Shown piece after piece: positions 1-36,839 of a DNA stretch of 36,839 bases (position 1 is the stretch's first letter; each line of letters begins with the position of its first letter). Under the pieces are notes generated by a model that did no database searches, was not told the DNA's origin, and saw only the letters and a list, made by a program, of their open reading frames with translations. Source of the stretch: Actinomycetota bacterium (lineage in GTDB: Bacteria > Actinomycetota > Acidimicrobiia > IMCC26256 > PALSA-610); contig PLBO01000059.1 in NCBI GenBank assembly GCA_003134555.1, positions 1 to 36,839 of the forward strand, written 5' to 3'. The translations under genes were made by a program, and so were the position numbers.

Positions 1-2265
1 ACACGAATGCGACTGACCCAACGAGACACCGGCGGTAGCGACGAGCCCGGCGAGGCCTGTAACGCCGATCGCGGTAGTCGAGGTGACGGTCGATCCGTTG
101 CCGAGCTGACCGTACGTGTTGTCGCCCCAGCACTTGACGGTGCTGTCGCTGAGCAACGCGCAGGTGTGGCTGTATCCGGCGGCCACTGCCACCGCGTTCG
201 TCACACCAGCCACGGCGACAGGGCTGATCGCATCGAGCGTCGAGCCGTTGCCCAGCTCACCGTCGACGTTGTTTCCCCAACACTTCACGCCGCCGTCGGC
301 CAACAGCGCGCAGCTCCAGTAGCCGTTCCCGGCAGTCACCGACACCGCGTTGGCAATTCCGGTCACGCTGACGGGCGTCAGCGACGAGGTTCCGGTCCCG
401 TTGCCGAGCTCACCGTAGCTGTTGTCGCCCCAACACTTCACCCCGCCGGCCTGGAGCACTGCGCACGAGTGACCGTAACCACCCGTAACTGAAACTGCGC
501 CGGTGAGTCCCGACACGTTCACCGGCGTGGTCGAGTCGACTGTGGTGCCGTTCCCGAGCTGGCCGACGTTGTTGTTCCCCCAGCATTGGACCGCGCCACC
601 TGTGAGCACGGCGCAGGTGTGGTACGAGCCCGCGCCGATCGCAATCGCTCCGCTGAGACCGGTCACGTCGACGGGCGTCGCGGAATCGATGGTCGTGCCG
701 TTGCCGAGTTGGCCGACGAAGTTGCTGCCCCAGCATCGAACAACTCCGGTACTCAAGAGCGCGCACGCGTATTGGCCTCCGGTCCCGGCGCTGATCGCCG
801 TGGCACCGCCCAATCCCGGGATCGCAACGGGCGTATTCCCGTCACCACCGAAGGTGCCGTTGCCGAGCTGGCCGTAACCGTTGCCGCCCCAGCAATTCAC
901 GGTCTGCGCCGCGAGGAGCGCGCACGAGAAGTCGTAGCCGGCCGTGACGGCGCTGACGACGGCACCACCGCTCACCGGTGTTGGTGTCGAAGCCTGCGTG
1001 AACGTTCCGTTGCCGAGCTCGCCGGTACCGTTCGAACCCCAGCAGTCGGCGGTCGTGGTCGCACCGAGCACCGCGCACGAGTGGTGTCCGCCGGCGGCGA
1101 GTCGGCCTCCCGCGGTGAGACCCGACACCAGAACCGGCGTGGGCGAGTTGGCCGTGCTCCCGTTTCCCAGCTGACCCAACGAGTTGTTGCCCCAACAGCG
1201 CGCCGCGCGGCCGACGGTCAACGCGCAGGTGTACGCGCCGCCCGCACCGATCGCGACCGCGTTGGTCACCCCAGTGACGTTCACCGGCAACTTAGAGAGC
1301 GTGGTGAGGCCGTTTCCCAGCTGACCCGACGAATTCGCGCCCCAGCACTTCGCGGTCCCGGCAGCCAGCAGCGCACACGTATGTTGCGAACCTCCGCTCA
1401 CCGCCACGACACCGGCGATCGAGTGGACCAGTACCGGTGTGGGCCGGGGCGTCTGCGTGCCGTCACCCAGCTGGCCCGTTGAGTTCCCACCCCAACACTT
1501 CGCCATCCCGGAAGCAAGAACCGCGCAGGTGTGGAAGCTTCCCGCGCTGATGCCGACGACCCCGGTGAGGCCGCTGACCGCGACGGGCGTGTGGCGATCT
1601 ATCACGCTGCCGTCTCCGAGCTGACCCGAGTTGTTCGCGCCCCAACACTTCACCGTGCCGGCAACCAAGAGCGCACAGGAGTGCGCGGACCCCGCCACGA
1701 CTTCGATCGCGCCCGAGACTCCGCTCACCGCCACCGGCGTCTTCGACATAGCGATCTGGCCGTTGCCGAGCTCGCCGGAAGCGTTCGCACCCCAACACAT
1801 CACGGTTCCCGCGGCCAATAACGCGCACGTGTGCGCGTAGCCCGCGGTTGCCGCGACAGCAGTCGAGATACCGCTGACCGCGACGGGCACGAGCGAGCGC
1901 GTGGTCGTGCCGGTACCCAACTGACCCGACTCGTTCGCGCCCCAGCACTTCATCCTCGCGGCTGACGACACCTCACATGAGTGCGCGTTCCCCGCCGCGA
2001 TCGCGACCGCATCGACGAGACCGGACACGCCGATTGCGGTCGTCGCGTTCACGACCGCGCCGTTGCCGACCTGTCCGGAGCTGTTCGAACCCCAGCATCG
2101 GACCGCCCCGCCTCCGGGCACCATGCAAACGTGTCCGGTCCCGCTCGACAACACCGGCTGGATCAGGAGCGAACCAGGAGCCAATGCCGACGCGGGGAGC
2201 GTCGGCCAGCCGGCGGTGGCCAAAGTCATCGCCAACAATCCGCCCACGACCATGCCCCGCCGCAC
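1..2265 (-). CDS. Secreted RCC1-repeat (beta-propeller) protein, C-terminus beyond window
   Basis: At least 755 codons are open on the minus strand and run off the left edge. The GTG start at 2265 follows GAGGAG (2272-2277) with a 6-nt spacer; an in-frame ATG at 2253 is an alternative. A hydrophobic N-terminus with an ALA-A type cleavage site indicates secretion. The rest is a regular array of about 50-residue RCC1 (Regulator of Chromosome Condensation) repeats, each with a CWG-x-N-x3-GQLGNG core. I count 14 CWG cores, all in one frame, plus the start of a further unit at the edge. Most units carry two cysteines about 11 residues apart (xHTCALL...xCWG), which may form disulfides outside the cell. 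RCC1 repeats fold as seven-bladed propellers, so 14 or more units suggest two propellers. Bacterial secreted RCC1 proteins are usually adhesive or ligand-binding, but no function can be assigned here. Confidence 0.9.
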   Translation of the reverse strand, partial: MRRGMVVGGLLAMTLATAGWPTLPASALAPGSLLIQPVLSSGTGHVCMVPGGGAVRCWGSNSSGQVGNGAVVNATTAIGVSGLVDAVAIAAGNAHSCEVSSAARMKCWGANESGQLGTGTTTRSLVPVAVSGISTAVAATAGYAHTCALLAAGTVMCWGANASGELGNGQIAMSKTPVAVSGVSGAIEVVAGSAHSCALLVAGTVKCWGANNSGQLGDGSVIDRHTPVAVSGLTGVVGISAGSFHTCAVLASGMAKCWGGNSTGQLGDGTQTPRPTPVLVHSIAGVVAVSGGSQHTCALLAAGTAKCWGANSSGQLGNGLTTLSKLPVNVTGVTNAVAIGAGGAYTCALTVGRAARCWGNNSLGQLGNGSTANSPTPVLVSGLTAGGRLAAGGHHSCAVLGATTTADCWGSNGTGELGNGTFTQASTPTPVSGGAVVSAVTAGYDFSCALLAAQTVNCWGGNGYGQLGNGTFGGDGNTPVAIPGLGGATAISAGTGGQYACALLSTGVVRCWGSNFVGQLGNGTTIDSATPVDVTGLSGAIAIGAGSYHTCAVLTGGAVQCWGNNNVGQLGNGTTVDSTTPVNVSGLTGAVSVTGGYGHSCAVLQAGGVKCWGDNSYGELGNGTGTSSLTPVSVTGIANAVSVTAGNGYWSCALLADGGVKCWGNNVDGELGNGSTLDAISPVAVAGVTNAVAVAAGYSHTCALLSDSTVKCWGDNTYGQLGNGSTVTSTTAIGVTGLAGLVATAGVSLGQSHSC

Positions 2266-2471
2266 GTCATGCTCCTCGAGAACTGCACCCGCATCAACGG
2301 GCCCCGCGATCGCGCGTGATCCTACGCCGCGAGCTACTCCGGCGCACCCGAAGGAACCAGAGTGCGGATCAAGCTCACGACCAGGGGCTTTGTGACGCGA
2401 CTGACCACGAGTTCCGCTCCCTGTTCATCGGCGACCTCAGCGACCGCACCTCGCAGGGGCAGCCGCGAGAG

Positions 2472-2792
2472 TCAGAGCCTGCGCAGGAACGTAAGGCCGT
2501 TGGGCACTCCGAGCCCAGTTGTGTTGTCGTAGCCGGGGACCGTCGAGATCGACAACCCGCCGAAGTCGAAGGTGCGCACCGAAGTAACGGTGCCCTTCTT
2601 GGCATTGACGCCGTTGTTGTAGTCGACGCGCACAGCCGCGGCGTTGGCATGGACGATGTCGACCAGACCGTCTTGTGTACGCACGTTCGAGTACAAGCTC
2701 GGATTGATGAAGCCGTGCGGCGATCCCGCGAGATCATCCGCGAGTGCCCGGATCACACAATGGGCAATCAGAGTCAGTGTCCGACGACGGCA
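2472..2792 (-). pseudogene. C-terminal remnant of a sedolisin-type (S53) serine peptidase
   Basis: About 94-106 codons are open here, closed upstream by an in-frame stop at 2793-2795. The peptide contains PHGFINPSLY near its start and ends with PGYDNTTGLGVPNGLTFL. These match the extreme C-terminus of S53 peptidases (LGFxNPxLY ... GPGWDxxTGLGxPNxxxLL), the part that carries the calcium site in that family. The catalytic Glu/Asp/Ser region, prodomain and signal peptide are absent, so only the last fifth of a peptidase is left. A weak GTG at 2756 exists without a convincing ribosome-binding site. The fragment lies between the RCC1 gene and the operon ending at 2814. I infer a decayed gene; a subtilisin-like S8 origin is less likely. 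Confidence 0.6.
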
Positions 2793-2813
2793 TCACGCCA
2801 CGTCAGCGGGCAG

Positions 2814-3278
2814 TCAGCGCTCAGTCGCCGCGTCCGGGGTGTCCGCGTCGATGCGCGCGATCGCGCGGTAATAGGCCATCTCGAGCGCCGACGCGCGCGG
2901 CCATCCGGCGTAGTACGCGAAATGGAGCACGAGCTCCTGGAACTCCTCGCGCGAGATGTCGCCGCTGGCGAGCGCGGCGTAGACGTGCTGCTGGACGGGT
3001 TCGTCGACCGCGGCGGCCGCGACGCACGCGAGCGTGATGAAGCGGCGGTCACGCCGCGAGAGACCCGGCCGGTCCCACAGCTCACCGAAGACCGAGTCGA
3101 CAACGCCGTGCGCGAGGTACGGGGTGGCGGGCGGTGGTGCATCCGACACCATGACCTCCCGGTAGCGGCGCCGGCCGGTCTCGGTGCGCGCCTCGGCGAG
3201 CGCCCGGCTCACGCGGTCGTACTCGTCGTTCGACACTGGTGCCTCCGTTGGGTTCTCGATCGGTGGGTCACTGCTCAT
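2814..3278 (-). CDS. Carboxymuconolactone decarboxylase-like protein
   Basis: A 154-residue protein of the CMD/AhpD-like superfamily. Residues 75-140 carry the family core: RRDRRFITLACVAAA, then an acidic/His helix (DEPVQQHVYAAL), then SGDISREEFQELVLHFAYYAGWP. There is one cysteine in the core rather than the CxxC of peroxidase-type AhpD proteins, so a decarboxylase or non-redox role fits better. The ATG at 3278 overlaps the TGA of the upstream SDR gene (ATGA), indicating translational coupling; it is the last gene of a four-gene operon. In such operons CMD-like proteins commonly act on ring-cleavage or keto-acid intermediates, but the substrate here is unknown. Confidence 0.85.
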   Translation of the reverse strand: MSSDPPIENPTEAPVSNDEYDRVSRALAEARTETGRRRYREVMVSDAPPPATPYLAHGVVDSVFGELWDRPGLSRRDRRFITLACVAAAAVDEPVQQHVYAALASGDISREEFQELVLHFAYYAGWPRASALEMAYYRAIARIDADTPDAATER

Positions 3279-4117
3279 GGCTGGTGGTTCATCGCGGCGA
3301 TGAGGCCGCCGTCGACGCGGACGTCGCATCCGGAGACGAACGACGCCCGGTCGGAGCAGAGGAACGCGACCGCGTTCGCGATGTCGTCGGCGCACCCGGG
3401 AAGCACCGTGTCGGATCCCGAGCGGTCCCCGCCGATCGGTGTGATCGCGGCCATCCACGTCTTGATCGGGTTGTGCTGCAGTTCGAGTCGCCCCATCTCG
3501 GTATCGATGAGCCCCGGGGAGAGCGACACGACGCGTCCGCCGCTCGCGCCCCACGCGACCGCCGCGCGCTCGCACAGCCGGATGACGCCGCGCTTCGCCA
3601 GGCGATAGGTCGCGCCGGAGTCGGGCTCGTCGCCCGCGAGCGACTGGAAGCGGGCCTCGAAATCGGCGGCGAGCGGATCGTCGAGGACGTCGTCCATCGC
3701 CGGATCGAACGCGCCCATGTGGCCTGAGACCGAGGCCAGACATACGGCCACACTGCCCGGCACCACGTGCTGCAAGAAGCCGTCGAGCAGCAACGCGACC
3801 GCGGCGAGGTCGACGCGCAGGATCTCCCGCCACCCCGCCATCGACGGCGAGAGGCCCGCGCAGTGCACGAGCGAGTGCAGGTCGCCGAGCGCGTCGGCGC
3901 GCGCCACGAGTTCGACGACGAACGCAGGCTCACCGAGATTGCCGACCAGCGTGCACACCTTCGTCGTCGTCTCGCGCTCGACTCGCGCTGCTGCCGCGGC
4001 GAGCCGGTCCTCGTCGACGTCGGTGAGAAGCACCAGGTCGACGGCGGGCGCGACGGCAAGAACGCACGCCGAGCCCATCGCGCCCGCCGCACCCGTCGCG
4101 ACCGACACGGTCGTCAA
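3275..4117 (-). CDS. Short-chain dehydrogenase/reductase (SDR)
   Basis: An NAD(P)-dependent oxidoreductase of 280 residues if started at TTG 4117. That start overlaps the TGA of the upstream gene (TTGA) and has GGAAGG 8 nt upstream; a longer frame upstream is just the overlap with the previous gene. It shows the Rossmann motif TGAAGAMG at residues 8-15, an HCAG segment near 85-88 in place of NNAG, catalytic Ser in LASVSG (about 129-131), the Tyr-x3-Lys pair at Y171/K175, and a normal C-terminal SPGLIDTEM plus DVRVDGG end. An acidic residue after beta-2 (LLTDVD) suggests NAD preference. It sits inside a coupled operon with a dioxygenase and a dehydrogenase, so it probably oxidises a hydroxyl made or exposed by them. 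Confidence 0.88.
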   Translation of the reverse strand: MTTVSVATGAAGAMGSACVLAVAPAVDLVLLTDVDEDRLAAAAARVERETTTKVCTLVGNLGEPAFVVELVARADALGDLHSLVHCAGLSPSMAGWREILRVDLAAVALLLDGFLQHVVPGSVAVCLASVSGHMGAFDPAMDDVLDDPLAADFEARFQSLAGDEPDSGATYRLAKRGVIRLCERAAVAWGASGGRVVSLSPGLIDTEMGRLELQHNPIKTWMAAITPIGGDRSGSDTVLPGCADDIANAVAFLCSDRASFVSGCDVRVDGGLIAAMNHQP

Positions 4118-5403
4118 CGCCGCGGCCTTCCGGGCTCGACCTCCGACGCGAATCGTTGGCGCGTGCTCGGGCCGCCGATCGCGGCGCGCTCGCTGCGCAG
4201 GCGCGGCTGCGCGTCTTCGGCGTGCCGGTCGCCGGGCCGCGGGGGCAGCGCGAAGCCCGTGTAGGCAACGCGCCGCTCGCGGCTCGCGGGGTGGGTCGAC
4301 CGGTGCAGCGCGCACGACATGTGAACGGTGAGGTCGCCGCGATCGGCTCGGAGCGTGACCCGCGGAAGATCGAGTCCCCCGTCGACCTGGGCGCGCGCGA
4401 TGTTCGCCCGGTGCGAGCCGGCGACGACGTCGAGCCCGCCGTGCGCCTCGTCGACCGGCGTCAAGCAGATGCCGACGGTGAGGCCCGAGCAGAACATCGA
4501 GTGACCGCCGCGTTCACAGTCCTTGTGCCAGGGCAAGCAGACCAGCCCTTCGACCGAGCCCACGCGCTTCACCAGCCCCTCCGCGGTGACGTCGGCGAAA
4601 TGCTCTCCGAACGGATCGCCCGGGCGATGACCGTCGCCGAGCAGCTCGCCGATGGCGAGGAAGCGAGGATCGGCGAGCAGGGCGCGCAGCGACTCCGACT
4701 TGCGGGCGAACTCGAGGATGCGACACGGGTAGCGCTCACCGGTCCGCGTCGCCGCCCACCACGATTCGCCATCGTCGGGACGCGCCGCGTCGACGGCAAG
4801 GGCGAGCTCGGCGTCGACCGCGTCCATCTCCTCGTCGGTAAACACGTTCTGCACGAGGAGGAAGCCGGCAACGGCGAGGAAGTGCGACGCCTCGGCGGGA
4901 TGATCGCCGAGCCGGAACCGCTGGTCGAGGTCGAGGGGCGAGCCGTCGAGCGCGCGCATCATCACGTCGCCCGGCCGGTACACGCCGCGTGCGTCGAGCG
5001 CGGAGCGGAGCACGGGATCCCACGCGCAGAACGCCTCGTTCGACTCGGGATCTCCGTTTACTCGCGCGCCGATCACGAGACCGAGCGCGGTTCGCTTCTC
5101 GTGGACAAGGTCGGCGAACGCGTCGCGGTCGAGCGAGACCTGCAGCGTCGCCGCCTCGCGGCCAGGGACGGCCTCGAGGGTTTGTTCACCGCGGCGGAGG
5201 GTCCACGCGTCGCCGTCGATCACGATCGCGAGCGGCGGCAGATCGAGGCGCTCCGCATCGGCGGCGGCGCGCGCGCCGTTGCGCGCGAGCGCGTCGCGCC
5301 ACTCGCCGTCCCAGAAGGCCGCGGGATCGACGGGAGACGACGCGCCGACCGGACGCGTGCGGGTGTCGACGCTCGGCCGCGCGACGTCGTCGCTACTGTT
5401 CAC
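4114..5403 (-). CDS. SCP2-like domain fused to PhyH-family Fe(II)/2-oxoglutarate dioxygenase
   Basis: A 429-residue protein starting at GTG 5403, which overlaps the upstream TGA (GTGA). Residues about 165-390 are a phytanoyl-CoA dioxygenase (PhyH) domain: the iron ligands are H293 and D295 in PWHKDCE, the distal His is probably H367 in CALHRST, and an Arg near 378 (RRVAYTGF) would bind 2-oxoglutarate. The roughly 135 N-terminal residues resemble a sterol carrier protein 2 fold: VIDGDAWTLRRG, then a TLQVSLDRDAFADL helix, then a GARVNGDPE turn. PhyH enzymes hydroxylate acyl-CoAs and other small molecules; an added lipid-binding domain would suggest a hydrophobic substrate. The PhyH assignment is firm; the SCP2 assignment is from pattern only. 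It is the second gene of the operon, between HIBDH-like and SDR genes. Confidence 0.82.
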   Translation of the reverse strand: MNSSDDVARPSVDTRTRPVGASSPVDPAAFWDGEWRDALARNGARAAADAERLDLPPLAIVIDGDAWTLRRGEQTLEAVPGREAATLQVSLDRDAFADLVHEKRTALGLVIGARVNGDPESNEAFCAWDPVLRSALDARGVYRPGDVMMRALDGSPLDLDQRFRLGDHPAEASHFLAVAGFLLVQNVFTDEEMDAVDAELALAVDAARPDDGESWWAATRTGERYPCRILEFARKSESLRALLADPRFLAIGELLGDGHRPGDPFGEHFADVTAEGLVKRVGSVEGLVCLPWHKDCERGGHSMFCSGLTVGICLTPVDEAHGGLDVVAGSHRANIARAQVDGGLDLPRVTLRADRGDLTVHMSCALHRSTHPASRERRVAYTGFALPPRPGDRHAEDAQPRLRSERAAIGGPSTRQRFASEVEPGRPRR

Positions 5404-6236
5404 CGGGCACGTCCGGCGGCGAGGTCGCGTGGGTGCCCGAGGAGCTCGAGAAACCGGTCGGCCGACTCGAGCAGCACCGCGCGGTCCGGCGCGCGTGCGG
5501 TCTCCCGCTCGAACAGGCCGATGTCCTTCGACATGATCGGGCCGACTTGGTCGGCGATGGCGTCGAACGAGCGGAGCCCGACGAACACCTCGAGCGAAAA
5601 GCTGCGTCCGCTCCCGTTCCGCAGCGCCTCGCCCAGCGTCTCGGGGTCGAGGCCGAGTGCCGCGCCGATCGCGAGCGCGTCGTGGGCGAGCGCGAAGTGC
5701 GCCGCATTCAGCGCGTTGTTGAGCAGCTTCGTGCGCAGACCGGCTCCGAGCGCGCCCATGTGGAGCACCGGATCGCCGTACGTCTCGAGCACAGGGCGAG
5801 CGCGCGCCACCGCGTCGTCGGCCCCGCCGACGTACACGGTGAGCCGTCCCGCGGCTGCGGCGGCTCCCCCGCCGCTCACCGGCGCGTCGATCACGTGGAC
5901 ACCGCGCGCCGCGGCCGCGTCGGCGATCTCGGCGCACTCGTCGGCACCGATTGTGGCGTGCAGCGCGAGGACGCTGCCCTCCGCCATCCCGGCCAGGACA
6001 CCGCGCGGTCCGAGGGTGACGTCGCGCACCGCGGCGCCGTCGGTGACGCAGATCCCGACCATGTCGCTCGTCCGCCCGAGCTCGACCGGATCAGTGGCGA
6101 TGGCCGCCGTGTCGGCGAACGGCTCGACCGATTGCTCGCGGCGAGCCCAGAGCGTGGTCGGCACGCCTTGCTCGATGATCCGCTGGGCCATGCCGGCACC
6201 CTGGCTGCCGAGGCCGATGAAGCCCGCCTTGATCAT
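5400..6236 (-). CDS. 3-hydroxyisobutyrate dehydrogenase-like NAD(P)-dependent dehydrogenase
   Basis: A beta-hydroxyacid dehydrogenase of 278 residues. ATG 6236 is chosen because GGGGGA lies 4 nt upstream and the nucleotide-binding motif GFIGLGSQGAGM starts at residue 5; the longer frame upstream adds an unrelated basic stretch. Other family signatures are DAPVSGG at 118-124 (substrate-binding loop) and GAGLRTKLLNN with the catalytic Lys at about 170. Family members oxidise 3-hydroxyisobutyrate, tartronate semialdehyde or similar beta-hydroxy acids. The length is slightly short of the usual 290-300. It is the first gene of a coupled operon (HIBDH-like, PhyH, SDR, CMD), and its TGA overlaps the GTG of the dioxygenase. 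Confidence 0.88.
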   Translation of the reverse strand: MIKAGFIGLGSQGAGMAQRIIEQGVPTTLWARREQSVEPFADTAAIATDPVELGRTSDMVGICVTDGAAVRDVTLGPRGVLAGMAEGSVLALHATIGADECAEIADAAAARGVHVIDAPVSGGGAAAAAGRLTVYVGGADDAVARARPVLETYGDPVLHMGALGAGLRTKLLNNALNAAHFALAHDALAIGAALGLDPETLGEALRNGSGRSFSLEVFVGLRSFDAIADQVGPIMSKDIGLFERETARAPDRAVLLESADRFLELLGHPRDLAAGRAR

Positions 6237-6295
6237 CTGTTCCCCCGGGTCGCGACGCGTCACCGGCTGGCGCAAACCGTCGACCCGCATTCAGC

Positions 6296-6679
6296 CTAGA
6301 GGGACCTGTCGAGCGCCTCGATCAAGCGGTCGACCTCGGCAACGGTGACGGTCAGCGCGGAGTGGCCCGAGCGGCGCATGACGCTTCTGACTTTCTCGCG
6401 GAAGTGGACACATACGCCGATGTCGCGGTTCGTCCCGAACGTGAGTCCGTCGTCGGCAAATGACAGCCGGGCTCCGACGCCAGTCCACCACCGGTAGCCC
6501 GAGGTGACATGTGCACGATCGATGTTGCTCAAGCTCGTCTCGACACGCATGAAACCGTAGGTCGCGACGAATCGCCCGTCGTCGGTGAGCGTGACTCCAT
6601 CCTTCGACGGACGAACCCCGAACGTCAGCAACAGCGGGAAGAACCTCTTGTCGATTGCGTACCGGAAGACGTCACCCAC
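6296..6679 (-). CDS. Conserved hypothetical protein (127 aa)
   Basis: A small, probably cytoplasmic, protein with no signal peptide. The GTG start at 6679 has TAGGAG 5 nt upstream, and the TAG of that sequence is the stop codon of the upstream methyltransferase, so the two genes are cotranscribed and probably coupled. The sequence begins with FRYAIDKRFFPLLLTFGV, has a central RWWTGVGARLSFADDGLTFG and ends with a leucine-rich helix (VAEVDRLIEALDRSL). The pattern looks like a compact alpha+beta domain. I do not recognise the family and assign no function. The 59-nt gap to the HIBDH-like start suggests it may belong to the same transcript. Confidence 0.75.
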   Translation of the reverse strand: MGDVFRYAIDKRFFPLLLTFGVRPSKDGVTLTDDGRFVATYGFMRVETSLSNIDRAHVTSGYRWWTGVGARLSFADDGLTFGTNRDIGVCVHFREKVRSVMRRSGHSALTVTVAEVDRLIEALDRSL

Positions 6680-6687
6680 AGGCGCTC

Positions 6688-7425
6688 CTACATTTCCCAC
6701 ACTGAGACGTGGCTCCGACTCTCGCTCGTGAAGGCGCCGCGGTGCCAGTCGCGCCAGCGTTCGCGCAAGGTCATTCCTGCGAGTCGCGCCATGAGGTCGA
6801 GCTCGGACGGCCAGACGTAGCGATGCGGCCCCGAACGCGCTTCGATCCTGCCGTCGATCGTCCAGTAGTGGTGCGAGACCGCGATCTGCGTCGCGAAGTC
6901 GTACTCCTCGAATCCGAGGTGGTCGGGTGTCGCGGCGAAGACGTGGACGGTCTCGCCGGGCGGCAGCCGTTGCAGTTCGGGCACGTAGTTCTCGATGACG
7001 AAACAGCCGCCCGGCTCCAGGTGTGCGGCGACGTTGCGGAAGCACTCGACCTGTTCGTCTTGCGTGGTCAGATTCGTGATCGTGTTGCGCGCGAGGTACG
7101 CGAGCGTGAATGTGCCGTCCATCCGGGCGCTTGCGAAGTCGCCGACCGTAACGTCGATATCTTCGCTTCCTGGCTTCGTGCGCAGCTCGGCAACCATCGC
7201 CGGCGACAGCTCGATCCCGCGCACGCGAACGCCGCGTTGGCTCAGCGGTATTGCAAGACGCCCGGTGCCGATGCCGAGTTCGAGAGCCGCGCCATCTTGC
7301 GCCAAGTCGGCGAGGAAGTTCACGGCGGGCTCGACGACTGACGGAGCGAAGAGCTCAGGCCACAAGGTCTCGTATCGCTGCGCTATCCATTCATCGAAGT
7401 GAGTCGACGCCACGCGCACGAGCAT
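6688..7425 (-). CDS. Class I SAM-dependent methyltransferase
   Basis: A 245-residue protein if started at ATG 7425. Motif I (LELGIGTGRL, about residues 48-57) is the SAM-binding glycine loop; the acidic end of beta-2 follows in GIELSPAMV; VTVGDFASARM matches motif II; and EPGGCFVIENYV matches motif III. The N-terminal HFDEWIAQRYETLWPELF is typical of small-molecule or unassigned methyltransferases. The frame stays open upstream as far as 8016, but that stretch encodes a decayed monooxygenase (7391-7899), so I treat the open upstream frame as fortuitous. No good SD precedes ATG 7425, so the start is uncertain. Its TAG stop is part of the SD of the next gene. The substrate is unknown. Confidence 0.82.
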   Translation of the reverse strand: MLVRVASTHFDEWIAQRYETLWPELFAPSVVEPAVNFLADLAQDGAALELGIGTGRLAIPLSQRGVRVRGIELSPAMVAELRTKPGSEDIDVTVGDFASARMDGTFTLAYLARNTITNLTTQDEQVECFRNVAAHLEPGGCFVIENYVPELQRLPPGETVHVFAATPDHLGFEEYDFATQIAVSHHYWTIDGRIEARSGPHRYVWPSELDLMARLAGMTLRERWRDWHRGAFTSESRSHVSVWEM

Positions 7426-7899
7426 GGCACTGTACTGGGCCGTGCACGTCGGTGGGGCCGTAGGCGAACCGGGCAACGTCGGCGTTCGACGGCCACAACG
7501 ACAATGTGCATTCGTGTCGGATGGGGACGTCGGCAAAGCGCGATGCGAGGCGAACGCGGCAGAACCGTTGAACGTTCCCTTCGACTGCAGCGGCACCAAC
7601 AATGCAGACCACACATCGGCGATCCTCTGCCACGACGTGTCGACCAAGCGGCGCCCCTGAATCGCGGCGTCGGACGATACCCACTCCGCCACCACGATTA
7701 TCCGACGCAACGACAGCGTGCGATTGATCTGCCGGAGACCGCCTCCACCCGACGTGCGACCGCACACAGCAAAGCGGACGTCTTGCGCACCGCCAAGTCG
7801 GCGTGCCACGCGCACTTGCATCGGCGCTCGCCACTCCTGACGCCACCGAAGCGTGACGATGTGCACCGAGACGGTGGCGTCGTTCCGTTCGGATGTCAT
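7391..7899 (-). pseudogene. Frameshifted spheroidene monooxygenase (CrtA)-like gene
   Basis: ATG 7899 opens a peptide with the N-terminal pattern of CrtA-like monooxygenases: a beta strand (VSVHIVTLRWR), a GRTSGGGGLRQ turn where the family has GTGTG, then RIIVVAEWVSSDAA and SWQRIADVWSALLVPL followed by KGTFNG (family: RWxGxxPF). Near 7540-7570 the homology jumps to another frame, which reads ECTLSLWPSNADVARFAYG, the family's C-terminal xTFSxWxSxxxMxxFAY motif, and ends at a stop at 7391. About 70 residues between the two halves are missing, as is the final WYxEELF segment. Frameshift plus internal deletion make it a pseudogene. Its first frame is fused by chance to the methyltransferase frame downstream. 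Confidence 0.6.
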
Positions 7900-7937
7900 G
7901 TCTGCGAATCTCCCGGCCGCGTCATGCGGCCGGGAGG

Positions 7938-8387
7938 TCATGCCGGTATCGCCGGGTCGCCGATGAGGCCGAGCTGTCGCAGGATGGTGCCCGAGTCGAA
8001 GTAGATCCGCTCGCACACGATGCGGTCGCCGACGAACTCGAAGATGGCAGCCATGCGACAGCGGAAGGTCCGTCCGGTCGGATCGAAGCCGGCAAAAGTT
8101 CCGAGGTGGGTGCCGAGAAGGTCGAACTCGACGACGACGGCATCGTCGGCGTGCCGAAGCGTGTGGATCTCGTTGCGCTGGTCGGGAAAGGCTGTTCGTG
8201 ACGCGGCGTAGTACTTCCGGACCTGCTCTTCGCCGTCGAACACCTGCCCGGTCCCGACCAATTCATATCGGGGATGGTCGAAAGTAGCGATAGTGGTGTC
8301 GAAGTCGAGCCGGTTCTCGGACTCCATGTGCTCACGAATGACGGTGTCGCGCGCGGCGCGCAGGCCTTCGTTGTCGGTGTTGGGCAC
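7938..8387 (-). CDS. SnoaL-like / NTF2-fold protein
   Basis: A 149-residue cytoplasmic protein. GTG 8387 has GAGGAG (8392-8397) 4 nt upstream. The sequence follows the SnoaL-like polyketide-cyclase/NTF2 pattern: an N-terminal helix (ARDTVIREHMESEN), then DTTIATFDHPRYELVG, a GEEQVRKYYAASRTAFPD segment, the paired strands HADDAVVVEFDLLGTHLG and FRCRMAAIFEFVGDRIVCERIYFD, and a C-terminal LRQLG. Members act as cyclases, isomerases, dehydratases or carrier proteins. It lies 71 nt downstream of the molybdenum hydroxylase subunit gene, probably on the same transcript. The substrate is unknown. Confidence 0.85.
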   Translation of the reverse strand: MPNTDNEGLRAARDTVIREHMESENRLDFDTTIATFDHPRYELVGTGQVFDGEEQVRKYYAASRTAFPDQRNEIHTLRHADDAVVVEFDLLGTHLGTFAGFDPTGRTFRCRMAAIFEFVGDRIVCERIYFDSGTILRQLGLIGDPAIPA

Positions 8388-8458
8388 GGTTCTCCTCGAC
8401 GTACGTGTCCCACGCCAGGCGCGGATCGGGCGCGTGATCGTGCGGGTCGAGCCGAGCG

Positions 8459-10765
8459 TTACTTCGATGCGTCCTGGATGGCGCGCCAGACGCGTTCGGA
8501 GGTGCAGGGCATGTCGATGTGGGTTATGCCGAGGTGGCTGAGCGCGTCGACGACGGCGTTGTGAATTGCCGGTGTCGATCCGATGGTGCCGGACTCGCCG
8601 ATGCCCTTCGCACCGAGTGGGTTGCGGGGGCTGTCGGTCTGCGTGTTCGAGACTTCGAAGCTGCAGAGCTCGGCCGCTGACGGGATCGAGTAGTCGATCA
8701 GGTTTGCGGTGAGTGGGTTGCCGTCCTCGTCGTATTGCATCCACTCGTACAGTGCTTGGGCCGCGCCTTGCGCGATGCCACCGTGTTGTTGGCCGGCGAC
8801 GAGTAACGGATTGAGGATGCGCCCGCAGTCGTCGACGGCAACGTGGCGGAGCATCGAGACTTGGCCGGTCTCGGTATCGACCTCGACCACTGACACGTGC
8901 GCGCCGAACGGGTACGTGGAGTCGGTGCCGTCGAAGTCGAGCTCGTGGCGCAGGGGCGCAGGCTCGAGTCCGTCGGGCAGCTTGGACGTGTCGCGCGAGG
9001 CCACGGCCAGCTGGCCCCATGACAGCACCGCGGCCGGCACGCCGGCGACGTGCAGGCCGCCTTCACCGACGACGATGTCTTCAGCCGATGCCTCGAGCAT
9101 GTGACTGGCGACTTGACGGGCCCGGGCGAGCACCTCGTTTGACGCGACATGGATGGCGCTGCCCGCCGTTTGTAGCGAGCGTGAGCCCATCGTGCCGGCA
9201 CCTCGGGGAACGCGGTCAGTGTCGGAATTGACGAGGGTGATCTTGTCCATCGGTATACCGAGCACCTCACTCGCGAGCATCGCGAACGCGGTGTGATGGC
9301 CTTGGCCGTGCGCGCTGGTCCCGGCGAAGACACTGGCGGCACCGTCGTCGTGGATCTCGACGGCTCCGAACTCGATGTGCAATCCGACCGGCGCGGTGAC
9401 CTCCACGTAGGTGGACACGCCGATCCCGAGTTGCTTGATGTCATGGTTGGCGCGGCGCTGGGCCTGCTCGGCGCGGAGCGCGTCGTAACCCGATGCTTTC
9501 AACACGGCGTCGAGCGCCTTCTCGTACTCTCCGGAGTCGTAGTTCGCGCCAGTCGGCGTCGTGAGCGGGAACTTGTCGGGCGGGATGAAGTTCGCCCGGC
9601 GAATCTCGGCCGGATCCATACCGATCTTGTCGGCGGCCACATCGATCACACGCTCGATGAGCTGCGTCGCCTCCGGGCGTCCGGCACCGCGATAGGCACC
9701 AATGGTCGTGTTGTTCGTCAATACCCCGGTGGCCTTGAACCGCACGTTGGGGATCTCGTAGACGCCGACCGACATCATCTGGGTGAGCGTCGGCAGGATC
9801 GCGCCGAGACCCGGGTACGCGCCGGCCGAGGCCACCACCGATCCATCGAAGCCGACGATCTTTCCATCGGCGCTCACACCGAGCCTGGCCGTCATCACGA
9901 AGTCGCGGCCCTGCACGAGCGACACCATGTCTTCGGAGCGGGTCGCGATCCATTTCACCGGACGTCCGAGCTTCAACGCGGCCGCGGCGGTCGCGAGGTG
10001 CTCGACATACGGGCCCGCCTTGGGGCCGAAGCCACCACCGACCCACGGACACACGACGCGCAGCTGGGCCGGTTCGAGACCCAGCATCGGGGCGTACGCG
10101 CCATGCACCGCGTGCGGAGCTTGATGCGAGATCCAACACGTGAGACCGGGTTCGCCCGGCACGGCGAGGATACCGTTGGTCTCGATCGGAACGCCCGCCA
10201 GACGTTGACTCACCATCGTGACCTCGGCGACGACCTCCGCGCCGACCAACGGGTCGGCGTCGCCCTCTTCGGGGAAGGTGGAGCCGAAGCACACGTTCGA
10301 ACCATGCTCGACGAACAGCAATGGGGCGTCGGGCGACAGCGCGTCGAGCGGGGTCGTGACCGACGGCAACTGGTCGTACTCGACGACGACGCGCTCGGCC
10401 GCATCGACAGCCTGCGCGCGAGTCTCCGCGACGACGGCCGCGACGACGTCGCCGACGAATCGCACCTTGTCGGTAGCGAACACGGGCAGGTTCAACGTCT
10501 CGGGCATCGCCGGGAACTGCTGCAACGACGGCAGACCCAGGTCGTCGCCACCCGCGTGGTACACGGCCACGACACCTGGCATCGACAACGCCTCGGTGAC
10601 ATCAACCGACCCGATGTTGGCGTGCGCAACCGTGGACCGCACAAACGCCACGTGCGCCATATTCGGCTCGACGAGGTCGTCGACGTACTTTCCCGCCCCG
10701 GTCAACAGCGCGGGATCTTCAAGACGACGGACCGCATTCCCGAGAATCGAACCTGATACAGGCAT
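8459..10765 (-). CDS. Molybdenum hydroxylase large subunit (form II CoxL / xanthine dehydrogenase family)
   Basis: A full-length 768-residue Mo-cofactor-binding subunit. ATG 10765 is preceded by GGAAGG with a 6-nt spacer. The N-terminal a/b hammerhead domain starts with GNAVRRLEDPALLTGAGKYVDD; the cofactor motif GGGFGPK is at about 243-249; AYRGAGR is at 357-363; and the catalytic Glu lies in GIGESG near residue 724. AYRGAGR, rather than the AYRCSFR of true aerobic CO dehydrogenase, marks form II or other xanthine-dehydrogenase-family enzymes whose substrates are mostly unknown. The iron-sulfur (small) and FAD (medium) subunits are normally encoded next to it, but neither is in the adjoining sequence: the upstream region is intergenic and then a plus-strand surface gene. 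The enzyme must borrow partners from elsewhere or work unusually. Confidence 0.93.
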   Translation of the reverse strand: MPVSGSILGNAVRRLEDPALLTGAGKYVDDLVEPNMAHVAFVRSTVAHANIGSVDVTEALSMPGVVAVYHAGGDDLGLPSLQQFPAMPETLNLPVFATDKVRFVGDVVAAVVAETRAQAVDAAERVVVEYDQLPSVTTPLDALSPDAPLLFVEHGSNVCFGSTFPEEGDADPLVGAEVVAEVTMVSQRLAGVPIETNGILAVPGEPGLTCWISHQAPHAVHGAYAPMLGLEPAQLRVVCPWVGGGFGPKAGPYVEHLATAAAALKLGRPVKWIATRSEDMVSLVQGRDFVMTARLGVSADGKIVGFDGSVVASAGAYPGLGAILPTLTQMMSVGVYEIPNVRFKATGVLTNNTTIGAYRGAGRPEATQLIERVIDVAADKIGMDPAEIRRANFIPPDKFPLTTPTGANYDSGEYEKALDAVLKASGYDALRAEQAQRRANHDIKQLGIGVSTYVEVTAPVGLHIEFGAVEIHDDGAASVFAGTSAHGQGHHTAFAMLASEVLGIPMDKITLVNSDTDRVPRGAGTMGSRSLQTAGSAIHVASNEVLARARQVASHMLEASAEDIVVGEGGLHVAGVPAAVLSWGQLAVASRDTSKLPDGLEPAPLRHELDFDGTDSTYPFGAHVSVVEVDTETGQVSMLRHVAVDDCGRILNPLLVAGQQHGGIAQGAAQALYEWMQYDEDGNPLTANLIDYSIPSAAELCSFEVSNTQTDSPRNPLGAKGIGESGTIGSTPAIHNAVVDALSHLGITHIDMPCTSERVWRAIQDASK

Positions 10766-11052
10766 GGGCAACCTTCCGTACGTCGACACCCGCACGCTAA
10801 CGCCGCGCGAACAAGACTGCACGGGCGCCTCGCTACCGCCGACCGCCACCCGGATGTCGTTGATCGTCAGCGCCCACAGCAGCGGCCCGATGGGAAAACA
10901 CGGATCGCATCTCGATGACGCGCTGGCCCCACGCTATGAACTGACCGCAGAGAGTGATCGAGAAATTTAGGGACTCCAGTCTGCTCATTGCTGCGCCGAG
11001 ATACCTCAAGGGAGCTACCTGGGCTTGACGTCCAGAATTGGGAGGTCGTTTG

Positions 11053-12051
11053 TTGGGCACGACTGCGCGGGTACGCGGGCGGTGGCGTGTGGCGCTGCTA
11101 TCGCTCGTGACTTTGTTCGGGGGTTTGTCGGTCGTTATGGCGCCTTCGGCGCAGGCTGCCGCGTTGACGAACGTCAACTGGTCGGTGTCCAACAACCAGG
11201 CGACCGCCACGGCGGTGAACTACAGCTTTTCGTTCCGGGCGGCGACGACGGGCACGATCAAGACGATCACCTTCGTGGTCTCGGGTGCAGGTTTGGCCGG
11301 CGCGCCGGCGATCGTGCGGAACTTCGGTATCCCCGCGGGAACTGTTGCGCGTGTGGGTCAGACGATTACTTATACCGTGACGGCTGCAGCGAGCGTGGCG
11401 GCGAACATTCCGATTTACGTCGAGTTCTCCGGGCTGACGAACCCGGCCGCCGGCTCGTACACCACGTCGATCACGACGCAGACCGCTGCGCCGGCCACGA
11501 TCGACGGCCCGACCGCATCGAATGCGGTCACCATGGCGGCGTCCAACACTGCGATCTCGGTCGCGGTCGCGAAGAGCTTGACGTTCACGATCGACACCAC
11601 GACGTTCGAGCTGGATATGGACCCGAGCCTCCCCGCCCTTGCTGATCAGAGCCAGAACGTCGGTCTTACCGTTCTGACCAACGCAAACTCGGGATACACG
11701 CTGACGGTGAGCGATCAGGCCGCCGGTTTGCAGAGTGCCGCGTCGGGCAACCCTACGATCCCGAAAGTGTCGAGCGGGAAGGCGACGTCGGTCGTCTTCC
11801 CGGCTGCACCTGCTTTTGCTTGGGGTTACAACGCGACCGCGACCGGCGCAACGGCCGACGCGGCGTTCTCGGGCTCGAAGTACGCCGGCTACGTGAGTGG
11901 AGCTGGTGAACAGGTCGCAAGTCACGCGGCTTCGACCGGCGTGACCGCGGACACGATCACCATCTCGAATCGAGTCGCGATCGACTACGCGACACCCGCG
12001 TCGGTGTTCACCGACACGGTCACCTATACCGTGACTCCGAACTACAACTGA
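11053..12051 (+). CDS. Secreted beta-rich surface protein (WxL-like)
   Basis: A 332-residue exported protein. GGAGGT (11041-11046) gives a 6-nt spacer to TTG 11053, favoured over TTG 11050 or 11038. The N-terminus has a basic head (ARVRGRWR), a hydrophobic core and an AQA-A cleavage site. The mature part is Thr/Ala/Ser-rich with no cysteine. Residues about 35-160 form one beta domain; the rest starts with SLTFTIDTTTFELDMDP, includes SGYTLTVSDQAAGL, and ends in DTVTYTVTPNYN. This C-terminal layout resembles the secreted wall-binding proteins of WxL systems, although two canonical WxL motifs are not visible. The next gene, 2 nt away, encodes a membrane-anchored partner. The function is probably cell-surface structure or adhesion (inference). 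Confidence 0.8.
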   Translation: MGTTARVRGRWRVALLSLVTLFGGLSVVMAPSAQAAALTNVNWSVSNNQATATAVNYSFSFRAATTGTIKTITFVVSGAGLAGAPAIVRNFGIPAGTVARVGQTITYTVTAAASVAANIPIYVEFSGLTNPAAGSYTTSITTQTAAPATIDGPTASNAVTMAASNTAISVAVAKSLTFTIDTTTFELDMDPSLPALADQSQNVGLTVLTNANSGYTLTVSDQAAGLQSAASGNPTIPKVSSGKATSVVFPAAPAFAWGYNATATGATADAAFSGSKYAGYVSGAGEQVASHAASTGVTADTITISNRVAIDYATPASVFTDTVTYTVTPNYN

Positions 12052-12053
12052 TC

Positions 12054-13124
12054 GTGCGGGATCTCGCTGACGGGACAAGCCACCGCTGGTTAGTCTTTGT
12101 TGCAGCAGCCGCCGGCCTCACGGGTATGTTTCCTGCGGTTGACGCGCTCGCGGCGACGGTGTCGCCCGTAGCGGCGAAGGTGTCGCGCTCCATCGCGGTC
12201 TCTGTCCCGAGCGTGCCGACAGAGGTCCGCCCCGGCGAGACTTCGAAGATCCGCGTGCGAGTCGTCAACCCTGGGAGCCCGTCCGTCACGGTGACGGTTA
12301 CCGGCCGAGGTCTCGAATTTGGCGATGACGGCAAAGTCAACGTGACTGCCGCGCCCGACCCCCAGTGGGCGGGCCGAATCGACTTTCCAGCCAGAGACAT
12401 CACGGTGCCGGCCGGAAGCTTCGACGACGTGTTCCTCACCGTACGCATGCCCATGCACATCGCCCCGGACTTGTACTTCATCGGTTTCGTCGTCAGCCCC
12501 GTACCGAGCGCCCTCGGCAAGGTCGTCCTCATCAACCAGATCGGCGCCTTCGTCACTATCGACGTGCCCGGCCCTCGCGACCGCACCCTCTCCGCGCAGT
12601 TGCACGTGCCCGGCTTCCGCCTCGGTCCCATCCAACTTTCGAGCGTAACTGTTGGAAGCCAAACCGCCGGCGAGGTCCGGGTGCACAACGTCGGCACCGC
12701 ACAGGTGCAGTTCTGGGGTTGGAACGAGACCCGAGCATCGTTCGGCCGCGGCGCGCACCAGCAACGCATAGACAAGCTGTTGCTTCCGACCGGGCGGGCA
12801 CGCTCGTTCGCGATTACTGGCAAACCGGCATGGCCGATCGACTTCGTCGCCATGAAGGTCTACCTCATCTATCCCGACAAGACCGAGACCGCAACAAAAC
12901 AGATCGTCCTCACGAAGCGCGTGCTCGTAGTCAACCCCTGGGTGCTCGTCGCTATCGGCGCGCTCACCGTGCTCGCCGCCTCGTGGCTGCGACGGCGCCA
13001 CAAACGCAACAAGATTGCCCGCGGACCATCCTCCTCGGTCGCGCACGGGCGACGAGCGATCAGGTCACAAACGGCCGGACCTACAGACCAGCGCCGATCA
13101 GTTGTCGTCGCCGCCGGCCGATGA
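12054..13124 (+). CDS. Membrane-anchored surface protein, DUF916/WxL-interacting-like architecture
   Basis: 356 residues from GTG 12054, only 2 nt after the previous stop and without its own SD, so probably translated by coupling. The N-terminal signal peptide ends near ALA-A (residues 31-34). Two or three immunoglobulin-like beta domains follow (about 45-175 and 180-290), including RPGETSKIRVRVVNPG, typical of the first strands of DUF916-like domains. One transmembrane helix at about 291-311 is followed by a very basic tail (WLRRRHKRNK). Signal peptide, beta domains, single TM and basic tail together match WxL-interacting proteins of Firmicutes, which are encoded beside WxL proteins. The match here is by architecture and gene order, not residue-level homology. 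Confidence 0.75.
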   Translation: MRDLADGTSHRWLVFVAAAAGLTGMFPAVDALAATVSPVAAKVSRSIAVSVPSVPTEVRPGETSKIRVRVVNPGSPSVTVTVTGRGLEFGDDGKVNVTAAPDPQWAGRIDFPARDITVPAGSFDDVFLTVRMPMHIAPDLYFIGFVVSPVPSALGKVVLINQIGAFVTIDVPGPRDRTLSAQLHVPGFRLGPIQLSSVTVGSQTAGEVRVHNVGTAQVQFWGWNETRASFGRGAHQQRIDKLLLPTGRARSFAITGKPAWPIDFVAMKVYLIYPDKTETATKQIVLTKRVLVVNPWVLVAIGALTVLAASWLRRRHKRNKIARGPSSSVAHGRRAIRSQTAGPTDQRRSVVVAAGR

Positions 13125-13173
13125 GCGATTAGGTGGATCGGACGGTTGCCCCCGGACGGTCCACGACCCTCCG

Positions 13174-13214
13174 GCGCGGCGTCCCTGGGCAGAAATGACC
13201 CAGGAGCGCCGCGC
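13174..13214. terminator. Strong hairpin between convergent genes, probable terminator
   Basis: Arms GCGCGGCGTCCCTGGG (13174-13189) and CCCAGGAGCGCCGCGC (13199-13214) pair over 16 positions with a 2x2 mismatch and a 9-nt loop. No T-tract follows on either strand. It lies 50 nt past the stop of the surface gene and before the convergent AICAR transformylase gene, so it may end transcription from one or both sides, as T-less hairpins can in actinobacteria. Confidence 0.6.
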
Positions 13215-13296
13215 TGAGGTCTGGACTACGACGTCCGTTCGGGCGCGGTCGTGACGGTCAACTCCAAACCGCGAACAACGACGAGCCCAGTCTCAC

Positions 13297-13310
13297 TGGC
13301 AGTTATGGCG
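13297..13310 (+). repeat. Dispersed intergenic motif, partial copy A (TGGCAGTTATGGCG)
   Basis: The last 13 positions match the motif GATCGGCAGTTATGGCG found four more times at the right end of the window. It is in the gap between convergent genes, outside coding sequence. The function is unknown. Confidence 0.45.
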
Positions 13311-13371
13311 TGTGTTGGTTTCGTAGCGTCGAGGGTGCCCCCGAACGCCGGGTAAGAGGCCGTGGGTCAGC

Positions 13372-14523
13372 TCAGTGGAGGAAGAGGCGGATCTCTGTCG
13401 TGGTGAGGACGATGTCGTGTTCGGCGCAGGCTGCTTCGACTTCGTGGTTGCGGGTGGATCCGCCGGGATCCGCGACGTAGCGGACTCCGTGGCGTGCGGC
13501 CTGGTCGATGTTGTCGCGGAACGGGATGTACCCGTCGGATGCGAGCGCGACGTCGTCGAGAAGGCCTCGCCAACCTCGCTTTTCGTCCAGTTGCAGCGCG
13601 GGCGCGTCGTCGCTGAGCGCGGATCGGAAGCGTTCGAGCTCGCGTTGGTCCATGTCGCCCTCGATGTAGCGGATCTGCCAGTTGATGCGTTCTTGGCGTC
13701 GGATCGCGTCGATGAACGGCAGTGCCCGCACCTTGGGGTGCCGGCGGAGCCACCATGTGTCGACCTTCGCGCCGGCGAGCTTGGTGCAGTCGACGCGGGA
13801 CTGCTGTCCGGCGCCGATGCCGAGGACCATCCCGGCCCGCGCGTACGTCACGGTGTTCGACTGGGTGTGGCGGGCGGCCACCATCGCAAGCATCAGATCC
13901 GAAACCGCCGAGTCCAGAAGTGGCCTCGTCGTTCCCGATCGCACGATCGACGCAGTGATCTCGGTCGTCGGTCGCTGTTGTTCCAGGCGAACTCCACCGA
14001 GTTCTCTGCTCTCCCATGGCGGAGGTTCGAACGCGGCGTCCACCTCCAGCACGAGGTATTGGCCGTTCTTCTTGGCGGCGAGCGTCTCGACGGTTCCGGG
14101 TGCGTATCCGGGTGCGATGATCCCGTTGGACACGACGCCACGCAGCACTTGCGCGAGTGAGTGGTCGACTGGCTCGGAGACCGCAACGATGTCGCCGAAC
14201 GACGACTTCGGGTCGCAGTCTCGAGCTCGAATGTATGCAGTCGCGATGTCAGACAGGTCGACGCCATCCGGGAACCAGGTGTCACGCATCACTTCATCGA
14301 TGCCGCCGGCAGTCGCAACCCCAGCGGGTGAGACATGCTTGAAGGTCGTCGCCACCGGAACTGAAAGAACCGCGGCAGCCTCCCGGACCAGCGCCCAGGC
14401 GCCCAGCGCGTCGAGAACGTTGATGAACGACGGGTGCCCCGCGATCAGCCGCACCGGAGCTCCTGCATCACCGACCGTGGCGCGAGCCAACTGGTCAGGG
14501 TTCGAGCCGTATCGCAGGTCCAC
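13372..14523 (-). CDS. Stand-alone AICAR transformylase (C-terminal half of PurH)
   Basis: 383 residues equivalent to the AICAR formyltransferase domain of bifunctional PurH; the IMP cyclohydrolase half is missing. It transfers the formyl group of 10-formyl-THF to AICAR, the penultimate step of purine synthesis. Visible family motifs are RYGSNPDQ (4-11, bifunctional: RYGENPHQ), FKHVSPAG with the catalytic Lys-His at 62-63, a SDGYIPFRDNID motif, and ADPGGSTRN near the end. GTG 14523 is preceded by AGGAGG (14528-14533) with a 4-nt spacer. A ZTP riboswitch sits directly upstream; ZTP accumulates when 10-formyl-THF is short, so control of this enzyme is logical. Either cyclohydrolase is supplied by another gene or the cell also has a full PurH. 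Confidence 0.9.
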   Translation of the reverse strand: MDLRYGSNPDQLARATVGDAGAPVRLIAGHPSFINVLDALGAWALVREAAAVLSVPVATTFKHVSPAGVATAGGIDEVMRDTWFPDGVDLSDIATAYIRARDCDPKSSFGDIVAVSEPVDHSLAQVLRGVVSNGIIAPGYAPGTVETLAAKKNGQYLVLEVDAAFEPPPWESRELGGVRLEQQRPTTEITASIVRSGTTRPLLDSAVSDLMLAMVAARHTQSNTVTYARAGMVLGIGAGQQSRVDCTKLAGAKVDTWWLRRHPKVRALPFIDAIRRQERINWQIRYIEGDMDQRELERFRSALSDDAPALQLDEKRGWRGLLDDVALASDGYIPFRDNIDQAARHGVRYVADPGGSTRNHEVEAACAEHDIVLTTTEIRLFLH

Positions 14524-14526
14524 TGG

Positions 14527-14551
14527 TCCTCCTCGATCAAATCGATGAGGA
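14527..14551 (-). promoter_or_regulatory. SD-sequestering hairpin (riboswitch expression platform)
   Basis: In the mRNA TCCTC (14551-14547) can pair with GAGGA of the SD (14531-14527), and ATCG with CGAT, separated by a 2x2 internal loop with a 3-nt loop at the tip. It lies between the aptamer and the GTG start. Such a stem would block ribosome binding, implying translational control. This is inference from base pairing. Confidence 0.6.
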
Positions 14552-14616
14552 CCCAGGCGGACGGCCCCGTTTCTCAGCTCCCTGGTGGTACTCCACCTTC
14601 GCCAGTCGCTTCCCCG
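14549..14616 (-). promoter_or_regulatory. ZTP (pfl) riboswitch aptamer
   Basis: On the minus strand the sequence holds the conserved pfl elements in order: CGACTGGCG (14608-14600), a GGTGG-AGTA-CCACC hairpin (14597-14584), the CAGGGAGC segment just after it, a variable loop, then CCGTCCGCCTGGG (14564-14552), the pseudoknot strand that is nearly invariant in this class. ZTP riboswitches sense ZMP/ZTP and activate folate and purine genes, most often purH, glyA and folD. The gene directly downstream is the AICAR transformylase, which fits. Confidence 0.93.
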
Positions 14617-14805
14617 ATCCTACGGCTGCATCAACGACAACAGCAGAGGTTGCCGCGCTCGATTAGGGCGGTCCCAAGTGCACACTCGAAGCCTGAGCGG
14701 CTGTCGCATCCCGATGGTGATCGGAGAATTCCGACGTTGCGCCCAACCGATCGGGGGGCTGGGGGCTGTTTCCTTGCACGATGATCGATCGCGACTGGAC
14801 GGCGG

Positions 14806-15297
14806 ATGAGCAGACCGAGGGCCGACGAGGACCGGGCTGCGGTCGAGCAGATCTTCCGCGAGCAGTACGCGCGGATCGTCGTCGTGTTGGGGGCGCAGCT
14901 CCGCGACGCTGGTGCAGCCGAGGAGTGCGCGCAAGAAGCCTTCCTGGAGATGGTCCGCCGTTGGACCAAGCTGCGGCACTACGACGACCCGACCGCGTGG
15001 CTCTGGCTGGTCGCGTTGCGCAAGGCGTCGAGATGGCGGAAGCGCAACGCGCGTTCGATTACCGGCATGCCGGTTCCGGCCGCGCCGCCGGAGCTCGAGG
15101 TACTGATCGATCTGCACGATGCGGTTCGGGGACTTCCCGATCGCCAGCGCGAAGTAGTGATGCTGCACTACTTCACCGACCTTTCCGTCGGCGCGATCGC
15201 GCTCGAACTCGGGATCTCCGAGGGAACGGTCAAGTCGCAGCTGCACGACGCGCGGCACGCATTGCGGAGGACGCAAGATGAACGACCGGCCATCTGA
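14806..15297 (+). CDS. ECF-family RNA polymerase sigma factor
   Basis: 163 residues containing sigma region 2 (FREQYARIVVVLGAQLRD, then GAAEECAQEAFLEMVRRW, with the DPTAWLWLVALRKA segment that binds the -10 element) and region 4 (LPDRQREVVMLHYFTDLS with the helix-turn-helix IALELGISEGTVKSQL). The linker is short, as in ECF factors. ATG 14806 has only a weak SD. Its last 20 nt overlap the following gene for a membrane ectodomain protein, the usual sigma/anti-sigma layout. It is one of five such pairs in the window. Confidence 0.9.
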   Translation: MSRPRADEDRAAVEQIFREQYARIVVVLGAQLRDAGAAEECAQEAFLEMVRRWTKLRHYDDPTAWLWLVALRKASRWRKRNARSITGMPVPAAPPELEVLIDLHDAVRGLPDRQREVVMLHYFTDLSVGAIALELGISEGTVKSQLHDARHALRRTQDERPAI

Positions 15298-16741
15298 CGA
15301 GCGCGACCGCGCCCACGAGAGCGTCCGCGCCCTTGCATCGCGGGTCGAAACGGCGGCGGCCTGGACGACGATCTCCGCCGCGATCGACCGCGCACCACAC
15401 GCGCGGCTCCGCCGCCGTGGGCTCAGCGCCGCGGTCGTTGTCGCTGCGCTGGCGATCGGCGGCGCACTCGTCGCAACACTCACGTCGGGCGGTCGGGGTT
15501 CATCAGTCGCGGTGTCGCCGTCGACAGCTCCGGCGCTCGCCGATTGCGCGCTCCCGGCGCTGCCGCAACCGGGGGCCGGCACAACCCCGAACGATCTCGC
15601 AGGTCCGGCCGTGAACGCGTTGAAGGGCGGAGCTGTACTCGCGCCGTTCTCGCTCGACGGCGGCAAGTTCTCGGTGTCGCCGCCGCTCACCGGCGCCGCG
15701 CCCGTCGTGACCGCGCGACAGGCCGAATGCGCCGCGCTGGCGTCCATCGACCCGAGCGGCTCCCGCTCGCCGCTCGGCCTCGCTATGGAGTACGGCGGTG
15801 CTGCCGTCGGCTACGGGCAGGTGACGATCGCGCCGGAGTTGATCGCCAATCCGGCGCCGAACCTCATGGGCCAGACGAACCAGAACACGAAACCGTCCAT
15901 GCCTCTCCCGACGCCGTACCAGGATCGGCCGGCGTGGTTGGTCGTCGTGAAGAACGTGTTGATCTTCAACGGTCGGTTCAACGGTCCATCGCAAGGCGTG
16001 TCGATCCCCAAAGCTGGACCGGAGCAGTACGGCTACCTCGTATTCGTTGTCGACGCCCAGACCGGATCTGACGCCTTGATGTACGCGGAGAGTCAGCCGG
16101 GACCGGGCGCAATGATCGCCGCGTACGTCAGTGTGCCCGTCGAGCAGATCTCGGTTCCGTGGACGCTGGTTTCGCGATCGCCGAACGGCTACGCCGGAAC
16201 GATCGACGCAACCGTCCTCCCGTGTGACGGATATCCGAATCCGGTGTCGGTCGACGCGACGCGCGCCGCGGTCGGCGTTGTCGTGCAACGGCCCGTCGGC
16301 GCGTCGTGTGGCGCACCCGTCCAGGTCACCTTGCCGTTGGTCGCCGCGACCGTCACGTCCGATCTGCCTGCCGAGATCGCGCACGACCCGCTCGGTCCGG
16401 CGATCACGTCCGACTCGGGTGAGCGAACGCCCGGAGATCCATCCCGCGTGCTCCGGCTTCTCAAGGAGACCGACAACGGCAGCACGATCCACATGACCGC
16501 CGGCAGCGTCGTAGTGCTTCCGCATCTCAACGGCGCGAACCCCGACGTGTCGAGTGGCACGTCGAGCGACCCGATCGTCGTCGGCGGCCTCGACGGCTCC
16601 GCGCACAACGCGGTCGGCGAGTTTCGTGCATGGCACGCCGGCCGCGCGGATCTCACGATTCCGACCAGCGGGTGCGCCTACCCCAAGAGCAATGCGCTGC
16701 CGTGTGCGGGCTCGTGGACCGTGCACGTCATCGTCGACTGA
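15278..16741 (+). CDS. Single-pass membrane protein, putative anti-sigma factor with large ectodomain
   Basis: 487 residues from ATG 15278, preceded by GGAGG (15266-15270) inside the sigma gene. The cytoplasmic N-terminus (1-48) is short and basic; one TM helix spans about 49-68; the remaining 420 residues are outside. The ectodomain has several cysteines (for example ECAAL, CDGYP, SCGAPVQV, and CAYPKSNALPCAG near the end) that may form disulfides. There is no HxxxCxxC zinc anti-sigma motif. The gene overlaps its ECF sigma by 20 nt, so regulation of that sigma is the likely role (inference from gene order). I do not recognise the ectodomain family. Confidence 0.75.
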   Translation: MNDRPSDERDRAHESVRALASRVETAAAWTTISAAIDRAPHARLRRRGLSAAVVVAALAIGGALVATLTSGGRGSSVAVSPSTAPALADCALPALPQPGAGTTPNDLAGPAVNALKGGAVLAPFSLDGGKFSVSPPLTGAAPVVTARQAECAALASIDPSGSRSPLGLAMEYGGAAVGYGQVTIAPELIANPAPNLMGQTNQNTKPSMPLPTPYQDRPAWLVVVKNVLIFNGRFNGPSQGVSIPKAGPEQYGYLVFVVDAQTGSDALMYAESQPGPGAMIAAYVSVPVEQISVPWTLVSRSPNGYAGTIDATVLPCDGYPNPVSVDATRAAVGVVVQRPVGASCGAPVQVTLPLVAATVTSDLPAEIAHDPLGPAITSDSGERTPGDPSRVLRLLKETDNGSTIHMTAGSVVVLPHLNGANPDVSSGTSSDPIVVGGLDGSAHNAVGEFRAWHAGRADLTIPTSGCAYPKSNALPCAGSWTVHVIVD

Positions 16742-16767
16742 AGCGTCGTGATGTGCGTCGGTCGGGT

Positions 16768-17913
16768 TTACCAGGCAACCTGGTAGGCATCGTTGAGGAG
16801 TCGGACAGGGGTGCCGTTCCGGAGGGTGTAGACCTCGGAGGGTTGGTTTGCTTCGTAGCTCAGTATGTAGATGAGGTGTCGTCCGGATGGGTCGATCGCG
16901 AGGTCGATGATGCCGAAGACCGCACCGCTTGCGACGGGGACTGTCTTGTTGATCGCGCCGGTCGTAGCGTTGTAGCTGACGAGTTGCGCTGACCGCCCGA
17001 TGCAGTTTTCGGCGCTGACGATGAGGTTGGTTCCGGGTTGGAACCGCGGAACCCAGAGTGTGCATGCGGCGTCGGGGCTTCGGAGTTGGACTCCGTCTGT
17101 GAGTGTGGTTCCGCGGTTGATGTCGAGCACCCAGGCTGTCGTGGTGCGTCCCGCGTTGAGCTCGTAGCTCAGGTGCGATGAGTCTGGTGACCATTCGAGC
17201 TGCGTGATGGTCTCGCCGCGGCCGTTCGGGTTCGTCGGTTGGATCCAATGTCGCTCACGACCGGTCGTCGCGTCGCGGACGACGAGGCGAGGTTGAAGGC
17301 ATCCGTTAGTACCGGTGGCCTGAAGGTAGGCGACCTTCTTGCGGTCCGGGCTTTCGACGACATCTGCCGGGTGGTTGAGATCTTGAAACGCCGGTTTTGA
17401 TGCGCCGGTCGCGACGTTGATCGCGGTCCATGTGTGTCCGCAGCCCGCATTCGCGACGGGGTCGTAGATCGTTCTGAGGTCGCTGCTGAACCGCACCAGT
17501 GCTTGGCTTGCGGATGTCAGAAATGGGCCGTGCGTGCCCGTTGCGGTATCGACGAGCGCGACGCGCTCGCTTCCCGCGCCGATCGAGGCGAAGAAATGCG
17601 TGGGTTCCGGCGCGGAGCGGTTCACGGTTGGGGCTGTGGACAGAGGAAACGTCACGCCTGTCGGCCGTGTGGTCGTGGGAGCGGCGGTTGGCTTGTCCGT
17701 CGTGTGCACGGTCGGACTCACCGAGACCGTCGGCTCGTGCCGCGTCGATCGAAGCACAACAAGGCTGAGGGCTCCGATCGCGGCGAGCGCAACGAGACCG
17801 ATTGTCCACACTCGAAGGCGGCGTCGGCGGGCGCGATGACGAAAGTGTTCGACCGGCGGCGGTGGCGGTGCGGCCGCGAGATCGCGACTGACGGCATCCT
17901 CGAATCGCGTCAT
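16768..17913 (-). CDS. Single-pass membrane protein with beta-propeller-like ectodomain, putative anti-sigma factor
   Basis: 381 residues. ATG 17913 overlaps the TGA of the upstream ECF sigma gene (ATGA). The cytoplasmic part (1-34) has a Pro run and an Arg cluster; one TM helix spans about 35-54; a Thr/Pro-rich stalk follows (about 60-105). The ectodomain reads like a TolB/WD40-type propeller with repeated motifs such as SSDLRTIYDP, ESPDRKKVAYLQ, SPDSSHLSYEL and DPSGRHLIYIL. Propeller ectodomains in such positions are thought to sense an envelope ligand and release the sigma. No zinc-binding anti-sigma motif is present. The sigma partnership is inferred from the overlap. Confidence 0.78.
   Translation of the reverse strand: MTRFEDAVSRDLAAAPPPPPVEHFRHRARRRRLRVWTIGLVALAAIGALSLVVLRSTRHEPTVSVSPTVHTTDKPTAAPTTTRPTGVTFPLSTAPTVNRSAPEPTHFFASIGAGSERVALVDTATGTHGPFLTSASQALVRFSSDLRTIYDPVANAGCGHTWTAINVATGASKPAFQDLNHPADVVESPDRKKVAYLQATGTNGCLQPRLVVRDATTGRERHWIQPTNPNGRGETITQLEWSPDSSHLSYELNAGRTTTAWVLDINRGTTLTDGVQLRSPDAACTLWVPRFQPGTNLIVSAENCIGRSAQLVSYNATTGAINKTVPVASGAVFGIIDLAIDPSGRHLIYILSYEANQPSEVYTLRNGTPVRLLNDAYQVAW
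16769..16785. terminator. Inverted repeat at convergent gene ends
   Basis: TACCAGG-CAA-CCTGGTA is a perfect 7-bp stem overlapping the stop codon of the minus-strand gene that ends at 16768 and lying 27 nt beyond the plus-strand stop at 16741. It may be a bidirectional terminator. There is no T-tract and the stem is short. Confidence 0.4.
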
Positions 17914-18410
17914 GATCGCTCCTCCGCAATCTCGTCGGCGTCCAACGCGATGCCGAGATTGCGCCGCGCCGCGGCGAGCGTCGACGCGACCGTGCCTCGC
18001 GTGATCCCCATCACCGTCGCGATCTCTCGTTCATCGAGATCGGCGACGTAGCGCAACACCACCGCGAGCCGTTGACGAGGCGGCAACGCACGGACAAGTT
18101 CCCAGACCTCTCCGGCCGGAGCAGAAACGTGGGCACGGCTGATCAGCCTGGGCAACAGCCGTTGCTCGACCCGGCGACGACGAAGCCGACTCCGCACCAG
18201 ATTGAGCGCCACCCGATACGTCCAGCCCTCCGGCGACGACATGACTTGAACCGTCTCCCACCGACGCCATGCTCGAGACAACGCCTCGTCAGTCGCGTCC
18301 GACGCGAGATCGCGATCCCCGCAAACTGCGACCATCGCCGTCAACAACCGGGCATATGTGCTTCGGTACCAACTCTCGAAGGACCTATTCGCCGACATGC
18401 CCACACCCAT
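17910..18410 (-). CDS. ECF-family sigma factor
   Basis: 166 residues with region 2 (FESWYRSTYARLLTAMVAVCGD, DLASDATDEALSRAWRRW, SSPEGWTYRVALNLVRSRLRRRR) and region 4 (LPPRQRLAVVLRYVADLDEREIATVMGITRGTVASTLAAARR). Starts are possible at ATG 18410 or ATG 18398; neither has a clear SD. Its TGA overlaps the ATG of the propeller membrane protein, forming a two-gene operon. Confidence 0.9.
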   Translation of the reverse strand: MGVGMSANRSFESWYRSTYARLLTAMVAVCGDRDLASDATDEALSRAWRRWETVQVMSSPEGWTYRVALNLVRSRLRRRRVEQRLLPRLISRAHVSAPAGEVWELVRALPPRQRLAVVLRYVADLDEREIATVMGITRGTVASTLAAARRNLGIALDADEIAEERS

Positions 18411-18538
18411 ATCAACGCACGAAGCTCGACTGATGTTGAGTCACCTCGAGAAGAATCCCCGAAGCCCAGACCGGTCCGGTCGAGCGCCGATCAGCAGAAA
18501 TAGCGCGCGACAATCTCGTGTAGCACCGCGAGTCGTTG

Positions 18539-18850
18539 TCAGCCGGTTGAGGCGATTGCACTACCCCAGGCGTGGACCAGTGAGAGCGGTGTGCGTTCGG
18601 GCTCGGGTGGCAGTTCGTCGCCGAAAATCTCCCGCAGGAGATCGTGTACCACCGGATGTAGTCGCTCGTCGGTAAACCGATCGCAGTCCTGTTGCGTCTC
18701 CCACACGTCCACGTACCGGAGCCCGCCTTCAAGTCGCTCAATCGCGAGGTGCACGATCAGACCCTTGGGCGGTTCCGGACCCAGTTGCTCCGTGATGCGT
18801 CCGTAGAAAGCTGCGTCGATCGGCACATCCTGGGTGAACGCGTAGGTCAT
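18539..18850 (-). CDS. Small conserved hypothetical, possible dimeric alpha/beta-barrel (ABM-like) protein
   Basis: 103 residues from ATG 18850, with GGAGG close upstream (3-nt spacer). The central part GLIVHLAIERLEGGLRYVDVWETQQDCDRF... has the strand-helix rhythm of antibiotic-biosynthesis-monooxygenase-like ferredoxin folds (strand, then YVDVWET, then a helix rich in acidic and His residues). No catalytic residues can be assigned. It stands alone between two ECF/anti-sigma pairs, with a hairpin upstream and about 130 nt of noncoding sequence downstream. Confidence 0.7.
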   Translation of the reverse strand: MTYAFTQDVPIDAAFYGRITEQLGPEPPKGLIVHLAIERLEGGLRYVDVWETQQDCDRFTDERLHPVVHDLLREIFGDELPPEPERTPLSLVHAWGSAIASTG

Positions 18851-18932
18851 GATCCTCCGGCGTATCGAAGCGATGTCACGTCGAACATAGCCCTGCAGAT
18901 GAGGCCTGCGTCCCAGCCCGCGACACTCTGCC

Positions 18933-18955
18933 CGGTCGGACGCGCATTCCGACCG
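18933..18955. terminator. Hairpin in the gap after the 19062 gene
   Basis: CGGTCGG (18933-18939) and CCGACCG (18949-18955) form a perfect 7-bp GC-rich stem with a 9-nt loop. It is downstream of the minus-strand anti-sigma-like gene and upstream of the small gene starting at 18850, so it may separate the two transcripts. There is no T-tract. Confidence 0.4.
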
Positions 18956-19061
18956 ACGCCCTTAAGCGCGGATCGGCAGGTCAGTTGCGCCGCCGCGTCG
19001 TCGGGTCGCCGATGCAGCTTCGCCGCCCGTCTGGCGAGAGTTCGCGTGGTCAGGTCGCGCG

Positions 19062-20318
19062 TCAGGTGATACGACAGGGTGACGGCACGTCTGCGATCGC
19101 GAGCCCGGCCGTGGTTGCGATGACGAGATGATTGTCGGCAACGGTGATGGCCGAGCCGTCTGGGACGTTTGCGAGACGTCTCGTCGCGAGAACGGCACCG
19201 GTGTTCACGTCGCCGCACGCGATCGTCGTCGACGGCACGCGGTTGAGTATCCATAGCCGGTTGCCGGCGATGTTGACTGTCGCGCCGTTCGGGCCCACGG
19301 ATTCGTTGGAGTGGTTCCACGTCGCGTCAGTAGCAAGGGTGCGCGCGTCGAGGCGGGTCACGAAGACGAAGTGCCCTCCACTGGCTGCGACCCAGATGCC
19401 GTCGGTGACGGGCAATATGGTTCCGCCCGCGACCGATGGGAGGTCGCGGCGTTGCATCTCCACGGCCCCGGTCAGAGGATCCCGTCGGGTGAGTACGAGG
19501 GGCGAGTACGGCTTCTGGGGGTTCTGGGGGTCGAGGCCAACGTTGGGTTGCGCGACCCAGAGCCATCTTCCGCCGGGGTCGAGTGCCACGTCGGCTAACG
19601 GGGCGGGGTCCTGGCCTTCGATCGGCACGCTTCGCACGATCGTTCCACGATCGGCATCGAGCCGGTACAGATGCGTGTTCGTCGCGGCCCACAACACGGT
19701 GTCGTTGCCGGTGAGGGCCGGTGTCCACTGCTCGGCGAGCGCGACGCGTCGATGGACCTTGAGGGTCGCGGGGTCGAGCTGCACGAGTCCACCTACGTGG
19801 CCGCCGCCCGGCTTGGTCGGCCAGTCACTGATCCACAGCCATGACCCTGCCCGCACCAGCCCGAAGGCACTGTCGAACTGCTCGCTGCGGGCAAGTGTTT
19901 TTCCAGTCGAGGGATCAACCCGGATGACGTTCGACCCCCGGCCACCCCCTGGCGCCACAATCACATCGATCGCACGACCATCGCTCACGACGGCCCTCAC
20001 GTTGCCGATCGGCCACAACCGAGACGACAGCTCGAGCGGCCGCGCAGTCGTCGGCGGTGACACGGTGCTCGTGGTGACGGTGGGTGTCGCGACGGACTGC
20101 GGAATGGGATGGCCGGTGGGCGCCGGTGATTCGAAGTCGGATCTCAACGCGACTGTGACCGCCACCGCGGCGCCCAGCAACACGACGATCGGGATCGCCG
20201 CGACGCGTCGCCGACGCTGACGCAGGCGGTACCCATCTCTGACAGCGTCATCGACGAGACGGTCCGGAACGATGCCACCGCTGTCGTCGAGCGCGTCGCG
20301 TAAGAGGTCTTCGATCAT
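19062..20318 (-). CDS. Single-pass membrane protein with propeller-like ectodomain, putative anti-sigma factor
   Basis: 418 residues; ATG 20318 overlaps the TGA of the ECF gene (ATGA). The cytoplasmic part (1-38) contains MIEDLLRDALDD and an Arg cluster; the TM helix spans about 39-58; a Thr/Pro stalk follows. The ectodomain has PQQ/YVTN-type propeller repeats: SNVIRVDPSTGKTL, VRAGSWLWISDW, LVQLDPATLKVHRRV, ALDPGGRWLWVAQ, TDGIWVAASGGHFVF. It ends in a Cys-containing strand (VPSPCRIT). No zinc motif. Most likely it holds its sigma at the membrane and senses an extracellular signal (inference from layout). Confidence 0.78.
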   Translation of the reverse strand: MIEDLLRDALDDSGGIVPDRLVDDAVRDGYRLRQRRRRVAAIPIVVLLGAAVAVTVALRSDFESPAPTGHPIPQSVATPTVTTSTVSPPTTARPLELSSRLWPIGNVRAVVSDGRAIDVIVAPGGGRGSNVIRVDPSTGKTLARSEQFDSAFGLVRAGSWLWISDWPTKPGGGHVGGLVQLDPATLKVHRRVALAEQWTPALTGNDTVLWAATNTHLYRLDADRGTIVRSVPIEGQDPAPLADVALDPGGRWLWVAQPNVGLDPQNPQKPYSPLVLTRRDPLTGAVEMQRRDLPSVAGGTILPVTDGIWVAASGGHFVFVTRLDARTLATDATWNHSNESVGPNGATVNIAGNRLWILNRVPSTTIACGDVNTGAVLATRRLANVPDGSAITVADNHLVIATTAGLAIADVPSPCRIT

Positions 20319-20830
20319 CCGGCAACCTCCTCAGACGGCATTGCCGCTCGCAACTTGGCCAGACCCTTCGCGGTCTGGCTCTTGACCGTTCCCGTCGAAC
20401 AACCCAACAGCGCGGCGACGTCCGCCTCGGAACGGTCCTCGCAATAGCGCAGCACCACCGCGGCGCGCTGCTTCGGCGGCAGCGTTCGCAGCAAGGCGAC
20501 GAGCACCAGCCGAGCATCGACCCCGCCCTGACGGCCCTCGTTCACGCCTCGATCAGGTACGTCCGCGACCAGCAACTCGCGCCACGGGCGCCGACGGCGC
20601 GAGTTCGACAGCGTGTTGATCATCGCTCGCCGTATGTATGGTTCCGGGTCGTCACGCCGTACGACGCGCGGCCACGCCGCGAAGGTCCGAGCTAACGCAG
20701 TCTGCACCAGGTCCTTGGCGTCCTCGCGGTCGCCGGTCAGCATGAAGCCGAATCGGAGCAACGCGGGCAGCCGGGCGGAACAATACGCTCGGAACTGCTC
20801 CTCGTTTCCCGGCACACCCGTATCAGACAC
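20315..20830 (-). CDS. ECF sigma factor of the SigE-like family
   Basis: 171 residues. Region 2: EEQFRAYCSARLPALLRFGFMLTGD, DAKDLVQTALARTFAAWPRV, DPEPYIRRAMINTLSNSRRRR. Region 4: LPPKQRAAVVLRYCEDRSEADVAALLGCSTGTVKSQTAKGLAKLR. The phrase LRFGFMLTGDxxDAxDLVQ is characteristic of the actinobacterial SigE-type group, which usually recruits a membrane regulator encoded just downstream, as here. GTG 20830 is chosen over TTG 20833; neither has a good SD. Confidence 0.9.
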   Translation of the reverse strand: MSDTGVPGNEEQFRAYCSARLPALLRFGFMLTGDREDAKDLVQTALARTFAAWPRVVRRDDPEPYIRRAMINTLSNSRRRRPWRELLVADVPDRGVNEGRQGGVDARLVLVALLRTLPPKQRAAVVLRYCEDRSEADVAALLGCSTGTVKSQTAKGLAKLRAAMPSEEVAG

Positions 20831-20976
20831 CAAAGGTGTCGATCGGGTTGCCTCGCCGAACTAACAACCGGGAAAGGTTCGCAACTCAACTCGTCTCTCG
20901 ACGTTCGTGGGCGGTCGCCGATCGGGAGCGGGACCACGAGCACCAAGTCGGAGATTCGGCTGCGATCTCTTCGTTC

Positions 20977-21831
20977 CTAGGCGTCGCGCCGCGCGAGGAG
21001 TACGGCACCGAGAGCTAGTGACGCGACCGCGTAGGCACAGAACACAGCGAAGCCGACCCACAGTGACAGGTCCGTGCTGGCCAGTTTCGCAGTGTGAAAC
21101 ACGGCGTTCCCGGCTTGCAAAGGGAGGTACTTGGAGATATCGGTGTTCCACGGCGACGGCAAGAAGTTGACCAGGATCGGCAGGATGAGGAGCAGGCCAA
21201 CCAGTGCGGCGATGGCACCGGCGGTGCGGCGAAGGATCGTTCCCAACCCGATGCCGAGCGCGCCTAACACCGAGAGGTACATCGCGCCGCCGATCACTGC
21301 GCGGAGCACGCCGGGATCTCCGATGAAGGCGCTGTGGAACTTGGTGCTCCGGCCCAGGATGGCTTGGCCGATGAAGAAGGCAGCGAAGCAGGCGACGAGG
21401 CCCACCGCGAACGTAACGACCGCGAACACCGCGACCTTGGCGGCCAGGACAAGATTCCGTTGCGGTGTCGCTCCGAACGTCGCGCGTATTTGACCGGTCG
21501 CGTACTCCGAGCTCATCACCAGCACGCCGAGGACACCGACCGCGAGTTGGGCCAAGAAGATTCCGTTGAGGCTGAACCCGGTTGGGTCGAAGTTGCGCAA
21601 TTCTCCGGGATCAAGGCGATCGGCGCGCGCAACTCGTGCTGCGCAGAACAGGGCACCGAGTCCGACGATGATCGCGATGGTGACGAGCAACGACCACAGG
21701 GTCGAGCGGACTGACCAAAGCTTGGTCCATTCGGCCCGCAACACGGCGACGAACTGCCGCATTGGCGTCGGGTTCGGAACGGCCGTGCGCGCCGCCGCGG
21801 TGGGTACGAGGGCAGTTTCGGCGGAGCTCAC
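20977..21831 (-). CDS. ABC transporter permease
   Basis: 284 residues with an N-terminal cytoplasmic part (VLRAEWTKLWSVRSTLWSLL, typical of ABC-2 permeases) and about six hydrophobic helices. The motif SSEYATGQIRATFGATPQR matches the intracellular loop of actinobacterial ABC-2 permeases, which often export antibiotics or act in resistance. The GTG start at 21831 overlaps the TGA of the ATPase gene (GTGA), so the two are coupled. The substrate is unknown. Confidence 0.88.
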   Translation of the reverse strand: MSSAETALVPTAAARTAVPNPTPMRQFVAVLRAEWTKLWSVRSTLWSLLVTIAIIVGLGALFCAARVARADRLDPGELRNFDPTGFSLNGIFLAQLAVGVLGVLVMSSEYATGQIRATFGATPQRNLVLAAKVAVFAVVTFAVGLVACFAAFFIGQAILGRSTKFHSAFIGDPGVLRAVIGGAMYLSVLGALGIGLGTILRRTAGAIAALVGLLLILPILVNFLPSPWNTDISKYLPLQAGNAVFHTAKLASTDLSLWVGFAVFCAYAVASLALGAVLLARRDA

Positions 21832-22754
21832 GCCGCGCTTCCGGCCGCGTCCGGGTCCGCGAGGTATTCGACACTGTCGCGTGTCATCTCCATGAAGGCT
21901 TCCTCGAGCGATGCCTCCTGCCGAGACAGCTCATAGAGCGTGATCTCGCCCGCGGCGGCGATGATCCCGACATCCCGACACTCCAATCCGGTCACGATCA
22001 GCGTGTCGTCGCCGTCCGGTTCGACATCGGCTCCCGCCGCGGCGATGAGTGAACGCAGCGCCGTCGCCTGCGGGGAGACGACTTTGACGTGATTGGCCGA
22101 CGCCTGAGCGATGACCTCCTCAACGCTGGCATCCGCGATGAGTCGGCCCTTGCCGATCACGATCAAATGATCAGCGGTCAGCGCCATCTCGCTCATCAAA
22201 TGACTCGACACGAACACAGTGCGACCCTCCGACGCGAGGGAACGCAAGAGCCGGCGAACCCACTGGATGCCTTCGGGGTCGAGTCCGTTCACCGGTTCAT
22301 CCAACAGCAGCACTTCGGGATCGCCGAGCAGCGCGGCCGCGATGCCGAGACGCTGACTCATTCCGAGCGAGAACGTGCCGGTCCGCTTTCTTGCAACGGC
22401 GCTGATCCCTACTTGTTCGAGGACCTCGTCAACTCGTTTCGGGTTGATCCCGTTTGATTGGGCTAGCCACCGGAGGTGGTTGCGTGCAGTGCGGCTGGGA
22501 TGGATCGCTTTGGCCTCGAGCAGGGCACCCACCTCGCGCAACGGAAAACGTCGGTCGTGATACGCACGTCCGTTGACCGTGACCCGCCCGGACGACGGCG
22601 CGTCGAGACCGACGATCAACCGCATCGTCGTGGACTTGCCCGCTCCGTTGGGACCCAAGAAACCCGTGACGCGACCGTTGGGAACCGTGAAGCTGAGGCC
22701 GTCGACCGCAACTGTCGATGCATACCGCTTCGTCAAAGCCGTAGCTTCGATCAT
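21828..22754 (-). CDS. ABC transporter ATP-binding protein
   Basis: 308 residues from ATG 22754, with GGAG 7 nt upstream; an upstream extension in frame has no support. Walker A is GPNGAGKST (about 34-42), the signature is SLGMSQRLG, Walker B is VLLLDEPVNGLDP, and the H-loop is in VSSHLMSEM. The protein resembles the drug-export and bacitracin-resistance-type ATPases of the DrrA/BcrA group and pairs with the permease encoded next. It is a half-transporter system that probably moves a small hydrophobic compound outward (family inference). Confidence 0.92.
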   Translation of the reverse strand: MIEATALTKRYASTVAVDGLSFTVPNGRVTGFLGPNGAGKSTTMRLIVGLDAPSSGRVTVNGRAYHDRRFPLREVGALLEAKAIHPSRTARNHLRWLAQSNGINPKRVDEVLEQVGISAVARKRTGTFSLGMSQRLGIAAALLGDPEVLLLDEPVNGLDPEGIQWVRRLLRSLASEGRTVFVSSHLMSEMALTADHLIVIGKGRLIADASVEEVIAQASANHVKVVSPQATALRSLIAAAGADVEPDGDDTLIVTGLECRDVGIIAAAGEITLYELSRQEASLEEAFMEMTRDSVEYLADPDAAGSAA

Positions 22755-22889
22755 GCATATGCTCCAGAACTCATCGCGACCAACCAACCCGAGCTCTATT
22801 TAACGGCTCGATCTGTGCGTCGCCTGTGCCGATGCCCCGCGGCATCCAGATGGCGCGGCCGTTAGGCAAGGGCCGGTGGGTGGTGAGAG

Positions 22890-24215
22890 TTACCAGCGAG
22901 GCCACGATGCGGGCAGCACGCCGGTCGGCGGACTCTCCGAAATGCCTGCTGGAGCACCGACGGTCTGGAGGAACCGGGAGAAGTTGTATCCGAAGGCCGT
23001 CGAGTTCAATCCGTTGAACTGCCCGTACGTGCGTGCCATCGTGTTTGGCAGCGCAGCGCCATCAGCCCAACCGGTCTCGATGCCGTCCGGGCCCGCGTAC
23101 ATATGGCCGACGACAGTGCTGGATGTCACGATCGCGCCGACTTGGACGCTCGGCTCGATGTCTTCGGCGGCATACACGACGAGCCCGCTTGCGGGGCCGT
23201 CGGTGAGTCGGTAGGCGATGAAGGTGCCTCCGGGCCACCCAGAACCGACGGTGCTGAGCACTACACCGTTGCCGATGGCGTAAATCGAGCCGAAGCCGCT
23301 GAAGTCCACCCCCTGGTCGATGCGTTCGGCCGACAGTGCAACCACCGCTCGAAGTGGATTCCCGTAGCCGCTCGACGAGGCCGGCGGTGGAGACGGCGGT
23401 TGAGGCGGTGAAGTTGACGGTGAAGGTGCCGCTTCGGGCGACGATGCCGGTTGCGACGTAGCGGCCGGCGACGGTGACGGCGACGGTGACGGCGACGGTG
23501 GCTCGGGGGGCGCCGACAGTCGTGCCGTCGCAAGCGCGCGCTCGGCGGCGACCTGGGCCGCGTGGCGGCGTTCGCCGGCCGCGGCCAGCAGGGAACGAAG
23601 GTCGCCGTTTATACGGCTGAGTTGTGCCTCGTCGACGGCGATCGCGGCCGTGGCGGCTTCATGCGCGGTCGTGAGCTGGCGGAGCGTCTTCATTGCCTGG
23701 GCTTGTTCGGATCGTAAGCTGCTCCGGGCGTCCTGGGTGCGAGCTTGATCCAAGTGCAGCGTGGTGAGCGTGTCTGCAAACTTGGTGTTGACGGCGCCGA
23801 CGTATTGGTTCTGTTCGAGCATCGTCGTGATGCTCGACGTGCCGCCGAGCATCGCGAATGTGGGCGAGTCCATCCCCGTGCCGGATACGTATGCCTTGAT
23901 CGCCAACCGTCGCAGCGCGCTCGTCGTCGCCGCCTCGATGTCCTGGTCGGCGGCGACGCGTCCCTGGTCGTGAGCGATCTGCGCGTCGACCGCGTCGAGG
24001 TGTGCCTGGACCTCGTTGTAGCGATTGACGAGCGACTGCGCGTGCGCTCCCTGCGCCGCGATCTGTTGCTCCAGCTGCGCCATGTTCGTTTGATCCGCGC
24101 CGATGGTCGCGGCGGCGGACCCCGACGAAGCGATCACGCCCGCGATCGCGATGGTCAACGCGCTCAACGTCGCGACTGCCGCGTGAACGCGGCGCCGCCG
24201 CAACAACGCGAACAT
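22890..24215 (-). CDS. Secreted coiled-coil envelope protein with degenerate M23-like C-terminal domain
   Basis: 441 residues if started at ATG 24215; an open extension to TTG 24314 is possible and no SD is clear. A basic head (LLRRRRVHAAV), hydrophobic core and SAAAT site (about 32-37) form a signal peptide. Residues about 40-255 are two long coiled-coil segments (NMAQLEQQIAAQG, DAQIAHDQGRVAADQ, LRSEQAQAMKTLRQL), as in NlpC/EnvC-like hydrolase activators. A Pro/Ser linker follows. The C-terminal domain (YGNPLRAVVALSAERIDQGVDFSG, SIYAIGNGVV, GWPGGTFIAYRLTDGP, GPDGIETGWADG) has the M23/LytM beta-sheet plan but not the usual HxxxD and HxH zinc ligands. A wall-binding or regulatory role is more likely than catalysis. 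Confidence 0.78.
   Translation of the reverse strand: MFALLRRRRVHAAVATLSALTIAIAGVIASSGSAAATIGADQTNMAQLEQQIAAQGAHAQSLVNRYNEVQAHLDAVDAQIAHDQGRVAADQDIEAATTSALRRLAIKAYVSGTGMDSPTFAMLGGTSSITTMLEQNQYVGAVNTKFADTLTTLHLDQARTQDARSSLRSEQAQAMKTLRQLTTAHEAATAAIAVDEAQLSRINGDLRSLLAAAGERRHAAQVAAERALATARLSAPPEPPSPSPSPSPSPAATSQPASSPEAAPSPSTSPPQPPSPPPASSSGYGNPLRAVVALSAERIDQGVDFSGFGSIYAIGNGVVLSTVGSGWPGGTFIAYRLTDGPASGLVVYAAEDIEPSVQVGAIVTSSTVVGHMYAGPDGIETGWADGAALPNTMARTYGQFNGLNSTAFGYNFSRFLQTVGAPAGISESPPTGVLPASWPRW
23467..23502 (-). repeat. Three 12-bp tandem repeats encoding Pro-Ser linker
   Basis: GGCGACGGTGAC occurs twice and GGCGACGGTGGC once in a row, encoding part of a Pro-Ser-Pro-Ser linker. The copy number is likely to vary between strains. 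It explains the low-complexity linker between the coiled coil and the M23-like domain. Confidence 0.8.
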
Positions 24216-24335
24216 GGCCCACAGCTGCAACAAGACCCACGAAGCTAGCCAGCGACCCCGTGCGTCACAACTCTTCGGCTCGGTATCCGCACCGACGCCC
24301 GCGTCGCGTCGCAATCGCGGCGACGAGATAAGACC

Positions 24336-25298
24336 TCAGCTGTGATGCTGCTTGAAGAACGTCCAGATGACCTGGGTTGCGTCGAGATCCAGGCTGGGAC
24401 GGTCGTGACCGGGCAGTGGTGGTGACGATCCCGGCCATTCATGGCCACTGTTCGCAACGGCGTACAAGGCTACCGAGGTGCCCGCCGCGCAGGATGGCCA
24501 TACTTGGCGCGTCACGGGACCGGTCCTCTCGATTTGGGGGTCCGGTGGACAGACGTCGAAGGTCCGCCATGCCGCGACGGACTGTTGCGCGCTGGCAAAC
24601 GAAACCTGATAGTCCGCGAGACCGTGTACCGCGACCATCGATATCGGACGGGGCGGCCGACATCCCGGGTTCGGCGCCTCGACCGGAGCGATCGCGGCGA
24701 CCTGACCTGACAACGAGCAGCCGACGCGGTACGCCATTGCGCCACCGTTGGACATGCCGGCAACGAAGACGCGACGAGAGTCGACAGGCAAGGTTCGCTC
24801 GAGGTGCGCGATGAGCGTGGCGAGGAAACTCACGTCGTCGACGCCGTGAGTGAGACTTGCGTTCCACTGATCCGACACGCCTTGTGGATACGCGACGAAA
24901 AACCGCTCACGATCAGACAACGGATCCCAGTGATATCGCAGCTCGACACGAGCCGCGTTGCCGCTCGCGCCATGCAATACGATCACGAGCGGTAAACGCA
25001 CCGCCGAATCGTCAAGCGACGCCGGCGCGTGCAAACGGTAGGACCGAGGAACGCCGCCCGAGATGAGCGTGGCGACGACGGTGGTGCCGGGTACGGCACC
25101 GAGATGTCGAGTCGCTCGTCTCGTGGCTGGCGGCGAAGACCTGCGGCTGGTGCCTTTTGGGGCGGCGATGTTGCCTCGATCTGCGACCCGAGTGGTGCCG
25201 ACCGCGGGCGGAGGCGCGCTCGTCCGCGCGTGCGTGTCGCCGCAACTAGCCAGCACGAGCGCAACTACCGCGACCGCGAGGCGTTCGTAGCGTCGCAT
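24336..25298 (-). CDS. Lipoprotein esterase of the PHB-depolymerase family
   Basis: 320 residues with a lipoprotein signal: basic head, hydrophobic core and lipobox LASC, lipidated Cys at 19. The disordered region to about 70 is followed by an alpha/beta-hydrolase domain: LVIVLHGASGNA (oxyanion loop), FFVAYPQGV, GVDDVSFL, the nucleophile in GMSNGG (Ser183), an Asp in HGLADY (229) and the catalytic His in SGHEWPG (286). These are the motifs of LpqC/polyhydroxybutyrate-depolymerase and feruloyl-esterase-like enzymes. The protein probably hydrolyses an ester in the envelope; the substrate is unknown. ATG 25298 has no SD, but a -10-like TAGCGT ends 7 nt upstream, suggesting a leaderless mRNA. It is divergent from the NAGPA-like gene. 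Confidence 0.88.
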   Translation of the reverse strand: MRRYERLAVAVVALVLASCGDTHARTSAPPPAVGTTRVADRGNIAAPKGTSRRSSPPATRRATRHLGAVPGTTVVATLISGGVPRSYRLHAPASLDDSAVRLPLVIVLHGASGNAARVELRYHWDPLSDRERFFVAYPQGVSDQWNASLTHGVDDVSFLATLIAHLERTLPVDSRRVFVAGMSNGGAMAYRVGCSLSGQVAAIAPVEAPNPGCRPPRPISMVAVHGLADYQVSFASAQQSVAAWRTFDVCPPDPQIERTGPVTRQVWPSCAAGTSVALYAVANSGHEWPGSSPPLPGHDRPSLDLDATQVIWTFFKQHHS

Positions 25299-25305
25299 TT
25301 CGACG

Positions 25306-25314
25306 ACGCTAACG
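25306..25314 (-). promoter_or_regulatory. CGTTAGCGT element, probable -10 for the esterase gene
   Basis: Minus strand CGTTAGCGT, then 7 nt, then ATG. TAGCGT fits the TAnnnT -10 of actinobacteria, placing the transcript start at or next to the initiator ATG. The same nonamer in the same relation to a start occurs on the plus strand at 25452-25460. Confidence 0.5.
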
Positions 25315-25451
25315 CGCGTTCATATGAGATCGGTCGCGACCTCAGATGGTCGCCGAGCGCGTAGGCAGTGCGAGTGTGCGATCGACATGAGGGACTTTGG
25401 TCGTACTCGCCTGACGCGGGCCATTTGGTTACGCCTTACTAACCCGACGAT

Positions 25452-25460
25452 CGTTAGCGT
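25452..25460 (+). promoter_or_regulatory. CGTTAGCGT element, probable -10 for the NAGPA-like gene
   Basis: CGTTAGCGT followed by 10 nt and ATG 25471 (a GTG at 25459 is also in frame). TAGCGT fits a TAnnnT -10 and no SD is present, so a leaderless or near-leaderless transcript is likely. It mirrors the element of the divergent esterase gene. Confidence 0.5.
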
Positions 25461-25470
25461 GGTCCGCGCG

Positions 25471-26700
25471 ATGGTGACCAAAACCGCGGTTGACGATTCG
25501 GCGCGTGCCGGCGCGGATGGTGAAGGCGCCGATTCTGCAGCCGCGTCGGTGACGCGTTGGCGCCGACGACGGCGTGGGCGTCGACGGCGCGTCTGGCTCG
25601 TGGTCGGATCGTTCCTCGTCGCCCTCTTCGTGCCGGCTTGGTCGTTTGCTCACGCGGTAATGGTGTCGAACGGTGATCCGGTTTCGGCGAATGCGACCGA
25701 ATGGGCGCGTGGGCACTCGTTGGGCTGGCTCGTCGATCGGGTGGAGCATCTGTGGTATTCACATCATCAGCCCCCGAACGGTGGGGCGCCCAAAGGTGGC
25801 ATCGCGCGCGTTGCCCCTTCGGTGACGCGTCCTGCCGCGGTTCACTCGCCCGCCCGCCCGGTGGCGGTCGGCGAGCGGCGCTGCCCGCCGACTATTCCTG
25901 CGTTCGCGTCGAGCATGCTCGCGGGTGAAGGCGCATGGCAGACGGTTGGACGTTCGACGGGCGCCGTGTGCTTCGCGTATCTGCGACCCGACGCGGTGCA
26001 TACGAGCGTGCTCGTGGGGGTGGCGTGGATGGACATGCGCGTTCTGACCGCGACGTTGCACAACGGCACGTCGGTGCCCGGTGGCGGCGCCTGGCGGGCG
26101 GGCTCGTTGATCTCACCGGCAGACTATGGCCGCGTAGTCGCGACCTTCAACGGCGGGTTCCGTCTGGACGCGAGCCGCGGCGGTTATTTCACCGAAGGCC
26201 GGACGATGCGGCCGCTCGTGAACGGTGGCGCGTCATTGGTGATCTACGCGGACGGTCACGTGGACGTGGGCGTCTGGGGACGCGACGATGCGCTGACTCC
26301 CAACGTGGCGTCGGTTCGACAGAACCTCGACTTGCTCGTGGACGACCGCAAGCTCGTCGCGGGCCTCTCGGACCTGAACAGCCACCAATGGGGAGCAACG
26401 CTCGGAAATCGGATCTATACCTGGCGTTCCGGCGTCGGCATCGACGCCCAACACAACCTCATCTATGTGGGCGGACCCGGACTGAATGTCGCGACGCTCG
26501 CAGCCGTACTCCAGCACGCCGGTTGTGTCCGCGCGATGGAACTCGACATCAATCCCTCGTGGGTATCACTGATGACGTACACCGGGACCTCACCGACGGC
26601 CGTCACCGCGACGAAGCTCCTGTCGAACATGCAACGCCCTGCTGAGCGCTATCTGCATTCGAACACCCGAGACTTCATCGAACTCGACACCCGACACTGA
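25471..26700 (+). CDS. Membrane-anchored phosphodiester glycosidase (NAGPA)-like protein
   Basis: 409 residues from ATG 25471; an open frame reaches back to 25324, but the promoter-like CGTTAGCGT just upstream favours the shorter form. The cytoplasmic N-terminus is very basic (RWRRRRRGRRRR), followed by one TM helix at about 41-62, so it is a type II membrane protein. The extracytoplasmic domain has NAGPA/DUF2233-like features: VVATFNGGFRLDASRGGYFTEG, LVNGGASLVIYADGH, LYVDDRK-like and the later MELDINPSWVSLMTYTG. Such proteins are linked to exopolysaccharide or cell-wall glycan turnover. The gene is divergent from the esterase gene and convergent with the CopD-like gene. Confidence 0.83.
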   Translation: MVTKTAVDDSARAGADGEGADSAAASVTRWRRRRRGRRRRVWLVVGSFLVALFVPAWSFAHAVMVSNGDPVSANATEWARGHSLGWLVDRVEHLWYSHHQPPNGGAPKGGIARVAPSVTRPAAVHSPARPVAVGERRCPPTIPAFASSMLAGEGAWQTVGRSTGAVCFAYLRPDAVHTSVLVGVAWMDMRVLTATLHNGTSVPGGGAWRAGSLISPADYGRVVATFNGGFRLDASRGGYFTEGRTMRPLVNGGASLVIYADGHVDVGVWGRDDALTPNVASVRQNLDLLVDDRKLVAGLSDLNSHQWGATLGNRIYTWRSGVGIDAQHNLIYVGGPGLNVATLAAVLQHAGCVRAMELDINPSWVSLMTYTGTSPTAVTATKLLSNMQRPAERYLHSNTRDFIELDTRH

Positions 26701-26728
26701 AGACCGCCTGGGCTTGGGGACTGCCCGT

Positions 26729-26745
26729 CGGCCAAGCGTTGGCTG
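26729..26745. terminator. Hairpin between convergent genes
   Basis: CGGCCAA-GCG-TTGGCTG forms a 7-bp stem (one G-U) in the 59-nt gap between the convergent genes ending at 26700 and 26760. It is a possible bidirectional terminator; there is no T-tract. Confidence 0.4.
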
Positions 26746-26759
26746 CGGCGCGTCCGGGA

Positions 26760-27176
26760 CTATCCGGTCGCGAGCAGCACACCTACGAAGGTTGCCCCGA
26801 GCGCGGCGAGCAGAGCGAGTGCGGCGAAGATGCCGCCGAGCGCGGGTCGACGCCGCGCAACGAGAATGTGTGCGAGTGCGCCGATCCCGGACACCCCGAC
26901 GAGGATCAGTTTCACCGACAGGGTCGTCAGGTAGCTGCCGGACTGCTCGCCGGCGTTCACTGCGAACAGGTTCCAGATGCCGGTGACGAGCAGAAGGCCG
27001 AACGCCGGCCAAGCGACGAGCTGGAAGCGGCGCGCGGCCGCACGCGCGGTCTCGATGCCGCCGAACTGGCGAACGACCGGTACGACAGCCGCGAGCACGA
27101 CCTGTCCGCCGACCCACACCGTCGCGCCAAGAACATGCAAGTACAGCCGGATGGTCGCGGCATGGACGGGCAACAC
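26760..27176 (-). CDS. CopD-like four-helix membrane protein
   Basis: 138 residues, nearly all membrane, with four predicted TM helices. The first helix has LYLHVLGATVWVGGQ, the pattern of CopD and related proteins, where the His can bind copper or haem; the second has AFGLLLVTGIWNLF. GTG 27176 has no good SD. The gene is convergent with the NAGPA-like gene and precedes a hydrolase pseudogene. CopD proteins are associated with copper import or tolerance, but membership here is by pattern only. Confidence 0.7.
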   Translation of the reverse strand: MLPVHAATIRLYLHVLGATVWVGGQVVLAAVVPVVRQFGGIETARAAARRFQLVAWPAFGLLLVTGIWNLFAVNAGEQSGSYLTTLSVKLILVGVSGIGALAHILVARRRPALGGIFAALALLAALGATFVGVLLATG

Positions 27177-27303
27177 GAACGGAGGCTACGACGCGCTCCG
27201 AGTCGCCCGGAGGAGGCAACAGTCCTGCCCCAGAACGCGCGTCGCCGAACGACGACGCGGAGTGTCTCCGAACGCCGGCACCGGGACGTTCGCGATCCTG
27301 AGG

Positions 27304-27745
27304 TCAGGTGTTCAGGTGTTCGCGGAACCACTCGATCGCTGGTTCGCTGCTCGACTGGAATCCGGATTCGTAGGCGTCGAAGTGGTCACCCGGGATTTCG
27401 ACAACGCTGACGTTCGGTGTCCGCGCGGCGACGGTCATCGCGGGACCGGGGGGCGTAAGTCGGTCGCCCGGCGCAACGATGAGCACCAACGGGAGTCGGC
27501 TCGGCCCGTCTCGACGGCGCGGGCGATCGCGGCGAGCGCTCCTTCGGGAAAGTCGGGCCCTCCCTCGCCGATGTACGGAACCTGCGCAACGGCGCACGCG
27601 ATCGGGATGGCTTCGGATGCGAGCGTGATGACCAACCCACCCGAGAGGCTAGAGCCCACAATTCGATCCGGTCCCGATCGACGAACTCTTGACCGGACAA
27701 CCATGTCACGGCGTCGCGGTAACCCTGCAACCCGTGTCCAAGGTT
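27304..27745 (-). pseudogene. Alpha/beta hydrolase pseudogene (N-truncated, two frameshifts)
   Basis: Three frames each hold a piece of one alpha/beta hydrolase (dienelactone-hydrolase-like). In order on the minus strand: GYRDAVTWLSGQEFVDRDRI in one frame; GSSLSGGLVITLASEAIP and VPYIGEGGPDFPEGALAAI in the next (GSSLSGG is the nucleophile elbow, Ser as nucleophile); then LVLIVAPGDRLTPPGPAMTV and VVEIPGDHFDAYESG in a third (catalytic Asp and His). The joints are near 27660 and 27490. The N-terminal third, including the oxyanion loop, is missing; the sequence abuts the cupredoxin gene. Each piece is well conserved, so decay is recent. Confidence 0.75.
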
Positions 27746-28315
27746 TCAGTGGACGGTGAGCACGTCGAGCATGCCGGCCGCGTAGTGCCAGGGCTCGTCG
27801 CAGACGAGTTCGTAGCGACCGGACTTCAAGCTGACGGTTACCCAGCTGGTGCTTCCGGGAGCGATGCCGTCGCCTACCCCTTGGGCGCACGACTTGGACG
27901 CTTCACCGAGACTCTGCGATTCGCCGATCTTGCCATCGGCCCCGGTCGGGCGTGTCCCGGGACCGTCGGCGGGCAGCGGAAGAATTATGAGCTCGTGAGC
28001 CAACCCACCCTGGTTGTGAACGACGAACGAGACCTGTCCTCCCCTGACCGTGCTCGGGTCCGCCTGCAACGTCACCATCATCGGACCGCGCCCCATCATG
28101 GCGTTGCCGCGATCGGACAACGTCACGTTCACCGTCTCGCCCGGCAGTTGCGGAGCCGCGCACGTCACGACACCGAAGGAACTGTTACGAAAGGGCGTCC
28201 TGCGGTTCGCGACCGCCACGATGAGCGTGGCCGATCCAGCTGCGAGGACAACGACCAGGCTCACCGCCAACGCGACGACGCCGCGTCGAGGAGCTGTGCC
28301 CGTCGACGAGTTCAT
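27746..28315 (-). CDS. Membrane-anchored cupredoxin-domain protein
   Basis: 189 residues with an N-terminal TM or signal anchor (VALAVSLVVVLAAGSATLIV) and a cupredoxin domain. Type-1 copper ligands are visible: the first His in HNQGGLAHELIIL, then the C-x4-H-x4-M cluster in YELVCDEPWHYAAGM. The domain is plastocyanin-like with an insertion before the Cys loop. The ATG 28315 overlaps the TGA of the SHOCT gene (ATGA), and the two are a probable operon. The protein may transfer electrons or bind copper outside the membrane; the redox partner is unknown. Confidence 0.85.
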   Translation of the reverse strand: MNSSTGTAPRRGVVALAVSLVVVLAAGSATLIVAVANRRTPFRNSSFGVVTCAAPQLPGETVNVTLSDRGNAMMGRGPMMVTLQADPSTVRGGQVSFVVHNQGGLAHELIILPLPADGPGTRPTGADGKIGESQSLGEASKSCAQGVGDGIAPGSTSWVTVSLKSGRYELVCDEPWHYAAGMLDVLTVH

Positions 28316-28557
28316 GCGCCGCCTCGGAGAAGCTCACGGCGGCGTTGGTATTCGGCCTCGTCGATTTCACCGCGAGCGAACCGCTCATCGAGTATCCGCA
28401 TCGGCTCCGAACCCGTCGGCCCGGGCTGCGAACGCGCGCCGTTCTGTCGGATGAGCGTCACGACCACCCACGCAATCGCACCCCAGAACACGACCATCAT
28501 CGCCACCATGACGAACCAGCCACCCCAGCCGATGCCGCCATTTCCGAAGTTACGCAT
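28312..28557 (-). CDS. Small SHOCT-domain membrane protein
   Basis: 81 residues: one TM helix (GWGGWFVMVAMMVVFWGAIAWVVVTL, about 10-35) and a C-terminal SHOCT domain, whose core is ILDERFARGEIDEAEYQRRR. SHOCT (short C-terminal) domains are typical ends of small membrane proteins and are thought to mediate oligomerisation. The ATG at 28557 has a weak SD; GTG 28560 is an alternative. Cotranscribed with the cupredoxin gene. Confidence 0.85.
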   Translation of the reverse strand: MRNFGNGGIGWGGWFVMVAMMVVFWGAIAWVVVTLIRQNGARSQPGPTGSEPMRILDERFARGEIDEAEYQRRRELLRGGA

Positions 28558-28780
28558 CACGGCTCTGACCTCCGCGGTCGACTGACAAACCCAAACCAGG
28601 ATCGGCCGCCTACCGCCCAATGCGTAGGGCCGAAGGTCACTGCCGTGCGCGCACGCATTGCCCCGTGGACTGTTGCCACCAGCCTCTTCAATTCCAGTTT
28701 CTCGTCGCGTTTCCGGCCGCGTACGCGCTAACTCGCGGCAGATAGGGACGGCGAGTGTCGGGTCTTCGGGATTGTGACGG

Positions 28781-30130
28781 TTACGCGGTGACGGCGCAGA
28801 GGTGCCATTGTCCTTCGACGCCTTTGAGTTGGTGCTCGCCGCGGTTTTCGAACTCGATGCCGGAGCCTGCGACCAGGTCGACGACTGTTCGGGACACGAG
28901 CACCTCACCGGTTCCTGCAATTGCGGACACGCGCGCTGCGATGATCACTCCGATACCTGCGACGTCGTCGCCGCGCAGCTCGATCTCGGCGGTGTGGATG
29001 CCGCAGCGGATTTCGAGGCCGACGCTTCGGAGAGCGTCTCTGATCATGAGGGACGCGCTGATCGCTCGGGCGGGCCCGTCGAAGACGGCGAGCATGCCGT
29101 CTCCGGTGTTCTTCACCTGACGTCCGCGGAAGCGTACGAGTGCCCGGCCGACGAGGTCGTCGTGGTCGTCGAGGAGTGTTTTCCATCTGCGGTCGCCGAT
29201 TGCGACCGTTCGCACCGTGGAGTCGACGATGTCGGTGAAGACCACGGTTGCGAGTACTCGGCCAACGTTCGGGGTGTGGCGGGCGCCGGTCAGGAACTCT
29301 TCGATCTGCTCGGCGAGTTCGTCGATCTCGTCGATCCCACAGGAATTGAACAGATGGTCGCTGCCGGGCAGCTCGAAGTACGTCGCGTTGGGAAGGTGCT
29401 CGGCCAGGTACCGGCCGTGTGCCGCGCGCACGAACTCGTTGCCGGCTCGGTGTAGCACGAGCGTGGGCTGCCGCACGGCTCCCAAAATGTCGCGCACATC
29501 GGTCGCGTACACGGCTTGTTGCATCTGGATCGCCGCTCCCAAGCCGACCGATTGTCTTCCGAAGCGCGCCCACCACTCACGAAACACCGGGTCGTCGATC
29601 CGGCTCGGCATCATCACTTCCGGGAATACGCCGTTTGGGAAGTCGCGCGGAAAGGTGGCCAGCGTCTTCGCTTGGAGCGATTCCGGCAGACCCCAGGGGT
29701 AGTCCGATGCCCGGCTCAGCCGCGCAAAGGCGTTGAACAGCACCAGACTGGAAATACGAGAAGCATGGGTGCCCGCAGCCACGAGCGCGACCGGCCCACC
29801 CGCGTCAATACCGACGAGATGGGTCTGCTCGCTTCCAACCGCGTCAAGCACGGTCAGCAAATCGTCGACCCACTCCTCGACGGTCGGGATCGCGCGCAGA
29901 GGAACAGGATCCGAGAGACCGGAGCCGCGCTTGTCGAAGAGGATGAGACGGCCGAAAGACGCGAGGTGGCGGAAGAACCGCGCCGAAATCGGGTCCTCCC
30001 ATTGCAGCTCCACGTTGGACCAATCCATCGGCATCACTGCGACGTCCAACGGACCGTCGCCGACCACTTGATACGCGATGTACAGGCCATCGGCGCTTTT
30101 GGCGTAACGCGTCGTTGGCTGCTCGCTCAT
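28781..30130 (-). CDS. Alpha/beta-hydrolase domain fused to class III adenylate/guanylate cyclase
   Basis: 449 residues. Residues 1-280 are an alpha/beta hydrolase with the pattern FDKRGSGLSDP and the elbow LVGIDAGGP at about 105-113; the nucleophile position holds Asp109 instead of the usual Ser, and the His is in GSDHLF (259). Residues 290-449 are a class III cyclase: metal Asp300 in FTDIVDST, Asp344 in NTGDGMLAVF, and GIHTAEIEL, GIGVIIAARV, VLVSRTVVDL, QLKGVEGQWHLCAV as in related mycobacterial-type cyclases. The hydrolase is probably the sensor domain and the cyclase the output. ATG 30130 has AAGGG upstream. Confidence 0.9.
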   Translation of the reverse strand: MSEQPTTRYAKSADGLYIAYQVVGDGPLDVAVMPMDWSNVELQWEDPISARFFRHLASFGRLILFDKRGSGLSDPVPLRAIPTVEEWVDDLLTVLDAVGSEQTHLVGIDAGGPVALVAAGTHASRISSLVLFNAFARLSRASDYPWGLPESLQAKTLATFPRDFPNGVFPEVMMPSRIDDPVFREWWARFGRQSVGLGAAIQMQQAVYATDVRDILGAVRQPTLVLHRAGNEFVRAAHGRYLAEHLPNATYFELPGSDHLFNSCGIDEIDELAEQIEEFLTGARHTPNVGRVLATVVFTDIVDSTVRTVAIGDRRWKTLLDDHDDLVGRALVRFRGRQVKNTGDGMLAVFDGPARAISASLMIRDALRSVGLEIRCGIHTAEIELRGDDVAGIGVIIAARVSAIAGTGEVLVSRTVVDLVAGSGIEFENRGEHQLKGVEGQWHLCAVTA

Positions 30131-30214
30131 CGTCGGCCCTTACGCGGGACGGAACCCGCCGACTTGAACGAACGAGGCGACCTCGTCGAGGTGTCGGTTG
30201 TCCGGGCGTCGTCG

Positions 30215-30571
30215 ATGACAGCGATCGTACGCACAACTGGTCGTCACCGTCAGGACGTAGTCCTGGGCTACTGGAAGGACGAGATCGAGGCTCCGATCGC
30301 ATCGCTCACGGCCACGATCGACGACGGCCTCGCGCAACTCCGCGCAACGAAGGTGCAGTACGTCGTCGTCGCCGGAAATGAACTTGAACCACCCCACAAG
30401 CAGTGGCTCCGAGCGAGACTTCCCGACGCACGCGTCGTGATCTGGCCGAACAGCAGCCACTTCCCGCACCCCGACGTGCGACTCCTTGGCCGTAACCTTG
30501 GCCGTCAAACTCCAACTCCGGAAACGCGTTCAGATCAGCATGACCAGCGGATGAGACGACACCCTTCGTGA
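30215..30571 (+). pseudogene. C-terminal remnant of an alpha/beta hydrolase
   Basis: A frame of about 118 codons contains WKDEIEAPIASLTATIDDGL, VQYVVVAGNELEPPHKQWL and WPNSSHFPHPDVRLL. This pattern is the last strand, final helix and catalytic His region (SHFPH) of alpha/beta hydrolases. The first two-thirds, with the oxyanion loop and nucleophile, are absent. The region lies between two minus-strand genes and there is no SD at its ATG. I infer a pseudogene remnant; expression of a truncated product is possible but unlikely. Confidence 0.5.
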
Positions 30572-30635
30572 AGGTCAGACCAACTCGAACGGGCACCGCC
30601 GACAGTGGAAGCAATGGTGCATGCGCCGCTAATGC

Positions 30636-31532
30636 TCAGCCCTTGTTGCCGTCGGACCCGGGCGGCGTTTCCGGCGGTTGGCCTCGGAGCGTGAATCCGG
30701 GCGGGACCACCGGGACGAGTTGTGCGAGCGACGCCGCGTTTCGCGGGAGCCACTGGTAGTCGGTCGTCGCGAGCGGGTTGCTCGATCGCACGATCAGATA
30801 GGTCGTCGGGTCGATCCAGAGGTCGCCGGGGATCGGCGCAATGTCGTGACGCGCGAGATGGAGTGTGTCGCGCCCGTCGATGGTCTCGTGCCCGACCAAT
30901 GTCAGGCCTTTGACGCTCAACAGCTTCCGGACGACGTCCGGGGTCCACCCGAGTAGCTGACCATGGCCGCTCATGCTCGGAACCGGCCCGGTCTGGTACC
31001 ACGAACGGGTCGGGTAGTCGACGACGCGTTCCGAGGGTCCGCCATCGTTTTGTTGGATGTCGTAGACGGGAACTCCGTTGTGGGTGTACTTCGTACGCGA
31101 GTGGAAGGGGTCACCGCGGTCCGACCACGACTCGTACACCTCGATGTCGGTTCCCGACGATGTCGAGCTGATCCTGGTCTCGCGCGAGTGCACGACCAGA
31201 TCGTCGACATTCGCGAGCTTCGCCTCAGCCCGCCGCGCGATCACGGCGACGGTAAGTGTCGCGAGGGGCTTCTTCGGTCGGCCGTTTGCCGCGGTTGACG
31301 GAGTCGTCGGCGATTCCGACCGCGTCGTGGAAGGAGGTGTCGAGTGGTTCCCGACAACCACTGTCGCCGCGCCGCCGACCGCCGCCGCGACGGTGAGCGT
31401 TACCGCGACGCGTCGACGCGTCGGGTGCCCGTGGGTGACGTTGGAAATCGGCGCGTCGGACAACCGACGCTGCGCGTCGAGGAGTTCGTCGAGGACGTCG
31501 GCCTCGAACGATGCGAGTGTGCGACCAGTCAT
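30636..31532 (-). CDS. Single-pass membrane protein, putative anti-sigma factor (LolA/RseB-like ectodomain?)
   Basis: 298 residues; ATG 31532 overlaps the TGA of the ECF gene (ATGA). The N-terminus (1-40) has an amphipathic helix (SFEADVLDELLDAQRRL); the TM helix is about 42-61; the ectodomain is outside. Stretches such as VYESWSDRGDPFHSRTKYTH, DYPTRSWYQTG and LWIDPTTYLIVRS suggest a LolA/RseB-like lipid-binding half-barrel, but that is by pattern only. It is preceded by its sigma partner in the same operon and has no zinc motif. Confidence 0.75.
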   Translation of the reverse strand: MTGRTLASFEADVLDELLDAQRRLSDAPISNVTHGHPTRRRVAVTLTVAAAVGGAATVVVGNHSTPPSTTRSESPTTPSTAANGRPKKPLATLTVAVIARRAEAKLANVDDLVVHSRETRISSTSSGTDIEVYESWSDRGDPFHSRTKYTHNGVPVYDIQQNDGGPSERVVDYPTRSWYQTGPVPSMSGHGQLLGWTPDVVRKLLSVKGLTLVGHETIDGRDTLHLARHDIAPIPGDLWIDPTTYLIVRSSNPLATTDYQWLPRNAASLAQLVPVVPPGFTLRGQPPETPPGSDGNKG

Positions 31533-32128
31533 GAAGTTCCCGCCTGCATTTTTGTTTCGGGAGCGGGGTTCGCCGGTTCCGGGAGTAGTACGTGACAAAG
31601 TGCGCGTCGCGCGCGCATCAGCCGGTTGCGGAACGCGCCGGGCGACAGTCCGAGCACCGCCGCGGCCTGTTCGTGATCGAGACCGTCGAACCCGACGAGA
31701 AGCAGCACTTCACGATGGCGGGGCGAGAGTCTCTGCATCGCCTCGTCGACACGACCGTGCCGGCGGGACGCGTCGATTGCCCGCTCCAGAGCGGCAAAGT
31801 CGTCGGGCGTCAGCGCTCGGCTACCGCCGCTGCGGGCGAGCGCTTCTCGTTCGCGCCAGAGCCGGCGGCGCTTGCGAGATTGGATCCGGGCCGCGATCCC
31901 GAGGATCCACGGCAGCGCGTCACCTCGGGCGGAGTCGTAGGTCGACGCCGATTCGAGAACCGCCAGGAATGTCGCCGCAACCAGGTCCGCGACATCCGCC
32001 GGCTGATCGCACCTGCGGGCGGCGTAGGACACCACGCGATCGACGTACCGCCGGTAGAGAATCTCGAGCGCGTCCGGATCGGTGCGGACACATCGCAGCA
32101 GCACCGCGTCCGCGGCGTCCTCGTTCAC
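31529..32128 (-). CDS. ECF-family sigma factor
   Basis: 199 residues with region 2 (ALEILYRRYVDRVVSYAARRC, DVADLVAATFLAVLESA, GDALPWILGIAARIQSRKRRR) and region 4 (LSPRHREVLLLVGFDGLDHEQAAAVLGLSPGAFRNRLMRARRAL). GTG 32128 is preceded by AGGTGA. The TGA is overlapped by the ATG of the downstream membrane protein gene (ATGA). The C-terminal tail is longer than in the other four. Confidence 0.9.
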   Translation of the reverse strand: MNEDAADAVLLRCVRTDPDALEILYRRYVDRVVSYAARRCDQPADVADLVAATFLAVLESASTYDSARGDALPWILGIAARIQSRKRRRLWREREALARSGGSRALTPDDFAALERAIDASRRHGRVDEAMQRLSPRHREVLLLVGFDGLDHEQAAAVLGLSPGAFRNRLMRARRALCHVLLPEPANPAPETKMQAGTS

Positions 32129-32329
32129 ATCACCTATTGGTCGCCACGCAACGCCCCGTCACGAAGTTTCGCAGAAGTTGGTCCTTCCGGGGCGAGTCAA
32201 TAAGCGGCATAACGACCGGCTGCCCCACTCTCGCGGTACGCGACTGGCGGTTGCACAAACCGTTTGTCGTCCGATCCGCTGCCGTTCGTCGACGTTCGCA
32301 CAGATCCGCTGACGTACGCGAGTGCAAGA

Positions 32330-32379
32330 CCGTAGGCCGTCATGTGGCCGTCAACTCGCTACCGTTAGGCCGTCACGTG
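32330..32379 (+). repeat. Imperfect direct repeat (CCGTAGGCCGTCATGTG / CCGTTAGGCCGTCACGTG)
   Basis: Copies at 32330-32346 and 32362-32379 differ by one insertion and one substitution; the copy-to-copy distance is about 32 nt (three helical turns). The spacing fits a protein-binding tandem site, but this is not shown. Confidence 0.5.
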
Positions 32380-32521
32380 CACTGTCGACACGCGAAGCCG
32401 CAGGTCAGAGCACGTTGCCCTCGTGGGGACGGCGCGAAATCCCATCAGGCCTGGTCGAGCGATCGCCGCGAACACCTGGTGGAACGCGTTCGCACCAAAT
32501 CCGGAACGCGTCCAGCCGGAC

Positions 32522-32547
32522 GGGGAGGTTCGCTCGGCATCCTCCCC
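32522..32547. promoter_or_regulatory. Hairpin (GGGGAGG / CCTCCCC) just upstream of the 32562 start
   Basis: A perfect 7-bp stem with a 12-nt loop ending 14 nt before ATG 32562. It could end transcription from upstream or modulate translation; there is no T-tract, and the GGGGAGG is too far for an SD. Confidence 0.4.
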
Positions 32548-32561
32548 AATACGCTCTCGCA

Positions 32562-33374
32562 ATGGCGGAGAATGACTCCTACAGGCGGAACCCCGCTCGC
32601 GACGTGGAGGCGTTCGCTATCTCCGCGCTTCGATTCTGGATCGGCGACAACGGATCGGTAGAGGACACCAGCGGCGGTCACGGACCCGACTTCTCTCTGG
32701 CCTACGCGGACGGGCGTCGCGGCATCGGCGAGGTCGGCTGGCACGAAGACCCGACGATCCAGGAGATGTGGGCGCGAACCTTCAGGGCCCACCACCATCA
32801 GCAGATCGACCTCGCGGTTGGTCTCGGCCAGTGGTCGGTACAACTCGTTCGGGGCGCGCACATCGGACGGCTCTACACCGAGCTTCCCGAGTTCGTGGGC
32901 AAACTCGTGGCGCACGGATGCCTCCGGCTTGAGGTTCATCAGAGCTGGCGAAGCGAACTCGCCGACACGGCGCGGGGGCTGGGCATCGACCACATCGACC
33001 AAGTCACCCGCGACGAGCCCTCGGTCGCGATCTTCTTCCTGCCGGGTTCCGGTGGCGCCATAACCAGTGATTCCGACGTGATCACCGATTGGGTCGACAG
33101 CGTCCTCGCCGATCCGAGCTACCGAGACACGACGGAAAAGATCCTGCGGGTTCAGGCCGACGAGCGGCACGTGTTCTTGATGTCGGGAACACTCACGTCC
33201 TTCGATGTCGACCAAAATCTCCAGCGCATCAACACCAGAACACCCAGTCGAGCACCTGCTGTCCCGGCAGGGATCACCCACGTTTGGGTCGTCTCGCGCT
33301 TCGGAGAGCCGAATGTCGGACTCTGGACCGTCGGGCAAGGATGGAGTTTCGTATCGCTACGGACGGAACAGTGA
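32562..33374 (+). CDS. Hypothetical protein, possible PD-(D/E)XK-like domain
   Basis: 270 residues from ATG 32562, cytoplasmic, with no signal peptide. Near the N-terminus it has GPDFSLAYADGRRGIGEVGW: an acidic PDF segment, a strand and a Glu-containing strand (GEVG), the layout of the PD-(D/E)XK nuclease core, where PD and E-x-(K/other) are catalytic; the Lys is replaced by a Gly here, so activity is doubtful. The rest is mixed alpha/beta (WARTFRAHHHQQIDLAVGL, LPEFVGKLVAHGCLRL). I do not recognise a named family. The gene is convergent with an anti-sigma-like gene. Confidence 0.6.
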   Translation: MAENDSYRRNPARDVEAFAISALRFWIGDNGSVEDTSGGHGPDFSLAYADGRRGIGEVGWHEDPTIQEMWARTFRAHHHQQIDLAVGLGQWSVQLVRGAHIGRLYTELPEFVGKLVAHGCLRLEVHQSWRSELADTARGLGIDHIDQVTRDEPSVAIFFLPGSGGAITSDSDVITDWVDSVLADPSYRDTTEKILRVQADERHVFLMSGTLTSFDVDQNLQRINTRTPSRAPAVPAGITHVWVVSRFGEPNVGLWTVGQGWSFVSLRTEQ

Positions 33375-33390
33375 TGGTCAGGACCGCGAG

Positions 33391-33406
33391 CAGATCGGCA
33401 GTTATG
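33391..33406 (+). repeat. Dispersed intergenic motif, copy B (GATCGGCAGTTATGGC)
   Basis: In the 52-nt gap between the convergent stops at 33374 and 33427, 16 nt after the plus-strand stop. Matches copies C and E over 15 bp, and copy D with one mismatch. Confidence 0.6.
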
Positions 33407-33426
33407 GCTTCCTCGCCGTGTCACGT

Positions 33427-34365
33427 TTAGCGGACCGGACAAGCGACGGTGACGGCAGTCTCGCCCGCGCTCGTCACGCTGACGGCACCACCGGAACACT
33501 CGTACTTTCCGTCACCGAAGTCGGGACTGTGGCCGGTGACGGTGTACCTACCGACCGGCAGCGTCACTTCGAACGAACCGCCTGCGACGACTGGCAGGTC
33601 GCACCGCGAGCCGGTCGCGGACGTGATGGTGACCGTTCCCGCAACCGGGTGATTCACTCCCAGATTGACTCCTCCGATCATCCGCAGCGTTCCCGTGATC
33701 CCTGGTGGACGTTCGGCCGCACCGCCGCTGATACCTGACACGCACGCGAGGGGAACGGTGGTCGGAGATGCCGGAGTATCCGCGATAGGCGTGCGAAAGA
33801 TGAGCGGGACACCGTCGTAAAACGCTGGCGCGCTTGGGCACGAGGTCGCGGACCCGAGTGTGACGTCGATGACATAGATCGTCTCTCGCGTGATCGTCGT
33901 TCCTCCATCGGCGAGAGTCGCGATCGCGTTGCTGACCATGCCGACGACCGCAAGATCAGTCGCGCCGTACTGAGTGACGAGCCGACCACGGTTCTGAGCG
34001 AGTACGGAGTCGACGGCAGATTTTGTAACCGTGTCGGCGTAGGGCAGGCCGTCAGCGGTTCCCTGAGGATCGAACGTGGCACCAGCGCAATCGCCCACGG
34101 CTGAAGCTGGACCCGTAGAGCTGCTGGTGTTGCGGACTGCAACTCGCACGGGTCCGGAGCCCGACGACGCCGCGAGAACGACCACTATCACCACGGCGAT
34201 GAGTCCAAACGCTCCGATTGTGAGCAGGACGATACGTGCGCGGCGGTGTCGCGGTCCGCCTTGCGGGGTCGCAAGATCCGCTGTGGGCGCTGCTACGACT
34301 CTCGCCGTCGATACTCGATCGAGTTCTGCGGCGTACTCCCGCACGCGTTGTTCAACGCTGTTCAT
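33427..34365 (-). CDS. Single-pass membrane protein, putative anti-sigma factor
   Basis: 312 residues; ATG 34365 lies 14 nt inside the upstream ECF gene. The cytoplasmic part (1-44) has VEQRVREYAAELDRV; the TM helix spans about 45-66; the ectodomain is Thr/Ser/Val-rich. The C-terminal portion (GTVTITSATGSRCDLP, GSFEVTLPVGRYTVTGHSPD, GETAVTVACPV) resembles a carboxypeptidase-regulatory-like beta sandwich. There is no zinc motif. Sigma partnership inferred from gene order. Confidence 0.75.
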   Translation of the reverse strand: MNSVEQRVREYAAELDRVSTARVVAAPTADLATPQGGPRHRRARIVLLTIGAFGLIAVVIVVVLAASSGSGPVRVAVRNTSSSTGPASAVGDCAGATFDPQGTADGLPYADTVTKSAVDSVLAQNRGRLVTQYGATDLAVVGMVSNAIATLADGGTTITRETIYVIDVTLGSATSCPSAPAFYDGVPLIFRTPIADTPASPTTVPLACVSGISGGAAERPPGITGTLRMIGGVNLGVNHPVAGTVTITSATGSRCDLPVVAGGSFEVTLPVGRYTVTGHSPDFGDGKYECSGGAVSVTSAGETAVTVACPVR

Positions 34366-34846
34366 CGAGCGCCTCCTTCGAGTGCAGGAGCACGCGCAAG
34401 CGCGTGGTTCCCCGGTGTACGTAATTCCGAAGCGCCGCCTCGCTCACCGCCATCAGGTCGGCCGCGTCGCGGTATGAGTATTGGTATCCATGCACGAGGA
34501 AAACAGCAGTCCGCTGCGCCGGGGGCAACCTCCAAAGCGCCTCATGCAACGCGGGATCCTCCGCGGTGTCGGACTGCTGCTCCGCAGGAAGCTGCACCGG
34601 TGCGCGCCGCGTACGGTGGCGGCGAGAGCGACTCTGCCCGACGCGAAAGAGATAGCCAGCCGGATTCGCCATAACGCCGACGCGCGCCCAGTGCGCCCAC
34701 GCGTACTCGATTGCGTCCGAGTACGCCTCGACTCCGATCTCCACGCCATAGCGACCCACGAGGGCTCTACGGATCGCAGGACCCCGCTCGATCACAAACT
34801 CCTGGAACTCAGGGCGACGATCCGCGCCCGTTACACGCTCTTCCAC
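34352..34846 (-). CDS. ECF-family sigma factor, divergent
   Basis: 164 residues if started at GTG 34846, which has GGAG 4 nt upstream; GTG 34849 or TTG 34876 are alternatives. Region 2 is weak (FQEFVIERGPAIRRALVGRYG, GVEAYSDAIEYAWAHWARV, NPAGYLFRVGQSRSRRHR) but region 4 is clear (LPPAQRTAVFLVHGYQYSYRDAADLMAVSEAALRNYVHRG). It pairs with the membrane protein gene starting at 34365. Region 2 is more divergent than in the other four. Confidence 0.8.
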   Translation of the reverse strand: MEERVTGADRRPEFQEFVIERGPAIRRALVGRYGVEIGVEAYSDAIEYAWAHWARVGVMANPAGYLFRVGQSRSRRHRTRRAPVQLPAEQQSDTAEDPALHEALWRLPPAQRTAVFLVHGYQYSYRDAADLMAVSEAALRNYVHRGTTRLRVLLHSKEALDEQR

Positions 34847-35013
34847 CACACTCCACGAAAGCCCTGGAACGACCAATTCCTCTCGTTCGCCCGGGTTTCA
34901 CCGCGCCGCGCCGCTCTATCTCGGACCCGACCCGCGAACGCCGCGCCCAGATTGCCCCCTAGGGGCGCGTTCTGCCAGAGGACCCCGCCCGGGCTGGCAG
35001 CACATAACGCTCA

Positions 35014-35045
35014 CGCCGCGTCGCCGCGTCGCCGCGTCGCCGCGG
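35014..35045 (+). repeat. 8-bp tandem repeat (CGCCGCGT x3, then CGCCGCGG)
   Basis: Four adjacent 8-bp units, the last with a T-to-G change. Noncoding. A short tandem repeat that may slip and vary between strains. Confidence 0.8.
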
Positions 35046-35104
35046 CGGAGCGCACGATATGGGTGCGCGTTCTGGTCGCGTCAACGAGTCGAGAAGGTGC
35101 GCGA

Positions 35105-35119
35105 GATCGGCAGTTATGG
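35105..35119 (+). repeat. Dispersed intergenic motif, copy C (GATCGGCAGTTATGG)
   Basis: Exact 15-bp match to copies B and E. It lies in the divergent gap, about 82 nt before ATG 35201. Confidence 0.6.
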
Positions 35120-35200
35120 ACGGCTGCGAAGTGGCCGTCGGATGTAGCGCCCGCTTTCACGCCGAGCGTAGAAGTCGCGTTGGCGTACACGCGGTGGGGC

Positions 35201-36181
35201 ATGGATACTCGGCATGTGGACCCCGCGGCACCAGATCTCGAAGCGATTGACCTCGGCGGCGATCCCGAGAGAACGCGGACTCGACCCGGTTGCTTCGCGT
35301 CGCATCGGCGGGTCGTCGCTCTCGTCTTGTCGATTGCGATCGTTGCGATTGTCGGGCTCTCGTTCGCGGCGATCCACTCCCGGCACCATCGAAGTGGCTC
35401 AACGAACGCGGTCGCCGCTCGAACGGCTCCCTCGCCCGCTCCGACGAACCCACAGACTTCACCCGTCCGTCCAAACGAACCGATCCTGGGCCGGTTCTAC
35501 CCGATGCCTGACGGAACTGACACGACGAAGATTGCCCTGCCGACGGGCCTGTCCGTCTCCCTATCGGGTGACGTGACGAAGGCAATCGCTGCGCTCGGCG
35601 CGACCTTCTTCGGGACCGTAACACCGAAGAACTCTGCGGCTTGTTGCGCACTGAGCTTCGGTATCGAACACGCCGCGCCGAGCGACCTCTTCGCAACACT
35701 CGGGCCGAGCCCAGTCCCTGCCCCGCTGTTGGTGTCCGCGAAGCAGGCAGTACAACCCAACCTCAAACAAGTCGCGGGACGATTCGGCATCTTGTCGACT
35801 GGTGACTGGACCTTGATCGCGTCATTCGAAAATGGGGATCACACCACGGTGGCGGACGCGACCGTCGTCAGGATTCTCGATCGCTGGCACCTGCGCTCCA
35901 CCCCGAACGGACCGGTACTGGACATACCAACTACCAGCACGATTGACAACTCTGAGGCTGACTTCGGAAGCGTCCCGGACCTCTCGAACACATCTGTTGA
36001 CCTCATTCAATCCCCGTGCCCAGCCCTTATCGGTACCACTCCAACAACGTTCGGAGGTACACCCGCAGATACCGTCGGCGCCTGGTGTGAACACGGCCTC
36101 TTGGTGAGAATCGAAGGTCCGCGACCCTACCTGCGCAAACTGCTCGCGAATCTCAAAGTCAAACCGAGAAGTAACGGCTGA
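35201..36181 (+). CDS. Single-pass membrane protein with ectodomain (orphan of the anti-sigma type)
   Basis: 326 residues from ATG 35201, with GGTGGGG just upstream; GTG 35216 is an alternative. It has a short cytoplasmic part (1-37), TM helix about 38-58, Pro/Thr stalk and an ectodomain with two cysteines in tandem (SAACCALSFG) and two later ones (SPCPALIG, GAWCEHGL). No adjacent sigma gene is in the window, although the architecture matches the putative anti-sigma proteins here. The function is unknown. Confidence 0.75.
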   Translation: MDTRHVDPAAPDLEAIDLGGDPERTRTRPGCFASHRRVVALVLSIAIVAIVGLSFAAIHSRHHRSGSTNAVAARTAPSPAPTNPQTSPVRPNEPILGRFYPMPDGTDTTKIALPTGLSVSLSGDVTKAIAALGATFFGTVTPKNSAACCALSFGIEHAAPSDLFATLGPSPVPAPLLVSAKQAVQPNLKQVAGRFGILSTGDWTLIASFENGDHTTVADATVVRILDRWHLRSTPNGPVLDIPTTSTIDNSEADFGSVPDLSNTSVDLIQSPCPALIGTTPTTFGGTPADTVGAWCEHGLLVRIEGPRPYLRKLLANLKVKPRSNG

Positions 36182-36193
36182 ACTCGACGAACC

Positions 36194-36210
36194 GATCGGC
36201 AGATATGGCG
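36194..36210 (+). repeat. Dispersed intergenic motif, copy D (GATCGGCAGATATGGCG)
   Basis: It fills most of the 29-nt gap between convergent stops at 36181 and 36211. One mismatch to the other copies (T to A at position 10). Confidence 0.55.
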
Positions 36211-36714
36211 CTACATGCCTCCGCCCGCGCGGATCCGTTCGTCGCGTCGCTCTCGCCGGAGAGCCTTCCTGGCGCGGACCAGCGCTTGAGCCTTCGGTCG
36301 TGCAGACCAGATGAGTGCGAGCGCGAACACATCGCACGGAATCGCGACGGTCGCGAACGGGATCATGACGACGAGCCCCTCGTCGCGGTAGAGGATCAGG
36401 CTGCCGACGATCACGTTGACCAACCCCAAAGCGAAGAGAATCAAGGCAACAAGCGACGCGCCGCGGGGAGCGAGCATCGCCCACAAGGACCAGATCACCA
36501 AGTACACGATCAGCCCGCTTACGACGCGGGAGAAGTCGTTGTAGCGAAGGCTCAATGTCACTGTGAGCGGAAGCGCGTAGACGAAGACTCCAGCGGCGAA
36601 GGTTCTCCAGAAAGCGGTCCGAGCATTCCGATGGTCGACCACGAGTGACTTCACCGACACCGGCGCACCGACCACGAGCGCATAATGCCCGATCTCGATC
36701 GTGACGGCGAGCAC
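36211..36714 (-). CDS. Four-helix membrane protein, unknown
   Basis: 167 residues with four hydrophobic segments: about 35-52 (FAAGVFVYALPLTVTL), 64-80, 85-108 (GASLVALILFALGLVNVIVG) and 115-135. The C-terminus is very basic (RARKALRRERRDERIRAGGG), suggesting a cytoplasmic end. GTG 36714 has no clear SD. I recognise no family. It is convergent with the ectodomain gene. Confidence 0.75.
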   Translation of the reverse strand: MLAVTIEIGHYALVVGAPVSVKSLVVDHRNARTAFWRTFAAGVFVYALPLTVTLSLRYNDFSRVVSGLIVYLVIWSLWAMLAPRGASLVALILFALGLVNVIVGSLILYRDEGLVVMIPFATVAIPCDVFALALIWSARPKAQALVRARKALRRERRDERIRAGGGM

Positions 36715-36715
36715 C

Positions 36716-36732
36716 GATCGGCAGTTATGGCG
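36716..36732 (+). repeat. Dispersed intergenic motif, copy E (GATCGGCAGTTATGGCG)
   Basis: It starts 2 nt past the GTG of the 36714 gene and overlaps the TAA (36725-36727) of the gene entering from the right. It matches copies B and C over 15 bp. Confidence 0.6.
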
Positions 36733-36839
36733 TTCCGTCAGCCGCGCTGCTTGTCAGCGCGTGTTCTAACTCCCTGCGCGCGTGCCGTTCTGCGATGATG
36801 CCGACGAAATTCTTCACGCGTGCGCGCCTGAACCACTCG
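36725..36839 (-). CDS. C-terminal fragment of an unknown protein, start beyond window
   Basis: A 37-residue C-terminus ending RVKNFVGIIAERHARRELEH... and then TAA at 36725-36727. It is helical and basic. Too short to identify. Reading this frame explains why motif E overlaps a stop codon. Confidence 0.5.
   Translation of the reverse strand, partial: EWFRRARVKNFVGIIAERHARRELEHALTSSAADGTP

Follow-up and report, generated by a model that had tools for sequence, protein, structure and literature searches.

We conclude that the 36,839-nt stretch of actinobacterial DNA analysed here (the window) carries a genuine ZTP riboswitch; upon build-up of ZMP/ZTP it most likely activates translation of a monofunctional enzyme that is the genome's second AICAR transformylase. 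The riboswitch had been noticed in a first-pass annotation and is confirmed as real and ordinary in kind; the point of interest is that a clade of Actinomycetota attaches it to a second AICAR transformylase of separate lineage.

The Rfam covariance model RF01750 (ZMP-ZTP) matches the minus strand at 14619-14544 with 47.3 bits against a gathering threshold of 39, in an alignment that spans all 86 model positions (E 7.5e-5 over all 4227 Rfam families). This is the sole Rfam match at the gathering threshold within the window, and the genome (4.63 Mb, 98% complete) has just one further RF01750 match. The covariance search thus upholds the identity first read from the sequence, and the four pfl elements are all found in order on the minus strand: the CGACTGGCG element (14608-14600), a GGTGG arm (14597-14593) paired with CCACC (14588-14584), the CAGGGAGC element (14584-14577) and the CCGCCTGGG element (14560-14552). 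The span originally proposed, 14527-14616 with no strand given, covers the aptamer and overruns slightly into the adjoining hairpin. The conserved core of the family, GACUGGCG...GGGAGC and CCGCCUGGG, is present in the window copy together with P2 and P3, both of which are sound (GUGG/CCAC in P2). P3 (14548-14568), read from the Rfam structure line and from the longest gapless helix, pairs GGGGCC (14568-14563) with GGUCCU (14553-14548) around the conserved loop CCGCCUG. P1 is weak, with about three inner pairs (AGC/GCU) plus outer U-A and C-G pairs, several others being mismatched or missing. The GTG start of an AICAR formyltransferase gene lies 20 nt downstream of the aptamer, so that a purine/one-carbon target is present. 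The riboswitch is a further member of the known class; its P1 is weak and its platform likely translational.

The controlled gene (13372-14523, minus) starts with GTG and encodes 383 amino acids, all of which (residues 1-383) align with positions 4-390 of 390 of NF005492, the NCBI model for monofunctional AICAR formyltransferase (phosphoribosylaminoimidazolecarboxamide formyltransferase; PRK07106), at 434.1 bits against a curated cut-off of 415. Residues 2-253 match PF01808 at profile positions 78-311; positions 1-77 are absent, leaving the transformylase part with no IMP cyclohydrolase (MGS-like) part, so the earlier reading of the gene as only the transformylase half of PurH stands. In an alignment with 1p4r, K62, H63 and N223 fall on K266, H267 and N431 of human ATIC, known active-site residues of that enzyme. 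The product is predicted from its sequence to be a monofunctional AICAR transformylase. Among ATIC structures, those of eukaryotic type score far higher against it (312 bits for 7mgq, 302 for human) than bacterial PurH structures (≤95 bits). More generally, when transformylase domains are compared, the bacterial stand-alone enzymes (the window protein and those of loci L039-L047) look far more like the one in eukaryotic-type ATIC than the one in bacterial PurH.

A full-length PurH is encoded on contig C132 of the same genome, making the window gene a second AICAR transformylase and ruling out the implied replacement of PurH by the stand-alone enzyme. No ZTP riboswitch was found in the 3.9 kb examined around this purH; the second one in the genome lies on contig C19 (56.1 bits), upstream of glyA (serine hydroxymethyltransferase, PF00464).

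The transformylase gene is apparently transcribed by itself. On its downstream side the next genes with coding-type composition (12054-13124 and 11038-12051) lie on the plus strand, and its upstream neighbour is a divergent ECF sigma factor gene (14806-15297). The product of 12054-13124 is a 356-aa protein without a Pfam match; contig C105 encodes a paralogue with 47% identity, and the 16 relatives searched have no counterpart. The sigma factor gene is one of three of ECF type within 6 kb (the others at 17910-18410 and 20315-20833), each beside a large gene. Together with an adjoining 487-aa protein, likely an anti-sigma factor or sensor, it forms a block (14709-16748) that is 91.5% identical in the congener G001, where its surroundings differ and include a nearby tRNA gene, as though the two genes travelled together; this pair was the only part that aligned in an empty-site comparison with G001. 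At the window's edge (1-2424, minus), an 808-aa open frame running off the contig end contains repeats of ~50 residues with CWGxNxxGQLGNG motifs and looks like an RCC1-type beta-propeller protein.

The Shine-Dalgarno sequence AGGAGG (14528-14533, minus) stands 4 nt before the GTG start and is covered by a predicted 7+5 bp hairpin (14525-14553), which bears out the first-pass suggestion that a hairpin between aptamer and start can cover it. From CUGGG onward this hairpin has an MFE of -18.3 kcal/mol (z -4.28), and none of 200 dinucleotide shuffles was as stable. Its 5' arm holds all six bases of the P3 3' strand, so that P3 and the hairpin are mutually exclusive. Ensemble modelling leaves the Shine-Dalgarno hexamer 19% unpaired when folding is free and 67% unpaired with P3 enforced. 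Enforcement costs ~11 kcal/mol in the model, and therefore the switch, if working, must be kinetic and decided during transcription, with ligand bound before the hairpin is made.

Since the hairpin both hides the Shine-Dalgarno sequence and shares the bases of P3, the evidence favours a ligand-on translational switch above other mechanisms. Without ligand, AGGAGG, the ribosome-binding site, would be sequestered by pairing between GGUCCUC, which follows CCGCCUGGG, and GAGGACC. ZMP/ZTP accumulates when 10-formyl-tetrahydrofolate is short; binding of either would hold P3 in the aptamer and keep the masking hairpin from forming, and the freed ribosome-binding site would allow more transformylase to be made and ZMP to be consumed. 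The position of the genome's other RF01750 match upstream of glyA/SHMT, a classic ZTP target (Weinberg 2010, PMC2864571), also counts in favour of this scheme. Counting against it are the poorly paired P1, the energy needed to enforce P3, the weak response of several related leaders described below, the long branch of the window protein and a relative (G026) in which no aptamer was found beside the gene. We infer ligand binding, the direction of switching, translational rather than transcriptional control, enzyme activity and a role of the gene as a backup under folate stress.

Rho-dependent control, which high-GC Actinomycetota could in principle use, counts towards a reading in which a functional aptamer acts on transcription, through premature termination, and not on translation. 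We consider this improbable. Many known ZTP riboswitches use terminators (Weinberg 2010, PMC2864571), but no terminator-like site was found in 14400-14850, the masking hairpin is followed by AGUGGACC and not by a U run, and it is the ribosome-binding site that is covered. A promoter scan gave no hit.

The pairing of riboswitch and stand-alone enzyme is found well beyond the window. Seven of the 396 genomes of the phylum set have a stand-alone enzyme over the NF005492 cut-off, and all six other than ours have a ZTP aptamer upstream of it, directly in two and with a purO-type gene between in four. Among the best 80 relatives from genome_contigs, 20 have the aptamer upstream, and none of the seven actinobacteria in the set (L041-L047; Streptomyces, Nocardia and others) lacks it; non-actinobacterial carriers are Selenomonas, Phascolarctobacterium, Ktedonosporobacter, Blautia and other Clostridia. 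Recurrence across Actinomycetota, Bacillota and one Chloroflexota genome contradicts the first-pass view of the linkage as less usual and rules out that it is rare; since it occurs in Streptomyces and other bacteria, the pairing is real and sensible, not exotic. What survives of the original interpretation is the aptamer, the gene and the hairpin masking the Shine-Dalgarno sequence, while the substitution for PurH and the unusual linkage do not. No relative was found in viral contigs. In one Bacillota MAG (L098) a stand-alone AICARFT gene with a ZTP riboswitch before it is followed, after ~1.1 kb, by a Guanidine-I riboswitch (5288-5392, minus).

In a protein tree, in which the root and the outgroup row of the genome's own PurH were not used and only the grouping among stand-alone enzymes was counted, the window protein and the seven actinobacteria L041-L047 fall in a clade of 11 with support of 100/100. 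All 11 actinobacterial genomes of this clade have a full PurH. Where relatives have a second ZTP riboswitch, it precedes genes whose translations read GlyA or, once, FolD. Full PurH is more frequent in loci with the riboswitch (9/20) than without it (7/60; Fisher p 0.003). A general tie between ZTP control and the combination of PurH with a stand-alone enzyme was rejected, as 2/13 versus 7/60 (p 0.66) are left without the seven actinobacteria, which form one clade.

In ten actinobacterial leaders (the window and L039-L047) 20-48 nt separate the aptamer from the transformylase start codon downstream. Most of them have a stem over the ribosome-binding site, with arms that differ in sequence yet still pair. 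Within P3, the third pair from the loop alternates between G-C and A-U and the fourth between G-C and C-G. By sequence reading, the P3 5' strand is GGAG in L039, L040, L046 and L047, a Shine-Dalgarno mimic competing for the same CUCC. When P3 is enforced in the model ensembles, the unpaired fraction of the Shine-Dalgarno sequence rises from 0 to 70% in L046 and from 9 to 58% in L039, much as in the window, with smaller shifts in L045 (38 to 57%), L047 (6 to 27%) and L040 (17 to 28%). It is barely freed in L041, L042, L043 and L044, and the platform mechanism is therefore not uniform: these four platforms may work differently, or they may escape models that lack the pseudoknot and ligand.

The distribution nearer to the window is patchy. 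No comparable match was found in 13 other genomes of the same family that were searched, the congener G001 has kept the glyA riboswitch and has no comparable stand-alone gene, and in G026, of the same order, the gene is present and no ZTP riboswitch was detected. The absence from the 13 counts towards a rival reading, in which an acquired gene has a decaying or drifting riboswitch that binds ligand poorly and leaves the enzyme unregulated or always low. The weak P1, a bit score below that of most relatives and the position of the window protein on the longest branch of its clade also point that way. However, the aptamer keeps all its conserved core elements along with P2 and P3, both the ribosome-binding site and the active-site residues are intact, and L039 and L040 score lower still (43-45 bits) yet share the layout, making decay, by a narrow margin, even less probable than transcriptional control. 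A chance match in GC-rich sequence can be dismissed almost entirely, for although the genome is GC-rich and 47 bits is only 8 above the gathering score, the E value is 7.5e-5 over all of Rfam, the strand, place and metabolic gene are all right, and the repetition of the arrangement in nine related leaders speaks strongly against chance.

Returning to a working riboswitch, we tentatively suggest, at rather less than even confidence, that in many Actinomycetota it may run a small folate-stress regulon. This would comprise glyA (or folD) and a second transformylase of distinct lineage, which would stay silent until ZMP rises and would then drain it when PurH cannot, for example because the affinity of PurH for its folate cofactor is too low. 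If this is true, the stand-alone enzyme is a specialised, inducible folate-stress isozyme and not a redundant copy. The case is clean and testable, as the riboswitch senses the substrate of its target enzyme, itself a spare version of a housekeeping enzyme. Should the isozyme work at lower folate than PurH, this would reveal a means by which actinobacteria of the soil, Streptomyces among them, withstand folate limitation, and would account for the placing of ZTP sensing on the stand-alone gene, and not on purH, in these genomes. Otherwise, the window riboswitch adds one more well-behaved example to a known class.

The genes associated with the pfl motif include purH, glyA and folD (Weinberg 2010, PMC2864571), and among purine-synthesis genes ZTP riboswitches occur predominantly with purH (PMC10912719). 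A second-copy arrangement was not met in the literature searched, which did not extend to the primary report of Kim et al. 2015. The window riboswitch is like the ZMP/ZTP class (pfl motif, RF01750) in its aptamer core, P2, P3 and purine/one-carbon target, and differs in its weak P1, in a platform that masks the ribosome-binding site with no terminator, and in its target, a monofunctional transformylase that is the second such enzyme of a genome whose full PurH is encoded elsewhere. Its enzyme has the K-H and N active-site residues of the transformylase domain of bifunctional PurH/ATIC but is without the N-terminal IMP cyclohydrolase (MGS-like) domain. Several Clostridia and the four other phylum genomes mentioned above (L068, L070, L038 and others) combine an NF005492-like enzyme with the same riboswitch class. 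In those, the riboswitch is followed first by a gene for a PurO-type IMP cyclohydrolase (PF07826, tested in L068 and L038) and then by that for the transformylase, and no full PurH was found, whereas the window riboswitch immediately precedes the transformylase gene and its genome does have PurH. Strand displacement of P3 is established for the transcriptional ZTP riboswitch of C. beijerinckii (PMC10085676); the window switch would follow the same P3-displacing logic, with a hairpin over the ribosome-binding site where C. beijerinckii has a terminator.
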